A stretch of DNA of 64,000 nucleotides from Spongiivirga citrea (GTDB taxonomy: Bacteria; Bacteroidota; Bacteroidia; Flavobacteriales; Flavobacteriaceae): assembly GCF_010671565.1 (NCBI RefSeq), contig NZ_JAABOQ010000003.1, positions 248,001-312,000 of the forward strand, written 5' to 3'. The notes beneath the pieces are model-generated. The model was given only the letters and a program-made list of their open reading frames with translations, did no database searches and had not been told where the DNA came from. A program made the position numbers and the translations under genes. Shown here piece by piece: positions 1 through 64,000 of this stretch (the stretch's first letter is position 1; each line of letters opens with the position of its first letter).

Positions 1-1986
1 TCTGATGCCCGTACAAGAATTGGTGAGCCCGATGAAATCATCAATAAATCTGCTGATCGTCTCGACCATGATGGTTTAAACATCTATGGTGATGAAATTA
101 CAACAGCGGCAGCTGGAACTGATCTACGCGGTGTAGCACAACAATTAGAAACAATGGGATTAATTCCTGCTGGAGCGAGTGCGCTTATTCCTGCGGTTAA
201 TGTGGGTAGAACGGGTTATAGAGAGCAGGACTTAACAGATTATGAGGCGAGAAGTATCAAATTTGATGCGGCCTTGCACTACCGACCATTCGCCAATGAT
301 ATTGAGGTGATTTTGACTACACGTCTTGGAAAAGGAAATACTATTTACCAAGGAGCAAACAGATATCAACTCAAAAACTTCATTGTTCAACAGCACAAAG
401 TTGAAGTTAAAGGTGATAACTTCTTCGTAAGAGGTTATAGAACCACAGAAGACGCTAAAGATTCATACGATTTACGATTTACGGGTATCAATATGAATCG
501 TGTAAATGCAACCGAGTGGTTCGGAACATATGCAGGTGCATATTTACAGTCAACCTTGGCTGGAGCTACAGATGCAGATTCGCATGCTGCTGCAAGAATA
601 GCTGCAGATAATGCATTTACACCACAACCAGGAACACCAGAATTTCAACGTCTTTTTGACCAAGTAACATCTGATCCTGACATTTCTACTGGATCTAAGT
701 TTTTAGATAACACATCACTAAATCATGCTGAAGGAAACTATAATTTCTCAAGTCTTTTAAATGATGCAGCTGATGTACAAGTGGGTGCATCCTACAGACA
801 ATACTCATTAAATTCTCAAGGAACCATTTTTACAGATTTTGATGGTCCTATTGAGTATAGTGAATATGGTGCATATGTTCAAGGTGTTAAGAAGTTTTTA
901 GAAGATGATAGACTTAGAGTAACTGCATCGATGCGTTATGATAAAAATGAGTTCTTCGACGGTAATATTTCACCTAGATTATCTTTAGGATATTCTGCAG
1001 GTGAAAACAAGCAACACAATATTAGAGCTTCTTTCCAAACTGGTTTTAGAAACCCTGATACGCAATCGTTATTTATTGGTTTTGATGTAGGTCGAGCTAC
1101 ACTTGTAGGGTCTTCTCCAGACAACTTAGACAGAAGACTTCCAAATACCGATCTAGTAGGGCGCGATGTTTATTTTGACTCATATTCACTTAATTCAGTA
1201 CAAGATTTTAGTACTGCTGTTGCGGCTGCAGTTCCAGGAATTTTGGCAGCTAATCCAGGAATTTCATTAGAACAAGCACAGGGACTTGCTGTTCAGCAAA
1301 ATGCAGGTGTTTTGTCTCCTGAAACTACAGGTTTAGTACAGCCTGAAAAAGTAACAGCCTTCGATATAGGATATCGTGGTAAATTAGGAAACTCAACTTC
1401 AGTTGATGTCAATGCATATTATAATATTTATGATGGTTTTATCAATCAACGTAATGTCGTGACTCCTGTTTCAGGAAGCACAACAGATGCAACTGGTGTA
1501 GCAGATATTGCTACTGGTAACTTCCAAGTATTCCAAACCTACACGAATTCGTTAGCTGACGTTTCTTCATATGGTCTTATTTTTGGAGTTAACACCAAGC
1601 TGTTAGATAAATTTGATGTTGGTGTGAACTACACGCTTGCTAAATTTGATTTTGATCAAGAATCAGACCCAGGTTTTTCAGCAGGTTTCAACACTCCAGA
1701 ACATAAGGTGAAATTTTCTCTAGGAAGTACAAATCTATTTGACAACTTCGGTTTCGGTATTAACGCAAGATGGAGTGACGAGTATTTCTGGCAAGCAAGT
1801 ATCGCCAATGCTGTGATTCCTTCTAGAACATTGCTTGATGCACAAATTAATTATAGCGTACCTAGCATAAAGTCGCTATTTAAAGTAGGTGGATCTAATA
1901 TTTTAGGCGACGAGTATATCACTGCTCCAGGATCTGGAAATGTAGGATCGCAATTCTTCATTTCTTGGACTATCAATAATCTTTAA
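1..1986 (+). CDS. TonB-dependent receptor, C-terminal part (5' end outside window)
   Basis: The frame is open from the first base, so the gene begins upstream and the first Met (base 154) is internal. About 661 residues are visible. They contain beta-barrel strand patterns typical of TonB-dependent outer-membrane receptors: alternating aromatic residues, RASFQTGFRNPDTQSLF, an ISPRLSLGYS strand, and a C-terminal strand ending SQFFISWTINNL. The plug and signal peptide are not in view. The gene lies 17 bases upstream of a surface-type SGNH lipoprotein, which suggests one operon and a receptor-enzyme partnership. Family assignment is good; the substrate cannot be read from this part. Confidence 0.85.
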   Translation, partial: SDARTRIGEPDEIINKSADRLDHDGLNIYGDEITTAAAGTDLRGVAQQLETMGLIPAGASALIPAVNVGRTGYREQDLTDYEARSIKFDAALHYRPFANDIEVILTTRLGKGNTIYQGANRYQLKNFIVQQHKVEVKGDNFFVRGYRTTEDAKDSYDLRFTGINMNRVNATEWFGTYAGAYLQSTLAGATDADSHAAARIAADNAFTPQPGTPEFQRLFDQVTSDPDISTGSKFLDNTSLNHAEGNYNFSSLLNDAADVQVGASYRQYSLNSQGTIFTDFDGPIEYSEYGAYVQGVKKFLEDDRLRVTASMRYDKNEFFDGNISPRLSLGYSAGENKQHNIRASFQTGFRNPDTQSLFIGFDVGRATLVGSSPDNLDRRLPNTDLVGRDVYFDSYSLNSVQDFSTAVAAAVPGILAANPGISLEQAQGLAVQQNAGVLSPETTGLVQPEKVTAFDIGYRGKLGNSTSVDVNAYYNIYDGFINQRNVVTPVSGSTTDATGVADIATGNFQVFQTYTNSLADVSSYGLIFGVNTKLLDKFDVGVNYTLAKFDFDQESDPGFSAGFNTPEHKVKFSLGSTNLFDNFGFGINARWSDEYFWQASIANAVIPSRTLLDAQINYSVPSIKSLFKVGGSNILGDEYITAPGSGNVGSQFFISWTINNL

Positions 1987-2003
1987 GCCAAATCAGAAAA
2001 ATT

Positions 2004-3560
2004 ATGATAATTAAAAATTCAAAATATATAGCACTTGCATTTAGTGCGCTAGGCTTCGTTGCTTGTAACGATGACCCACTTCCTACAGGAACTGAAATAG
2101 AAGAAGCAGCTGCAGTAGAAGTTTCTGCTGGCTCAGCTGACTTTTCAAAGTACGTAGCAATAGGGAATTCCCTTACTGCTGGTTTTATGGATGGCGCTTT
2201 GTATATCGCTGCGCAGGAAAACTCATTCCCTAATCAACTAGCTCAACAATTTGCTAAAGTTGGCGGTGGCGAATTTACCCAGCCCTTAATGGCTGATAAT
2301 ATTGGAGGAATCACACTAGGTGGAAATCGTATTCAAGAACCAAGACTTGTTTTTGGTGGTGCTGGACCAGTTCCTTTAGAATCTATTGTAGGACCTGTTA
2401 TGCCAGGAACCGCTCTTGGTGCTAATGATCCTACCGGACCTTTCAACAACATGGGAGTTCCTGGCGCTAAAAGTTTTCATCTCTTAGCTAACGGTTATGG
2501 CAACATTGCCAACGTTCCTACTGGTTTGGCAAATCCTTATTTTGCGAGAATGACCGGATCTACTCCTGATGCATCTATGATAGAGCTTGCAGCAGGACAA
2601 GCACCAACGTTCTTTTCATTATGGATAGGAAATAATGATGTTTTAAGTTTTGCTACAAGTGGTGGCGCTGGTGTTGATCAAAAAGGAAACCCTGATGCTT
2701 CGACATATGGTGGAAATGACATAACAGACCCAGGCTTATTTGCACAAGTGTACGCTGGATTGGCGCAAACACTTACTGCAAATGGAGCAAAAGGTATTGT
2801 TTCTAATATTGCAGATGTTACTTCAATTCCATTTTTCACTACTGTTCCGCACAATCCAGTACCTCTTGATGAAGCCACAGCTGGCGCAGTAAACCAAGCC
2901 TACGCAGCATATAATGGTGGATTACAACAGGCATTAGCAGCTTTGGCAGGAACTGGTTTATTAACGCAGGAAGAAGTTGACAGGCGCACTATCTCTTTTA
3001 GCGCTGGAACAAACAATGCTGTTGTAATTATCGATGAAGATCTGACAGATCTTGGGGCCATCAATCCTGCATTTGCAGCTTTGCCTAAATTAAGACAAGC
3101 TACCGCAGATGATTTATTAGTATTACCTGCAGCAAGTTTTATTGGTACACTTGCGGACCCTAACAATCCGCTTTCAGTAAATGGAGTGGCCGTTGCACTA
3201 GCTGACAATTGGGTACTTACACCTGAAGAGCAAGCTCTAATTGCAGATGCTACCGCAGCTTTTAACGCAACGATCGCATCAGTCGCAAGTAGCAATGATT
3301 TAGCATTACTCGACTCTAACACGTTATTAAGACAATTAACCGAATCAGGGGTACCTTTTGGTAATTTTACCTTAACAGGCAACCTAGTTACTGGCGGAGC
3401 TTTTTCCCTTGATGGTGTTCATCCAGGTGCACGAGGCTACGGTCTTACCGCACTTGAAGCGTTACGTGCAATTGATTCGAAGTATGGATCAAATTTTATC
3501 TTAGCTGGTGCAGTACCAAATGCTGGAGATTTACCAACAAACTTTTCTCCTACCTTGTAG
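2004..3560 (+). CDS. SGNH/GDSL-family hydrolase lipoprotein
   Basis: A 518-residue predicted lipoprotein with a signal peptide ending in the lipobox FVAC (Cys21), so it is likely anchored in the outer membrane. SGNH blocks are visible: GNSLTAGF with the nucleophile Ser56, a Gly in the MGVPGAKS block, IGNNDVL (block III Asn), and DGVHPGARGYG with the Asp470/His473 pair. The family hydrolyses esters of lipids or acylated glycans. It follows the TonB-dependent receptor closely and probably shares its mRNA, suggesting uptake of an esterified substrate. The middle (about 200-430) is rich in Ala and Gly and longer than in small SGNH enzymes. The substrate is unknown. Confidence 0.85.
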   Translation: MIIKNSKYIALAFSALGFVACNDDPLPTGTEIEEAAAVEVSAGSADFSKYVAIGNSLTAGFMDGALYIAAQENSFPNQLAQQFAKVGGGEFTQPLMADNIGGITLGGNRIQEPRLVFGGAGPVPLESIVGPVMPGTALGANDPTGPFNNMGVPGAKSFHLLANGYGNIANVPTGLANPYFARMTGSTPDASMIELAAGQAPTFFSLWIGNNDVLSFATSGGAGVDQKGNPDASTYGGNDITDPGLFAQVYAGLAQTLTANGAKGIVSNIADVTSIPFFTTVPHNPVPLDEATAGAVNQAYAAYNGGLQQALAALAGTGLLTQEEVDRRTISFSAGTNNAVVIIDEDLTDLGAINPAFAALPKLRQATADDLLVLPAASFIGTLADPNNPLSVNGVAVALADNWVLTPEEQALIADATAAFNATIASVASSNDLALLDSNTLLRQLTESGVPFGNFTLTGNLVTGGAFSLDGVHPGARGYGLTALEALRAIDSKYGSNFILAGAVPNAGDLPTNFSPTL

Positions 3561-3590
3561 TAAATAGGAACAAAGAAAGTATATAAAACA

Positions 3591-3623
3591 AAAGCGCCTC
3601 CTTAGTAAGAGACGCTTTTTTTG
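3591..3623 (+). terminator. Rho-independent terminator between convergent genes
   Basis: Stem AAAGCGcCTC / GAGaCGCTTT with an 8-base loop, followed by a T-run. On the other strand it is followed by TTTTGTTTT, so it can serve both the SGNH gene and the convergent sterol-desaturase-like gene. Confidence 0.8.
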
Positions 3624-3662
3624 TTAGATATATTGAGTTTGTTTTAAAACTCGGTAAGGATA

Positions 3663-4934
3663 CTAAGCTGCAATTAATTCACCTAGATCATTCTTTTTCT
3701 CATAATAGAGTAAATAAATGGTAGTTAGTAAAGATATAAGCAAATAGACTCCAACAGCATACGAAGCAAACGGGATTATTTTTTCAAGCCCGAACCATCC
3801 TGCCGAACTATAAATAAAATAAGCTCCTAATGCCAGTTTTCCAATTTCCGCGTATAGTGAAATACCATGCCTATCCATTAAAGATGTATACGCGAATATT
3901 GAAATCATTAAAAACATTGCATACCCAACAATCTGTGTCATGTTCAAATCAGCAACACTTATTAGCAAAAAGTACATGAGCACTAATGTCAAAACTAATT
4001 GAAACCAACCCCATAAAACAAAAAACAATGAGCCCGAAGTCCGATATTTTTCCATCTCAAACGGATTCTCAATAATGGAGATTGGATATTTGATCTTAAC
4101 ATCCTTTGGCCTCCAACCTGTAGGCATAAACCAAATTCGTAATTTATCTTTCCAGCTCTTAGTCCGCCAAGCATCTTTTATAATTCCCCATAAATGAATA
4201 AAATTGATAAGCAGAGGATTCCACGTACGCACAGGTTTCTTTACACCGTAAACTGGTGGATCTTCTTCTAACTCCTTTTGAAAAGTGCCAAATAGTTTAT
4301 CCCAAACAATAAATATTTCTGAATAGTTTTTATCGAGATAGCGATCATTTATGGCATGATGCACCCGATGATGAGATGGCGTAACAATGATATACTCTAA
4401 AAACCCCATTTTATTAATCAATCTTGTATGATACCAAAACTGGGCAAAAAAATGAATAGGTGCTACAAGTGCTACCACTTCTACTGGAATCCCTATCAAA
4501 GCCATTGGTATATATAAAAAGAAATAAATACCAACTATGGCAGAAACACTCTGACGCAGCGCACAAGCCAAATTAAATTCTTCACTACTATGATGGATAA
4601 TATGTCTATTCCAGAACAGATTTATAGTATGATTAAAGCGATGAGACCAATAGCCCGCAAAATCATGACCAATAAAACACAATATATAAATGAGAGCAGT
4701 TGACTTAACTGAGTAAATAGCCAAATGAGTTACCATCCATTCATGGCTAACTATTACCACTGTAAGCCCCATTAAGGTTTTTAAGGTATTAGTGAGGCCA
4801 GAGCTAATACTTGAAATAGTATCAAGGCCGTAATTAACTTGTTTCTTCATGAGTACACTTATGAAATATTCAACAAGAATAAGTACAGCAAAACCAGGTA
4901 TCGCATAGCTCAAAGCGGTTGCATAGGTTTCCAT
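3663..4934 (-). CDS. Sterol desaturase / fatty acid hydroxylase superfamily membrane protein
   Basis: A 423-residue polytopic membrane protein with the three histidine clusters that bind the di-iron centre: HDFAGYWSHRFNH (residues 90-102), HIIHHSSE (about 111-118) and HHRVHH (187-192). Family members hydroxylate or desaturate sterols, fatty acids or related lipids in the membrane. The C-terminal 130 residues add four or so predicted membrane segments beyond the catalytic core, a layout seen in bacterial members. It stands alone, divergent from atpD. The lipid substrate cannot be inferred from context. Confidence 0.85.
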   Translation of the reverse strand: METYATALSYAIPGFAVLILVEYFISVLMKKQVNYGLDTISSISSGLTNTLKTLMGLTVVIVSHEWMVTHLAIYSVKSTALIYILCFIGHDFAGYWSHRFNHTINLFWNRHIIHHSSEEFNLACALRQSVSAIVGIYFFLYIPMALIGIPVEVVALVAPIHFFAQFWYHTRLINKMGFLEYIIVTPSHHRVHHAINDRYLDKNYSEIFIVWDKLFGTFQKELEEDPPVYGVKKPVRTWNPLLINFIHLWGIIKDAWRTKSWKDKLRIWFMPTGWRPKDVKIKYPISIIENPFEMEKYRTSGSLFFVLWGWFQLVLTLVLMYFLLISVADLNMTQIVGYAMFLMISIFAYTSLMDRHGISLYAEIGKLALGAYFIYSSAGWFGLEKIIPFASYAVGVYLLISLLTTIYLLYYEKKNDLGELIAA

Positions 4935-5082
4935 AAATCAATTTCAATTATGAGTTAATTAAACGCTCAAGTTCTTAAAGATATAAAACTTTTAAAATCA
5001 ACTTGAATTAGGGTACAAACAGCGGTAAAAATCTGCTGTTTTACCCCTAGTTAAATCAACTTAAAAAAAAGGAATTTGTAGC

Positions 5083-6705
<1,623 letters not shown>

Positions 6706-6709
6706 ATCT

Positions 6710-6775
6710 AGTCGCCAGTCGCCAGTCCGCTGCATACAGTGACTGAAGACTGAAGACTGCAAACTGAAGACTGAA
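6710..6775 (+). repeat. Heptad tandem repeats in the atpD-atpC spacer
   Basis: The spacer holds two and a half copies of AGTCGCC (6710-6727) and then five copies of the 7-mer GACTGAA (6741-6775; the third is GACTGCA, the fourth AACTGAA). The last copy ends one base before the atpC start codon. AGTC units can pair with GACT units, so the spacer could fold into alternative hairpins over the atpC initiation site. Confidence 0.85.
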
Positions 6776-6776
6776 T

Positions 6777-7070
6777 ATGTATTTAGAAATCGTATCACCA
6801 GAAGCAACCTTATTCAGCGCAAATGTTGACTCTGTAGTTGTACCTGGCATTAATGGTGAGTTTGAAATGCTTGAAAATCACGCACCAATCGTTTCTTTGC
6901 TTGGCGAAGGCACAGTGAAGGTTCGTGTGCATAGTCAAGAGCATAAAAGTTTTGATGAATTACCTGAAGTTATTGTTCCTTCTGCTAATGATGCAAAAGT
7001 GTTGACATTGAATATTCAGTCAGGTACTATTGAAATGAAAGATAATAAAGTGATTGTTTTAGCCGACTAA
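6777..7070 (+). CDS. atpC: F1Fo ATP synthase subunit epsilon (short form)
   Basis: A 97-residue protein beginning MYLEIVSPEATLFSANVDSV, the N-terminal beta-sandwich of the epsilon subunit, with the conserved GINGEFEMLENHAPIVSLL block. The long C-terminal two-helix domain of the E. coli type (about 139 residues in total) is absent, as is usual in Bacteroidota, so inhibition by that hairpin is not expected. Translated after atpD from the same mRNA, with a heptad repeat directly before its start. Confidence 0.93.
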   Translation: MYLEIVSPEATLFSANVDSVVVPGINGEFEMLENHAPIVSLLGEGTVKVRVHSQEHKSFDELPEVIVPSANDAKVLTLNIQSGTIEMKDNKVIVLAD

Positions 7071-7093
7071 GCTGAAGTAACTCCAAAATTTGA

Positions 7094-7130
7094 AATCCCA
7101 AATTCCAACTTAGGAGTTTGGGATTTTTTA
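7094..7130 (+). terminator. Terminator of atpDC
   Basis: A 9-base stem AATCCCAAA / TTTGGGATT followed by a run of T. It sits 23 bases after the atpC stop. Confidence 0.8.
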
Positions 7131-7163
7131 TATTTGAAATTCTAAACTAATCGATTTCCTCTC

Positions 7164-7664
7164 TTGAAAAACAATGTTTTAATTACTGAAGGTAAGCGAC
7201 CCTTTTGGCAACTAGTCATAGCAGCTGCATGCTTTACGGCAACATTATTCCTATTATTCTTAGTAACAAAATCAATAATTGAAGGAGCGTCCGAAAAAGC
7301 CCTTGACTACTTCAAAATTACCATTCTTATCTTGGCCGGAGCCATCAATTTTTCTATTCATAAAAGTGTAGCTTTTGATTTTAATAATCTACAATACAAA
7401 AAAATTAAGGCTATAGGTTCTTTTAAATTTGGTACATGGAAAGTACTACCTGACATTGAATATGTTTCTGTATTTAAACAGTCTTTAGAAAATTCAAATT
7501 ACATATATGATGTCAACCTTTGGTATGGTAATGCACATTTAGAAGCTTTTGAAAGCACCAATCCTCTTGAAAGTCTAGAAATGGGAAAGGCTATCGCCCG
7601 CACTCTTGAGGTTGATTTATACGATGCCACTAATGGTGAGAGCAAACTAGTTGATCTCGATTAA
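7164..7664 (+). CDS. Hypothetical membrane protein with two N-terminal membrane segments
   Basis: A 166-residue protein that I do not recognise. Two hydrophobic segments lie near residues 14-35 and 47-62, followed by a soluble C-terminal half with several aromatic and acidic residues and no motif I know. The first usable codon is TTG, because a stop at 7143 closes the frame and no ATG lies near the N terminus. It sits alone between the atpDC terminator and a lipoprotein on the other strand. A PH-like fold in the C-terminal half is possible but is only a guess. Confidence 0.6.
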   Translation: MKNNVLITEGKRPFWQLVIAAACFTATLFLLFLVTKSIIEGASEKALDYFKITILILAGAINFSIHKSVAFDFNNLQYKKIKAIGSFKFGTWKVLPDIEYVSVFKQSLENSNYIYDVNLWYGNAHLEAFESTNPLESLEMGKAIARTLEVDLYDATNGESKLVDLD

Positions 7665-7716
7665 AACTATTTTACTGTTCAACGTCTAAACTTGGGATTT
7701 TTTATGGCATATTTTT

Positions 7717-8214
7717 TTAGAGCGCTTCAAAAATTAATCCATGTCCTCGCCCTTCTCCATTGGCAAATATCATAGTATCCTCAGTTATAGAAATACAACC
7801 ATAAACTCTAGATGTCCCAGTTGAAGTATTATTATTAAAAGATGCCCCGTAAGAAAAGTCTAAATAGAAATCACCAGACTCCTCGTAAAAAGTATATTTC
7901 GCCCCACCTCCATCATTTATAAGTTCAGGATAAGGATAACAACTTGTGCTTCCGAATTCTACTTCTGCCTCACCAGTATTTGACTTAAAAGTGTAGATTT
8001 CATCTTTAAGACATTCTGTTAAATCCTCATCTATTATTCCGTCATCATATTTTTCGAAAACATTAATTATTCTCCATTTCTTTTCGCTATTTTCATGAAT
8101 AAGATTCACATCTTCAATAGAAAACCTTTCGGAAGATTCTTCTATTGCAGCATCTTTAGTACAAGAAGTAAATAGTATTAAAAAACTTGCGAAAGTGTAG
8201 ACCAATTTTTTCAT
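7717..8214 (-). CDS. Hypothetical lipoprotein (lipocalin-like size and pattern)
   Basis: A 165-residue protein with signal peptide MKKLVYTFASFLILFTSCTK and a lipobox Cys at residue 18. The frame extends 21 residues upstream, but the Met before KKLVYT starts the signal peptide. The mature part has WRIINVF and later alternating beta strands such as GDFYLDFSYG and RVYGCISI, as in small lipocalin-like lipoproteins of Bacteroidota. No catalytic motif was seen. It is 59 bases downstream of the acetyltransferase gene and may be cotranscribed. Confidence 0.65.
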   Translation of the reverse strand: MKKLVYTFASFLILFTSCTKDAAIEESSERFSIEDVNLIHENSEKKWRIINVFEKYDDGIIDEDLTECLKDEIYTFKSNTGEAEVEFGSTSCYPYPELINDGGGAKYTFYEESGDFYLDFSYGASFNNNTSTGTSRVYGCISITEDTMIFANGEGRGHGLIFEAL

Positions 8215-8273
8215 TATGTTAAAGGTTAATTGTTTCAACAAACTTGTCAAACACCATGCCACTATTAGTGAAT

Positions 8274-8816
8274 TCAACTTCTATCGTTGGTATTCCATTT
8301 CCAAACAATAAAGACCCAATCAACCTCATTATTTGATTGGACTGCTTGAAAACCTATTGCTTTATGCGCATTTAACGATCTGATATTTTGTTTCGCTACA
8401 ATAGTAACCAAAGGATCATATCCATTTTTATAACAGCTTTGCATATGCGTGTACAACCCCCTAAAAACACCTTTCCCTCGATAATTTTCATCGACACAAA
8501 CCTGTCCCATAACTAAATACTTTCTATCTGGGAAAAGTCTATCTGCCATCTTGAACATGCCGTCTAACAAAGGAATATCATCTTTAAAATCCCCTAGCAT
8601 ACTTAACGCAAAACCGACGACCCGATCCTCATCTTTAGCGATAATGTGCGGACAAGCATCATTCATTCTTTTCAATAAATAGAAATCATGTTTTAGTGTA
8701 ACAAAACCATCACTTAGCCGTTTGTTTTCATCAACTTGATCTTTCAGGTTTTCCGATTGCACTTGAAGAATTTGGTGCAGTTCGTCATCGGTATGTGCTC
8801 TATGATAGGTGAACAT
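8274..8816 (-). CDS. GNAT-family N-acetyltransferase
   Basis: A 180-residue acetyl-CoA-dependent acyltransferase. The acetyl-CoA loop is ENYRGKGVFRGLY, and the usual GNAT end pattern NIRSLNAHKAIGF follows about 35 residues later. The start at MFTYHRAHTDDEL is preferred: it lies two bases after the stop of the M61 peptidase gene, whereas the longer frame would overlap that gene. The two are therefore probably translationally coupled. The acceptor substrate is unknown. Confidence 0.8.
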   Translation of the reverse strand: MFTYHRAHTDDELHQILQVQSENLKDQVDENKRLSDGFVTLKHDFYLLKRMNDACPHIIAKDEDRVVGFALSMLGDFKDDIPLLDGMFKMADRLFPDRKYLVMGQVCVDENYRGKGVFRGLYTHMQSCYKNGYDPLVTIVAKQNIRSLNAHKAIGFQAVQSNNEVDWVFIVWKWNTNDRS

Positions 8817-8818
8817 CT

Positions 8819-10627
8819 TTATTTCACTTTTGAAGAAAGCCAAGCCTCTCGTTTTTTAGCAGCCTTTTTACTAGGCTTTCCTCCTGCAGCTTCTAGCAAG
8901 CGAATTGTATATCGTGAGCCTTCATCTAACTGCACTGTCGTTTGAAGATTTCGACCAAAACGAATATAATCAACCAAAATCTGCTTTCCAGGTTTAAATG
9001 TTCCAAAAATTTCAGCAGCATTTGCTCCTTTTACCTTTTCTCCATTGATCTTAACGACCTCATCTCCTTTGATCAAACCCGAGCGATAAGCGGCCTGATC
9101 TTGATATGGATTACCCGTTATAATTACTTTTTTATCCCGAATATTAATTCTGGCTCCAAAACTAGCAGCATTTTTATTTTGCTCGAGCACCACTCCTACT
9201 GAATCAAATAGTGTTGCATAATCGGGCACATTGCTAGCGTAGATGTAACTATTAAAAAACGCATCTGCAAACTCCTTACCCGCGTACTGCTCTAAACTTT
9301 GTTGTAGATTAGGAATGGTATAGGCCTGTTCATTCTTACCAAAACGCTTCCAAACTATTTGCATATAACCATCAAGGTCTAAGTTTCCTTTACTTCGCAA
9401 GGAAAGATCTAAGGCTAGACCAAGCATACTTCCATAAGAATAATAAGAAACAAATGTGTTCTCTCTATTCACCGGATCGACGGATGTCGCAGCATCAACA
9501 AAAGGGGCTTGGTAACTCATTTCAATAGGATTGAAATATGCTAGTGCAGGTGAATTCCACACATAGTTGAACGTTCCACTCAACCCTTCTACATATTCCT
9601 TTGTAGTTCTTAAACCTGCTCGACACAACATTAGGTTAGTATAATAGCTGGTAAACCCTTCAGCAAACCAAAGCTCACCGCTCATATTGGCGTTTTCAAA
9701 ATCGAATGGCTCTAAGCTTTTTGGCCTGATGCGCTCCACATTCCAAGCATGAAAAAACTCATGTGACACCGTGCCTAAATTTCGTTGCATCCCCCCTTTT
9801 GCTAAACTTCTAGTTGAAGTTAAAATAGTGCTGTTTCGGTGCTCCATTCCATCGCCAGATGCATTAGGTATATAGCAGGCTAGAAATGTATATTCACCAA
9901 AATCAAATTCGGGAAGCTCACCGAAAACTGCCTCTTCTTCCAAAACAATTTTCTTTACACTTTCAAAATATTCATCCAGTTCTGTTTCTGATCCTCGATG
10001 ATGCAGTACAAAATTAATTTTTTGGATATCCTTTCCTTTTCCTACAGAAAAGCTCCTTTTCGAAAAATTGCTTAACTCAATCGGACTATCCATAAAGTAA
10101 TAGAAGTTAGGCGCCATAAACTTATTGCCACTTAACCTTTTAAGCTGAGTGGCAACGCGCCATCCCAAGTCATCATTAATATCAAAATAAACCAGAATTG
10201 GTCGACTACTTAACACCGGTGCATACATAAAAGTTGCGGGAATATTAAGATGCGCATGGGTAGTATCAATTTGACTGTAAGTCCCATCTGCTCTGTTAGC
10301 AAACAGTGTATAGGATAATTCAATTACTCCATCATGTCCCGATATAATCCATTGATACGGATCCGGTCTTGTAATTAATAAAGGGGTTCCTTTACTATCA
10401 ACAGCCTGAACATTGTACACATTTTTAGCAAACTCATGCAATGCATAACGCCCTGGCGAAGTGCGGCTCATTCGCACTGAAATATCTTGAGCTGGAAGAT
10501 CTCTAAAAATTGCCGTTATCTCTGCCTCATGATTAACCGCATTCGGAAATGACATTTCATAAACGACAGGTGCTTGCGCCAAAGAAAAATGAGATATAAG
10601 CAACAAAAAACTCAGAAAACGTAGCAT
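8819..10627 (-). CDS. M61-family metallopeptidase with C-terminal PDZ domain
   Basis: A 602-residue exported protein (signal peptide ending FSLAQA). It has an N-terminal beta-rich M61 domain, the zinc site HEFFHAWNVERIRP with the downstream Glu in GELWFAEGFTSYY, and a PDZ domain near residues 495-580 (ITGNPYQDQAAYRSG, then LIKGDEVVKINGEKV). Family members include glycyl aminopeptidases. It is likely periplasmic, trimming peptides from the N terminus. All key zinc residues are present. Confidence 0.9.
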   Translation of the reverse strand: MLRFLSFLLLISHFSLAQAPVVYEMSFPNAVNHEAEITAIFRDLPAQDISVRMSRTSPGRYALHEFAKNVYNVQAVDSKGTPLLITRPDPYQWIISGHDGVIELSYTLFANRADGTYSQIDTTHAHLNIPATFMYAPVLSSRPILVYFDINDDLGWRVATQLKRLSGNKFMAPNFYYFMDSPIELSNFSKRSFSVGKGKDIQKINFVLHHRGSETELDEYFESVKKIVLEEEAVFGELPEFDFGEYTFLACYIPNASGDGMEHRNSTILTSTRSLAKGGMQRNLGTVSHEFFHAWNVERIRPKSLEPFDFENANMSGELWFAEGFTSYYTNLMLCRAGLRTTKEYVEGLSGTFNYVWNSPALAYFNPIEMSYQAPFVDAATSVDPVNRENTFVSYYSYGSMLGLALDLSLRSKGNLDLDGYMQIVWKRFGKNEQAYTIPNLQQSLEQYAGKEFADAFFNSYIYASNVPDYATLFDSVGVVLEQNKNAASFGARINIRDKKVIITGNPYQDQAAYRSGLIKGDEVVKINGEKVKGANAAEIFGTFKPGKQILVDYIRFGRNLQTTVQLDEGSRYTIRLLEAAGGKPSKKAAKKREAWLSSKVK

Positions 10628-10679
10628 AGGATTATTTTATCCTTAAAAATAGTTTTAGTTGCTTACATCTGCAAGGCAA

Positions 10680-11111
10680 TTACAAAGACTTAAAATAGTC
10701 TATCATGGCTTCTTGTTTGTATTTGGTTGCATAGGCCAAAGCTGTCCGTCCTTTATTGTTTTCCGTATTTGGCTTAGCCCCATTTTTTATGAGTGCTTTA
10801 GCCATTTCTAATCGGCCATACTTGGCTGCATACATCAAAGGCGTTTTACCAGAACATTCTTTTTCAAGATCTACTTCTTGCTCTAATAATAAATTAAAAC
10901 AGCTCTGAGCATTCGTTTTTAGGGTCAATGCTAATAAAGTATAATCCGTACTTCCAGCATCAAAACAGTCATTTTTATTCTCTTCGGAAATTAATGTATT
11001 AAAAGTCGTTACATCGTCACCTTTTAATGCGATTACAAAATCTTTAGTTAACTCTTGCGCGAATAAGAAATTACAGATAAAAAAACTGATAATTAGAATT
11101 GATTTGTTCAT
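10680..11111 (-). CDS. Exported ankyrin-repeat protein
   Basis: A 143-residue protein with a signal peptide (MNKSILIISFFICNFLFAQ). Ankyrin repeats are clear from about residue 85: GKTPLMYAAKYGRLEMAKAL, then NNKGRTALAYATKYKQEAMI; the earlier part looks like degenerate repeats. Two cysteines (near 49 and 71) could form a disulfide in the periplasm. It probably mediates protein binding; the partner is unknown. It is transcribed separately from the regulator operon upstream. Confidence 0.8.
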   Translation of the reverse strand: MNKSILIISFFICNFLFAQELTKDFVIALKGDDVTTFNTLISEENKNDCFDAGSTDYTLLALTLKTNAQSCFNLLLEQEVDLEKECSGKTPLMYAAKYGRLEMAKALIKNGAKPNTENNKGRTALAYATKYKQEAMIDYFKSL

Positions 11112-11144
11112 TTTTTGATTGATTTAAAATTAATATTTGATTGA

Positions 11145-11351
11145 TTACTCTTCTATATACTCTAATATATCTGCAGGTTGGCAATCTAGTGCTTTGCAGA
11201 TCGCCTCTAAGGTTGAAAAACGAATTGCTTTGGCTTTCCCCGATTTCAGGATTGAAAGGTTTGCTGTGGTAATCCCAACAATTTCTGCAAGGTCTTTACT
11301 TTTCATTTTGCGCTTAGCCAGCATTACATCCAGGTTTACAATTATGGGCAT
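11145..11351 (-). CDS. XRE-family regulator (Cro/C1-type helix-turn-helix, YozG-like)
   Basis: A 68-residue protein that is little more than one helix-turn-helix: residues 18-40 (KSKDLAEIVGITTANLSILK) hold the two helices, followed by FSTLEAICKALDCQPADIL, typical of the small YozG-like XRE group. It is the last gene of a three-gene operon, two bases after the DUF2975 gene upstream, and may regulate that operon. Confidence 0.88.
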   Translation of the reverse strand: MPIIVNLDVMLAKRKMKSKDLAEIVGITTANLSILKSGKAKAIRFSTLEAICKALDCQPADILEYIEE

Positions 11352-11353
11352 AG

Positions 11354-11866
11354 CTATATGGTTAGGTCATTTTCTTGTTGCAATTGGAAACCTTGTTTAA
11401 AAATCGCAGATATAAACCCACTAAAAATTGCAATTAGTATATGAAACATGCCATACACTACTTCGTCATTTAACTTTCCATCGCCCATAATAAGGACACC
11501 TATGAAAGTTGCTACTGGAAATAGTAAGTTGAAATATGTAAACCAGTCGAGCCTCTTAATAATACTATTTGTGAATAAGGCATCAGATTTGAAAGCCTTC
11601 AAAATCCGTAATAATAAAAGGAAATACAGTAAATAGTAGGCTAGAAATAACAAAAGAACAACAATGGTCTTCCCATCTAAGGCTCCCATTACGTAACTAT
11701 CTACAAAAAGGATTTTTATTTTGAACCTATTATCATCTGTCAACTCAAATCGATTGGTTATCAATGCAAAAGCTACAAAACCAATAAACACACCATATCC
11801 AATAACAACAGCCATTGTAACATAGTACAACAGCTTCGAAATTGAATTTTTACCAAACATTTTCAT
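11354..11866 (-). CDS. DUF2975-family membrane protein (copy 2)
   Basis: A 170-residue protein with four predicted membrane helices (about 12-34, 62-88, 104-126 and 134-156) and the C-terminal tail QLQQENDLTI. It matches DUF2975 proteins, which in many bacteria are encoded beside a small XRE regulator, as here. The tail resembles that of the preceding gene (ELKEENELTI), so the two are paralogues. The molecular role of the family is not established. Confidence 0.75.
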   Translation of the reverse strand: MKMFGKNSISKLLYYVTMAVVIGYGVFIGFVAFALITNRFELTDDNRFKIKILFVDSYVMGALDGKTIVVLLLFLAYYLLYFLLLLRILKAFKSDALFTNSIIKRLDWFTYFNLLFPVATFIGVLIMGDGKLNDEVVYGMFHILIAIFSGFISAIFKQGFQLQQENDLTI

Positions 11867-11869
11867 AAA

Positions 11870-12382
11870 CTAAATTGTTAATTCATTTTCTTCTTTCAAC
11901 TCCTTAGCTCTTTTAAAAATAGAAGCTAGAACATATAAACCGACTCCAGCCGGTACAAGTATCATAAACTCATCCCCTACTTTAAATCGACTTACTGCCA
12001 CATACGATAGTATTGCTTTAAGTATAAACACATTAACTGCGTAGGTTATAAATATGCTTCCTATTTTTTTGAATAAAGTAATGTTATTGTCTGAGAAATA
12101 GTCTCCATTTTTCACATTATCAATAATGGCAGTAAACTTAAAAACCCCATATATCAAATACCCCTTGAAAAAGTATAGCGCCATACTTATTGCATAATAA
12201 CTCCACTCAATTGCATTTTTTGATGTCCACCAATGCTCATTTTTATCAGCAGTTTTAGCCCATGAGATAAAATTTTTAAATTGATTCGTATCAAAATCTC
12301 GTATGTCATTTAGCAAGGCACCAACGCCGAGTAGTACAACTCCCCAGATTAAGTAAGACAGAATGGTTAGATTATCTTTCAT
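11870..12382 (-). CDS. DUF2975-family membrane protein (copy 1)
   Basis: A 170-residue four-helix membrane protein ending in KELKEENELTI. The frame continues 16 residues upstream, but Met at MKDNLTILSYLIWG begins the first membrane helix and is preceded by a good promoter, so 12382 is chosen. First gene of the DUF2975-DUF2975-XRE operon; gaps between the genes are only two or three bases. Divergent from bioF. Confidence 0.7.
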   Translation of the reverse strand: MKDNLTILSYLIWGVVLLGVGALLNDIRDFDTNQFKNFISWAKTADKNEHWWTSKNAIEWSYYAISMALYFFKGYLIYGVFKFTAIIDNVKNGDYFSDNNITLFKKIGSIFITYAVNVFILKAILSYVAVSRFKVGDEFMILVPAGVGLYVLASIFKRAKELKEENELTI

Positions 12383-12402
12383 TTTTAATTCATTGATTGG
12401 TT

Positions 12403-12430
12403 CAAATATATAAAAATTATTGATAAACAA
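12403..12430 (-). promoter_or_regulatory. Promoter of the DUF2975-XRE operon
   Basis: On the minus strand: TTG, 17 bases, TATATTTG, an exact match to the Bacteroidota consensus, about 20 bases upstream of the chosen start codon. Confidence 0.65.
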
Positions 12431-12509
12431 TAATTTTTTATTGAATATTGATGTTTTTTAGTTAAACCTATAAGCTATTTCTAACCTTGTAGGTTTCAAG
12501 AATGACGTC

Positions 12510-12539
12510 TTGTAAGTTCCATTTACGACCGTATATTTA
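12510..12539 (+). promoter_or_regulatory. Possible bioF promoter
   Basis: TTG, 19 bases, TATATTTA (one mismatch to TAnnTTTG), ending four bases before the likely bioF ATG at 12544. If used, the mRNA would have almost no leader. TAACCTTG at 12482 is an alternative -7 element. Confidence 0.35.
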
Positions 12540-12543
12540 CAGC

Positions 12544-13683
12544 ATGCTACCAAAAAAGCTTCTGAAAAAATTAGATCAACGTAAAGAGGAGAATGCGCTA
12601 AGAGCATTACCCAACGAAAACAATCTAATTGATTTTTCGTCCAACGATTATTTAGGGTTTTCTAAAAGCGAGGCCATTTTTAAAGCAGCGCACGAGTATT
12701 TATCTAATTCCAAAACCCCTCAGAATGGTGCTTCAGGCTCTCGTTTGCTTTCCGGAAATCATTCCTTATATAAGCAGGTTGAAAATTTGCTTATAGACAT
12801 TCATCAAGCCGAGGCTGCCTTAATTTTTAACAGCGGTTATGATGCTAATATTGGATTCTTTTCATCAGTCCCTCAACGAGGAGATGTCATTTTGTATGAC
12901 GAATTTATTCATGCTAGCATTCGGGACGGCATCACAATGAGTAATGCTAAAAGCTATAAGTTCAAGCATAATGATTTAGTCGAATTGGAACAAAAATGCC
13001 AGACTGAGCGCAGTCGAAGTTCTCATGATGCGGTAATTTATATAGTTACAGAATCCGTATTCTCAATGGACGGTGATACACCAGATCTCAAAAAGTTTGT
13101 TACTATTTGCAAGGCGTACAATTGCCATTTAATAGTTGACGAAGCACATGCCGTTGGTGTTTTTGGTAATGGTCTGATTGAACAACTTGACTTACAAAAT
13201 GATGTATTTGCTCGTGTCATCACTTTCGGAAAAGCGATGGGTTGTCATGGTGCCGCTATTTTAGGGTCCGAAGATCTAAAATCATATCTAATAAATTTTG
13301 CGCGAAGCCTTATTTATACCACAGGTTTGCCACCGCACTCATTGGCAACAATTTTATCATCATACAATCAATTAACCCATAATGATGAGCCAATTATTCA
13401 ACTTCAAGAAAATATCAATTTTTTCAAAAAAGAGGTTGAAAAATCAATCCTAAAGCGGCACTTTATTCCAAGTGATTCTGCAATCCATTGCGCACTTGTT
13501 TCAGGAAATGATCGAGTAAAAAAGTTAGCAACAACCCTACAAAACAAAGGCTTTGATGTCAAGCCAATTCTCTCGCCCACGGTGCCTAAAGGTCAAGAGC
13601 GGATTAGAATATGTCTTCATAGTTTTAACACGAAAGAAGAAATAAAAAGTATGTTATCTTTATTGGCGGACCTTATTAGTTAA
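12544..13683 (+). CDS. bioF: 8-amino-7-oxononanoate synthase
   Basis: A PLP enzyme joining L-alanine with pimeloyl-ACP or -CoA in biotin synthesis; 379 residues. Seen: FSSNDYLGFS, NGASGSRLLSGNH, VDEAHAVGVFG (Asp199, His202) and the PLP lysine Lys230 in TFGKAMGCHGAA. The start at MLPKKLLKKLDQRK is the usual N terminus; the frame allows 14 more residues. Residues 154-160 (TERSRSS) are an apparent insertion encoded by a palindromic repeat and fall in the surface region before VIYIVTESVFSMDGD, so activity is probably kept. A LytTR gene begins one base after the stop. Confidence 0.93.
   Translation: MLPKKLLKKLDQRKEENALRALPNENNLIDFSSNDYLGFSKSEAIFKAAHEYLSNSKTPQNGASGSRLLSGNHSLYKQVENLLIDIHQAEAALIFNSGYDANIGFFSSVPQRGDVILYDEFIHASIRDGITMSNAKSYKFKHNDLVELEQKCQTERSRSSHDAVIYIVTESVFSMDGDTPDLKKFVTICKAYNCHLIVDEAHAVGVFGNGLIEQLDLQNDVFARVITFGKAMGCHGAAILGSEDLKSYLINFARSLIYTTGLPPHSLATILSSYNQLTHNDEPIIQLQENINFFKKEVEKSILKRHFIPSDSAIHCALVSGNDRVKKLATTLQNKGFDVKPILSPTVPKGQERIRICLHSFNTKEEIKSMLSLLADLIS
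13001..13023 (+). repeat. Short palindromic repeat inserted in bioF
   Basis: AGACTGAGCGCAGTCGAAGT then CT: an inverted repeat with GACTG / CAGTC around AGCG and outer ends AGACT / AGTCT. It resembles short dispersed palindromes of flavobacterial genomes (recalled, not searched). Here it is read in frame as TERSRSS. Confidence 0.6.
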
Positions 13684-13684
13684 C

Positions 13685-14521
13685 ATGATCTCGCTTAATA
13701 AAACCGTTGCTTACACCAAAAGTTGGCCTAAAGTGTTGCTCACTTCTTTTATTATAGGAGGTGGCTTAAGTGCCGCACTTATTCTGCTAGAACCTTTTGA
13801 TACGAGTGAGGCAACAATGTCCTACAAAGAACTTCGTCTGGCAGGTTACACTTTTTGTATTGTAATACCTGCCTCGATTTTTCATTTAGCTGGAAACGCT
13901 GTTTATAAAAAACAAAAAAACCGCTGGTTCATTGTAAATGAAGTAACCTATATGGTATTATGCCTTTTCACAGTTATTTCATCTTGCTTTTTGTATAATG
14001 TTTATGTTGTAAATAATTCTACTGCCACCACTAGTGGATGGATCTACTTTATGAAATACTATGGTCTTCCTTTCATACCGTTACTAGGCCCACCTTGGAT
14101 GTATCTACGTTCAAAATTTGGTGAAATTATTGTTCCAACTGCTAATGAAGGGAAATCATCCGAAGTAGTAATTACAATTTCGGGTGAAAATAAATCAGAA
14201 TCAATATCACTTAATTTTTCTGATTTTGTGTTTGCACAAGCACAACAAAATTATGTAGCTATAAATTACATTGCCGAAGGTGAATTAAAACAAGAGATGA
14301 TACGATCCACTCTTGCAAACTTAACGAAGCAAATTCCTGATGCTTGGCAGGTACATCGATCGTATCTTGTAAATCTCGACTTTTTAAAGAGTGTTGAGGG
14401 TAATGCCCGAAAACGATCTATGACACTTACAACTCCTGCTGAGCCTATTCCTATCTCACAAAAATACTACGAGGCACTCAAAAACCGCCTTTCGAAATCG
14501 TCCCAAAACCTTCAAAAATAG
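13685..14521 (+). CDS. Membrane-bound LytTR-type transcription regulator
   Basis: A 278-residue protein with four predicted membrane helices in the first 135 residues and a C-terminal LytTR DNA-binding domain (about 165-270) with the recognisable block WQVHRSYLVNLDFL and PISQKYYEALK. It lacks a receiver domain, so sensing is likely through the membrane part. It starts one base after the bioF stop, so it is cotranscribed and probably coupled. Direct repeats downstream of the gene (14531-14565) are a candidate target. Confidence 0.85.
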   Translation: MISLNKTVAYTKSWPKVLLTSFIIGGGLSAALILLEPFDTSEATMSYKELRLAGYTFCIVIPASIFHLAGNAVYKKQKNRWFIVNEVTYMVLCLFTVISSCFLYNVYVVNNSTATTSGWIYFMKYYGLPFIPLLGPPWMYLRSKFGEIIVPTANEGKSSEVVITISGENKSESISLNFSDFVFAQAQQNYVAINYIAEGELKQEMIRSTLANLTKQIPDAWQVHRSYLVNLDFLKSVEGNARKRSMTLTTPAEPIPISQKYYEALKNRLSKSSQNLQK

Positions 14522-14530
14522 CCCGCTTGT

Positions 14531-14565
14531 TTCAATTTCGTCACTAAAACTTCAATGTGGTCACT
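14531..14565 (+). promoter_or_regulatory. Direct repeat, candidate LytTR binding site
   Basis: TTCAATTTCGTCACT (14531-14545) and TTCAATGTGGTCACT (14551-14565) repeat with a 20-base period, about two helical turns, the arrangement expected for a LytTR dimer. They sit just before a weak promoter (TTTG 14574-14577, 16 bases, TCTATTTG 14594-14601) of the S41 peptidase gene. Confidence 0.5.
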
Positions 14566-14624
14566 CTTGTTTTTTTGACTGATTTTAATATCCTCTATTT
14601 GAGGAACATTTAAAATAAAACGTC

Positions 14625-15617
14625 ATGAAAAATATCTTAATCACCACAATTTTCTTGTTCATCAGTACTATTGTACTTCCAAACCAATCAGATAAACTGG
14701 AACGAGAAAAACTCATCTCTCAAATTATTACTCTTGCAGAAAATAACATTTGTAATCCTGCTTTTTTAGAAACAGATGAATGGAAGAGCTTTACTACCAA
14801 ACTACAATCTGATGAAATGCAGCACATGGATGATGCTTCTTTTGAACTTGCCTTCAATCTAGCAGTACGATCGCTCCCTTTTACTCATTTCTATATTAAT
14901 TATAAGGAGCAATCTTTATCAATCGAAACTAAGAAAAGTGAAAAAAGAAAGGCGGCATTTGAACTTAAAGAAATCGATGAAACAACAGCTATTTTAACGG
15001 TTAGAAGTTTTATTTCAGACGCAAGAGGAATGGTAAAATTGGTCAAAGAAATTGAAGCTAAATCATACCAGAACCTTATCATTGACCTTAGAAATAATAC
15101 CGGTGGTACGCTCGACGCTGCAGTAGTACTTGGTCGTTTTTTAACCAACGACATGATTGATGCGGGCACCTATCTTACCAGAAATTGGTTTATGGAAAAC
15201 GGAAGATACCCCAGCTTGGAAGAAATTAACAGTTTTCCTTTTCTAACAGACATGACTTATAAAGGGTTTCAAAAAATGAGTCAGGGCAACGGATTTAGAA
15301 TGGTCCTTCCTCCACATAGTAATCCCATTTTTAAAGGTAATACCTATGTCTTAACCAATAGCAAAACTGCAAGTACATGCGAACCTTTTGTTCATTTGCT
15401 AAAAAGTAAAGGAAAAACTATTATTGGAGAAACCACCGCGGGAGCCATGTTAAGTGGGCGATGGTTTAAGTTGGATGATTCATTTTCATTATTTGTTCCA
15501 ATAATAGATTATGTTACTGCCGACGGAAATAGATTGGATAAAGTTGGTATTACTCCAAATATTGAAGTTAATTCGGAAGATGCCTTGAGTGAAGCTTTAA
15601 AGCAACTAAAGGAATAA
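14625..15617 (+). CDS. S41-family peptidase, exported, without PDZ domain
   Basis: A 330-residue protein with an N-terminal signal peptide. The S41 fold is visible: LIIDLRNNTGGTLDAAVVLG (about 151-170), then TNSKTASTCEPF with the likely nucleophile Ser250, and GKTIIGETTAGAMLSG. The usual SAS motif is TAS, as in tail-specific-protease relatives of the tricorn branch; no PDZ domain is seen, and about 110 residues precede the catalytic core. It follows the LytTR gene and its direct repeats, so it may be the regulated target. Substrate unknown. Confidence 0.8.
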   Translation: MKNILITTIFLFISTIVLPNQSDKLEREKLISQIITLAENNICNPAFLETDEWKSFTTKLQSDEMQHMDDASFELAFNLAVRSLPFTHFYINYKEQSLSIETKKSEKRKAAFELKEIDETTAILTVRSFISDARGMVKLVKEIEAKSYQNLIIDLRNNTGGTLDAAVVLGRFLTNDMIDAGTYLTRNWFMENGRYPSLEEINSFPFLTDMTYKGFQKMSQGNGFRMVLPPHSNPIFKGNTYVLTNSKTASTCEPFVHLLKSKGKTIIGETTAGAMLSGRWFKLDDSFSLFVPIIDYVTADGNRLDKVGITPNIEVNSEDALSEALKQLKE

Positions 15618-15713
15618 TATCATTTTTATAACTTATTTCACAACGGACAGCGATCAGGATTGGTTGCTGTTCTTTATTTTTGATATCTATTAGCAAATGC
15701 TTTTGAAAGCAGT

Positions 15714-16334
15714 ATGAAAAACATTTTTGTTACCGGAATATCTACAGAAGTCGGCAAAACGATAGCTTCTGCCATTATTGTTGAAGCTTTAGAGGCAGAT
15801 TATTGGAAACCTATTCAATCTGGAGATCTAGATAATTCTGACACTCATAAAGTTGAAAAGTTAATCTCAAACAGTCGATCTGTTTTTCACCCTAATAGCT
15901 ATGCTCTAAAAACACCGATGAGTCCGCATGCGGCAGCTGAAATAGATGGCGTTACTATTAAATTAAAAGATATACAATCCCCAAAAACTAACAATAATTT
16001 AGTGATTGAAGGTGCTGGAGGCCTTCTAGTGCCGCTTAATAACAAGAATACTATTGCCGATATTATACTACCTGACTATAAAATAGTACTTGTTAGTCGT
16101 CATTATTTGGGAAGTATTAATCATACACTATTATCAATTGAATATTTGAAAAGTAAGGGATTGCAGGTTGCTGGTATTATTTTTAGTGGAGCTGAACATC
16201 CAACAACAGAGACAATTATTAGAAAAATGACTAAGACTCCCATCATAGGACGCATTGATGAAGAACCTTATTTTGATCAAAATGTCATTAAAGAATATGC
16301 TGAGTTATTTAGGGGAAATTTGGAAACTTTATAA
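15714..16334 (+). CDS. bioD: Dethiobiotin synthetase
   Basis: ATP-dependent carboxylation of 7,8-diaminopelargonic acid to dethiobiotin; 206 residues. The P-loop is GISTEVGKT (residues 8-16), where most homologues have GTDTEVGKT. YWKPIQSGD and EGAGGLLVPLN are conserved substrate-binding blocks. It is separated from bioA by a GIY-YIG gene and its palindromes, which suggests a formerly continuous bioD-bioA pair. Confidence 0.93.
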   Translation: MKNIFVTGISTEVGKTIASAIIVEALEADYWKPIQSGDLDNSDTHKVEKLISNSRSVFHPNSYALKTPMSPHAAAEIDGVTIKLKDIQSPKTNNNLVIEGAGGLLVPLNNKNTIADIILPDYKIVLVSRHYLGSINHTLLSIEYLKSKGLQVAGIIFSGAEHPTTETIIRKMTKTPIIGRIDEEPYFDQNVIKEYAELFRGNLETL

Positions 16335-16338
16335 CGAG

Positions 16339-16370
16339 CGTCACCCTGAACTTGTTTCAGGGTCTCATCA
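16339..16370 (+). repeat. Palindromic repeat R1 (inverted orientation)
   Basis: CGTCA, then stem ACCCTGAA / TTCAGGGT around CTTGT, then TCTCA. The outer ends CGTCA and TCTCA give it a direction opposite to R2 and R3. It begins four bases after the bioD stop. Confidence 0.8.
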
Positions 16371-16450
16371 GAGCATCCAGTATAAGTTTTATGATTAGCT
16401 TTACTAATTGACCAGCACTTGCTATAATTTTGAAATAAAAAAGCTTTTAG

Positions 16451-16479
16451 TGAGATGCTGAAACTAGTTCAGCATGACG
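16451..16479 (+). repeat. Palindromic repeat R2
   Basis: TGAG, then stem ATGCTGAA / TTCAGCAT with loop ACTAG, then GACG. It ends 12 bases before the GIY-YIG start codon. Its arms are identical to those of R3. Confidence 0.85.
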
Positions 16480-16491
16480 TAAGTACGAAAA

Positions 16492-16770
16492 ATGAAGGAA
16501 AGTTATATTTATGTATTAACTAATAAATATCGAACTACATTTTATATTGGTGTCACAGGAAATTTAAAGAAAAGACTCGTTGAACATACTAGTGGAACGG
16601 GTTCTAAATTCACAGGCAAATACAATGTGGTCGATCTTATTTATTTTGAAGTCTTCACGGATATTAATCAGGCAATAGCAAGAGAAAAGCAATTAAAAAA
16701 CTGGCGCAAAGAATGGAAGTTGAATTTAATTAGAAAAGTCAACCCAACTTTGGCAACATTGGAATACTAA
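16492..16770 (+). CDS. Small GIY-YIG nuclease-family protein
   Basis: A 92-residue, single-domain GIY-YIG protein of the UPF0213/YhbQ-like size class. Visible motif positions: YIYVLTN and FYIGVTG (the GIY and YIG halves), Arg in KKRLVEH, and the metal-binding Glu in IAREKQLKNW, so the active site looks complete. There is no DNA-recognition domain beyond the basic C terminus (WRKEWKLNLIRKVNP). It is bracketed by palindromic repeats and splits the bioD-bioA pair. A role as a nicking enzyme acting on the palindromes is an inference; a housekeeping DNA-processing role is the alternative. Confidence 0.9.
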   Translation: MKESYIYVLTNKYRTTFYIGVTGNLKKRLVEHTSGTGSKFTGKYNVVDLIYFEVFTDINQAIAREKQLKNWRKEWKLNLIRKVNPTLATLEY

Positions 16771-16776
16771 TTATGA

Positions 16777-16806
16777 TGAGATGCTGAAAAAAAGTTCAGC
16801 ATGACG
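16777..16806 (+). repeat. Palindromic repeat R3, directly before bioA
   Basis: TGAG, stem ATGCTGAA / TTCAGCAT with loop AAAAAAG, then GACG. It ends five bases before the bioA ATG, so the hairpin occupies the translation initiation region. Confidence 0.85.
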
Positions 16807-16811
16807 AAACT

Positions 16812-18083
16812 ATGAGTAGCATATCAAAACGCGATAGCAAATACATCTGGCATCCACTGGTGCAACATAAGCATCAAAAAGAAATGCTCGCTATAAAAAG
16901 CGCAAAAGGAGTCGTCCTTACTGATGAATCGGGTAATGAATACATTGATGGCATTTCATCTTGGTATACTGCCGTTTACGGTCACTGTAATTCGTTTATT
17001 ACTGAGAAAGTTCAGGAACAAATGCAACAATTAGATCAAGTGGTTTTTAGCGGATTTACCCATGAACCTGCCGTAAAACTATCCGAAGCTTTGATGAAAA
17101 TATTGCCGGATAATCAAGCTAAGCTTTTCTTTTCCGATAACGGATCGACTGCAACCGAGATTGGGATAAAAATGGCTTTGCAGTATCACTTTAACAAGGG
17201 TAATAAGCGTAATGTGCTAGTAGCTTTTGAAGAAGGATTTCATGGTGATACTTTTGGTGCGATGTCTATTTCAGGACTTTCCGTTTACAACGGCCCCTTT
17301 GAAGAGTTTTTTATTGATGTAAAACGTATTCCCGTTCCGAATGGTGAGAATAACCAAGAGGTGTATGATCAATTAAAAAGCTATATCGATCAAGATAATA
17401 TTGCTGGTTTTGTATTCGAACCCCTTGTCCAAGGAGCTGCCGCTATGAAAATGCATGATGCTAACCGACTAGATGCTCTAATCAAACTATGTAAGGAAAA
17501 TGAAGTTATAACGGTTGCCGACGAAGTAATGACAGGCTTTGGTAAAACCGGCACCTATTTCGCATCGGATCATTTAACCAATAAACCAGATGTTATTTGT
17601 ATGTCGAAGGCATTAACAGCAGGCTTACTCCCAATGGCAGTAACAAGTTGTACCCAAGAAATTTTTAATGCTTTTTATGATGATGATATTAGTAAGGGTT
17701 TGTTTCACGCGCATACATACACAGCTAATCCGCTTTCATGTACTGCGGCCCTCGCCGGAATTGAATTATTGAAATCAGATGAAATTCAGCAAAACATAAA
17801 AAACATTATGACCTGGCATCTAGAGTTTGGTCAGAAGATAGCCGGACATCCTAAAGTAAAAAGCATTCGGCAAATCGGAATCATCTTTGCCTTAGATTTA
17901 AATGTTGAAATGGCTCGCTATGGAAATCTAAGGGACAAACTCTATAAATTTTTTATGGATAATGGAGTTTTCCTAAGACCATTAGGCAATACTATTTACA
18001 TTTTAGCACCCTATATCACTACCAAACAACAAATGAGCAAGATCTATGATGTGATTGAGCGATCATTCCAGATTATCGAGTAG
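16812..18083 (+). CDS. bioA: Adenosylmethionine--8-amino-7-oxononanoate transaminase
   Basis: A PLP transaminase making 7,8-diaminopelargonic acid in biotin synthesis; 423 residues. Seen: IWHPLVQHK at the N terminus, ISSWYTAVYGHCN (residues 48-60), FSDNGSTATEIGIKMA, VADEVMTGFGKTG with Asp237, and the PLP lysine Lys266 in CMSKALTAGLLP. The start lies five bases after palindrome R3. The 3' end overlaps the convergent Coa1-like gene by 21 bases. Confidence 0.95.
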   Translation: MSSISKRDSKYIWHPLVQHKHQKEMLAIKSAKGVVLTDESGNEYIDGISSWYTAVYGHCNSFITEKVQEQMQQLDQVVFSGFTHEPAVKLSEALMKILPDNQAKLFFSDNGSTATEIGIKMALQYHFNKGNKRNVLVAFEEGFHGDTFGAMSISGLSVYNGPFEEFFIDVKRIPVPNGENNQEVYDQLKSYIDQDNIAGFVFEPLVQGAAAMKMHDANRLDALIKLCKENEVITVADEVMTGFGKTGTYFASDHLTNKPDVICMSKALTAGLLPMAVTSCTQEIFNAFYDDDISKGLFHAHTYTANPLSCTAALAGIELLKSDEIQQNIKNIMTWHLEFGQKIAGHPKVKSIRQIGIIFALDLNVEMARYGNLRDKLYKFFMDNGVFLRPLGNTIYILAPYITTKQQMSKIYDVIERSFQIIE

Positions 18084-18497
18084 TTCTGGCAACAAATCGA
18101 TATGTTCTTCAGATTGACCTGCCGTTATAACATATAATTTTTCATAGGTCCATTCATCGTCCTCTTTAGTTCCAAGAACGTACACTCTTGCATCACCTTT
18201 TGGTCCTTTGATTGGAATGTTGAAATCGGCTTTCCCTACACCATTACTAAAATTTAGAGAACCATTCATGATACCATCGGCCTCAATAGGCTCGCCAAGA
18301 GCATCGATGACCAACTCATTTTTAGAAACTTCTTCCATGGCCAACTCATAAGGCTCTGATCCTGTTAGTGCTTCAGATACTCCAAATATCAAAGCACCTA
18401 TCCCAAATACAAATGCTAAGATTAGCGTTAAACACCCTCCCAACGGTACAGCCCAAACCCAGTTTCGACCAAACCAACTTTTTTTGTTTTCTTCCAT
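18063..18497 (-). CDS. Coa1-like membrane-anchored protein
   Basis: A 144-residue protein with one membrane helix (about 13-40) and a C-terminal domain fitting the Coa1/Tim21 family: ELVIDALGEPIEADG, then GKADFNIPIKGPKGDARVYV and a final beta strand EKLYVITAG. In mitochondria Coa1 helps assemble cytochrome oxidase; the bacterial function is not known. It is convergent with bioA and overlaps its last seven codons. Confidence 0.7.
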   Translation of the reverse strand: MEENKKSWFGRNWVWAVPLGGCLTLILAFVFGIGALIFGVSEALTGSEPYELAMEEVSKNELVIDALGEPIEADGIMNGSLNFSNGVGKADFNIPIKGPKGDARVYVLGTKEDDEWTYEKLYVITAGQSEEHIDLLPELLDNLE

Positions 18498-18547
18498 GAC
18501 TTATGAGTATGATAAACCCTATTTTTGTTTCAAATTCTTCGTAAAAA

Positions 18548-19705
18548 TTGCAGCAACCAATTTCAATTACTGGCCTTTCTTCTATTTCTCCTTTAGGGAG
18601 TAACCGATCGGCAATATGGGAATCTTATTTGAAAAATAAGCATCTTTTCACATCTAAAAGTATCAAAAACGCTTCAGTCCCAATAGCAAGATTAGCGGAA
18701 AATCAGATTACAGCTATTGAATACTTAAGGCAATCGGAATCAAAATACAAGCACTTAGACGACTCTGTTTTATATGCAATTATTACAGCTAGAAATGCCA
18801 TTTCGGAATCAGGCTGGAACCAGGATGATGATTTCGGAATCAATATAGGATCATCTCGTGGTGCTACTTCTTTATTTGAAAATTATCACCAACAATTTTT
18901 GGAAAAAGGAAATACCGAAACACTTACTTCTCCTACCACAACTTTGGGAAATATCTCGTCTTGGGTAGCGCACGATCTACAAACAAAAGGTCCAGAAATT
19001 AGTCATTCCATCACCTGTTCCACTGCATTACACGCAATGTTAAATGGCATCGCATGGCTACAAAGTGGGCTATCAGATAAGTTTTTAGTAGGGGGTAGTG
19101 AAGCCGCTTTGACTGATTTTACTATTGCACAGATGCAAGCGCTTAAAATATATTCAAAGGATCTGAAGAACGAATTTCCATGTCGCGCTCTTGATATGGA
19201 TAAAAAAAGAAATAGTATGATTTTGGGTGAAGGTGCTGCTATGGCATGTCTTGAACTAGGTAAAACAGAGAGTGCACTTGCAACTATATCAGAAATAGGT
19301 TATGCCACCGAACCACTTCAACATAACATATCAATTTCTACTGATGCCGACTGTTTTCAACGATCGATGCATATGGCTATTAAAAAAGTGGGCGAAGAAA
19401 ATATTGATGCCATTGTAATGCATGCTCCAGGTACAATTAAGGGTGATTTAGCGGAGTACAATGCCATACAGAAAATATTTTGTAACAAAATTCCTTTTTT
19501 GACTACAAATAAATGGAAAGTAGGTCACACTTTCGGTGCTTCTGGAATGTTGAGTGTTGAATTGGCCATTCTTATGTTACAGCACCAACAAACCATTGAA
19601 GTTCCCTACATTTCTCCTCAAACTAAACCCGACAAGCTCAATAATATCCTTGTTAATGCAGTCGGATTTGGAGGAAATGCAGTTTCGATCCTACTCTCAA
19701 AATAA
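18548..19705 (+). CDS. Beta-ketoacyl-ACP synthase (KAS II-like) in the biotin cluster
   Basis: A 385-residue condensing enzyme with a complete active site: Cys157 in SITCSTALHAML, His292 in VMHAPGTIKGD, Lys322 and His327 in NKWKVGHTFGASG. The His292 motif departs from the usual AHGT form. It is shorter than FabF (about 413). Only TTG at 18548 can start it, since a stop lies two codons upstream. Its place after bioA suggests a role in building the pimeloyl chain; a general fatty-acid role is possible. Confidence 0.85.
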   Translation: MQQPISITGLSSISPLGSNRSAIWESYLKNKHLFTSKSIKNASVPIARLAENQITAIEYLRQSESKYKHLDDSVLYAIITARNAISESGWNQDDDFGINIGSSRGATSLFENYHQQFLEKGNTETLTSPTTTLGNISSWVAHDLQTKGPEISHSITCSTALHAMLNGIAWLQSGLSDKFLVGGSEAALTDFTIAQMQALKIYSKDLKNEFPCRALDMDKKRNSMILGEGAAMACLELGKTESALATISEIGYATEPLQHNISISTDADCFQRSMHMAIKKVGEENIDAIVMHAPGTIKGDLAEYNAIQKIFCNKIPFLTTNKWKVGHTFGASGMLSVELAILMLQHQQTIEVPYISPQTKPDKLNNILVNAVGFGGNAVSILLSK

Positions 19706-19774
19706 GGAAGAAGTAATATTTTTCGTAACAAAGAAGTTACTATCTTACCAATTGATTAACTAACACTAACTATT

Positions 19775-20344
19775 ATGAATACTTGGTTTGAAGCCCTCTC
19801 TGGGTTTGAAAAAATTTACTGGATTGTCGCCGGGATTTCATCAATTATCTTCGTAATTCTACTCATTCTCACCCTAATAGGTGGCGAAGTAGAAGATTTG
19901 GGTGATGTAGATACTGAGATTGAGGGAGATACTGGAATCGACTTCCAATTTCTATCATTTAAAAATCTAATGGGATTTTTTACCCTATTTGGTTGGTCGG
20001 GTATCGCTTGCATTCAAAATGGCGCTCCGCAATGGATCACCGTTATCATATCAGTTATTTGCGGGTTACTAATGATGACCGCCATGGCCGCATTGTTTTA
20101 CTATTTAGGTAAAATGCAAAGCAGTGGTACACTAAACCTAAAAAATGCGATTAACACAGAAGGTGAAGTATACCTAACCGTTGGATCTAACAGATCTAAA
20201 ATGGGAAAAGTTCAGGTAAAAGTACAGAATGGATTACGCGATCTAGACGCATTAACAGATGATGAGTCCGATCTCACTCAAGGCACTGTCATTAAAGTAA
20301 TCGATGTTACGAATACCGGAATTTTAATTGTCAAACAAATTTAA
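19775..20344 (+). CDS. NfeD/YuaF-like membrane protein, partner of flotillin
   Basis: A 189-residue protein with membrane helices near residues 13-37, 61-75 and 84-112 and a C-terminal beta-rich OB-type domain (about 125-189; TEGEVYLTVG, GTVIKVIDVTNTGILIVKQI). The layout matches YuaF-type proteins, which are encoded directly before flotillin, as here, with a 12-base gap. Such pairs organise membrane domains. The acidic stretch VEDLGDVDTEIEGD lies between the first two helices. Confidence 0.75.
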   Translation: MNTWFEALSGFEKIYWIVAGISSIIFVILLILTLIGGEVEDLGDVDTEIEGDTGIDFQFLSFKNLMGFFTLFGWSGIACIQNGAPQWITVIISVICGLLMMTAMAALFYYLGKMQSSGTLNLKNAINTEGEVYLTVGSNRSKMGKVQVKVQNGLRDLDALTDDESDLTQGTVIKVIDVTNTGILIVKQI

Positions 20345-20356
20345 ACACTAACTAAT

Positions 20357-21793
20357 ATGAAATTATCACAAACTCTCCTGCAGATAGATGGTGGTAGTGC
20401 AACCCTTATCGGAATTGCATTCGCCGTTCTGTTTTTCTTTATAATAATTATCACTTTTATCCGTCGCTATAAGCGATGTCCATCGGATAGAATTCTAGTA
20501 GTCTATGGTAAAGTAGGCTCAGGTAACTCAGCCAAATGTATTCATGGTGGCGCTGCGTTTATCTGGCCGGTAATTCAAAATTATGAATTTCTTGACCTTA
20601 CTCCGATATCGATCGAAGTTGGATTACAAAATGCCTTGAGTAAGCAGAATATTCGTGTCAATGTACCGTCTCGCTTTACAATTGGTATTTCTACAGAACC
20701 TGGCATTATGCAAAATGCAGCTGAGCGTTTATTAGGTTTAGGCCATCAAGATGTTCAAGAATTAGCCAAAGAGATCATTTTTGGTCAGCTTCGTTTAGTG
20801 GTTGCCTCTATGGATATTGAAGAAATTAATGCCGATAGAGATAAGTTTCTTACTAATATTTCGCAAAGTGTAGAATCAGAATTAAAGAAGGTTGGTTTAA
20901 AACTAATCAACGTAAACATTACCGATATTGTAGATGAGTCTGGTTATATCGAAGCGCTTGGTAAGGAGGCTGCAGCACACGCAATTAACGCCGCAAGAAA
21001 ATCAGTAGCTGAGAAAAACAGAGATGGATCGATTGGTGAGGCAAATGCGGTTCAAGATGAACGCACGCAGGTTGCTGCGGCCAATGCAAAAGCTGTTGAA
21101 GGTGAAAACTTGGCAAAAATTGAAGTTGCTAATTCTGATTCGTTACGTCGTCAGCGTGAAGCGGAAGCAGAAAGAGTAGCTATCGCATCGGAAAAAGTAC
21201 AGTCAGCAAAAGCTTTAGAAGAGTCCTATGCGGCTGAAAGAGACGCAGAGGTTGCCAGAGCCGAAAGAGAGCGCAGTAGTCAGCAAGCAGATATTTTGGT
21301 GCCCGCTGAAATCGATAAGAAAAAGGTGGAGATTGACGCGGAAGCTGAAGCTGAACGAATTCGTCGTAAAGCAAAAGGTGAGGCAGACGCAATTTTATTT
21401 AAAGCGCAGGCAGAAGCTCAAGGTTTGTTTGAAGTATTAACTAAACAAGCGGAAGGTTTAGACCAGATCGTTAAAGCTGCTGGCGATAATCCAAAAGACG
21501 CAGTTTTATTATTGATTGCTGATAAATTACCTGAATTGGTTAAAACACAAGCTGAAGCTATTAAAAACATTAAAATCGATAAGGTTACTGTTTGGGATAG
21601 TGGTGCTAAAACTCAAGATGGTAAAAACTCTACTGCCAACTTTATTTCGGGAATGTATAAATCAGTACCGCCATTACAAGAAATGTTTAACATGGCTGGT
21701 ATGCAGTTACCTGAGTATTTAAAAGGTAAAGATGTAACCGCTGAAGAACAAATTGATACTAATGACAAGCCTCAACTAAAGGATGAGGAATAA
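20357..21793 (+). CDS. Flotillin-family protein (FloT/YuaG type)
   Basis: A 478-residue SPFH protein: an N-terminal membrane helix (about 16-35), an SPFH domain (about 50-220, with VYGKVGSGNSAKCIHGG and SVESELKKVGLKLINVNITD), and a long coiled coil rich in Glu and Ala (about 230-390; VARAERERSSQQADI). It forms the membrane scaffold of lipid-ordered domains. The C terminus holds PPLQEMFNMAGMQLPEYL. Operon with the NfeD-like gene upstream; a terminator follows. Confidence 0.92.
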   Translation: MKLSQTLLQIDGGSATLIGIAFAVLFFFIIIITFIRRYKRCPSDRILVVYGKVGSGNSAKCIHGGAAFIWPVIQNYEFLDLTPISIEVGLQNALSKQNIRVNVPSRFTIGISTEPGIMQNAAERLLGLGHQDVQELAKEIIFGQLRLVVASMDIEEINADRDKFLTNISQSVESELKKVGLKLINVNITDIVDESGYIEALGKEAAAHAINAARKSVAEKNRDGSIGEANAVQDERTQVAAANAKAVEGENLAKIEVANSDSLRRQREAEAERVAIASEKVQSAKALEESYAAERDAEVARAERERSSQQADILVPAEIDKKKVEIDAEAEAERIRRKAKGEADAILFKAQAEAQGLFEVLTKQAEGLDQIVKAAGDNPKDAVLLLIADKLPELVKTQAEAIKNIKIDKVTVWDSGAKTQDGKNSTANFISGMYKSVPPLQEMFNMAGMQLPEYLKGKDVTAEEQIDTNDKPQLKDEE

Positions 21794-21812
21794 ATAACTA
21801 ACCTTATTTATT

Positions 21813-21853
21813 AATAGCCCTGATAGTTTATTACTATCGGGGTTATTCTTTTT
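21813..21853 (+). terminator. Terminator of the NfeD-flotillin operon
   Basis: A 15-base imperfect stem AATAGCCCTGATAGT / ACTATCGGGGTTATT with loop TTATT, followed by CTTTTT. Confidence 0.8.
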
Positions 21854-21886
21854 AGACCAGATTTTAACAAGCTTAGCTTTATTGAA

Positions 21887-21919
21887 TTTGGGATATGATT
21901 TGTGAATAGTCTATTTTTG
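21887..21919 (+). promoter_or_regulatory. Promoter of bioB
   Basis: TTTG (21887-21890), 21 bases, TATTTTTG (21912-21919), fitting the Bacteroidota consensus. A transcript would begin near 21926, giving a leader of about 125 bases. Confidence 0.6.
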
Positions 21920-21931
21920 ACTTTATATTAT

Positions 21932-22034
21932 GGCTTAGGGATTGAAGTGGTTACCCCACAGGAGTGATAGCGACGAGGAGTAAAAACGGAAAGCCCGACC
22001 CAACAGAGCGACAGCGAAGTTGGGAAAGCCCCAA
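21932..22034 (+). ncRNA. Structured leader or small RNA before bioB (Flavo-1-like?)
   Basis: Begins TGGCTTAGGGATTGAAGTGG and contains pairing segments: GGCTT (21932-21936) with AAGCC (21991-21995), and CCCAAC (21999-22004) with GTTGGG (22019-22024). The phrase GGGATTGAAG...AGCGGAAAGCCCG type occurs in many flavobacterial spacers and reminds me of the Rfam Flavo-1 motif; that is memory, not a search. It lies between the bioB promoter and start codon. Confidence 0.45.
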
Positions 22035-22049
22035 CAACCAAAAATTTTA

Positions 22050-23144
22050 ATGAGTACGACACGACATAACTGGACGAAAGCGGAGATATTGGCTATTTAC
22101 AATAAGCCGTTAATGGAGTTATTATACGAGGCTGCATCTGTCCATCGCCAATTTCATGACCCTAATACTGTACAAGTTTCAACTTTACTTTCTATAAAAA
22201 CAGGAGGTTGCCCTGAAGATTGCGGTTATTGTCCGCAAGCTGCTAGATATCATACCGATATTGAAGGGAATGACCTAATGAGCGTACAACAAGTCAAAGC
22301 ACAGGCATTACGAGCAAAGTCGTCAGGTAGTAGTCGGGTTTGCATGGGTGCTGCTTGGCGTAATGTTAAGGATGGGCCTGAGTTTGATCAGGTATTAGAA
22401 ATGGTTCGTACTATTAACAAACTGGATATGGAGGTATGCTGTACCCTTGGTATGGTGACCGAAAATCAGGCGCAACGATTAGCAGAAGCTGGTTTATATG
22501 CCTACAACCATAACCTGGATACATCTGAAGAATATTATAAAGAAGTTATCTCTACAAGAGGCTACGAAGACCGATTGGAAACAATTGACAATGTTCGTAA
22601 AACCAATGTCACCGTTTGTAGTGGTGGAATTATTGGTATGGGTGAAAAAGTAGAGGATAGAGCGGGAATGTTAGTTGCTCTTTCAACATTAAATCCGCAA
22701 CCAGAATCAGTACCTATTAATGCTCTTGTTGCAGTTGATGGCACACCTATGGAAGAGGAAACTCCAGTTGAAATATGGGAAATGATTCGTATGGTCGCAA
22801 CGACTCGAATTGTGATGCCAGAAACACAAGTCAGATTATCAGCAGGACGCACAAACATGACTCGCGAAGGGCAGGCAATGTGCTTTTTTGCTGGTGCAAA
22901 TTCAATTTTTGCTGGTGACAAATTATTGACCACTCCTAATCCTGATGTAAATGAGGATATGGAAATGTTTAAAACACTTGGTCTGAATCCGCAGAAGCCT
23001 TTTATTAAGAAAATGCAGCCAGAAACTGTCGAGGCAGCCGATTCTCAATTCGAATCATTAGGTGAGAAACCGAGGTGGACAAGACCAGAACACAAAATTG
23101 ATCGTAACGAAGAAGCAAAAGCTCAGGCAAAAAGTCGTCTCTAA
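22050..23144 (+). CDS. bioB: Biotin synthase
   Basis: A radical-SAM enzyme inserting sulfur into dethiobiotin; 364 residues. The cluster motif is TGGCPEDCGYCPQ with Cys54, Cys58 and Cys61. Also seen are CMGAAWRN, EVCCTLGMVT and YNHNLDTSEEYY, conserved in BioB. The frame runs 10 residues further up into the structured leader, but MSTTRHNWTK is the natural start. It lies about 4 kb from bioA, with its own promoter and leader. Confidence 0.96.
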   Translation: MSTTRHNWTKAEILAIYNKPLMELLYEAASVHRQFHDPNTVQVSTLLSIKTGGCPEDCGYCPQAARYHTDIEGNDLMSVQQVKAQALRAKSSGSSRVCMGAAWRNVKDGPEFDQVLEMVRTINKLDMEVCCTLGMVTENQAQRLAEAGLYAYNHNLDTSEEYYKEVISTRGYEDRLETIDNVRKTNVTVCSGGIIGMGEKVEDRAGMLVALSTLNPQPESVPINALVAVDGTPMEEETPVEIWEMIRMVATTRIVMPETQVRLSAGRTNMTREGQAMCFFAGANSIFAGDKLLTTPNPDVNEDMEMFKTLGLNPQKPFIKKMQPETVEAADSQFESLGEKPRWTRPEHKIDRNEEAKAQAKSRL

Positions 23145-23212
23145 ACTTTAAGAATTCATTAGGAAACCTTTTGTTAACTTTGAGCATTCATCAAGCTTAA
23201 ATCTACTATCAT

Positions 23213-24082
23213 TTGGGATTTCAACTACAAGATATACCCCGGGTAAAAACCATCACCAAATCAGAATTTATCCGTGATTACTTTAAACCGCAGAAACCTG
23301 TGGTTATTGAGAGTTTTATAAATGATTGGCCCGCTTTTAGTAAATGGAATTTAGATTATATGGCAGGTATTGCCGGAGATCTAGAAGTGCCTTTATACGA
23401 CGATCGACCAGTAAAACATGACGAAGGTTTTAATGAACCACATGCGCAGATGAAGATGCGTGATTATGTTGATTTATTAAAACGTGAACCCACAAAGTAT
23501 CGCATTTTTTTATGGAATATTTTAAAAGAAATTCCTGAATTACAAAAGGACTTCACCTTTCCTGATTTTGGTTTACGATTGATGAAAAGCCTGCCAATGT
23601 TGTTTTTTGGAGGGAAAGATTCTTCGACGTTTATGCATTACGATATTGACCTAGCAAATATTTTTCATTTTCATTTTGAAGGGCAGAAACAATGCATTCT
23701 TTTTGATCAGGAACAAAGCCCATATTTGTACAAAGTACCACACTCCTTAATTACAAGAGAAGACATTGATTTTGCGAATCCCGATTTTGAAAAGTGGCCG
23801 GCATTAAAACATGCCAATGGTCATATTGCAAATCTTGAACACGGAAACATCTTATACATGCCCGAGGGTTACTGGCACTATATGCGCTACCTGACACCTG
23901 GATTTTCGATGAGTTTGCGAGCAATTGCTAGAAACCCTAAAAATCTAAGTAAGGCAATCTACAATGTATTCTTTATGCGGTTTTATGATAATTGGATGCG
24001 CAAGCGAAAAGGGCAGGCATGGATTGACCATAAAAATGAACAGGCAGTGTTACGCACACATGCTAAGCTTGGAATATCTTAA
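23213..24082 (+). CDS. JmjC/cupin_8-like protein (Fe(II)/2-oxoglutarate oxygenase family)
   Basis: A 289-residue protein of the cupin-like JmjC group. The iron-binding His and Asp are in FMHYDIDLANIFH and the distal His in MPEGYWHYMRYL; PVVIESFINDWPAFSKW is the typical N-terminal block. Relatives hydroxylate proteins or RNA-associated factors. The only start in reach is TTG at 23213 (stop at 23198). A -7 element TAACTTTG lies at 23175. The target is unknown. Confidence 0.8.
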   Translation: MGFQLQDIPRVKTITKSEFIRDYFKPQKPVVIESFINDWPAFSKWNLDYMAGIAGDLEVPLYDDRPVKHDEGFNEPHAQMKMRDYVDLLKREPTKYRIFLWNILKEIPELQKDFTFPDFGLRLMKSLPMLFFGGKDSSTFMHYDIDLANIFHFHFEGQKQCILFDQEQSPYLYKVPHSLITREDIDFANPDFEKWPALKHANGHIANLEHGNILYMPEGYWHYMRYLTPGFSMSLRAIARNPKNLSKAIYNVFFMRFYDNWMRKRKGQAWIDHKNEQAVLRTHAKLGIS

Positions 24083-24184
24083 ATTAGAGACAAGACGTTC
24101 CTTACATCTAAATCTACCCCCAATGTTTGATTTCTAGGGTTTCTTTTTCTTAATATTCGACCTGTAAAATACGTATCTTTAATT

Positions 24185-24646
24185 ATGCGAAAATTCAAAT
24201 TTGGTCTAATCTGTTTTGTTCTTTTAGGGACAGCTCATGTATGTATTGCACAACATGATTGGAAAATGGAACGCACTATTGGTTTTTCCTGTAATGGTAG
24301 TCGATCCGCCGCATTACCAAAAATCGAAAAGCTATTAATTTCTGAAAGTCCAAGTGAAATCGGGAAGCTTATTTATTCTGAAAATATTGTTGAGCAGTAC
24401 TTTGGAATATTTTATTTAAAAATTAGCGAAACTAAGATCTCTAATATTATTAGCAAGACGGAAAAAGAGCGCATTGACGAATTGTTCGATTTAAATGAAA
24501 AAGTGGGATTTTGTGCTGGCTGTAAACGTGGAAATCAAACAACTCTTAAAGAAATTTTCGAAGGCGCTTCACAACATATTCTGTACTCTACGAAAGATTG
24601 GTTTAATAAAACTTTAAAGAATGCTAAGTACGGACTAGCTGATTAA
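24185..24646 (+). CDS. Hypothetical exported protein
   Basis: A 153-residue protein with a clear signal peptide (MRKFKFGLICFVLLGTAHVCIAQ). The mature part is mostly helical and has three cysteines in the pattern FSCNG ... FCAGC, which could form a disulfide. I do not recognise the family. The 3' end overlaps recX, which runs the other way, by 23 bases. Confidence 0.65.
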   Translation: MRKFKFGLICFVLLGTAHVCIAQHDWKMERTIGFSCNGSRSAALPKIEKLLISESPSEIGKLIYSENIVEQYFGIFYLKISETKISNIISKTEKERIDELFDLNEKVGFCAGCKRGNQTTLKEIFEGASQHILYSTKDWFNKTLKNAKYGLAD

Positions 24647-25103
24647 TTTTTTCATAAACCAAATGTGATTCCCATCCTCGATAAAGCAAATAATCGGCAA
24701 GTTTCTTTTTTCGCTTATAAAGGTTCTTCTCTTTAATTTGAGCTAAGCGTTTTTTGGCTAGTGTATCTAGGGTTTTATGATAGTTATTTATATCAATTTC
24801 TTTTAAGGCGCTATTGATGTTATATTTTGAGATATCTCTTATTTTTAGTTCCCGAACTATTCTATTTCGCCCCCATTTCTTAATATTGAATTTTCCTCGT
24901 GCAAAACTTTGTGCAAAGCGCTGTTCGTTTAAAAAGTTATGCTCTATAAGGTGTGAAACGACAGTGTCGATTGCAAGCGGTATCATATTCATACCTCTTA
25001 GTTTTTGAACGACTTCCTTATGACAACGTTCTTGATAGGCGCAATACGCTTCTAGCTTTCTTTTAGCTTCCGTTACTGTATAAGATTGAGTTGATTGTTT
25101 CAC
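24624..25103 (-). CDS. recX: Regulatory protein RecX
   Basis: A modulator of RecA filaments; about 159 residues. The RecX start YTVTEAKRKLEAYCAYQERC and FLNEQRFAQSFARGKFNIKKWG are characteristic, and three-helix repeats follow to the end (LADYLLYRGWESHLVYEKIN). The frame opens at TTG 25133, but that lies inside the U-tract of the ribonuclease G terminator; GTG at 25103, just before KQSTQSYTV, is the better start. The exact start is uncertain. Confidence 0.88.
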   Translation of the reverse strand: MKQSTQSYTVTEAKRKLEAYCAYQERCHKEVVQKLRGMNMIPLAIDTVVSHLIEHNFLNEQRFAQSFARGKFNIKKWGRNRIVRELKIRDISKYNINSALKEIDINNYHKTLDTLAKKRLAQIKEKNLYKRKKKLADYLLYRGWESHLVYEKINQLVRT

Positions 25104-25135
25104 ATAGCGAATATAAAACTTATGTAAAAACAAAA

Positions 25136-25163
25136 AAGCCTGTCTCGAAAACGAAACAGGCTC
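25136..25163 (-). terminator. Terminator of ribonuclease G gene
   Basis: An 11-base stem AGCCTGTCTCG / CGAAACAGGCT (one mismatch) with an AAAA loop. On the minus strand it is followed by TTTTTTGTTTTT. It ends right where the recX frame opens. Confidence 0.8.
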
Positions 25164-25166
25164 TTT

Positions 25167-26741
25167 TTATTTTAATACAGTACCATTTTCATCTTTAAAA
25201 CGGTACTCTAAATACGTGTAAGCATCTCTAGGTAATATTTTTACCCACTTTTTGTGTTCAAAAAGCCATTTCGAACGGATGGATGGAAATCCTTTTGTTA
25301 AGTAGGCCGCAATAAACGGATGCGTATTCAGCGCTACTTTTTTGTTTTTGTTGTTTGACAAGATTTTTTCCAGATCATGATTAATTTTGTCGACAATTAC
25401 TATAGGGGCTTCTATTTCACCTCCGTTGCCGTTAGGGTCTTCTTCCCTAGTTTTTATAGCCATTTCTGGTCGAACTCTTTGTCTCGTAATTTGTATCAGC
25501 CCAAACTTGCTTGGTGGCAAAATTTTGTGTTTTGCCCTGTCTTCTTTCATTTCATTTCGTAAATGATCAAACAGTTTGCGTCGGTTAGTTGCATTACTCA
25601 TGTCGATAAAATCGATTACAATAATACCTCCCATATCGCGTAAACGTAACTGCCTTGCAATTTCGCTTGCTGCAATTAGGTTTACCTCTAATGCCGTATC
25701 TTCTTGGTTCTTGGCCTTATTAGATCGATTACCGCTATTTACATCTACTACATGTAGTGCCTCGGTATGCTCTATAACCAAATACGCGCCTCGACTCATC
25801 GAAACGGTACGACCAAAAGATGTCTTAATTTGCCTTTCTATGCCATATTTCTCGAATATGGGCACTTTAGACTGATAGTGTTTTACGATTGATTCTTTGT
25901 TTGGTGCAATTTTATGCACATAGTCTTTAATTTCTTGATAAAGCTGTTCATCATCAACTTGAATTCCTGTAAAGCCGTCGTTAAATATATCCCTAAGGAT
26001 AGACGATGCTCTACTTAATTCGCTTAATACTTTTGATGGATGTTTCGCTCTATGCAATTTTTTGCACATTGCTGCCCATTTATTTAGCAGATTTTGCAAG
26101 TCTTGATCTAGTTCAGCGACTTTTTTGCCTTCGGCTACGGTACGAATTATTACACCAAAACCTTTTGGCCTGATGCTTTTTACCAATCGTTTAAGACGGT
26201 CTTTTTCTTCTTTACTCTCTATTTTTTGAGAAACAGAGATTCTATCAGAAAAAGGAACCAGTACCAAATAACGACCAGCAATAGATAGCTCTGAGCTAAT
26301 TCTAGGGCCTTTAGTCGAAATTGGTTCTTTAACGATCTGTACCAAGATTGACTGGTTGGCTTTAAGCACATCATTGATGGCGCCGTCCTTGTTAATCTCC
26401 GGTTCAAATGGGAAATCTTTTAAAGAATAATCTTTTAATTTACCTGTGCTTACACGTTTAATGAACTTTAATAAAGAGGTTAATTTTGGTCCCAAATCGT
26501 GGTAATGCAAAAATGCATCTTTCTCATACCCTACATTTACAAATGCAGCGTTAAGCCCCGATACGGGTTTTCTGATCTTGGCAAGAAAAATATCTCCTAC
26601 CGAAAAATCATTGTTTTCAACCTCTTTATGTAATTCAATTAGTTTTCCATCCTTTAATAAGGCAAAATCGTCAGCAGCATTGCTAGATCTTACGATCAAT
26701 TCTTTGTTCACGCTGATCTGATTTTTATCCCGATACTTCAT
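25167..26741 (-). CDS. rng: Ribonuclease E/G family endoribonuclease
   Basis: A 524-residue RNase G-type protein: an S1 RNA-binding region near residues 45-120 (SVGDIFLAKIRKPVSGLNAA, GYEKDAFLHYHDLG) and the catalytic region with HVVDVNSGNRS and GGIIVIDFIDMSN, holding the two metal-binding Asp. It processes rRNA and mRNA. ATG 26741 is used; GTG at 26711 (VNKELIVRSSN) matches the start of many homologues and is a real alternative. The 225-base upstream spacer has hairpins. Confidence 0.93.
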   Translation of the reverse strand: MKYRDKNQISVNKELIVRSSNAADDFALLKDGKLIELHKEVENNDFSVGDIFLAKIRKPVSGLNAAFVNVGYEKDAFLHYHDLGPKLTSLLKFIKRVSTGKLKDYSLKDFPFEPEINKDGAINDVLKANQSILVQIVKEPISTKGPRISSELSIAGRYLVLVPFSDRISVSQKIESKEEKDRLKRLVKSIRPKGFGVIIRTVAEGKKVAELDQDLQNLLNKWAAMCKKLHRAKHPSKVLSELSRASSILRDIFNDGFTGIQVDDEQLYQEIKDYVHKIAPNKESIVKHYQSKVPIFEKYGIERQIKTSFGRTVSMSRGAYLVIEHTEALHVVDVNSGNRSNKAKNQEDTALEVNLIAASEIARQLRLRDMGGIIVIDFIDMSNATNRRKLFDHLRNEMKEDRAKHKILPPSKFGLIQITRQRVRPEMAIKTREEDPNGNGGEIEAPIVIVDKINHDLEKILSNNKNKKVALNTHPFIAAYLTKGFPSIRSKWLFEHKKWVKILPRDAYTYLEYRFKDENGTVLK

Positions 26742-26837
26742 CGGAATGGATTAAACATAAAGTTGAAAATACATTTAAATAAAAATATACTTTCTCGCAG
26801 CTAATCAATGGCTTCGATTATACTGCAATGTCATTAA

Positions 26838-26888
26838 ATCTCATTTATTGTCTTTTTATAAATGAGGTTCACAGGTTTAAATTCCTGT
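26838..26888 (-). other. Possible structured 5' leader of ribonuclease G
   Basis: Two inverted repeats lie in the spacer upstream of rng: CTCATTTAT (26840-26848) with ATAAATGAG (26858-26866), and ACAGG (26871-26875) with CCTGT (26884-26888). RNase E of E. coli is regulated through hairpins in its own leader; a similar role here is a guess. Confidence 0.25.
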
Positions 26889-26943
26889 AGATACATTATA
26901 CTTAGATAAGTATCTTTTTCAAAGAACGTTTTTTTGTTGACAT

Positions 26944-26973
26944 CAAAAAAAAAGTAGTTAGAACTAACTACTT
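26944..26973 (-). terminator. Terminator after the 29-residue basic protein gene
   Basis: A perfect 10-base stem AAGTAGTTAG / CTAACTACTT with a two-base loop. On the minus strand it is followed by nine T. The stop codon lies in the stem. Confidence 0.8.
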
Positions 26974-27057
26974 CTTTTTATGTCGGTTTGCTCGTCGACG
27001 TTTCTTACGCTTGTGAGTGGCTACCTTGTGCCTTTTTCTCTTTTTACCACTTGGCAT
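26968..27057 (-). CDS. 29-residue very basic protein, probably ribosome-associated
   Basis: A 29-codon gene: MPSGKKRKRHKVATHKRKKR, then RRANRHKKK and a stop. Eighteen of 29 residues are Lys, Arg or His, the composition of small ribosomal proteins (L34, Thx type), but the sequence matches neither. The short gene is followed by a strong terminator and lies 23 bases after the HU gene on the same strand. I recall near-identical small proteins in other Bacteroidota; assignment to a Bacteroidota-specific ribosomal protein (for example bL38) is only a suggestion. Confidence 0.75.
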   Translation of the reverse strand: MPSGKKRKRHKVATHKRKKRRRANRHKKK

Positions 27058-27080
27058 ACTGTGTGTTAATTTTAATTGTT

Positions 27081-27371
27081 TTACTTAACCTCCACATTCG
27101 TTTTCACACCTTCTACGAAAACTTTAGCAGGCTTGAATGCTGGAATATTGTGAGCTGGGATTTTAATTGTAGTATTTTTTGAAATATTTCTTCCAGTTTT
27201 TTCGGCTCTAGTTTTAATAATAAAACTTCCAAAACCTCTTAAATATACATTGTCACCACTTTCTAATGAGTTCTTAACCTCTTCCATAAAAGATTCAACA
27301 GTTGCCTGTACGTCTCCTTTTTCGATTCCTAACTTTTCTGAAATCTTTGCTACGATATCCGCTTTTGTCAT
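27081..27371 (-). CDS. hup: HU-family DNA-binding protein
   Basis: A 96-residue histone-like protein: MTKADIVAKISEKLGIEKGD helical start, the VYLRGFGSFIIKTRAEKTGR core, and the beta-arm with NIPAFKPAKVF, giving the minor-groove Pro. It bends and compacts DNA. Cotranscribed with the 29-residue basic protein downstream; divergent from mutY. Confidence 0.95.
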   Translation of the reverse strand: MTKADIVAKISEKLGIEKGDVQATVESFMEEVKNSLESGDNVYLRGFGSFIIKTRAEKTGRNISKNTTIKIPAHNIPAFKPAKVFVEGVKTNVEVK

Positions 27372-27407
27372 TTTTAATTGAATTTTAGGGTTTGTTTATA
27401 AGGGCTG

Positions 27408-27415
27408 CAAATATA
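27408..27415 (-). promoter_or_regulatory. -7 element of the HU promoter
   Basis: TATATTTG on the minus strand, 37 bases upstream of the HU start. No well-placed TTG was found. Confidence 0.45.
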
Positions 27416-27503
27416 TACATTTTTTGCCCAATTAATAAAACGTAATTGACTTAAATATAAATATATAAACTCATATTTTTACACAATTATTGTTAAATTA
27501 CAC

Positions 27504-28541
27504 ATGTTTTCTCAACACTTAATTCGCTGGTACTCAATTAATAAAAGGGATTTGCCTTGGCGAAACACAACTCACCCTTACCCCATCTGGCTTTCAGAAA
27601 TAATTTTGCAACAAACTCGTGTCGAACAAGGTATGCCCTACTATTTTAAATTTTTGGAAACTTTTCCGACTATTTTTGACCTAGCAAAGGCCGATGAGTC
27701 ATCGATTTTAAAACTTTGGCAAGGACTAGGTTACTACTCTCGTGCTCGAAATCTACATGCCACCGCGAAACATATTGCATTTAAGCTCGATGGAAAGTTC
27801 CCAGAAACTTTTGAGGGATTGCTAAAACTAAAAGGGGTTGGACATTATACAGCAAGCGCAATTGGTTCAATTTGTTTTGATTTGCCCACGCCTGTTGTCG
27901 ATGGAAACGTTTTTAGAGTACTTGCTCGATATTTCGGGATTGACACACCTATTAATAGCACCCAAGGAATTAAGGAGTTCAGAGATTTGGCCGAAACACT
28001 AATTGACAAAAGTCAGCCCGCTACTTTTAATCAGGCCATTATGGAATTTGGCGCAACACAATGCAAGCCTCAAAACCCATATTGTTTGCATTGTCCATTT
28101 AATGAAAGTTGTGTTGCTCTTCAAAAGAATAAGATCAAAGACTTGCCTGTCAAACTCAAAAAAACAAAAGTCAAACAACGCTACTTTAATTATTTAGTTT
28201 TTAAAACCAGTTCGAATGAGTCTATTTTAAATGAGCGAACCTTAAAAGGTATTTGGCAAAATTTATATGAATTTCCATTAATTGAAACTGAAACATCAAT
28301 TAATGAAGAACACCTTAGGTCTCATGACCAATTTAAAAATCTAATTGGCGCAAATCCTTTTCAAATAGTCTTATATAATGACAAGGATATTGTACACAAG
28401 CTATCACATCAGCATTTACATACTAAATTTTGGGTTGTTGAAATAGATACTACCCCACAGGAAACGGTCCCTATCGATTCTTTAAAAACATACGCAGTGC
28501 CAGTTCTAATCAGTAATTTCTTAGAAGAATATAACTTTTAG
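27504..28541 (+). CDS. mutY: A/G-specific adenine DNA glycosylase
   Basis: Removes adenine mispaired with 8-oxoguanine; 345 residues. Seen: catalytic Glu32 in LSEIILQQTRVEQ, the helix-hairpin-helix LKGVGHYTASAIG, Asp133 in PVVDGNVFRVLARYFG, and the [4Fe-4S] motif CKPQNPYCLHCPFNESC (C-x6-C-x2-C-x5-C). The C-terminal NUDIX-like 8-oxoG recognition domain covers about 225-345. First gene of the conserved mutY-ssb-gldE-gldD order of gliding Bacteroidota. Confidence 0.96.
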   Translation: MFSQHLIRWYSINKRDLPWRNTTHPYPIWLSEIILQQTRVEQGMPYYFKFLETFPTIFDLAKADESSILKLWQGLGYYSRARNLHATAKHIAFKLDGKFPETFEGLLKLKGVGHYTASAIGSICFDLPTPVVDGNVFRVLARYFGIDTPINSTQGIKEFRDLAETLIDKSQPATFNQAIMEFGATQCKPQNPYCLHCPFNESCVALQKNKIKDLPVKLKKTKVKQRYFNYLVFKTSSNESILNERTLKGIWQNLYEFPLIETETSINEEHLRSHDQFKNLIGANPFQIVLYNDKDIVHKLSHQHLHTKFWVVEIDTTPQETVPIDSLKTYAVPVLISNFLEEYNF

Positions 28542-28557
28542 TCCAAGCTTATATTCT

Positions 28558-28565
28558 TATTTTTG
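28558..28565 (+). promoter_or_regulatory. -7 element of ssb
   Basis: TATTTTTG, 35 bases upstream of the ssb start; no clear TTG at the right distance. Confidence 0.35.
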
Positions 28566-28600
28566 ACTATATTTAATATTACAATAAACAAACAAAAACC

Positions 28601-29071
28601 ATGTCAGGAACCTTAAACAAAGTGATGCTTATTGGGCATTTGGGAGATGAAGTGAAGATGCATTATTTTGAAGGAGGAGGGTGTATTGGTCGCTTCCCTT
28701 TGGCGACTAATGAAACCTATACTAATAAAACTACTGGTGAACGTGTTTCGAACACTGAGTGGCATAACATTGTAGTGCGAAATAAGGCCGCCGAAATTTG
28801 TGAAAAATACCTAAAAAAAGGTGATAAAATGTATGTTGAAGGTCGGATCAAGACTCGTAAATGGACTGATGATAAAGGAATGGAGCGCTACAGTACTGAA
28901 ATACAATGTGTCGATTTCACCTTTCTAACTGCTAAACAGGAGTCTGGTATGCAGCAAGGCGGACAACCTCAAGCGGTAGCTCCGAGCCAACCACAAGTAG
29001 CGCAACAACCTGCTACACCTGCGCCTACACCGCCTGAACAGCCTGTCGAAGAAGACGACCTACCATTTTAA
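28601..29071 (+). CDS. ssb: Single-stranded DNA-binding protein
   Basis: A 156-residue SSB: OB fold at residues 1-108 (LNKVMLIGHLGDEVK, EWHNIVVRNKAAEICEKYLKKG, YVEGRIKTRKWTDDKG), a Gln/Pro-rich linker, and the protein-binding tip DDLPF at the C terminus. It binds single-stranded DNA in replication and repair. Between mutY and gldE. Confidence 0.96.
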   Translation: MSGTLNKVMLIGHLGDEVKMHYFEGGGCIGRFPLATNETYTNKTTGERVSNTEWHNIVVRNKAAEICEKYLKKGDKMYVEGRIKTRKWTDDKGMERYSTEIQCVDFTFLTAKQESGMQQGGQPQAVAPSQPQVAQQPATPAPTPPEQPVEEDDLPF

Positions 29072-29091
29072 GTTTAACTAATTAACATCTA

Positions 29092-30411
29092 TTGGATACC
29101 GAACCTCCGAGTTTAATAGTTTTTCTTCTGTTTAACAGCACTTATATGGTGCTAGAATGGTTAGTATTGCTCTTATTGTTGGTCTGCTCTGCACTTATCT
29201 CTGGCGCCGAAGTAGCATTTTTTGGTCTTTCTTCAACTCAATTGAAAGAAGCAAAATCCGAAGAAGATTCATCCTTAGCATTAGTTTTAAAACTCTTACA
29301 AAACCCCAAAAGACTACTGGCAACAATTTTAGTAGCAAACAATACCATTAATATTGGAGCCGTACTGCTATTTGATGCGATTGGTGCTGTAATTTTTTCA
29401 AACCTCGATTACAAAGTATTAGGTTTGATCGATCTACGCTTTGTAGTAGAAGTGGGTATTGTAACCTTCTTGATTCTCCTATTCGGAGAAATCTTACCAA
29501 AAATATACGCAAGTCGAAATAGCCTATCCTTTTCAAAAAGAATGGCTCGCCCTATTTATATATTAGATATTTTGTTTGCTCCCTTAAGCCGACCGATGCA
29601 GGTCATTACAGGTTTTATCCATGATAAATTCGGAAATAAAAAAACAAATCTGTCTATTGATCAGCTATCGCAAGCCCTTGAATTAACATCAGAAGAAGAT
29701 ACCACTGCCGAAGAGCAGAAAATTTTACAGGGCATCGTTTCCTTTGGCAATACCGACACCAAACAGGTCATGCGGCCTCGTATCGATATTTTTGCTTTAG
29801 GTACCGATATGCCTTTTAAAGACGTGGTAACTGAAATCATAAAAAATGGTTATTCTCGAATTCCCATTTTTCAAGACAATATTGATACGGTAGCCGGTGT
29901 TTTATATGTAAAAGATCTATTACCTCATATTGATAAGAAATCATATGCTTGGGAAAAGCTAATAAGACCACCATACTTCGTTCCTGAAAACAAAAAGTTA
30001 GACGATCTTTTAAAAGAATTTCAAGAACAGAAAAATCATCTCGCTATTGTTGTAGATGAATACGGTGGGACATCGGGCCTCGTTACTTTAGAGGATATTA
30101 TAGAAGAAATTGTAGGAGACATCACCGATGAATTTGATGATGAAGATCTAGTCTATTCTAAAATAAACGACAATCAATTCGTTTTTGAAGGTAAAACAGC
30201 CCTACGAGATTTTTATAAAGTGATTGACCTTGAAGATGATAGTTTGTTCGAAGATCAAAAAGGAGAAGCTGAAAGTATTGCTGGTTTTGTTTTAGAAATT
30301 TCAGGAAGTTTCCCTAAAAAAGGAGATCGTATTAGTTTTGAAAATTATATGTTTGACATTGAAGCGCTCGACCGCAAACGAATTAAACAAGTAAAGGTTA
30401 CGATACCCTAA
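29092..30411 (+). CDS. gldE: Gliding motility protein GldE (CNNM/CBS-domain membrane protein)
   Basis: A 439-residue protein with an N-terminal CNNM membrane domain (about 15-170; LISGAEVAFFGLSSTQLKEA), two CBS domains (about 210-330; MRPRIDIFALG, VDEYGGTSGLVTLEDIIEEI) and a C-terminal CorC/HlyC domain. It is a partner of GldD in gliding in flavobacteria. The start is TTG at 29092, since MDTEPPSLIVF fits the N terminus of homologues. It overlaps no neighbour and lies two bases before gldD. Confidence 0.9.
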   Translation: MDTEPPSLIVFLLFNSTYMVLEWLVLLLLLVCSALISGAEVAFFGLSSTQLKEAKSEEDSSLALVLKLLQNPKRLLATILVANNTINIGAVLLFDAIGAVIFSNLDYKVLGLIDLRFVVEVGIVTFLILLFGEILPKIYASRNSLSFSKRMARPIYILDILFAPLSRPMQVITGFIHDKFGNKKTNLSIDQLSQALELTSEEDTTAEEQKILQGIVSFGNTDTKQVMRPRIDIFALGTDMPFKDVVTEIIKNGYSRIPIFQDNIDTVAGVLYVKDLLPHIDKKSYAWEKLIRPPYFVPENKKLDDLLKEFQEQKNHLAIVVDEYGGTSGLVTLEDIIEEIVGDITDEFDDEDLVYSKINDNQFVFEGKTALRDFYKVIDLEDDSLFEDQKGEAESIAGFVLEISGSFPKKGDRISFENYMFDIEALDRKRIKQVKVTIP

Positions 30412-30413
30412 AC

Positions 30414-30992
30414 ATGAAGAAGTTTTTTTACCCCATAGCAGTCCTGTTTTTCATTTTAATCCTTTCGTGCGGAGAGGAAACATTACCGAAACCAAAAGCC
30501 CAGCTGCGTTTAGAATATCCTGAGGCTTTGTATGAGTTAGAAGCAAAAGATCTACCCTTAACTTTTGAAAAAAACAAACTTGCAAAAGCCGTTTATCAAT
30601 CGGGCGCCAATAATCGTCAAAAAGCAGTGAACCTTGAATATCCGTTGTTAAATGCTACGGTTTATTTATCATATATGCCTGTAACCAACAACATCGATTC
30701 TTTGTTACGAGATGCACAAAACCTAACTCAAAAACACGTGGTAAAAGCTGATGATATTCAAAGCGATTTGTATGAGAATGAAGTTCGAAATGTATACGGA
30801 ATGTTCTATCAGGTTTTAGGCAATGCCGCATCACAAAGTCAATTTTACGCAACAGATAGTGTCAACCATTTTTTAACTGGCTCACTATATTTTTATGCCA
30901 AACCTAATTTCGATTCTATTCAACCTGCGGCGGCCTACATTCAAAATGATATGGTTCGTTTAATGGAGACGATAGTTTGGAAAAAGCCTTAA
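30414..30992 (+). CDS. gldD: Gliding motility lipoprotein GldD
   Basis: A 192-residue lipoprotein (signal peptide and lipobox ILSCGEE, Cys at about residue 19) with the GldD pattern LEYPEALYELEAKDLP, LEYPLLNATVYLSYMP and KPNFDSIQPAAAYI. It is required for gliding and type IX-dependent secretion in Flavobacterium johnsoniae. Two-base gap to gldE, so one operon. Confidence 0.93.
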   Translation: MKKFFYPIAVLFFILILSCGEETLPKPKAQLRLEYPEALYELEAKDLPLTFEKNKLAKAVYQSGANNRQKAVNLEYPLLNATVYLSYMPVTNNIDSLLRDAQNLTQKHVVKADDIQSDLYENEVRNVYGMFYQVLGNAASQSQFYATDSVNHFLTGSLYFYAKPNFDSIQPAAAYIQNDMVRLMETIVWKKP

Positions 30993-30996
30993 CCAT

Positions 30997-31371
30997 TTAA
31001 GATAGTGTAGCCAACCACCAACTATTTCCGAATGGGTCTTTAAATCCCGCAGCTCGCTTTCCATTTTCTTCATCAATTGGTGTCATTAACGATTCGCAGC
31101 CTGCATCTAATGCTTTGTAATAAGTAGCATCAGTATCATTTACATAAATATATAAGGAAGAGCAGGTACTCCTTTCCGGACTCTCAGCTTCTGCTAACAA
31201 AAAAGTCGCATTACCTATCATAATTTCAGAATGCTGAATTTGTTTTTTGGCGTTTAACGTGCGAAGCATTTCCTGAGCGTTAAATATCTTTCTTGTAAAA
31301 TCGATAAACGCATCGGCATTATACAATAAAAGAAAAGGCATCACCTGTTGGTGCCTGGCTATAATTTTCAT
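30997..31371 (-). CDS. VOC-family protein (PhnB-like)
   Basis: About 124 residues with the vicinal-oxygen-chelate fold: VMPFLLLYNADAFIDFTRKI, then IQHSEIMIGNATFLLAEA, SLYIYVNDTDATYYKALDAG, and GKRAAGFKDPFGNSWWLA, as in PhnB-like proteins. The frame runs 15 residues further, but MKIIARHQQV is a better start. Convergent with gldD (four-base gap) and divergent from the AraC regulator. Reaction unknown. Confidence 0.82.
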   Translation of the reverse strand: MKIIARHQQVMPFLLLYNADAFIDFTRKIFNAQEMLRTLNAKKQIQHSEIMIGNATFLLAEAESPERSTCSSLYIYVNDTDATYYKALDAGCESLMTPIDEENGKRAAGFKDPFGNSWWLATLS

Positions 31372-31518
31372 TTGATTGGTGTACACAAACTCTCTTTTGA
31401 ATATGTACGGCTTCAATTATAATCTGGATTATTTGTTAGCTTAATTGGATAGGATTTATAATTAAGTAAATCTTTAATTCGGAGTATCATTTAAAAATAT
31501 TATTCCTAGTTTGGCATT

Positions 31519-32322
31519 ATGATTTTTGAGCCGTCAATTCCTGAAATACAAAAACACATAGATCATTATTGGATTATAAATGATTTTGCCGTGCTTACCA
31601 AGGCAAGTCCTTTTATGTACGCCTATCCAGGAATCACGCCAGATATGATTATCGTATTAGAAGGGCACTATAAAATGACCTATATGGGACAGACATATCA
31701 GTCAAATCGAAGCATGCTTTTTAGCTTTATTCATGAGCACGTATATCTTGACTTGTCGCAACTTAAACGATGTATTATCATCAAGTTTAAGTCTCGTGGA
31801 CTCTCTTCTTTACAACCTTTTGTAAAGGCAAATGCCGAACGGATAATGAAAGATTCTGTTGCTTTCGTAAATGATGTTTTCGATATAGAAATATCTCATT
31901 TTCTAACATCGCTAAATGGTTTATCATCTGAACAAATAGCCGCATCGCTCGACGAATGGTTTCTTAGCCTATACAACAAAGAAGACGAAGGCTTTATAGT
32001 CGAAATGGCGCAAGAGGTAAGCGACACTTTTGACATCAAAACAATCATGAATGCAACGGGCTATTCTTATAGTACCATAGAGCGTTATTTTAAACGAGAC
32101 ACAGGGCTTACACCTAAACGTTTTCAGTCTTTAAAACGTTATAAACTTGCTATTAGAGAGTTGTACGTCACGCGCAATAGCGATTGGCAACATTATGTCG
32201 CTAAATATGGTTATTACGATCAATCGCATTTTATAAAAGAAATTAAGCGCTATACCAATCACACACCTGCACGGTTATTGAATACCCCTGCCTTTATTGA
32301 GGTTCGCCCATTGTATTTATGA
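31519..32322 (+). CDS. AraC-family transcription regulator
   Basis: A 267-residue regulator. The N-terminal half is a cupin-like sensor of the DUF6597 type (PSIPEIQKHIDHYWIIND), and the C-terminal HTH_18 domain is seen in ATGYSYSTIERYFKRDTGLT and YGYYDQSHFIKEIKRYTNHT. It may control the neighbouring serine hydrolase or the divergent VOC gene; no operator was identified. Confidence 0.85.
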   Translation: MIFEPSIPEIQKHIDHYWIINDFAVLTKASPFMYAYPGITPDMIIVLEGHYKMTYMGQTYQSNRSMLFSFIHEHVYLDLSQLKRCIIIKFKSRGLSSLQPFVKANAERIMKDSVAFVNDVFDIEISHFLTSLNGLSSEQIAASLDEWFLSLYNKEDEGFIVEMAQEVSDTFDIKTIMNATGYSYSTIERYFKRDTGLTPKRFQSLKRYKLAIRELYVTRNSDWQHYVAKYGYYDQSHFIKEIKRYTNHTPARLLNTPAFIEVRPLYL

Positions 32323-32380
32323 CGAATTTTTACAATCACAAACTTAGCTGAAAGCTCATATTTGTATCAAAATAAAATTA

Positions 32381-33541
32381 ATGAAATACAGATTATTGTG
32401 CATTGTTTTGTGTGTGATTTGCGTGAGTTGCAACAGCACCAAAAAACCAGTTAACTACGATGCTAATCCAAGTGTAAACTTCAATCGCATTTTACAAGAA
32501 GAAATAGGAGTAGATGCAGAAAGTTCTGTAGGTTTATCACTAACAGTGATTTCTCCAGATCTAGATATCGATTTTACGGGAGCAGCAGGATTTGACAGCC
32601 TTAAAAAGGATAATCTTCTTAATGCTGAGCAACCGTTTCGCATCGCGAGCCTCACCAAGGTTTTTGTCGCAGCGGCTATTATGCGTTTAAAGGAAAACAA
32701 TCAACTTTCCTTAAAAGATCCTATTTCAAAATACATTTCGCAACAGCATATTACCATAATGAAGAAAGGTGGTTACAATCCTGACCAAATAACAATACGT
32801 CATTGTCTAACCCACTCCAGTGGACTTTATGACTATGCGGAAGGGGGACCAGAATACATAGAAACAGCCTCTCAAGACTCCTCAAAACGGTGGACTAGAA
32901 CAGAACAATTGCAATTTGCAATGGATAACGGCAAGCCTCATGCAGCGCCAGGTGTTGAAGAGCATTACAGTGACACGGGATATATTCTTTTAGGTGAAAC
33001 CATAGAAACCCTAACCAAAACTGGACTGGCCGAAGGACTTCGAAGCCTTTTAAAATTTGAAGAGCTGGGCATGTCATCTACTTGGTTAGAATCATTAGAA
33101 CCTAGACCAGAAAACCTTCTCCCATCAGTAAAAAGATATATGGGGACACTCGATACAACCAACTGGGATAACTCTATCGATTTATATGGTGGTGGGGGCT
33201 TGGCATCAACCACTAGAGATCTTAGCATTTTTCTTCAAGCGCTTTTTAATGGTAAAATTTTCGAAAAAGAGGATACACTACCAATCATGTTATTACAGAA
33301 AGAGTACGATGCGAATGGAAAAGAACTCCCCAACCAACGTTTAGGTTTTGGTAGTATAAAAGGCAAAGACTCCGGTATAGAAGTATTCTTGCATTCCGGA
33401 TTTTGGGGCACATTATTTTTACACTTTCCGGCGTACAATTGCAGCATAGCCATTAATGATACAAATGATGGTGACAATATGATTACTCAACGTGTTATTG
33501 ATTATGTGCAATGGTTAGCGGAACGGAAACAGCAAAAATAA
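32381..33541 (+). CDS. Serine hydrolase, class C beta-lactamase family, lipoprotein
   Basis: A 386-residue lipoprotein (signal peptide, lipobox CVSC at Cys17). Active-site motifs: SLTK (SxxK), YSDTGYIL in place of Y-x-N, and HSGFWG (HxG). The family covers beta-lactamases, D-aminopeptidases and esterases; substrates of Bacteroidota members are mostly unknown. It is followed directly by a convergent amidohydrolase gene with no gap. Confidence 0.85.
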   Translation: MKYRLLCIVLCVICVSCNSTKKPVNYDANPSVNFNRILQEEIGVDAESSVGLSLTVISPDLDIDFTGAAGFDSLKKDNLLNAEQPFRIASLTKVFVAAAIMRLKENNQLSLKDPISKYISQQHITIMKKGGYNPDQITIRHCLTHSSGLYDYAEGGPEYIETASQDSSKRWTRTEQLQFAMDNGKPHAAPGVEEHYSDTGYILLGETIETLTKTGLAEGLRSLLKFEELGMSSTWLESLEPRPENLLPSVKRYMGTLDTTNWDNSIDLYGGGGLASTTRDLSIFLQALFNGKIFEKEDTLPIMLLQKEYDANGKELPNQRLGFGSIKGKDSGIEVFLHSGFWGTLFLHFPAYNCSIAINDTNDGDNMITQRVIDYVQWLAERKQQK

Positions 33542-34951
33542 TTAGCTGGAAAGCAATGCCCTTAGCAAAGCATCTAATTGTTGTTTGTTATAGGTCCTAT
33601 TTCCCTGAATAACATGACTTATTTTTTTGGTATTTCTAATATCATCTAACGGATTGGCCGTTAAAACAACTAGATCAGCGACCTTGCCTTTGGCTATAAT
33701 GCCGTAATCGGTATCTTTTTTAAGAAAAGTCGCCCCGTTATATGCTGATGTTTGTAATACTTTTAACGGACTCATTCCTGTTTTAACCATCGCTTCTAGT
33801 TCATTATGTAATGAAATTCCAGAATAGGTATATGAATTGAAAGCGCCACTGTCCGATCCCGCTAATAACTTTACCTCTGCATCACTTAAAGATTTAGTTA
33901 GCGAACCGAAAAACATATCCAATTCTTTCCTATCCTTTGCTGCTTTTTCCGATGCGTTTAAAGCACGTTTAATGCGGCCTTGATAGGTTTTTACGATACC
34001 TTTTCCCATATACTTTAAATAATCGTCATTTTGATGATCTACCTCATCCAAATAACTCAAGGTTTCACCTATGTGTAATGTTGGAATGACATATACACCA
34101 TTCTCTTTTAGTCTTAGAAAGGTATTTTGCGCAGTGCTATCTTGATAAGTACTTTGAAGTATCGGCATGGCTTGCCAAAATCCGATTTCTTTTGATTTTA
34201 GTTTTTCAGTTACCGATGTTTCTTCTGAAGAGCAGCCTTTCATGATATAATACAAATGTTCTATCCCGGAAATTCCTGCATTTATGGTTTCATCTAAAGT
34301 GACCGTAAATGGCTTATGACCAGAGGTGATCAAACCTCTTTTCTTGGCTTCTTCAATAGTTTTTAGATAAAGGTCTCCACTAATTCTACTATCATACAAT
34401 TTTACAAAGTCTGTTTTTAATGCTTGTAATGAATCTAAAGCTGTACTGATATCATTTTCATTTTCTACAACTAAAGAACCCGCCCAAGTAGCGTTTGGAC
34501 CATCTATTTTAGGTCCAGAAGTAAAGATGGTAGGCCCTACTAATTCTCCTGCTTCGATTTCTTTTTGCCATGAATGAACTGAGCTTGTCAAATCACCTCC
34601 AGCATCACGAACTGTGGTAATACCATTGGCAGTGAAAAGTGGCAATAGATTTTTGTTTTCTTGAATGAGTGAATCGCCTCCACGAAAGTGTACATGATTA
34701 TCCCAAAAGCCAGGTAGAATGTAATTATTCTCTGCATTAATTTCATTCTCAGTTTGATATTGAAAATCGCTCTCGGACGAAATGATTTTTGCTATACGAC
34801 CGTCATTGATAAAAATGTTTTGTCTGGTTATTGCTCCCGTTTCTAGGTCGATTACATTCCCATTTTTTAGGACGATATCGAAGGCTTGTTTTTTGGTTTG
34901 AGAGCAGCTAATGACTAAAAGAACAAGTATTAAATGAAAGGCTTTTTTCAT
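33542..34951 (-). CDS. Amidohydrolase-family lipoprotein
   Basis: A 469-residue lipoprotein (lipobox VISC, Cys16) of the imidazolonepropionase-like amidohydrolase group. Metal-binding motifs: NHVHFRGGD (HxH) near residue 85, SGHKPFTVTLDE, IPTLHIGETL and LLAGSDSGAFN. The C-terminal block GIIAKGKVADLVVLTANPLDD is typical. Likely a periplasmic metal-dependent hydrolase, possibly a prolidase-type. Substrate unknown. Confidence 0.87.
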   Translation of the reverse strand: MKKAFHLILVLLVISCSQTKKQAFDIVLKNGNVIDLETGAITRQNIFINDGRIAKIISSESDFQYQTENEINAENNYILPGFWDNHVHFRGGDSLIQENKNLLPLFTANGITTVRDAGGDLTSSVHSWQKEIEAGELVGPTIFTSGPKIDGPNATWAGSLVVENENDISTALDSLQALKTDFVKLYDSRISGDLYLKTIEEAKKRGLITSGHKPFTVTLDETINAGISGIEHLYYIMKGCSSEETSVTEKLKSKEIGFWQAMPILQSTYQDSTAQNTFLRLKENGVYVIPTLHIGETLSYLDEVDHQNDDYLKYMGKGIVKTYQGRIKRALNASEKAAKDRKELDMFFGSLTKSLSDAEVKLLAGSDSGAFNSYTYSGISLHNELEAMVKTGMSPLKVLQTSAYNGATFLKKDTDYGIIAKGKVADLVVLTANPLDDIRNTKKISHVIQGNRTYNKQQLDALLRALLSS

Positions 34952-35071
34952 ATTTCGAACATGGCTTTTTTAGTATTTTACTAAATTCAATAGAGAAATA
35001 CTTTCATTCTTGCTTATCCTTTTGTTAAGAATTCATATCACAGTATTTCATCTTTCAAATCAAGTTAGTTT

Positions 35072-37588
35072 CTACCGAGCACCATGAATATCTTGGTAGG
35101 TATTTACAAATGTGTTTTTAACACGTTCAGATTTAAAGAAATACGGAATCCAAATTGCCGCAGCAATAATTCCTCTTATTATTCCCTTGCTAGAATTTTT
35201 ATAATCAGTGTTTGTAAGTACGTCCGACAGTATTAGATCGGCTAGCACAATATCAATTATTTGAAAAACTACATTTAGCACATAAAAAATAATAATAAGC
35301 TTAGGAAGACTTGTTCTTTTAGAATAAAAAAGAATACATAATAAAATCACAAATATCATGGAACCAACATTATAAACAAGTTCAAACAAATACAATGCTC
35401 CTATTTCAATTCTTGTTGCCGCATCATAAGAACCTAAAGCCACCCAAGTGGATTCGTCTAAAAACCCCCCTGTAAGCACTCCGACTATTAGCACAAAAGG
35501 AGTTATCGTTATACCAATTGCAGGAAGAATCAACCAACCGCCAATACCTTTCTTATTCGAAATGCTTATCTCATTTGATGGATTATATTTTTTGTAAATT
35601 TTAAAGCAAAAAATAGAAAACAAAATAATCGTTATTAAAGATGTCAAGATTGGAATATAACTAATCCCCTTCGCATTAGCAGCTTTCACATTATAGGTGA
35701 TATAAGAAGATAAATCCGATTGTATCTCATCATGTTTTTTTAAAAAATCTTCTACCTCGTCCGCTTCTATTACATCTTTGGCAAGTTTATAGTCGTATTT
35801 GACTGTAACTATCTTTCCAAACCCATTCATTTCACTCATATAACTAAACCCTAGTCCCTCTATCTTATTCGAAACTGGCTCCACATTCCATGTCTCAGGA
35901 AGTCTTATAGTACTTGTTTTTGTAAAATTCGTTGGCTCTCCTGCCCAATAAGGCATTTTTCTTTTTGCTGATTTTGTATGCTGAATGATAGACTCTAATT
36001 CCAAAGGATATATTTCTGCATAAATATTTTGTTCATCCTCCGCATCTTGCCAAAAGTCATCAACCTTGTAAAATTCGGTTGTAACAAGTCTATTCGATAC
36101 TGATCTTTCAGAATCATCTATCTCAAAATCTCTTTCTGTTTGTACGGAAGGATAAAGCGAGCTATAGAAATTTAAAAATTGTTGCTGAATCGTTTCCCTT
36201 GAATTATTGTCGAAATACGATCGCATAAAGTCGGCGCGACTTCCCGTATATTCTGTTTTAACCTTTATTAAAGCCTCTTTCCCTATTTCGTTTACAAAAA
36301 TGTCTTCTTGGATTTCTATTGAAGTAATTGGACTAGTTTCAATCCTCTTTAGATTGTTTTCACCTTGTTTAATCAATAGTCCAAATTGGTAATTCGGTAA
36401 GAATAAATTATTAATATCACCTCCCTGATTAGATACCGTTGGATCAACAAAATAGTCCTTCCCATCATAACTAAAGTTAACAATACAATGATCGAAAACT
36501 GTATGCGAAGGCATTACCTTTTCGATCTCATTTTTTAGATAAGTATTTACCAAAAAAGGATGTGATTCAACGCCAATCTCTCTCAGTAAAGAAACTAATA
36601 AAAGGGATTTGTCTTTGCAATCCCCAAAACGTTGATCAAATACTTTTCGCGGAGCATTGGGTCGATACGCCCCAATGCCCGACTCAAATCCTAAATAACG
36701 AATCTCATCTTGCACAAGACGTATGGCATCAAGGATCTGATCCTTTAATACTCTATCATTATTATCGGGTATTAAATTTCTAATTGTCTTTTTGTCATAC
36801 TTGTAAAGCGGTAGAGCCCAATTCACAACTTCACTCCAATTACTATAGGTGCTGACCTGAACATTTTTTTGAGGATCATACCAACTAGGTGTATTATTAT
36901 CAAAAACAAGAACGTCATCTGCACTAAAGTCCCATGAATAAGCTACGTTACTGCCAACCCTTGATTTTTTAGGTGCCTTAGCACCTAAGAAATATTTAAA
37001 GTTTAACTGTTCCTCATTTAGTGCAATTACCCTTTGAAATACCCGACTACAAGGAAAGGTGAATTTCTGATAAAAGGAGCTAAAGTAACTTCCTTTATTT
37101 ATAGGATTGAAACCTTTTATAGTATACGAATATTGAATAATATCTCCTTTTCTAATATCAGAAAGATCAACAATTGCAGTTAGCGATCCATCATAAAGAG
37201 ATCGATCCATCCCAGTTTCTCGTTGAATGGTTTTAATAAATGAGTCTTCAAGTCTATCATATCTTTTATTCCCTCGAACAACACTGATTTCGTGAAAGAC
37301 TAGTGCTTGATATTTAGGATCAAAATCCACACTTATCGTTGACATATTTTGAATGCCTTCAGAATTAAGCAATTTAAATGCATATTTTCGATAAATGGTC
37401 TTTTCAACAATATTATCTTGATTATCGATTAATAGATATTTGAAACCTCCAGAATTGTCTACAACATTCTCGTCTTTTACTTCAATTTTAGTGACCCATC
37501 TGGGATGCTTAGCCTTTTTTACTTGAGCCGATGCGGAGTAGGAAAGGAAAAATATTATGAGTATTTGAGGAAGTAATTTTAGACTCAT
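35072..37588 (-). CDS. DUF3857/transglutaminase-like protein with DUF2569 membrane domain
   Basis: An 838-residue exported protein: signal peptide, DUF3857 (about 40-250), a transglutaminase-like domain (about 270-400) with Cys in FGDCKDKSLL, His in SHTVFDHCIV and Asp in YFVDPTVSN, a linker, and a C-terminal membrane domain (about 645-820) of DUF2569 type with GIGGWLILPAIGITITPF. Periplasmic peptide or protein processing is plausible. The gene is flanked by spacers with no other features. Confidence 0.82.
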   Translation of the reverse strand: MSLKLLPQILIIFFLSYSASAQVKKAKHPRWVTKIEVKDENVVDNSGGFKYLLIDNQDNIVEKTIYRKYAFKLLNSEGIQNMSTISVDFDPKYQALVFHEISVVRGNKRYDRLEDSFIKTIQRETGMDRSLYDGSLTAIVDLSDIRKGDIIQYSYTIKGFNPINKGSYFSSFYQKFTFPCSRVFQRVIALNEEQLNFKYFLGAKAPKKSRVGSNVAYSWDFSADDVLVFDNNTPSWYDPQKNVQVSTYSNWSEVVNWALPLYKYDKKTIRNLIPDNNDRVLKDQILDAIRLVQDEIRYLGFESGIGAYRPNAPRKVFDQRFGDCKDKSLLLVSLLREIGVESHPFLVNTYLKNEIEKVMPSHTVFDHCIVNFSYDGKDYFVDPTVSNQGGDINNLFLPNYQFGLLIKQGENNLKRIETSPITSIEIQEDIFVNEIGKEALIKVKTEYTGSRADFMRSYFDNNSRETIQQQFLNFYSSLYPSVQTERDFEIDDSERSVSNRLVTTEFYKVDDFWQDAEDEQNIYAEIYPLELESIIQHTKSAKRKMPYWAGEPTNFTKTSTIRLPETWNVEPVSNKIEGLGFSYMSEMNGFGKIVTVKYDYKLAKDVIEADEVEDFLKKHDEIQSDLSSYITYNVKAANAKGISYIPILTSLITIILFSIFCFKIYKKYNPSNEISISNKKGIGGWLILPAIGITITPFVLIVGVLTGGFLDESTWVALGSYDAATRIEIGALYLFELVYNVGSMIFVILLCILFYSKRTSLPKLIIIFYVLNVVFQIIDIVLADLILSDVLTNTDYKNSSKGIIRGIIAAAIWIPYFFKSERVKNTFVNTYQDIHGAR

Positions 37589-37656
37589 TATTAAAAAATT
37601 TATTCTAGGTTAGTTTAGTCAAACATATATTTTATTCGGTCAAGAACAAAATTTCT

Positions 37657-39762
37657 TTATTCTTCTCGTTCTCCCGGACTAAACCCTCCAGGCGCATCTC
37701 TAACTTCCAATACAGTTCCAGCTGCTCCAGTATCATTCCATATTTGCCATTCACTAAAGTCATATTTTGGATTTCCAAAAGTAACACTGAGTTTCCGAAA
37801 TGCCCGACCATCTTCGAATTCGTGATTCGTCCCAGTTCCATCTTCACCGACTACGCCAAATACATCAATGATATTCTCTTCGGCATCAACTAGTTCATAA
37901 TTATCGTCGCCATTGCTGTCGGCTAAGGTGGTATTTGATGGTATGAGATCTGGACTGAATCCGTAGACTGATTCGAAAACAGCTTTGTTAGGAGAAATTA
38001 CCAAAGTAGTGTTTGGAAATAAAATCCCTTCCAGTTCCTCTTCTACACTTACTGTTGTACTTTCATTGGTATAGCGACGTAATTTCCAACCTGTAATATT
38101 TACCGCTTCATCGGATGCATTATACAACTCGATAAACCGTGCGCCATCATTATTGTTAGGATCAGCTAACTCGGAAAAGATAATCGCATTTGAAGAACTA
38201 GTCGGCGTGCAATTTTGATATGGATTTGAAAAAGTCACATCCTCTATTTCTCGAATTTTCAAAAACCTTCCTTCTTCATCTTCTAAAACAACCGCTCTTA
38301 TTTGACCGTTCCCTGATGGAAAAGTCAAATTTGCAAAGGTTGACTCACCGGAATTTCTTAATGAAATGGTTTCGAAGGAATCACAATGAATTAATCGTCT
38401 TTCTCCATCATCAGTCCCACTAAAAAATGCATAGGCCGAATTTTGTTCTTCCGTTACTAGTTCTAAATTATTAATAGCAATCAAAGATCCAGGAATTGCC
38501 AATTCCATTGTTGTTAATTCAGTTGGTATTAAAGTTACTTCTTCCTCTGTTCTAAAAAGAAATTGGTCAGCTTGTTCTAGCGGAATTTCATCAATAAATC
38601 CGTTTCTTAATATCCCAATTGCCAACATTCCTTGTTTGGTGTTACCCAGTGCTAATTGATCGAGTTTCAGTTTTATTTTTCCTCCTAAAGGAAAACGCTG
38701 ATATAGCAACTCTCCTTCAACTAAAATGGGAATTCCAACTGTCGGATTCTCAGCTTTATCTTGGATAACTATGCTGTTTATAAAATTCTTTTCTTCATCA
38801 GTTGAAATAACATAGCCTTCCGTTATTTGATTATCCAATCCAAAATCAATAACTGATCCATTATATTTTGAGACAACTTCGTTTAGAGAAATTGTAGTTT
38901 CCAAATTCTGGCTAATATCGCATCGGCTTTCATTAAATATAAGATCACTGGTATCTCGTATTTGCAAAACGTTTTTGGTATCACTAAAATCTCTTGAAAG
39001 CACCGCAGTAATTGTTCCTTTTCCACTTGGAATCACTTCAGAAACAAAATCAGAAAACTTACTACTACTTACTATCATAGTACTCGCATCAGCACATTGT
39101 TGTAAACGTCGTTCCCCATCAAATTGATCATCACCTTCTCCCGCGTAGGTTTTTCCAACTTCTGAAGTTGCGAACTGTGCATTATTTAGTGTTACCAACG
39201 TATTTAAATCACTTTCGCTAACACCTGCTATACTAATATCTTTGGGGATTATCGTTCCAACCTGAGTGCTCCTGATTATACTATTTTCTAATTCTTGCTG
39301 CGGAACTCGATCTAATTCTCCGTTTATCAGTTTGCCAATTACCAACACTCCATTTTCTTTTGAAACAGATAAACCAGCTAATTTGATGAATACTTTTCTT
39401 CCTATTTCATAAGTTGAAAAGAGTCCACTTTGATTGATATCTACCCTAAAACCTAATCTCGGATCCTCGTTACTCGATGAATCATCCAACTTATTTTGGA
39501 TGATCAGTTCTTTAAAGAAGTTACCCTTCTCATCACTCGACACGACATAACCCTCTATATAAATTGTTTCATCTTCACGAAATGTCACCGCTCCAAATGA
39601 TTGATCGAAACGTTCTTTTACTGCTTTGAACGTTGTTTTTGTTCCTTCTATAGCTGGCTCTTCAAATTCCTGATTCAATGCTGATGGAATTTCGAATTCG
39701 TCGTCGCTGACGCAGGCGGCTAGAAGAAAGCTGATTATTAAGTATGTTAGTTTGGTTTTCAT
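37657..39762 (-). CDS. DUF5689 and lamin-tail domain lipoprotein
   Basis: A 701-residue lipoprotein (lipobox AAC, Cys17). At least two DUF5689-like modules are seen (IYIEGYVVSSDEKGNFFKEL and the parallel ITEGYVISTDEEKNFINSIV). Near residues 555-660 lies a lamin-tail domain (IIFSELADPNNNDGARFIEL, YNASDEAVNITGWKLRRY). Such domains occur on secreted nucleases and nucleic-acid-binding proteins. It is 211 bases downstream of a TonB-dependent receptor. Confidence 0.82.
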   Translation of the reverse strand: MKTKLTYLIISFLLAACVSDDEFEIPSALNQEFEEPAIEGTKTTFKAVKERFDQSFGAVTFREDETIYIEGYVVSSDEKGNFFKELIIQNKLDDSSSNEDPRLGFRVDINQSGLFSTYEIGRKVFIKLAGLSVSKENGVLVIGKLINGELDRVPQQELENSIIRSTQVGTIIPKDISIAGVSESDLNTLVTLNNAQFATSEVGKTYAGEGDDQFDGERRLQQCADASTMIVSSSKFSDFVSEVIPSGKGTITAVLSRDFSDTKNVLQIRDTSDLIFNESRCDISQNLETTISLNEVVSKYNGSVIDFGLDNQITEGYVISTDEEKNFINSIVIQDKAENPTVGIPILVEGELLYQRFPLGGKIKLKLDQLALGNTKQGMLAIGILRNGFIDEIPLEQADQFLFRTEEEVTLIPTELTTMELAIPGSLIAINNLELVTEEQNSAYAFFSGTDDGERRLIHCDSFETISLRNSGESTFANLTFPSGNGQIRAVVLEDEEGRFLKIREIEDVTFSNPYQNCTPTSSSNAIIFSELADPNNNDGARFIELYNASDEAVNITGWKLRRYTNESTTVSVEEELEGILFPNTTLVISPNKAVFESVYGFSPDLIPSNTTLADSNGDDNYELVDAEENIIDVFGVVGEDGTGTNHEFEDGRAFRKLSVTFGNPKYDFSEWQIWNDTGAAGTVLEVRDAPGGFSPGEREE

Positions 39763-39843
39763 TTTAGTTTATTTCTTACTTGATTAATTTGTCTCACATA
39801 AGGTTCTCGATGATTAATCATTTCACAACCTTCTGGCTTTACA

Positions 39844-39865
39844 CCCTCTCCCTCAAGGGAGAGGG
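39844..39865 (+). repeat. Perfect palindrome CCCTCTCCC-TCAA-GGGAGAGGG
   Basis: A 9-base perfect stem with a four-base loop, in the spacer between the receptor and the DUF5689 gene. There is no T-run after it on either strand, so a terminator is unlikely; it looks like a REP-type element. Confidence 0.6.
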
Positions 39866-39973
39866 GACTCTTATGGAGTTATTTATATATTCTTTTCAAC
39901 TAGTTTTATTAGTCATATTTAGAGTTCTCGATACAATTTCTATTTCATAGAAATCACTCGAACCAACAATTAG

Positions 39974-42688
39974 TTAAAACCTCAAATAACAGCCAACAAA
40001 AAAGTTGGTGCCTCGGCCGAACCAGTATTTATTTCCGAAAACTGGACGGTCTCTTTCGAAATCTTCCTTTAGCTGATTGTAATTTGAATTCCGTCCTTGT
40101 TCGAATCCGCCTGTTTTATAGGTCTCATTTAAAATATTGTTGATGCTAGCAAAAAACCCGAGATAATAGTCTTTCACCTTCCATGATTTACCGCCGACTG
40201 CATTGACGACCATATAAGGTTCAAACTCTTCTTGTTTTAATAAATCTCTCGCTAAGTCATTATCGATATTATTAAGCGGAAGACCATCACCATCTAAAAA
40301 GAAATTATTACTTCGCGGTAGTGGAGCAACATCTACATATGCGTTGCTGAAAAAGTTTACTGTTGGACTAAACCACCAATATTCTGGATCGCGATATTCG
40401 AAGCCGACTGAGTAAGCTCGTTGTGGACCGTTGGCAAGTTTATAGTCTTTAAGGTTCGTTTGACCTATATCTAAAAACCCATTCTCTAGATCTTCAGAAC
40501 TCAGTATTAAATTGGGATTATTACTATATGTATATTGACCAAATGAGATTACTCCCTTTAATTTTAAAGTGGATGTAATTGGGGATTCGATACCTAATTC
40601 GCCACCAAAATGAGTCTTACCAACCCCTTGAATGACTTCTTGCACAAAAGCTGCCGCATCACCACCAATACCATCGGTAAAGTAAAAAGAGACTTCGTTT
40701 GCATTATCGATCTGACTATAGAAACCGGTTAATCTTCCTTTTAAAAATGGAAATCTGAAAATGTAGCTAGCATCTGCACTTGACAACTTTTCCTCTGGAA
40801 TATTCGCTACGATTTCATGACTTTCCCGAGGATTTACATAACTGTTTCTAATATTAGGAGCGCGTTGCTCATACATCCCATTTAGCTGAAAAAGGTGCCG
40901 GCCTGATAGTTTGAAAGTTGCTCCTGCCTTTCCTGCGTATGAAACGAAATTGAGTTGTTCTCCTTTTCCAAAAGAACTCCCTTGATAAGGTTCACTTTCG
41001 AAAAAACCTTCTCTTATATATGTTGTAGTGGCTCCAGAAAACGCAACGAAATAGTCTAACATATTTGATTTGCCTTGAAGCTGGACAAAACCCTCTGTCA
41101 CTTGCGCATTAATTGCATAGTTGTATCTAAAAATATCACCTTCAGCAATTCGTCTATCTGGATCTAGTAAGTCATATTGATAATTGTCGAACGTACTGGT
41201 ATTGATATAATCATCGCCTCCCAGCAAATCCGTTAACTGAGCGAAATTGGCGGAGTTTAATTGACGATATTTGGCTTTAGCATTAAGCGCCAACTTATCT
41301 GTTAGTCGATAATTGACAATGGTATTTGTGGCAATTGTTTTGTCTTCAGTTCGGTCATCATATAAGACATAATCGGAAGTATCGCCTAGGTTTTGTTCGT
41401 AAAGCGATTGCCAATTTATTTGACCATTTGCTACAAATTCTTGCTCATTGGTAAATGCTTCTTCAAAATTTATCGGATTCCTGCTTAAAGTATAACTTGG
41501 TAATTTTCGGTAATATGTCGCACTAGGATTATTGGCATTTCGATAATCTAATCGGCTTGAAGTACTATTTCCAAATTGGTATGCAACATTGGTGTTCATA
41601 TTTAGTTTATCAGAAACATTCCAAAAATGATTGAGCATGACTATTGGTTCTTCTACCTTTCGTTCACGTGAATTTCGAATTTCACCATCTTGAAAACCCC
41701 AATATTCATTGTATTGATTTCCCTTTAAATCGAATATCTCTTGTGTGACAGGAGATGTTCGACCTCGACGATTGGGCGTGTAGATTCCTGTAATATTAAA
41801 AGAATGATCATCTCCCAACTTCTTTTCAACACCAATAAAAACCGAATTGGCATCATACAAACTACCCTGAACATAAGCTTGTTCTGCCCAACGTCTTGAA
41901 AGTGCTAATGAATACGACCAACCCGACTTGCTTTCTCCTGAATTATAGCTGGCCATCACTCGATTGCGATACGAACGGTTGGACGCTGCGTATGAAATAC
42001 TTGTTCCTTTTCGCATTTGCGATGCGCGCATATTGATATTTGTAGAACCTAAGGCTCTCCCAAAATCAACATTTGAAGCTCCCAAACCATTTACAAATTC
42101 TTGATTTCGAGTTGCATCATTAAGTCCACCCCAATTACTCCATTGTGGCCTACCCGTTTGAAACTTATTCATTTTAATGCCATTAATCAAAATGGTATTA
42201 TTGGAGGCATCAAGGCCTCTTAACCTGAAAAATGAGCTGCTAAATTCAAAAGCTGCAGTGCGTAAAAAGATGTCTTTGGTTGCCTGTAACAAGCTCGGAG
42301 TATTTTGGGCTAGAATATCGTCTTCAGCAAAATCTGCGTTGCTAAGACTAATGAAATTCTCTTCTTGATCCGTTTGAATGTCGGGTTGTAATAAGATCTG
42401 ACCGATATCAATTTTACCAATATCAGAAATTTTTATTTGGAGTTGCTGTGTCAGGAATCCTCGTTTGATAAAATTAAGGATATGGGTGCCAAAACCAGTT
42501 TTTTCGATACGAAATACACCTTTTTCGTCAGTAATAGCGAAAATTTGAGATGTGCCAACGGATACTTCAACTCCAACAATTGGATTGACATCTCGTTCGT
42601 TTAAAACTGTTCCTACGATAACCGTTTCTGGCTGTGAATAGCAGCAATAGCTGACACACAAGCAGCATGTGAGTACAAATAACCTCAA
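39974..42688 (-). CDS. TonB-dependent receptor with carboxypeptidase-like regulatory domain
   Basis: A 904-residue outer-membrane receptor: signal peptide, a CarboxypepD_reg-like domain (about 22-100; IVGTVLNERDVNPIVGVEVS), a plug (about 120-230; FFRLRGLDASNNTILINGIK) and a beta-barrel ending in NFFVGCYLRF. The start is TTG at 42688 (no in-frame ATG near). It lies between a DUF5689/lamin-tail lipoprotein downstream and a divergent secreted nuclease-family gene, suggesting uptake of nucleic acid or phosphate; ligand unproven. Confidence 0.88.
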   Translation of the reverse strand: MRLFVLTCCLCVSYCCYSQPETVIVGTVLNERDVNPIVGVEVSVGTSQIFAITDEKGVFRIEKTGFGTHILNFIKRGFLTQQLQIKISDIGKIDIGQILLQPDIQTDQEENFISLSNADFAEDDILAQNTPSLLQATKDIFLRTAAFEFSSSFFRLRGLDASNNTILINGIKMNKFQTGRPQWSNWGGLNDATRNQEFVNGLGASNVDFGRALGSTNINMRASQMRKGTSISYAASNRSYRNRVMASYNSGESKSGWSYSLALSRRWAEQAYVQGSLYDANSVFIGVEKKLGDDHSFNITGIYTPNRRGRTSPVTQEIFDLKGNQYNEYWGFQDGEIRNSRERKVEEPIVMLNHFWNVSDKLNMNTNVAYQFGNSTSSRLDYRNANNPSATYYRKLPSYTLSRNPINFEEAFTNEQEFVANGQINWQSLYEQNLGDTSDYVLYDDRTEDKTIATNTIVNYRLTDKLALNAKAKYRQLNSANFAQLTDLLGGDDYINTSTFDNYQYDLLDPDRRIAEGDIFRYNYAINAQVTEGFVQLQGKSNMLDYFVAFSGATTTYIREGFFESEPYQGSSFGKGEQLNFVSYAGKAGATFKLSGRHLFQLNGMYEQRAPNIRNSYVNPRESHEIVANIPEEKLSSADASYIFRFPFLKGRLTGFYSQIDNANEVSFYFTDGIGGDAAAFVQEVIQGVGKTHFGGELGIESPITSTLKLKGVISFGQYTYSNNPNLILSSEDLENGFLDIGQTNLKDYKLANGPQRAYSVGFEYRDPEYWWFSPTVNFFSNAYVDVAPLPRSNNFFLDGDGLPLNNIDNDLARDLLKQEEFEPYMVVNAVGGKSWKVKDYYLGFFASINNILNETYKTGGFEQGRNSNYNQLKEDFERDRPVFGNKYWFGRGTNFFVGCYLRF

Positions 42689-42847
42689 AATACATTAGAT
42701 TAAAAGTGGCGGCAGGAGCTGTGAATATACTATGCATGCATAATATTTATGGAAAAAATACTATATATTGCTTATTTAATCGTTAAAATGCAAAATAATT
42801 GCAATATCTTTAGAAAAATTGTTAATTGAACTTATATTTAATATAAT

Positions 42848-42991
42848 ATGAATTTAAGAAATACGAATTCCTCAGAATTATCAGGCTCATATAAAACGAT
42901 GATGGATGATATGCTAGACCGAGTAGAAGCTGGCAGCTTAGAATATGTTTCTATCGATGTTATTAAAAAGAGGCACGGGCTTGAGGATTAA
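42848..42991 (+). CDS. 47-residue hypothetical protein before the nuclease gene
   Basis: A short frame starting MNLRNTNSSELSGSYKTMMD and ending VIKKRHGLED. It has the composition of a small helical protein and overlaps or abuts the start of the secreted nuclease gene, so the two may be coupled. I do not recognise it. It is offered as a likely gene because its reading frame is clean; a chance frame is possible. Confidence 0.4.
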   Translation: MNLRNTNSSELSGSYKTMMDDMLDRVEAGSLEYVSIDVIKKRHGLED

Positions 42992-44042
42992 ATTGAATCA
43001 TATTATAATAATCATACTTGTATGTTTTTTTCTTCCATATTTTAGTTCTGCTCAGTTAAAAGAGAAAAAATTTAAAGTCCACACCATCGCATTCTACAAT
43101 GTTGAAAATCTCTTTGATACTATTAATAACCCTAACACCTTTGATGATGATCGCACACCAGAGGGTAAGGATCGATGGACAAAGAAAAACTATCTAGATA
43201 AAATTGATAAGCTGTCTGGAGTCATTAGCAATATTGGTGCTGAAATTTCAAAAAATGCTCCTGCTATTGTAGGTCTTGCAGAAATTGAAAACAGACAGGT
43301 CATTGAAGATCTTATTGCGCATCCTAACCTCTCGAAATGGGATTATGGTATTGTTCACTTTAACTCAAGAGATGCTCGTGGTATTGATGTTGCACTTATT
43401 TATAGGCGAAACGTTTTTAATATACTTTCCTTTAATAAACATGAACTACATATCGTCGATAGCCAAACAAACTTAAGGCAGTACACTCGAGATCAATTGG
43501 TCGTAACGGGTATTTTAGAAGGTGATGAAGTCAGTTTTATTGTAAATCATTGGCCATCTCGAAGAGGCGGAACCGCTAGAAGTGGTTATAAACGTGAAGC
43601 GGCGGCATATTTAACCAAGCGATTAATCGATTCAATTTCTAACATCACCACAAAACCAAAAATACTAATCATGGGTGATTTTAATGATGACCCAAATAAC
43701 AAGAGCATTAACAAGGTTTTGAGGGCAAATGAAAAGATCAAACCAACTGATTCCATAGGATTGTACAACCCCATGATGAGAATGTTTAAAAAAGGCCTTG
43801 GTACTTTGGCTTATCGGGATAACTGGAATCTATTTGATCAATTTTTAGTGAGTCCACAATTGTTGGACATCACAAATAAGGGCTTTCGCTATTGGAAGGC
43901 TGGTATTTATAATCCGGATTATTTGGTTGCCAAAGAAGGGAAATATAAGGGCTATCCACTCAGAGCCTACAGCAATGGTGTGTACGCTGGAGGGTTTAGT
44001 GATCATTTCCCAGTGTATGTTTACTTGATTAAGGAGCTGTAA
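42981..44042 (+). CDS. Endonuclease/exonuclease/phosphatase-family protein, exported
   Basis: An EEP-fold enzyme of about 354 residues with signal peptide (MRIKLNHIIIIILVCFFLPY type, ending FSSAQ). Motifs: FYNVENLFD, GLAEIENR (catalytic Glu), RGIDVALIYR, VNHWPSRRGG, MGDFNDDPNN, and GFSDHFPVYVYL at the end. Likely a periplasmic or secreted nuclease or phosphodiesterase. Start TTG 42981 gives a proper signal peptide; TTG 42993 and ATG 42945 are alternatives. Divergent from the TonB-dependent receptor. Confidence 0.85.
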   Translation: MRIKLNHIIIIILVCFFLPYFSSAQLKEKKFKVHTIAFYNVENLFDTINNPNTFDDDRTPEGKDRWTKKNYLDKIDKLSGVISNIGAEISKNAPAIVGLAEIENRQVIEDLIAHPNLSKWDYGIVHFNSRDARGIDVALIYRRNVFNILSFNKHELHIVDSQTNLRQYTRDQLVVTGILEGDEVSFIVNHWPSRRGGTARSGYKREAAAYLTKRLIDSISNITTKPKILIMGDFNDDPNNKSINKVLRANEKIKPTDSIGLYNPMMRMFKKGLGTLAYRDNWNLFDQFLVSPQLLDITNKGFRYWKAGIYNPDYLVAKEGKYKGYPLRAYSNGVYAGGFSDHFPVYVYLIKEL

Positions 44043-44068
44043 CTCGCTTTCATTTAGAAAACCTCTAT

Positions 44069-44518
44069 TTAGCTAAATTGTCCCAACCAAGTACTCCAAG
44101 GAATTCGACTTAACAACAATACTAATCCGATGGTATAAAAAATGGCAAACATCTTGAATTTTGAGTCGCTAGCAACTTTCTTTTTATGCTTACTCCACCC
44201 CATAGTAATAAACACAATAGCTAAAATGTTAATTAATGGGTGCTCAACCAAATACAAACGCAGTGTGGGGTCTTTCATAACCGCGCCCATACCTTGTTCA
44301 CCAAATTGAGAAAAATATGGTGTTACGAAGTATAAAACAAGCCCGATGAGTAATTGTATATGAGAAAATATTAAAGCAAACAATCCTAAGCGTATGTCTT
44401 TTGCTTCGAACTCTTTCTTAGTCGATAACTTTATGATTGAATTGATTACTGCAATTGCTAGTGCTAGTATAACTAAAAATGCCCAATAGGAGTGCAGCGT
44501 TCTTATGATGTCGTACAT
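44069..44518 (-). CDS. Four-helix membrane protein, cytochrome b-like (uncertain)
   Basis: A 149-residue polytopic membrane protein with histidines inside or beside helices (TLHSYWAFLV, FSHIQLLIGLVLYF, VEHPLINILAIVF), placed as in heme-b proteins. The frame extends 18 residues up, but MYDIIRTLHS is the natural start. Bacteroidota homologues are sometimes mislabelled as ribosomal protein L27 (recalled). Function not known. Confidence 0.55.
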   Translation of the reverse strand: MYDIIRTLHSYWAFLVILALAIAVINSIIKLSTKKEFEAKDIRLGLFALIFSHIQLLIGLVLYFVTPYFSQFGEQGMGAVMKDPTLRLYLVEHPLINILAIVFITMGWSKHKKKVASDSKFKMFAIFYTIGLVLLLSRIPWSTWLGQFS

Positions 44519-44573
44519 GGTGGTATAGTTTGTTATTTTAAGTAAAGATAACTTCCCAATGGTAGAAAACAAA

Positions 44574-44600
44574 AAACCCCGACCAAATTGGCCGGGGTTT
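44574..44600 (-). terminator. Terminator of the Oar-like receptor gene
   Basis: An 8-base stem AAACCCCG / CGGGGTTT extended by CC/GG, loop AAATT. On the minus strand it is followed by TTTTTT. Confidence 0.8.
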
Positions 44601-44623
44601 CTATACTATGTTTATGAAGCAGC

Positions 44624-47600
44624 TTAGTTAAAGATATAACGTAAACCTACTTGCATTTGCCATCTTGAAGACTGAATTCCTAAATCATCTAACTGCTCGA
44701 TTCTGTCTAACTGACCTGGATCAAAACTAAATTCTGGATCAGGACCATCATTTTCAGTACGTAACAATTGTACATTTTGAGCGATGAACTTCTTCTTACC
44801 CCAATCTTCGTTTAAAAGATTTGTAAAGTTGAAGATATCAAGAGATAATTGGAATGTGTGCTTAGTCTCGTTGAAGTTAAGTGAAAAATCTTGTAAGAAC
44901 TTCAAGTCAACAATATGACTCCAAGGACCTCTATCACCATTACGCTCTGCGTAATCTCCTCTTCTACTATTTAAATACTCATTTCCGGATATGTAATTAT
45001 CTAGAGCTTCCCACTGCTGAGCAGAAGTCAAGCCATTAGCTCCATCTACTAAAGTAATTTCGCTAGCATCAACAGGAACATAGATTAACGCATTGTCACG
45101 AGAATCATCATTTAACAAGTCTCTTCCTTCTCTGTAAGTATATGAGAATGGTAGGCCTTGTGATCCTTCATAGAATAAACCGATAGTAGTCTTTAGATTA
45201 TCATTCCATTGCTTAGCATAAGAAAGATTCGCTATGAATCTGCTACCCTGTGCGAAATCAGATCTTGTAACAGGAAGATTCGAGTTTTTACCGTTTACAG
45301 TTTGAATATTTCTCCACTGAGAACTGTTTTGAGACGAAGTACCATCAAAAATACCCATCGCATCACCATAGGTATATGATACACTCCCAGCGAATCCATT
45401 TTCAAATGGTTTTCTTAACGTGAAAGTAGTATTGTAAGAATATCCTGCACTAGTATTAGAAGCAAGCATAATTCTACCATAAGTATCATCTACCTCGTCA
45501 CGACGGTTGTAGAACGGACGGTTATCCGCACCATTCAAAGTTCCAACAGGGGCTCCAACATTTAAGTTTTCGTAAAAAATAGCATTCACATTGTCATTGA
45601 ATACACCTTCAACGGAAGCAACTAAGCCCCAGATAGGTAATTTTTGATCAATTGCTAGGTTAACCTTGAATACTTGCGGCAACTTAAAGTTTCTAGCAAA
45701 TAAATCAACATTACCCCCTGTTCCACCAGAGCCTGGTGTAACATCAACTGGCTGGTTATTTACATCTGGATTGAAAGTTACCTCACCTGGTAGGTCGAAG
45801 TTTGTTGTGAATCCACCTGTAACACCATTGTTGTTATATGTACCACCCGGCCATACTAATGGTAGTCTTGAAGTAAAAATACCTAAACCACCACGAATTT
45901 GTGTGCTTCGTTTTCCTTTAACATCCCAGTTAAAACCAACACGTGGTGAAATGTGCATGTAGTTAGAAACTCCTTGTCCAACTTTCGCACCTTGAAGATC
46001 TTTACCTGCAGCTTCCAATAATGGAATAGTACGATTGTTAAAATCATCATTTACAGGTCCGTCATTCCAGAATGGTGTATCAAAACGAACACCAAATGTC
46101 ATTTTGAAGTTTTCAGTCATCTGAACTTCGTCCTGAGCATAGAAACCTAGCTGGAATAAATCAAAATCAGCAGAACCTGATGACTCATCACCTATTCCAC
46201 CTCCACCTACTAGAGAGTATCCTCTTTGGTAAAAGTCAAGATTTTGATTTGCGATAAAGTCTGAAACACTGTTATATGTGTAATCTCCAAAGTTAAATGC
46301 GAAGAACAAGTTTTTTACTTTAGAATACTCATTGTGTGTACCTAATGTAATAGTATGTCTTCCTTGGTATATAGAGAAGTTGTTTGTAAACGTAAAAATA
46401 TCCTGATCTAACAAGTTGGCTGTTGAGAAAGGCTCAGCACCAAACGAGATAGTACCAGATCCGTCACGAATATCAACAGTAGGGAATGGGCTACCTGCAG
46501 GGTCTCTATCATCTCGTACTGCTGTATAACCAATTACTAAGTTGTTAGAGAATTTGTTTCCAAATGTACCATTCCATTCGAATGAAGTAGAATTAGTGGT
46601 TGTATTGAACAGTTCAGAACCATTAATAAATCCAACTCTAAAATTCGATGAATTTCTAGCTTCAAGGTTATCACCTTTTACTAAACTGTGTTTAAGACTA
46701 ATCTTATGATTGTCATTAACATTCCAGTCTAACTTAGCTGTTAATTTATCACTTACTAGAGTTCTTGTATTATTTTGGAATCCTCCTGGATCGTAACCAT
46801 AAGTATTAATCAAAAACTGACGAAGTGATTCAATTCCTGCAGCATCTGTATCTCCAACATAGTTAGAAACATTAAACGGTTGTGGAGTTTCATCATCCTG
46901 TCTTTCGTAGTTAATAAAATAAAACAATTTATCCTTAACAATAGGACCTCCAACTCGTACACCATATGTTTGAGCAGTAAATTCATCAAGTTTTTCTGCA
47001 GATTCGCCATTACCAACTAAAGAAGGAGGAGTTTTACCTGCTAAACTTTCATTTCTTACAAAATAGTATGCACTACCTTTAACTTCATTGGTACCTGATC
47101 TCGTTACGGCACTAATTGCACCACCGGCAAAACCAGAAACACGAACATCAAAAGGAGCAATTGCTACCTGAAAAGATTCGATTGCATCAACCGAAAAAGG
47201 ATTCACTCCAGTTTGACCACCGTTAGTACCTGAACCTGCAAGACCGAAAACATCATTATTTACAGCACCATCAATATAAATAGCGTTATAACGGTTGTTT
47301 TGACCACCAAGTGAAATTGAAAATCCATCATTCCCTTCAGTCACCTGAGCTTGCGGAGTTACACGAACGAAATCTGCAATAGATCTAGAAGCAGAAGGAA
47401 TCGTTTGAATCTCACGTTGTGAAATGTTAGTTTCTGTACCAGTTTTGTTTTGATTAAAAACGCTCCCAGCAGCTACACCTGTTACAACAACCTCTTCAAG
47501 GGCAGTGGCAGATTCTGCCATTTTCTTACTGAAACGTTGTGTTTGTCCTAATTGAAGAAATACGTTGTTTTCAACGGAATCTTCAAAACCTACATAACTA

Positions 47601-47848
47601 ATAGTAATAGTGTATGGTCCACCAGTTCTCATACCAGAGATTCGGTAAAACCCGTCAAAATCTGTAGTCGCTCCATACTTCGTCCCTGATGGGTTGTGTA
47701 TTGCAACTACATTGGCACCCGGCAAGGGCTCGCCTAAGTTGTCAGTTACCTGACCGTTAATCGCAGAGGTTGTAACCCCTTGCGAGTACGCTACAGTGGT
47801 CATTAAAAAAATGGCCGCGATAGCAAATAAACTCTTAATTGTTTTCAT
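44624..47848 (-). CDS. TonB-dependent receptor, Oar-like
   Basis: A 1074-residue outer-membrane protein: signal peptide, CarboxypepD_reg domain (about 28-105; INGQVTDNLGEPLPGANVVA), plug with ALEEVVVTGVAAGSVFNQN and SRSIADFVRVTPQAQV, and a barrel ending RWQMQVGLRYIFN. The long barrel and the ADNRPFYNRRDEV region fit the Oar group. The frame extends 10 residues up; MKTIKSLFAIAAIF is the true signal peptide. A single gene with its own promoter and terminator. Substrate not apparent. Confidence 0.9.
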   Translation of the reverse strand: MKTIKSLFAIAAIFLMTTVAYSQGVTTSAINGQVTDNLGEPLPGANVVAIHNPSGTKYGATTDFDGFYRISGMRTGGPYTITISYVGFEDSVENNVFLQLGQTQRFSKKMAESATALEEVVVTGVAAGSVFNQNKTGTETNISQREIQTIPSASRSIADFVRVTPQAQVTEGNDGFSISLGGQNNRYNAIYIDGAVNNDVFGLAGSGTNGGQTGVNPFSVDAIESFQVAIAPFDVRVSGFAGGAISAVTRSGTNEVKGSAYYFVRNESLAGKTPPSLVGNGESAEKLDEFTAQTYGVRVGGPIVKDKLFYFINYERQDDETPQPFNVSNYVGDTDAAGIESLRQFLINTYGYDPGGFQNNTRTLVSDKLTAKLDWNVNDNHKISLKHSLVKGDNLEARNSSNFRVGFINGSELFNTTTNSTSFEWNGTFGNKFSNNLVIGYTAVRDDRDPAGSPFPTVDIRDGSGTISFGAEPFSTANLLDQDIFTFTNNFSIYQGRHTITLGTHNEYSKVKNLFFAFNFGDYTYNSVSDFIANQNLDFYQRGYSLVGGGGIGDESSGSADFDLFQLGFYAQDEVQMTENFKMTFGVRFDTPFWNDGPVNDDFNNRTIPLLEAAGKDLQGAKVGQGVSNYMHISPRVGFNWDVKGKRSTQIRGGLGIFTSRLPLVWPGGTYNNNGVTGGFTTNFDLPGEVTFNPDVNNQPVDVTPGSGGTGGNVDLFARNFKLPQVFKVNLAIDQKLPIWGLVASVEGVFNDNVNAIFYENLNVGAPVGTLNGADNRPFYNRRDEVDDTYGRIMLASNTSAGYSYNTTFTLRKPFENGFAGSVSYTYGDAMGIFDGTSSQNSSQWRNIQTVNGKNSNLPVTRSDFAQGSRFIANLSYAKQWNDNLKTTIGLFYEGSQGLPFSYTYREGRDLLNDDSRDNALIYVPVDASEITLVDGANGLTSAQQWEALDNYISGNEYLNSRRGDYAERNGDRGPWSHIVDLKFLQDFSLNFNETKHTFQLSLDIFNFTNLLNEDWGKKKFIAQNVQLLRTENDGPDPEFSFDPGQLDRIEQLDDLGIQSSRWQMQVGLRYIFN

Positions 47849-47875
47849 TGAGTAAATTAGTTTAATTACGCACGG

Positions 47876-47883
47876 CAAAATTA
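47876..47883 (-). promoter_or_regulatory. -7 element of the Oar-like receptor gene
   Basis: TAATTTTG on the minus strand, 28 bases upstream of the start codon. No clear TTG at 17-23 bases. Confidence 0.4.
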
Positions 47884-47940
47884 TGTTTTTTAAGCCTTAG
47901 TTTGTTACTTAAACGTTAAATATATTAACAAAAAGAAGTG

Positions 47941-47981
47941 AAAAACCCGTCTTTCTTAACAATTGAAAGGCGGGTTTTTAA
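47941..47981 (-). terminator. Terminator of pgi
   Basis: A long stem AAAAACCCGTCTTTC / GAAAGGCGGGTTTTT with a 9-base loop. T-runs flank both sides, so it could work in either direction. Confidence 0.8.
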
Positions 47982-47999
47982 CAGTTTTATTAAGAAAAA

Positions 48000-49652
48000 T
48001 TATCGGCTATCGGAATTTTCCTTATAATAATTAATCAAATTAATGGTAGAAGCATCATGATTCGCAATATTTTCGGTGCTCAAATCTTTTAAAATTTTAT
48101 TGGCTAATTGTTTGCCTAACTCTACTCCCCACTGGTCATAACTATAAATATTCCATATTACGCCTTGCACAAATATCTTATGTTCGTACATTGCTATGAG
48201 GGCACCTAATGTTTTTGGCGTGAGCTGCTCGATCAAAATAGTATTGGTTGGTTTGTTCCCTTCGAATACTTTAAACGGCGCTAATTTTTCTATTTCTTCA
48301 GTTGATAAACCTGATTTCTTTAGTTCGTTATTAACAATTTGGAGTGATTTTCCACTCAATAAAGCCTCGGTTTGAGCAAAAAAGTTCGCCATTAATTTAT
48401 CATGGTGATCTTTATCCTCGTGCAACGATTTTACGAAGCCAATAAAGTCAGCTGGAATCAATTTTGTTCCTTGGTGAATTAGTTGAAAAAATGCATGTTG
48501 TGAGTTCGTTCCTGGCTCTCCCCATATCAAGGTTCCAGTTTGATAGTCGACTCGATTTCCAGCTCTATCAACACTTTTACCGTTACTCTCCATGATACCT
48601 TGCTGCAAATAGGCCGCAAAACGATGTAGGTATTGAGTATACGGAATAATCGCTTCACTCTCCGCACCGAAAAAATTATTATACCATATGCTTAGCAATG
48701 CAAGGGTAACTGGAATATTCTCATTAAAAGGAGCTTCTTTAAAATGAGAGTCCATCGAACTTGCGCCATATAGCATTTCGTCAAAATTGTTATAACCAAC
48801 AGCGAGACTAATAGACAACCCGACTGCACTCCATAATGAAAAACGCCCACCAACCCAATCATTCATAGGGAAGATATTTTTAGGTAAAATGCCGAATTCT
48901 TGAACCTTTTCCAGGTTTGTTGAAACGGCAACAAAATGTTTACCTATTGCTTCCTCATCTGCTAATTTGATAAACCATTTTCTTATGGTCTGGGCATTAC
49001 TAAGTGTTTCTTGAGTACTAAAACTTTTTGATACAATAACAAAGAGTGTGGTTGTCGGATCAAGATTCTTAATTACTTCTTGTACGTGATCACCATCAAC
49101 ATTACTTACAAAATGGATATTTAAATCTGTTTTATAAAATTTTAAAGCATCAACAACCATTTGTGGTCCAAGATCAGACCCTCCAATACCTATATTAACG
49201 ACATCGGTAAAATTTTTGCCTGAAAACCCTCTACGAGTACCATCTAATATCTCTTCTGTAAAGTTTTGGATCTTACTTTTTACCTGATATACCTCAGGCA
49301 TCACATCATCTCGATTAACTAAAACGGGATTTGAGATATCGTTACGAAGAGCAGTATGCAGTACTGCACGACCTTCGGTCTCGTTTATAATATCGCCTTC
49401 AAAGTACTTAGAGATCGCATTTTTTAAATCCACTTCATTGGCAAGTTCTACCAGTGTATCCAGTGTGTCCTTATCGACTATGTTTTTTGAGTAATCAACT
49501 AAAAATTCATTCCACCTAATGGTAAAATCAGCTGCTCGACCCTTGTCAGCCTCGAACAAACTAGCGGCATGTATGTCTTTTAGTTTATCGTATTGTTTTT
49601 GAAGTTTTTTCCAAGCTTTGGTAGTCGTTGGGTTGATCGATTGTAAGGCCAT
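48000..49652 (-). CDS. pgi: Glucose-6-phosphate isomerase
   Basis: A 550-residue glycolytic enzyme. PGI signatures: [40 protein letters not shown], and the catalytic-site blocks [28 protein letters not shown] and the late [10 protein letters not shown]. The N terminus [17 protein letters not shown] is the normal form. Its start lies 68 bases inside the end of the upstream M23 gene, in another frame. Confidence 0.97.
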
Positions 49653-50958
49653 TTTTAGTATTAGTTAGGTCAGTTATTTGAGTTGTATCTACCGGAATTT
49701 CTTTTACAGGAAAAGGAATACTATCCAGCTGTTCTTTTAAAGGGGCTACAAATTTAAAGAATGTTGGCTTAATTTCCTCTTTCATAGGCTCCGCATCTGG
49801 TAAATCTTGTTTATAAGGGTCAACTTCACGTCCATTTTTCCAAAAACGATAGCAAACATGTGGTCCTGAGGTATTTCCAGTCATACCGACCCATCCGATG
49901 ATATCGCCTTGCTTTACAAATTGCCCTTTTTTGACATTGCGCTTTTTCATATGCAAATACTGCGTGCTGTAGGTCCCATTATGTCTAATTTTTACATAAT
50001 TTCCATTCCCGCGAGTATAAGAAGCTTTTGTTACCGTTCCGTTAGCAGTCGCCATAATTGGGGAACCCAATCTTGCAGCATAATCAGTCCCGCGATGGGG
50101 GCGAATGCGATTTCCATAATAGGCAATTCTTCTTCTTAAATTATACTTTGATGACACATAACTGAATTTTACAGGGGCTTTCAAAAATGCTTTTCTTAAA
50201 GTTTTTCCTTCAGCATCAAAATAATCAACCCCGCCAACAATACTATCATTAATAAATTCGAATGCGTAAATAGGTGTTCCATTATGCTCAAAGTACGCCG
50301 ACTTTATTTTATCAATCCCAACATTAAGTGTGTCATTTATAAATTTTTCGTCGTAAACCACTTTAAATTTATCCCCTTTTTGAAGCCGCCAAAAATCAAC
50401 CGTCCATGCATAGACGGTTGACAATTCATTCACTAGATTATACGGTAATCCCGCCTCAGTAATAGCCTCTGACAAACTACTTTCAATAACTCCTGAAGCA
50501 GTTTTTTCTTTTATGGTTACCGGTTTTTGAGATTTATAACCATGAATAGAATCTTTAAAATCGACTACCCAATAATCTATATTGTTGGCCTGATATATAA
50601 ATGCTTGTGGTGTTTTTAGGGAATCCTTACTGGCAAGAATGGTATATGGCTTTCCAGTTCTTATCTTTCTAAGATCTACACAGTCTTTAACCGATTGTAC
50701 GATGTTATATACTTTTTGCCTAGATACATTGTTTTTTTCCATTATCCAGCCAAAGCTATCACCATTAGTAACCGTATCATTCAAGACCTCGTATTCATTC
50801 AAATTATACCCAAACTCAATAATCTGAATCGGTTCTGCTTTCAATTCTTGAACAACCAAATCCGTTTCTAAACTTGGCACATCCTCATCCTTTTTGTCAT
50901 TTTTACATGCCACTACAACTAAAATAGCTGCAGCGCCTAAAGCCCATAATTTTTTCAA
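49585..50958 (-). CDS. M23-family peptidase lipoprotein
   Basis: A 457-residue lipoprotein (Cys18 in VVVACKND) with a C-terminal M23 domain: HRGTD (His288, Asp292), HMK (His336), and GPHVCYRF (His367, Cys369) where most M23 enzymes have HxH. The second His, a zinc ligand, is thus Cys. It probably cuts peptidoglycan cross-links. The start is TTG at 50958, overlapping the stop of the dioxygenase gene (TTGA). Second gene of a TDO-M23-pgi operon. Confidence 0.88.
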
Positions 50959-51926
50959 ACTCTTTGTTCCTTTTCTGTATTAAACCTATGGGTAACCCAT
51001 TCTTTACCCCACTCTTCTCTTTCTTCATGAGACCATAACGAAGGAAAGAAAATTATTTTTTGAAAGCTAGGTGGCAAATATTCTTTCCAGTTTGTTCCTC
51101 CCGTCGCTTGTACAGCAGATTTTTCTCTTTTTAAATAGCGGTAAGCCGACCCCATGTGCATTAAAGGCCAATTTACATTTGCATCTATATCGAGTTTTTT
51201 TAGGGCATTAATCAAATATTGGTTGGATCGTTCGTTGTCAGGTAGTTGTAAATATTTGTGATAAATAGTATTATTTTTTACCTCACTAGTTATACGCATG
51301 AACCTAGGTGTATAACGGTATTCAAACTGTTTTAGTGTAAGCGTTTTTTCACCGGTTTCGGAGTCTGTAGCTCCCTTTTTCCAGTAGATGTTTTCGTAAA
51401 GCTCATCCTGAGAAGAAGTTTCATTAAATTGATCTCTAACAGTATGATGCACAAGGTTTTCCATGCCTGTTGCATAAAACTCAATCATACGATACTGAGC
51501 ACTTTGAAAACCACTTGCGGGTAACAATGACATTCGATAGCGCAAAAATTGCTCGCGATCCATACCATTGATCATTATTTCGAATGATGAAATAAGCGCT
51601 TTGTAGTAATTATTGATTCTTGTTATGCGTTGTATAAAAAATTCAGCATTTTGAAGCTTATCATCAATCAGCTGTTTTTCCTCATGAATAATCAGCTTAA
51701 AATATAACTCGGTAATTTGATGATACATGATGAAAATTTCTTCATCAGGAAAATAAGTACGAGGAATTTGAAGGCTTAATAGGGTGTCTAAATGAATATA
51801 ATCCCAATAGGTTAAATAACGTTCGTACAACAAACCATCGAGATAAGCACCCATATCCTGACCAGAGTTTTTAAACTTCTGCTCTAGTTTGTCAATTTTA
51901 TTCTCAATATCCGGCTTAATCGGCAT
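50955..51926 (-). CDS. Tryptophan 2,3-dioxygenase-family protein
   Basis: A 323-residue helical heme protein of the TDO family: YLTYWDYIHLDTLLSLQIPR, IMYHQITELYFKLIIHEE, LLPASGFQSAQYRM, and the late HMGSAYRYLKREKSAVQATGG with the axial-His block. It would open the tryptophan ring to formylkynurenine. It heads the operon with an M23 peptidase and pgi, an unusual pairing. Some members have diverged, so the activity is probable, not certain. Confidence 0.82.
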   Translation of the reverse strand: MPIKPDIENKIDKLEQKFKNSGQDMGAYLDGLLYERYLTYWDYIHLDTLLSLQIPRTYFPDEEIFIMYHQITELYFKLIIHEEKQLIDDKLQNAEFFIQRITRINNYYKALISSFEIMINGMDREQFLRYRMSLLPASGFQSAQYRMIEFYATGMENLVHHTVRDQFNETSSQDELYENIYWKKGATDSETGEKTLTLKQFEYRYTPRFMRITSEVKNNTIYHKYLQLPDNERSNQYLINALKKLDIDANVNWPLMHMGSAYRYLKREKSAVQATGGTNWKEYLPPSFQKIIFFPSLWSHEEREEWGKEWVTHRFNTEKEQRV

Positions 51927-52062
51927 TAAAGTGATGCTTTAATAGCAAAACTACTAATTATGCAACTAAATTTTGGGGGTGAAGTATGTTTTAATTAACA
52001 ATGATTTAAAAACAATTTTTTGGATCTAGCGTTTGTATCTCCAAACACTTCATCCTTTACCG

Positions 52063-52842
52063 TTATTTGACCACAACCTTAAAAGAATGTTTCAACCCCT
52101 TAAATCCATCAAGATCGGCTTTTAGGGAACCTACAGCAAGACTTGCCTTGATACGAAGAGGCACCTTATTATCATCATTACTCACCCAAAGGGTAACACT
52201 TTCTTTTTCTTTAAAAACACGCCCCGCTTGAACGATAGGCCTAAATTTTAATGCATTTACCTTACCAAACTTGGTTCTTATTGTCTCCTTACCCAAATAC
52301 TTTAATTTAAAAGGAAAGGTCTCTTCGTCAAAAAACATGTTGAGAGCAAGCTCATCGCCTACTTTTATTTTATCAATGTCATAGTTTGCTCGCAAATAGT
52401 AGAATGCCGATATCATGTCTTGTACGCCAGACTTAATATCGAACTTACCTTTAGTATTATGCTTTTTATTATGGACCAACGCTTCTTCGGCTTCATGGTC
52501 AAAAAAGATTACTTTGTCTTTTGTGTGACCACCCTCATCTATTTGACGTATAAACTTATATGGAATTAGTGCATCTTTATCAAAGTAGCTTTCATAATTA
52601 TCTTCTACCTTAAAAAATAATCTAGAAAACCCCGTAGTTCTTCCTTTGCCAATAACGTGGTAAACGGGTTTATCATTGAGTGTTTCTTTTTTGAGCTCCA
52701 TTGTGGCATAGCCAGCATTTAGCAATCCGTAATGAATACGAAATTTAAACCATTCACCTTCTTTAAAGCAATTTTGCTTTTCTTGGGCGCTACCAAAAAA
52801 GGTTACAGAAACGAATAAAAGGGCAAGTAGGTGTTTCATCAT
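52063..52842 (-). CDS. DUF3108-family exported protein
   Basis: A 259-residue protein with a signal peptide (MMKHLLALLFVSVTFFGSAQ). DUF3108 pattern: GEWFKFRIHYGLLNAGYATM, HVIGKGRTTGFSRLFFKVED and KFRPIVQAGRVFKEKESV. It is a periplasmic or outer-membrane beta-rich protein; the function is not known. Second Met at 52839 is an equal start. Confidence 0.8.
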   Translation of the reverse strand: MMKHLLALLFVSVTFFGSAQEKQNCFKEGEWFKFRIHYGLLNAGYATMELKKETLNDKPVYHVIGKGRTTGFSRLFFKVEDNYESYFDKDALIPYKFIRQIDEGGHTKDKVIFFDHEAEEALVHNKKHNTKGKFDIKSGVQDMISAFYYLRANYDIDKIKVGDELALNMFFDEETFPFKLKYLGKETIRTKFGKVNALKFRPIVQAGRVFKEKESVTLWVSNDDNKVPLRIKASLAVGSLKADLDGFKGLKHSFKVVVK

Positions 52843-53041
52843 TGTGTGTTCGATATAAAAATAACAAATGCATTACTAATTTATTGTTAATAATGTGTTT
52901 GCATTGTGTAAAAAACAACTATCGTACCAAAAAACAAGACCACCTACACCATTAGGTTTCAAAATACTTGGTGACAAGGCTCCAGTATCTTATTTTTTTC
53001 AACAAAGAAATCCAGTACAGCTTGAAGGACTTTAAAACTAA

Positions 53042-53152
53042 CGGAAATAAAAATCCCCGGCATCGCTACCAGGGATTTTCATTCTATTAACCAACCAAAA
53101 CTTTAAATTATGAAAAACTTTAAAGTCTAATCAGGGAACCACCCCTGATTGA
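53042..53152 (-). ncRNA. Candidate small RNA, about 110 nt
   Basis: A minus-strand transcript is predicted from a promoter (TTG-N19-TATATTTG) to a terminator. It folds into three hairpins: AATCAGGG / CCCTGATT (53129-53150), CTTTAAA / TTTAAAG (53101-53125), and the terminator stem AAAATCCC-GG / CC-GGGATTTT (53050-53079) followed by TTTTTATTT. No open frame of note. The only coding-like match is a six-codon MKNFKV on the other strand. It lies downstream of hpd in the 432-base spacer. Confidence 0.6.
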
Positions 53153-53157
53153 TAGTG

Positions 53158-53187
53158 CAAATATACGCCGACAAATTTATTATGCAA
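53158..53187 (-). promoter_or_regulatory. Promoter of the candidate small RNA
   Basis: On the minus strand TTG (53187-53185), 19 bases, TATATTTG (53165-53158): a full match to the Bacteroidota consensus. No protein gene starts downstream of it. Confidence 0.65.
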
Positions 53188-53274
53188 GCATAGTAAATTG
53201 ATTTTAACACAACATTAGCCTAGTTGATAATGTTATTTTGATTTCTTTAAGAAATTGATAAAAAAATGATGCTT

Positions 53275-54414
53275 TTATAGCGTTCCACGCATTTCTTGCT
53301 CTCGCTCAATCGCTTCAAACAGCGCTTTAAAGTTACCTTTTCCAAAGGATTGTGCTCCTTTTCGCTGGATAATTTCAAAAAACATAGTCGGTCTATCTAA
53401 AACTGGCTTAGTAAACAACTGAAGTAAGTAACCTTCATCATCACGATCAATTAAAATACCTAGCTCTTTTAAAGGTGCAAGATCTTCATCGATCTTACCT
53501 ACACGATCTAAAACGGTATCATAATAACTTTCTGGAACATATAAAAACTCTACCCCACGCTCTTTTAATGCCGTTACTGTTTCTATAATATTGTCGGTTG
53601 CCAGCGCTATATGTTGCACACCAGCACCGTTGTAAAAATCAATATATTCCTCAATTTGTGATCGTTTACGGCCATCAGCAGGTTCGTTAATAGGGAATTT
53701 TATACGTCCGTTCCCATTACTCATTACCTTACTCATTAGCGCAGTATATTCCGTTGAAATGTCTTCATCATCAAATGAGATAAGTTGTGCAAAGCCCATT
53801 ACTTTGGCGTAAAATTCACACCACTTGTTCATCTCATTCCAACCGACATTACCAACCATATGGTCAATAAATTTAAGCCCTACACTTTCGGGTTTGTATT
53901 CAGGATTCCAAGCTTGGTAACCTGGCAGGAAAACCCCATTATAATTTTTGCGCTCAACAAAAATATGCACAGTCTCACCATAGGTATGAATTCCTGATAA
54001 TACAACCTCACCATTGCTATCTTTTACGGTTTTAGGTTCCATATAGGACTCAGCACCACGGCTTGTCGTTTCCTTATAACTTTTAGTAGCATCATCTACC
54101 CAAAGTGCTACAACCTTTACACCATCTCCGTGTGCCTCAATATGCCTATTGATATCACCACCTTTTTTAAGTGGAGAAGTTAGTACTAGCCGAATTTTAT
54201 CTTGCACTAAAACATAAGATACCCGATCATCAAGCCCAGTTTCAAGCCCTGCATAAGCCAACGGTTGAAAACCCCAGGCGGATTGATAATAATGTGCAGC
54301 TTGTTTTGCATTACCTACATATAGCTCGACATAATCGGTGCCTAACAATGGCAAAAAGTCATCGGCTTGTGGTACTATTTTTTCTAACTGTAAAGAAGAA
54401 TTATCTGTTGTCAT
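53275..54414 (-). CDS. hpd: 4-hydroxyphenylpyruvate dioxygenase
   Basis: Converts 4-hydroxyphenylpyruvate to homogentisate; 379 residues of two VOC-type halves. Iron ligands fit KFIDHMVGNV, GVQHIALATDNI, and FFEIIQRKG. FVERKNYNGVFLPGY is a family block. It precedes hmgA's gene product in tyrosine breakdown, and hmgA lies 660 bases upstream on the same strand, with a small CCC-motif membrane protein gene between them. Confidence 0.95.
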   Translation of the reverse strand: MTTDNSSLQLEKIVPQADDFLPLLGTDYVELYVGNAKQAAHYYQSAWGFQPLAYAGLETGLDDRVSYVLVQDKIRLVLTSPLKKGGDINRHIEAHGDGVKVVALWVDDATKSYKETTSRGAESYMEPKTVKDSNGEVVLSGIHTYGETVHIFVERKNYNGVFLPGYQAWNPEYKPESVGLKFIDHMVGNVGWNEMNKWCEFYAKVMGFAQLISFDDEDISTEYTALMSKVMSNGNGRIKFPINEPADGRKRSQIEEYIDFYNGAGVQHIALATDNIIETVTALKERGVEFLYVPESYYDTVLDRVGKIDEDLAPLKELGILIDRDDEGYLLQLFTKPVLDRPTMFFEIIQRKGAQSFGKGNFKALFEAIEREQEMRGTL

Positions 54415-54558
54415 TTTTAAAAGAATTTGGTGTTACTAAATAAATACATAGATATGCTCGTCGTAAGTCGAAAATACTTACCACATAGCCCGTAAATGTG
54501 AAGTGATATCTATTCTATTATTTAACACAGTATTCTTTATAAAGATACTAACTCTTTT

Positions 54559-55029
54559 TTAGTTTTCAGGAATCTCAGTTTCTTCTAATTCGATCTTATC
54601 GATAACCAAAGTATCGCTTTGTTGTTGGATGGAGTCTTGATCTTCTTCATATTCCCAATCATTCTCATCATATTCATAGTTTTCATAATTATCTCGGTTT
54701 TTTTGGATTTCATCCCATATTGAAGAATCATTCAATATAGAACCAAACCAAATAAGTCGAACAATTAGATATGCCAACAACAGAAAACTAATAACTAAGC
54801 CCACTATATTCAAAACTCTGGCAATATTCACATTACTTTTACTGGCCGGGCTATATGCATCCGGATTTTGATGAAACTCCTTTAAACTTTTATTAGCCAT
54901 GACAAGACCAATAATACTAAGAGCCATCGGCAAAATAAATAATGGAGAACAGCAACATCCAGTAATAGATACTACAATTGCAATAATCCCTAAGACAAGG
55001 GAAGTTGGATCAGCAGGTAATTTTTGCAT
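54559..55029 (-). CDS. CCC-motif membrane protein (DUF4190-like)
   Basis: A 156-residue protein with two paired membrane segments (about 10-45 and 68-92), the motif TGCCCSPLFILP, and an acidic C-terminal tail (EYEEDQDSIQQQSDT). This is the NCBI CCC-motif group; function unknown. It sits between hmgA and hpd in the same direction and may be cotranscribed with hmgA. Confidence 0.7.
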   Translation of the reverse strand: MQKLPADPTSLVLGIIAIVVSITGCCCSPLFILPMALSIIGLVMANKSLKEFHQNPDAYSPASKSNVNIARVLNIVGLVISFLLLAYLIVRLIWFGSILNDSSIWDEIQKNRDNYENYEYDENDWEYEEDQDSIQQQSDTLVIDKIELEETEIPEN

Positions 55030-55077
55030 AGTTAAATTTTGATGCTGCGAATGTATATAATTTTGATTAAACGCCGT

Positions 55078-56235
55078 TTATTCTACCCAGGACTTATGAT
55101 AGGTTTCATCAGCAATTTTCATAGCTTCTTCGGTAACTTGCAAAGGCTTAAAAGTATCAACCATTACTGCCAGTTCTTCGGTTGATTTTTTCCCAATACT
55201 GCGTTCCGTCGCTCCTGGGTGAGGACCATGGGGAATTCCCGCTGGGTGTAACGAAATGTGTCCGGCTTCAATATCATTTCTACTCATAAAGTCACCATCG
55301 ACATAATACAATACCTCATCACTATCTATATTACTATGGTTATAAGGTGCAGGAATTGCCTCAGGATGATAATCATACAATCTAGGGCAGAAGGAACAAA
55401 CTACAAATGCATCGGTCTCAAAAGTTTGGTGCACTGGTGGTGGTTGATGCACTCGACCAGTTATTGGCTCAAAATCATGAATTGAAAATGCGTATGGGTA
55501 GTTATAGCCATCATAGCCTACAACGTCAAAAGGATGTGTGGCATACACCATATCAAAAATCTCATCTTGCTTTTTGATCTTCATTAAGAAATCGCCTTTT
55601 TCATTATGCGTTTCTAACTCCTCTGGTCTACGCAAATCCCTTTCGCAAAAAGGTGAATGCTCTAGCAACTGACCAAACCAATTCCGGTAACGCTTTGGCG
55701 TGTAAATAGGTCTTCGTGACTCTACGATAAACAAGCGATTATCTTCATCATCAAATTCTATTTTGTAAATAATTCCGCGAGGGATAAGCAAGTAATCGCC
55801 ATATTTGAAATCGAGATTTCCCATGTGCGTCCTTAATTTCCCACTGCCTTTATGGATGAAGATTAATTCATCTGCGTCCGTATTTTTATAAAAATAATCA
55901 GTTTGCGACTGTTTTGGTGCTGCCAAAATAATGGTACAATCGCTATTGGTTAGAACAGCTTTTCTACTTTCCAAATAATCATTTTCGGTGGGTACTTGAA
56001 ATCCACGAAAGCGATATGAAGTCATATTATTAGCCTTCGCTATTTTAGGCGCTACACTATACTGTTTTTTAATTTCTTTTACCTGAGTAGGACGATGTTC
56101 GTGGTATAAATTAGATGACATCCCATCAAAACCGATCGTTCCAAAGAGCTGCTCGTAGTATAAACTCCCATCGGTTTTTTTGAAAATGGTATGACGTTTA
56201 TGAGGGATTTTACCCAGTTTATGATAGAATGGCAT
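55078..56235 (-). CDS. hmgA: Homogentisate 1,2-dioxygenase
   Basis: Opens the homogentisate ring to maleylacetoacetate; 385 residues. Metal-site blocks: VHQPPPVHQTFET, SNIDSDEVLYYVDGDF, and ISLHPAGIPHGPHPG. Other conserved blocks are DELIFIHKGSGKL and YLLIPRGIIYKI. With hpd it forms the tyrosine degradation route; maleylacetoacetate isomerase and fumarylacetoacetase are not in the window. Confidence 0.93.
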   Translation of the reverse strand: MPFYHKLGKIPHKRHTIFKKTDGSLYYEQLFGTIGFDGMSSNLYHEHRPTQVKEIKKQYSVAPKIAKANNMTSYRFRGFQVPTENDYLESRKAVLTNSDCTIILAAPKQSQTDYFYKNTDADELIFIHKGSGKLRTHMGNLDFKYGDYLLIPRGIIYKIEFDDEDNRLFIVESRRPIYTPKRYRNWFGQLLEHSPFCERDLRRPEELETHNEKGDFLMKIKKQDEIFDMVYATHPFDVVGYDGYNYPYAFSIHDFEPITGRVHQPPPVHQTFETDAFVVCSFCPRLYDYHPEAIPAPYNHSNIDSDEVLYYVDGDFMSRNDIEAGHISLHPAGIPHGPHPGATERSIGKKSTEELAVMVDTFKPLQVTEEAMKIADETYHKSWVE

Positions 56236-56312
56236 AACGAAATCGATTTAGATAACAAATATCGGAAAAGATTATCGAACATTTCAGTCCTAAATGTTAC
56301 AGAATTCGAGTT

Positions 56313-58538
56313 TTAAAACCAGAAACCAAGATTAAAAAATACATTATCGTTTTTGCCTTCAGGACTCCAGGCATATTTTATTTCAATAGGACCCAAAAAG
56401 GTTTCTAACCCGTATCCTATGGCATAACCGCTAAAGTTTGGCTCTGTAAACCATTCACCATCATTAAAGATGCTAATACCAGCATTGGCATAGTTGGCTT
56501 CAAAATTGATATGGTTTTTATCAAAAAACTCATAGTCCAACTTTATGTTACCCTTTATAAAACTATCCCCACCAAAACTTAAAAAATCATAGCCAAAGAA
56601 TGGCATAAAGTTATTGATCAGATTATTACCATACCCGCCTAAAACAAAGTCAAAGGATTGCACATCACTTATCCCTATTTTGAATCCCATTGATGATCCT
56701 AATCCCACAGTAAGTTGATCAGAAACGGGAATTGCTGCTCCAATTTCACCTTTAACAACAGCGAATTCGCTAAAATTATCATTAAAATCGGATGAGAATA
56801 GATATAAGTGCCCATCGCCTTCGAAATAAAGGCCGCGATGCGGAAAATACTTACTATCGTAAGTGTCAAAACGCAATTGTGAAAATACACTCCCGTAATC
56901 GCTATTATCAAAAACCAAGTTTTCATCAGAGTTATCAGATAAATTAGGAGTGTCGTATTTCAATCGTTTGTGTTCTGCACCGACTGAAAAGGAAAACTCT
57001 TCCTTAATAACAGTTTCAATATAAAACTGATTTGTAAAGTCGCTTACATCTAATTCTATTTTATTTAATCCCAACATTAAGCCCATATCATCGGTCAAAA
57101 CATCGGCCTGTATGTTTTGCTTAAAGCTATTATATCGCGATCTAAGTCCGATACTCCAATACCGACCTTTATCAATATAGTATTCAAAGTTATACCGCAA
57201 ATTGTCTCCCAAAATAAGATCTAAAGAAGCTACATCATTATCTAAAAACAGTCGTTTTTTAGTGAAATTTACCATTGCAGCGCTTTTGTACAAGTTATCG
57301 TAATGAAGCCCAAAACGCAAGAACGAACTACCCTCACTTTTGTTCAAGTACAGGATCAAATTATCTATATCCTTTGTTTGTTGAAAACGATAGCGAATAC
57401 TTTTAAAGTTGCCTGTTGCAGCCAAATTACTAATACCTTGATCTAGTTTTTCGAAAGAAATAGTGTCAGGAGTATTAATTCGTAATTTGCCCGTGACATA
57501 GCCTCTCGGGTATTTTTGATCACCCAGAACAACAACATTTTTTATGAATACTTCTGGAGCCGACGAGGGTAATTTTTCCTTTATATAAGGTTCATCTTGT
57601 TTAGCTTGAAGTGCTTTAAGCTTATTTATTTCAGCTAGTGCTTCAATTTTTCCTTTGCGAATAATCTCAGTTCCTTCTTCAAATGAAATAACCGTAAAAT
57701 CACTAATATCTGGCTTGATATAGACATCCGTTTGCAATGACTTCAATTTCATATCGGTTATGGTTCGGTAATTATTTATCTGCAATAAGATATCTGGCGC
57801 GCTTTTTAGCTGTTCTCTATTACGTAAGTCATCTTGTACATCCACACCTATAACGACTGTCGCACCCATTTCCTTCACCAAATTAATGGGATAGTTATTT
57901 GTAACACCTCCATCGATAAGCATTTGTCCGTCCAGTTCGAAAGGCTCAAAAAGTGAGGGGAATGCACCGCTTGCGCTTATTGCATCTGCTAGATACCCTT
58001 TATCTAGTTTTACTGCTTGACCTGTTTCAACATCGGTTGCAATACAAAAAAATGGGATTGGAAGGTCACGAAAATCGTTGACATCGCTTACATGTTTCGT
58101 GAGTTGAGCAATGAGCCCAAACACATTTTGCCCCTTCGATAAGCCAGAAGGAAAGCTCACTTTAAAATTTTCAAACGGAACTGTAACAGCGTAGCGCTCT
58201 GTATCTTCTTTCTCGTAAAAGGTCTTGGCCGAACGAGGCAGATTATCTTGTATTACTTTAGCAAAATCTACGGCATTAAATATAGAATCAAGCTGATTAC
58301 CAGTATAACCCGATGCATAAAGACCTCCTACAATTGCACCCATACTGGTACCACCAATATAGTCGATCTTGATCCCCAGGCTATCAATAACCTTGAGTAC
58401 CCCGATATGAGCAAGTCCCTTTGCTCCGCCACCACTTAAAACCAACCCGATTTTTTGCTTTAGTGGCTCAGTCTGCTCTTGAGATATACCCAACAAACTG
58501 ATGCACAGAAACGCTACAAATAAGACCTTTTTAAGCAT
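56313..58538 (-). CDS. Patatin-like phospholipase with POTRA and outer-membrane barrel
   Basis: A 741-residue protein: signal peptide, patatin domain (about 28-225) with LVLSGGGAKGLAHIGV, GGTSMGA (catalytic Ser) and DGGVTNNYP (Asp), a POTRA-like segment (about 330-390; VFIKNVVVLGDQKYPRGYV), and a BamA-type barrel ending in VFFNLGFWF. The layout is that of type Vd autotransporters (PlpD), but with the barrel typical of Bacteroidota. The start at 58538 overlaps the end of uvrC by 8 bases. Likely a surface or periplasm-facing lipase. Confidence 0.88.
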   Translation of the reverse strand: MLKKVLFVAFLCISLLGISQEQTEPLKQKIGLVLSGGGAKGLAHIGVLKVIDSLGIKIDYIGGTSMGAIVGGLYASGYTGNQLDSIFNAVDFAKVIQDNLPRSAKTFYEKEDTERYAVTVPFENFKVSFPSGLSKGQNVFGLIAQLTKHVSDVNDFRDLPIPFFCIATDVETGQAVKLDKGYLADAISASGAFPSLFEPFELDGQMLIDGGVTNNYPINLVKEMGATVVIGVDVQDDLRNREQLKSAPDILLQINNYRTITDMKLKSLQTDVYIKPDISDFTVISFEEGTEIIRKGKIEALAEINKLKALQAKQDEPYIKEKLPSSAPEVFIKNVVVLGDQKYPRGYVTGKLRINTPDTISFEKLDQGISNLAATGNFKSIRYRFQQTKDIDNLILYLNKSEGSSFLRFGLHYDNLYKSAAMVNFTKKRLFLDNDVASLDLILGDNLRYNFEYYIDKGRYWSIGLRSRYNSFKQNIQADVLTDDMGLMLGLNKIELDVSDFTNQFYIETVIKEEFSFSVGAEHKRLKYDTPNLSDNSDENLVFDNSDYGSVFSQLRFDTYDSKYFPHRGLYFEGDGHLYLFSSDFNDNFSEFAVVKGEIGAAIPVSDQLTVGLGSSMGFKIGISDVQSFDFVLGGYGNNLINNFMPFFGYDFLSFGGDSFIKGNIKLDYEFFDKNHINFEANYANAGISIFNDGEWFTEPNFSGYAIGYGLETFLGPIEIKYAWSPEGKNDNVFFNLGFWF

Positions 58539-60330
58539 TGTTATGTTCAAAATAGTTTTTGAGTTTCATAGCTTTCGACCTTCCTACAACTTCCTCTAAT
58601 TCATTAAATGAAGCGCCGGATACCCGCTTGGCTGATTTAAATTTTTTAAGCAGATTTTCTGCTGTTTGTTTTCCTATTCCGGGGATATTTTCTAACGAAT
58701 TTGTTATGGCAGCACTACTTCGTTTATTTCGATGAAATGTAATACCAAAACGGTGTGCTTCGTTACGTAAATATTGAATAATCTTTAAGGTTTCCGACTT
58801 TTTGTCGAGATACAAAGGGATAGGATCATCAGGATAAAACAACTCTTCTAATCTTTTTGCAATCCCTACAATAGCAATTGTACCTCGTAACCCCAATTTA
58901 TCTAAACTTTTTAATGCTGACGAAAGCTGTCCTTTTCCTCCATCAATGATGATTAATTGCGGTAAAGGTTGCTCTTCTTCAACCAATCTTTTATAACGGC
59001 GATAAACAACTTCTTCCATTGATGCGAAATCGTCAGGACCTTCGACTGTCTTAATGTTAAAATGACGGTAGTCCTTTTTGGAGGGTTTCCCATCTTTAAA
59101 AACAACACAAGCTGCAACCGGATGTGTTCCTTGAATGTTTGAGTTATCAAAGCATTCAATATGACGCGGTTCTTGGCTAAGCCTCAAATCCTTTCGCATT
59201 TGAGCCATTATGCGATTCGCATGCCTGTCAGGATCTGTTATCTTGACCTGTTTAAAGCGCTCCATTCGGTAGAATTTTGCGTTGCGTTCTGATAGTTCGA
59301 CAATGCGTCTTTTATCACCCAGTTTAGGAATAGTTACTTTAATTTTCTCACCAAGATCGACCGCGAAAGGAACATACACCTCTAAAGATTGGGAATTAAA
59401 GCGTTGGCGAATCTCAACTATCGCTAACTCGAGTAACTCTGTGTCGCTTTCTTCTAATTTCTTTTTAATTTCTAGTGTATGAGATCGAATAATCGAACCA
59501 TGTGCTATTTGCAGGAAATTAACGTATCCATAACTATCATCAGATACGATCGAGAATACGTCCACATTGGTAATCTTAGGATTCACGATGGTAGATTTTG
59601 CCTGATAGCCTTCAATAATTTCGATCTTGTCTTTTACTTTTTGCGCTTCTTCAAATCTCATTTCTGCGGCAAGTGTTTTCATTTGCCTTTTAAAATCTCC
59701 TAAAGATTCTTTAAAATTCCCTTTAATTATTTGCCTTATGGCAGCAATCCCTTCGTTGTACGATTCCTCATTCTGTTTTTGCTCGCATGGGCCCAGACAA
59801 TTTCCCAAATGGTACTCTAAACACAATTTGTATTTTCCTGCTTCTATTTTCTCTTTTGATAAATCGTAATTACAAGTGCGTAAAGGATACAAGCCTTTAA
59901 AAAGATCAAGCAATGCCCGGACCGTTTTTACGCTGGTATATGGTCCGAAATATTCTGATCCGTCTTTGACTAATTTACGAGTGAGAAATACTCTTGGAAA
60001 ACGTTCATTTTTTATACAAATCCAAGGGTAGGATTTATCATCTTTTAAAAGCACATTGTAGCGTGGCTGGTACTTTTTTATCAGATTGTTTTCTAATAAC
60101 AAAGCGTCAGTTTCAGTTGGGACTACGATATGCTGTATCTCGACTATTTTTTTGACTAAAATTCTGGTCTTGCCGTACTCGTGATTTTTCTGAAAGTAAG
60201 ATGAAACGCGCTTTTTTAAATTCTTTGCTTTACCAACATAGATAACAACCCCATTTTTATCATAAAATTGATATACCCCAGGACTATTGGGCAATGTATC
60301 TAACTGAAGTTGAAGCGAGGGTGCGTCCAT
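58531..60330 (-). CDS. uvrC: Excinuclease ABC subunit C
   Basis: A 599-residue nucleotide-excision repair nuclease: N-terminal GIY-YIG domain (about 12-95; GVYQFYDKNGVVIYVGKAKN), the Cys-rich patch CLEYHLGNCLGPC, UVR helix (about 200-240), C-terminal RNase H-like nuclease (about 380-520; CFDNSNIQGTHPVAACVVF, IIDGGKGQLSSAL) and HhH repeats at the end. Upstream of the patatin gene, which it overlaps. Confidence 0.96.
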   Translation of the reverse strand: MDAPSLQLQLDTLPNSPGVYQFYDKNGVVIYVGKAKNLKKRVSSYFQKNHEYGKTRILVKKIVEIQHIVVPTETDALLLENNLIKKYQPRYNVLLKDDKSYPWICIKNERFPRVFLTRKLVKDGSEYFGPYTSVKTVRALLDLFKGLYPLRTCNYDLSKEKIEAGKYKLCLEYHLGNCLGPCEQKQNEESYNEGIAAIRQIIKGNFKESLGDFKRQMKTLAAEMRFEEAQKVKDKIEIIEGYQAKSTIVNPKITNVDVFSIVSDDSYGYVNFLQIAHGSIIRSHTLEIKKKLEESDTELLELAIVEIRQRFNSQSLEVYVPFAVDLGEKIKVTIPKLGDKRRIVELSERNAKFYRMERFKQVKITDPDRHANRIMAQMRKDLRLSQEPRHIECFDNSNIQGTHPVAACVVFKDGKPSKKDYRHFNIKTVEGPDDFASMEEVVYRRYKRLVEEEQPLPQLIIIDGGKGQLSSALKSLDKLGLRGTIAIVGIAKRLEELFYPDDPIPLYLDKKSETLKIIQYLRNEAHRFGITFHRNKRSSAAITNSLENIPGIGKQTAENLLKKFKSAKRVSGASFNELEEVVGRSKAMKLKNYFEHNNA

Positions 60331-60398
60331 CAGGATAAAATTATGATTTGATGCCAGAGTGTGCTACTATTCAATTAGTTTTAATAAAAGTTTAATGT

Positions 60399-60953
60399 TT
60401 AGATCATTGTCTTTACCAAATCTTTAGCTTCCATGATTGGCCATGATGCATCATGCAAATAACTCTCGGTCGTTGCGCCCTCAAATAAGATGTACACTTT
60501 ATTTGCTATTGAATGCGCATCGTCCCGATATAGATTTTCTTTGACTAGGTTTTTAATATATGAGCGAAATCGCTCCTTAAAATCAGCTATTTCTTTGCGT
60601 AACTTTTCATTGTCCTTAGATATTTCCGCTAAAGCATTTGTGCTCCATGATCCACGAAAATCGGTATCTCGATATACCTCTAACAAATAATCAAACAAAC
60701 AAATAATTTGATCACGCCCTTGCACACGCATTTCAACAAAATTCTGTAGATCGATAAAAAAATTATTCTCTTTGCGCTTTAAGTATGCAAGCAGCAAGTC
60801 ATCTTTTGTCCTAAAATGTGCATATAAACTTGCCTTGGCAACATTGGCATTCTCAATAACTTCGTTTATACCCGTTGTATTATACCCCTTTTGATAAAAT
60901 AACAAGGAGGCAGCACTAATAAGCCGCTCTCTTGCTGGCATTGCTTTTCCCAT
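60399..60953 (-). CDS. TetR/AcrR-family regulator
   Basis: A 184-residue repressor with the TetR helix-turn-helix at about residues 8-55 (INEVIENANVAKASLYAHFR) and a helical C-terminal ligand-binding domain. The frame opens with TTG at 60959, but ATG at 60953 (MGKAMPARERLI) is the start. The genes it controls are not evident. Confidence 0.85.
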   Translation of the reverse strand: MGKAMPARERLISAASLLFYQKGYNTTGINEVIENANVAKASLYAHFRTKDDLLLAYLKRKENNFFIDLQNFVEMRVQGRDQIICLFDYLLEVYRDTDFRGSWSTNALAEISKDNEKLRKEIADFKERFRSYIKNLVKENLYRDDAHSIANKVYILFEGATTESYLHDASWPIMEAKDLVKTMI

Positions 60954-61031
60954 ACTCAAATTTACAAAAAACCAAAAGGAGGTAGACCGTTGTGTCTATG
61001 TTTAATCCACTATTTATTAACCATTTATAAA

Positions 61032-61064
61032 TTGTAGGGTTTTAACTCCAATTTTATATATTTG
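61032..61064 (+). promoter_or_regulatory. Promoter of the histidine kinase gene
   Basis: TTG (61032-61034), 22 bases, TATATTTG (61057-61064). The only start codon further up, TTG at 61062, lies inside this -7 element, so ATG 61098 is the start. Confidence 0.6.
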
Positions 61065-61097
61065 TTTGAAGTTAAATATTTGTTACCCCCAAACAAT

Positions 61098-62546
61098 ATG
61101 ACCCTAAAATCTACTTTGCAGCCTTCGCTAAGGCTTTTACGTAATCGACCTATTTGGGAAGAAAAAGTCACCTCTGTCAACACGACTTGGAAATCGCTTT
61201 TCTGCTTTCTAAATATTAGTTGCGAAGGAATCGATGATCTGCCAACATACTTTTTTGAAAATGTAATCCATCTGGATGATCGTGATCATTTTTCTGACCT
61301 CATTAACGCTTTCTTTCAACAACAAGAACGCTTTACCTACAAGGTGCGCATAAAACGCAAAAACAATTCTTATGCCTTGTTTGAATGTAAAGGCAAAGCT
61401 GAGTTGGTAGAATCGGCTTACGAGTTGACCTTGCGTATGAAACGCACATCAACTTCTAAGTCTAACGTTCATGATCCTGACAAATCTGATTTCTTTTACA
61501 AAGAAACCGCGAATATGACGCAAACCGGAGGATGGATGGTTGATGCTGAAACGCTTGAGGTATTTTGGGATGAACAAACAAAAAAAATATACGACGTAAC
61601 TTTCAATTACCGGCCTCAATTTGACGAAGTGATTCGTTTTTATACAGCCGAACATCAAGAGCTGTTACAAAGTGCTTTTCAAAAATGTATTCAGGAAGGC
61701 ATCCATTATGATATGGAACTTCAACTGCAGCGAGAAGACGGCGAAACTACTTGGATTCGAACCAAAGGCAAACCAGTTTATGATGATGATCACAATATAA
61801 TTAAGGCCAGAGGTATCATTCAAAACATAGATCGCCAAAAAAGAAAAGAAATTAAGCTAAAAGAGTCGTTTGATATTATTTTAAAACAAAACGAGCGCCT
61901 TTTTAATTTTGCTCATATTGTATCACATAATCTGCGTTCACACTCCGGGAATTTCGAATTAATTCTTGGACTTTTAAATGACCCGGATATTAATAAAACA
62001 GATAAGCAAGAATACACTGAGAACCTTCAATTGGTCTCAAATAGTCTTAACGAAACGATTGCTCATTTAAATGAAGTCGTCAACATGCACGACGATCATG
62101 ATGAGAAAGTTGCTATTAATATAAATGACTGTTTTTCAACAATACAAAACGCAATTCATCAAATTATTATCGCCAATAACGCCAAAATAATTACTAACTT
62201 TGAGGTAACACATATAGACCATATCCCAGCCTATCTAGACAGTATTTTACTTAATTTGCTAACCAATGCAATCAAGTATAAACATCCTTCTAGAGAGCCA
62301 GAAATTACGGTTAGCACTTTTAAAGAAAATAACAGAACAGTGTTAACTATAAGTGACAATGGTTTAGGAATTGATCTTGTAAAAAATGAACATAAGCTTT
62401 TTGGAATGTATAAGACATTTCACGGTAATGAAGACGCCCGAGGTATCGGGTTATTTATGACCAAAAGCCAGGTAGAAGCCCTTAATGGAAGTATTGAAGT
62501 TACAAGTGAACCCAATTTAGGCTCTACATTTAAAATTATCTTTTAA
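61098..62546 (+). CDS. PAS-domain sensor histidine kinase
   Basis: A 482-residue cytoplasmic sensor kinase: PAS modules (about 15-110 and about 140-250; ETTWIRTKGKPVYDDDHNII), a phospho-acceptor His in HIVSHNLRSHSGN, and an ATPase domain with LLNLLTNAIKYKH, ISDNGLGID and GIGLFMTKSQVEALNG. No membrane helix is seen. It forms a pair with the response regulator 5 bases downstream. Start chosen from the promoter position. Confidence 0.9.
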   Translation: MTLKSTLQPSLRLLRNRPIWEEKVTSVNTTWKSLFCFLNISCEGIDDLPTYFFENVIHLDDRDHFSDLINAFFQQQERFTYKVRIKRKNNSYALFECKGKAELVESAYELTLRMKRTSTSKSNVHDPDKSDFFYKETANMTQTGGWMVDAETLEVFWDEQTKKIYDVTFNYRPQFDEVIRFYTAEHQELLQSAFQKCIQEGIHYDMELQLQREDGETTWIRTKGKPVYDDDHNIIKARGIIQNIDRQKRKEIKLKESFDIILKQNERLFNFAHIVSHNLRSHSGNFELILGLLNDPDINKTDKQEYTENLQLVSNSLNETIAHLNEVVNMHDDHDEKVAININDCFSTIQNAIHQIIIANNAKIITNFEVTHIDHIPAYLDSILLNLLTNAIKYKHPSREPEITVSTFKENNRTVLTISDNGLGIDLVKNEHKLFGMYKTFHGNEDARGIGLFMTKSQVEALNGSIEVTSEPNLGSTFKIIF

Positions 62547-62551
62547 CCCAT

Positions 62552-62968
62552 ATGTCTCAGACAAAGCCCGGCCTGACTTGTATTATTGATGATGACAACC
62601 TTTACTTGAAAATAGTAAGCCGTATTATTGAAAGTAAAGACCTTTGTAAAGAAATTGTCATTTTTAAAAATGGTAAAGAAGCGATCGACCATTTTAGTAG
62701 CATCGTTCAACAGCCTGAAGCAAAACGAGTGCCCGATGTTATATTTCTTGATCTAAACATGCCAGTTATGGACGGATGGGAGTTTTTAGAAGAATTTCTA
62801 AAAATTAATGCAGATGTCCGCAAGCGAATTACACTTTATGTGGTAAGCTCGTCTATCGACCCGAGGGACATTAACCGTGCAAAATCATTTGATACAGTCG
62901 AAGACTATTTGGTAAAACCATTATCCATTGATGCATTAAAAAAGGTTTTTTCTTTTGAAGATGAATAA
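62552..62968 (+). CDS. Response regulator receiver protein
   Basis: A 138-residue CheY-like receiver: acidic pocket IIDDDN, phospho-acceptor Asp in VIFLDLNMPVMDGW, the Thr/Ser switch in VVSSS, and Lys in YLVKPL. No output domain, so it works by protein interaction, probably downstream of the adjoining kinase. The next gene overlaps its end by 8 bases. Confidence 0.92.
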   Translation: MSQTKPGLTCIIDDDNLYLKIVSRIIESKDLCKEIVIFKNGKEAIDHFSSIVQQPEAKRVPDVIFLDLNMPVMDGWEFLEEFLKINADVRKRITLYVVSSSIDPRDINRAKSFDTVEDYLVKPLSIDALKKVFSFEDE

Positions 62969-63536
62969 GAAAGCACTTCGTGATCATTATAAAAAACTAC
63001 GATCAATACTTAATGATATCGAAATAGATGAACGCAGTATAGCAATTGCAAATAGACTATTACAACTCTCCATTTGGGATTTTAGCTACTACCATCTTTT
63101 TCTTCCTATTGAAAAACAACGTGAAGTAGATACTGAGTTTGTCCTAAATATTTTATCGGGAAAAGATAAAAATGTGATCATTTCTAAAAGTGATTTCAAA
63201 GACCACAGCATGCAACATTTTTTGCTGACCGACAATACAAAAATCAAACCAAACAGCTATGGAATTCCGGAACCTGTCGATGGAATTGAAGTACCAATTT
63301 CTAAAATTGATGTTGTATTTGTACCACTTCTAGCATTCGACAAAAAAGGAAATAGAGTTGGATACGGAAAGGGATTCTATGATCGGTTTTTAAATCAATG
63401 CAGTGAGAAGACCCTTAAAATAGGTTTGTCTTTTTTTGATGCAGAAGAAGAAACAATTGATGTTTCAGAATTCGATAAGCCACTAGATTATTGCATTACG
63501 CCTAATAAGGCTTATTCATTTACTACTTCTGATTGA
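62961..63536 (+). CDS. 5-formyltetrahydrofolate cyclo-ligase
   Basis: ATP-dependent formation of 5,10-methenyl-THF; 191 residues. The substrate-binding blocks are FLPIEKQREVDTEF and the late GNRVGYGKGFYDRFL, characteristic of the family. ATG 62961 is the start; the frame's earlier TTG at 62955 lies within the response regulator. It overlaps the convergent lspA by 25 bases. Confidence 0.93.
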   Translation: MNKKALRDHYKKLRSILNDIEIDERSIAIANRLLQLSIWDFSYYHLFLPIEKQREVDTEFVLNILSGKDKNVIISKSDFKDHSMQHFLLTDNTKIKPNSYGIPEPVDGIEVPISKIDVVFVPLLAFDKKGNRVGYGKGFYDRFLNQCSEKTLKIGLSFFDAEEETIDVSEFDKPLDYCITPNKAYSFTTSD

Positions 63537-64000
63537 ACAGGTTTTGCAAAAGCCCTTTTATTAAATACTAGAAGAATTCCTACCGCAGTACTAATAGCCA
63601 TATCTGCAATATTAAAAACAGGATCGAAAAAGGTAAACCGCTTACCGCCCCAAACAGGAAACCAATCGGGCAAGGTGGTATCAATCATTGGGAATTGAAG
63701 CATATCAACTACACACCCTTGCATAAAACCAGCATATCCCTCGAAATTAGCTTGAGAAACTCCGCCATAGTCAACCCATCGATCTAGCTCGGCATTATAA
63801 ATAGTACCTGAGTCAAAAATATAGTTATAGAAAAGAGAATCGATAATATTACCGAAAGCGCCTGCAAAAATCAATGCGATTGAAATAATTAAAATCTTCG
63901 GTGCATTCTTTTTAATTGAACTATGCAGCCAATAAAAGATTCCTGCTATAGCAAATAACCTAAAAGTTGTTAAAATAATCTTTGATTGCGGCTCGGTTAC
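63512..64000 (-). CDS. lspA: Lipoprotein signal peptidase (5' end outside window)
   Basis: The frame is open to the last base, so the gene starts beyond the window; about 162 residues are visible, with no start codon. Conserved LspA blocks: FAGAFGNIIDSLFYNYI with the first catalytic Asp (GNIID) and FNIADMAISTAVG with the second Asp (FNIAD). Four membrane helices are expected; the N-terminal one lies upstream. It cleaves prolipoproteins, of which this window encodes many. Confidence 0.93.
   Translation of the reverse strand, partial: VTEPQSKIILTTFRLFAIAGIFYWLHSSIKKNAPKILIISIALIFAGAFGNIIDSLFYNYIFDSGTIYNAELDRWVDYGGVSQANFEGYAGFMQGCVVDMLQFPMIDTTLPDWFPVWGGKRFTFFDPVFNIADMAISTAVGILLVFNKRAFAKPVQSEVVNE

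Follow-up and report, generated by a model that had tools for sequence, protein, structure and literature searches.

Why does a small GIY-YIG nuclease gene lie among palindromes in the bioD-bioA spacer of Spongiivirga citrea, and do gene and palindromes together make up a REP-like mobile unit, as an earlier note on this DNA had proposed? That note had set two tests beforehand, namely enrichment of palindromes beside small GIY-YIG genes and empty bioD-bioA sites in relatives, and had asked for solo palindromes. The locus lies in the window, by which we mean the whole 64-kb stretch of DNA that was analysed, and is composed of the following features:

15714-16334, + strand: bioD, the upstream host gene (name read from the translation and the operon context)
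16339-16367, + strand: R1, a CGTC-tagged palindrome made of CGTC and the stem ACCCTGAA with a loop of 5, tag outward; likely left end
16451-16479, - strand: P2, a CGTC-tagged palindrome with the stem ATGCTGAA and a loop of 5, tag toward the gene; internal
16492-16770, + strand: small GIY-YIG nuclease gene, 92 aa (open reading frame and Pfam GIY-YIG)
16777-16806, - strand: P3, a CGTC-tagged palindrome with the stem ATGCTGAA and a loop of 6, tag outward; likely right end
16339-16806, no strand assigned: the whole unit, R1, P2, the GIY-YIG gene and P3
16812-18083, + strand: bioA, the downstream host gene (name read from the translation and the operon context)

The 92-aa reading frame matches Pfam GIY-YIG with 63 bits over most of the protein length. 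P2 and P3 have identical arms (TGAGATGCTGAA / TTCAGCATGACG) and lie 12 and 6 nt from the gene ends; coordinates, distances and arms of this 92-codon gene and its palindromes had been given correctly in the earlier note. It was also right that the unit splits bioD, which ends at 16334, from bioA, which starts at 16812, and that a third palindrome with related arms is present upstream in inverted orientation: R1 is an inverted relative of P2 (83% complementary) and reads CGTCACCCTGAACTTGTTTCAGGGTCTCA on the + strand, P2 and P3 reading CGTCATGCTGAA...TTCAGCATCTCA on the - strand. Within the 64-kb window, there are just two copies of the exact 12-mer arm, both at the GIY-YIG unit, compared with about 0.01 expected (an estimate); therefore, the palindrome pair is not a product of chance. 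What had to be revised is the bracket, which the note had taken to be the direct pair. R1 and P3 are inverted with respect to each other, carry their CGTC tags outward and reach to 4-5 nt from bioD and bioA, filling the spacer, and thus the unit is best read as 16339-16806, with R1 and P3 as its likely ends. P2 is an internal copy that forms a REP dimer together with R1, and only P3 of the direct pair is terminal. A second GIY-YIG match in the window, at 60055-60282 on the - strand, lies within a 610-aa reading frame and is most likely uvrC.

CGTC-tagged REPs are widespread intergenic repeats of bacteria, reported in Bacteroidetes, Neisseria, Bradyrhizobium, A. lipoferum, S. meliloti and others, and according to the survey of Di Nocera, De Gregorio and Rocco (2013, PMC3733652), which left their mover open, the superfamily apparently lacks a dedicated transposase. 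Its members have an unpaired CGTC or TGTC tag and an 8-9 bp stem that starts with A-T pairs and encloses a loop of 4-5. All three palindromes of the unit carry CGTC, and their 8-bp stems with loops of 5, 5 and 6 fit with small departures; P2 and P3 begin with AT and R1 begins with AC. Further likenesses are dispersed copies, head-to-head (hetero)dimers, as in the gene-less dimers of the R1/P2 kind at L008 and L010, and a low copy number in the window's genome, where the palindrome pattern GTCANNCTGAANNNNNTTCAGNNT has 7 copies in 4.15 Mb and the reversed-pattern control has 0. The tail differs, being CTCA here and not CCA, which is the consensus of most but not all CGTC REP tails (PMC3733652) and is common in the proteobacterial relatives of the unit. 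Moreover, no transposase gene was linked to these repeats in the 2013 survey, whereas most members examined here accompany a small GIY-YIG gene. By their letters, the palindromes of the unit match the CGTC REP superfamily and would belong with it.

The association of gene and palindrome was surveyed with an alignment of the genome's three GIY proteins as query, on 80 loci taken across sequenced species and another 30 within the window's family. Repeats shared between the 200 nt upstream and the 200 nt downstream of a gene were scored in a flank-match test that presupposes no repeat family and so also covers families whose short stems escape a strict hairpin definition. Results showed matching flanks around 77 of the 101 small GIY-YIG genes versus 4 of the 144 other genes of the same loci (p=1e-36, optimistic like the other p-value given here, as related loci are counted as independent), which is the enrichment that the earlier note had set as a test; one of the 4 positive neighbours (L033:431-755) coincides with a second GIY-YIG match in that stretch. 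Inverted flank matches numbered 52 for GIY genes and 0 for their neighbours. Under the strict test, with a YGTC tag and a hairpin on both sides, the counts were 17/101 versus 0/152 controls. A GTCA-like tag was found in 71 of the 77 bracketed loci, and tags pointed outward in 129 of 191 palindrome copies. About a quarter of the GIY genes had no matching flanks at the threshold used, and 28 genes received the label 'none' by short motif; on inspection, several of these proved to have palindromes of another type. The bracketed loci span Bacteroidota, Alpha-, Beta- and Deltaproteobacteria, candidate phyla, Chloroflexi, Elusimicrobia, Planctomycetota, Actinomycetota and Cyanobacteria. In phages, the matches were weak or partial only.

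The bracketing is also specific to the subfamily, since, within one set of Bradyrhizobium genomes, palindromes bracket 26 of 29 genes of this GIY subfamily versus 0 of 26 genes of another small GIY-YIG subfamily (p=1e-12, also with related loci counted as independent). These controls bear on whether the palindromes are terminators or mRNA-stabilising hairpins that gather near any intra-operon gene. They are indeed intergenic and could form RNA hairpins, but the tag and the arms have a specific sequence that agrees between the two sides of the gene, and an explanation of this kind has next to no probability left. Plain terminators were rejected, as both the control genes of the same loci and the other GIY-YIG subfamily of the same genomes are without palindromes.

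The bracketed gene encodes a GIY-YIG protein and not a HUH Y1 tyrosine transposase. Y18, G20, R28, H32 and E65 do not vary among 61 relatives, and Y7 and N84 hardly do, a pattern as expected for a putatively active GIY-YIG nuclease. The structure model of the 92-aa protein has a pLDDT of 90.5, and the nearest solved structures and sequences, which are also the closest folds, are the UPF0213 proteins (1zg2, 1ywl), Slx1 and the UvrC N-domain. GIY-YIG enzymes hydrolyse phosphodiester bonds without a covalent intermediate and are unable, alone, to rejoin ends. This makes it unlikely that the protein is a true transposase analogue of the RAYT kind, which would by itself cut out palindrome units as single strands and insert them elsewhere, and for the same reason we prefer a homing-like route through repair to strand transfer of the RAYT type. 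The anatomy is nevertheless close to that of REP/RAYT elements, with tagged palindromes, outward dimers, a gene between them and gene-less dimers (PMC3733652). REP/REPIN-RAYT systems have in common with the unit also the inversion of the dimers and a low copy number of the enzyme gene compared with more numerous non-autonomous copies, but they use a HUH Y1 transposase where a GIY-YIG protein is found here, and a GTAG tag where CGTC is found. GIY-YIG homing endonucleases (I-TevI and relatives) share the catalytic domain; the protein described here differs in being free-standing, 92 aa long, with no intron seen and no separate DNA-binding domain, and in having dispersed palindromes as targets where theirs is one allelic site.

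Enzyme type tracks palindrome type. When 45 loci from different genera and phyla were compared, the identity of the GIY proteins correlated with palindrome arm similarity with a rho of 0.26, the maximum of 1000 permutations being 0.13. One Bradyrhizobium genome holds three GIY paralogues with three different palindromes, and two of these pairings were found again in a second genome. The GIY gene of N. gonorrhoeae, whose product is about 40% identical to the window protein, is bracketed by dRS3-type palindromes and is closest to genes of a deltaproteobacterium, a Desulfobacteraceae bacterium and a Sphingomonas with the same CGTCATTCCCGC palindrome. Among 61 genomes of the window's family, at least 3 CTGAA palindromes were present in 17 of the 36 with a GIY gene versus 0 of the 25 without, and copies of the palindrome pattern reached up to 37 in relatives versus 0 in reversed controls.

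In the S. citrea genome itself, palindromes of the window's type also stand by themselves, with no GIY gene among them: two form a dimer at C13:52.8 kb and three a cluster at C11:588.6 kb. Solo copies of this kind had been asked for in the earlier note. Two more small GIY-YIG genes are present, with flanking repeats that differ between them and from those of the window: inverted CTGAGCGCAGTCGAAG repeats at C13:215787 and TGTCAGTTCGAGTG...ATCGAGAAC repeats at C11:573152. The gene at C13:215787 (L001) and a Muricauda GIY gene (L291) have in common the CTGAGCGCAGTCGAAG repeats and a downstream neighbour that reads as queG. Considering that REP-like elements are normally RAYT-linked and that the genome has a single Y1 transposase match (L134, G000:C10:557609), it could be argued that a RAYT or IS transposase moves the palindromes, with the GIY gene as a passenger carried between them. 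However, L134 has no CGTC palindromes in the flanks inspected, CGTC-flanked transposase genes were not found by Di Nocera et al. (PMC3733652), and enzyme and palindrome types match across phyla, all of which renders such a passenger role very improbable. The repeats upstream of L134 are of the GCTCTGCGAA type, and it is possibly an ordinary RAYT-like gene.

Signs of mobility were found in Bradyrhizobium and Azospirillum, most amply in the former. In the groEL-lepB spacer of 66 Bradyrhizobium species, the GIY gene lies forward in 17 and in reverse in 13, 26 have a palindrome only and 10 have neither. Two of these spacers (L257 and L380) have kept the palindromes and the sequence just inside them and have lost the gene. 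In two others (L265 and L382), the outer flank and left palindrome are those of the forward lineage and the gene core is that of the reverse lineage, once per orientation; this core exchange is homing-like and looks more like repair than like RAYT-type insertion of whole palindrome units. As palindrome-only sites read GGAAT-GAC and units GGAAT-CCAT, the gene core appears, from these junctions, to sit inside the palindromic site, between GGAAT and GAC. A deletion between two palindromes can also yield palindrome-only sites and gives the same picture, so that gain and loss of the gene look alike there and the direction of change is not proven. Among the spacers without the GIY unit, L258, L280 and L387, for example, hold a second palindromic repeat family (GTAGCCCGGATGGAGCG...). 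Between sufB and sufC, a GIY unit is present in A. lipoferum 4B and absent from five relatives. In a Shinella, this spacer is occupied by a different GIY unit. When near-identical plasmids with filled and empty sites were sought, clear empty sites came to light (Azospirillum, Shinella), with flanks too diverged for an exact junction. No strain-level insertion with identical flanks was found among the loci compared, and therefore the exact target-site junction is not readable from them. The proposal of a REP-like mobile unit is thus supported by the enrichment of palindromes beside this GIY subfamily and by clean empty and palindrome-only sites in relatives.

As the genus is represented by one genome, the bioD-bioA spacer was compared at the family level. 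The GIY gene is found there in six genera, including that of the window, and a seventh genus has a GIY gene upstream of bioD instead. In other relatives several spacers have palindromes only and many are empty, the two genes overlapping or nearly abutting, as the test set beforehand had foreseen for a mobile unit. Three genomes (G004, G046 and G101) carry the GIY gene at the same place with a CGTCACx-type left and an ATGC-type right palindrome, and the left-end type of R1 recurs in L146 and L164. Between genera, GIY identity is 67-84% versus 60-81% for BioD/BioA, the pairwise values being uncorrelated. As the GIY protein differs between genera about as much as BioD and BioA do, the bioD-bioA unit looks old and long resident, common to several genera, and the copy of the window need not be active. 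In three genera of the family (L197, L211 and L219), a small GIY-YIG gene with decayed palindromes lies between what read as trpB and trpA, and L202, L215 and L220 share a second intra-operon GIY position. Old, vertically kept GIY insertions seem to be common.

That the gene has stayed so long between bioD and bioA in several genera, and between the apparent trpB and trpA in three, would suit a nuclease that serves its host, as would the conserved catalytic residues. The enzyme could be a site-specific single-strand nuclease whose action on dispersed palindromes might, for instance, restrict or modulate DNA uptake, and the bracketing would then be due to co-inheritance and not to self-spread. 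A 2025 paper in Nature Communications reportedly describes Ssn, site-specific single-strand GIY-YIG nucleases with a cognate dispersed repeat (NTS) in Neisseria and many homologues with their own specificities, and Ssn is said to have a role in Neisseria transformation. The unit resembles this in having a small free-standing GIY-YIG enzyme with conserved catalytic residues and a dispersed repeat that is putatively cognate; single-strand cutting would be a further likeness. The window protein is only about 40% identical to the N. gonorrhoeae GIY protein, which may be the published Ssn. On the contrary, a mobile unit would be expected to leave empty sites and gene-deleted derivatives, to show core exchange and to lie in opposite orientations, in different lineages, within a single spacer, all of which is seen, and several differently specific copies per genome would be odd for a host function. 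We consider a host-serving nuclease a real but clearly less probable explanation. Our literature search found no published link between GIY-YIG genes and REPs. The statement of the earlier note that it knew of no such system was probably too strong, as the pairing of enzyme and repeat is probably already known from the Ssn work. If that pairing is as reported, what is new here is the link to CGTC REPs and the evidence for a mobile unit.

We therefore favour, with a probability of roughly 75%, a minimal selfish unit that would consist of a GIY-YIG nuclease gene and its cognate CGTC-tagged palindromes. The sequences show the pairing, its subfamily specificity, the matched types, empty and palindrome-only sites, gene-deleted derivatives, both orientations and core exchange. 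In the proposed mechanism, the nuclease would recognise its own palindrome, probably as a hairpin in single-stranded DNA, and cut at or near the CGTC tag; host repair or replication would then copy the unit or the gene core. The core could thereby spread in a homing-like manner into existing palindromes in either orientation, and palindromes and dimers might reach new intergenic sites through the same cuts. Gene-less palindrome dimers would be non-autonomous derivatives, comparable to the REPINs of RAYT systems. Evenly balanced, in our estimate, is the broader proposal that the CGTC REP superfamily has its missing mobilising enzymes in the small GIY-YIG nucleases, and that such mobile DNA spreads its palindromes and its own gene through site-specific cuts and host repair, with no need of a transposase, recombinase or reverse transcriptase. 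As a partner that is specific to one subfamily and matched in type, the GIY-YIG enzyme is a concrete candidate for the mover of these repeats, and with 92 residues it lends itself to direct assays on the palindrome that flanks its gene. If the proposal is true, many intergenic repeats of Bacteroidota and Alphaproteobacteria would form one kind of system together with the dRS3-type repeats of Neisseria, and if cutting and host repair suffice for spread, DNA could become mobile in a simpler way than through the known transposons. Site-specific nucleases could also be drawn readily from such matched pairs of enzyme and palindrome.

Two further arrangements were noticed among the surveyed loci. 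At G021:C2:2394276-2395190, long arrays of CTGAA palindromes, mostly in the same orientation, lie on either side of a GIY gene. On a plasmid of Planktothrix agardhii (L305), the neighbours of a GIY unit with CGTC-like repeats are an MmeI-type restriction gene on one side and drmA of a DISARM system on the other.
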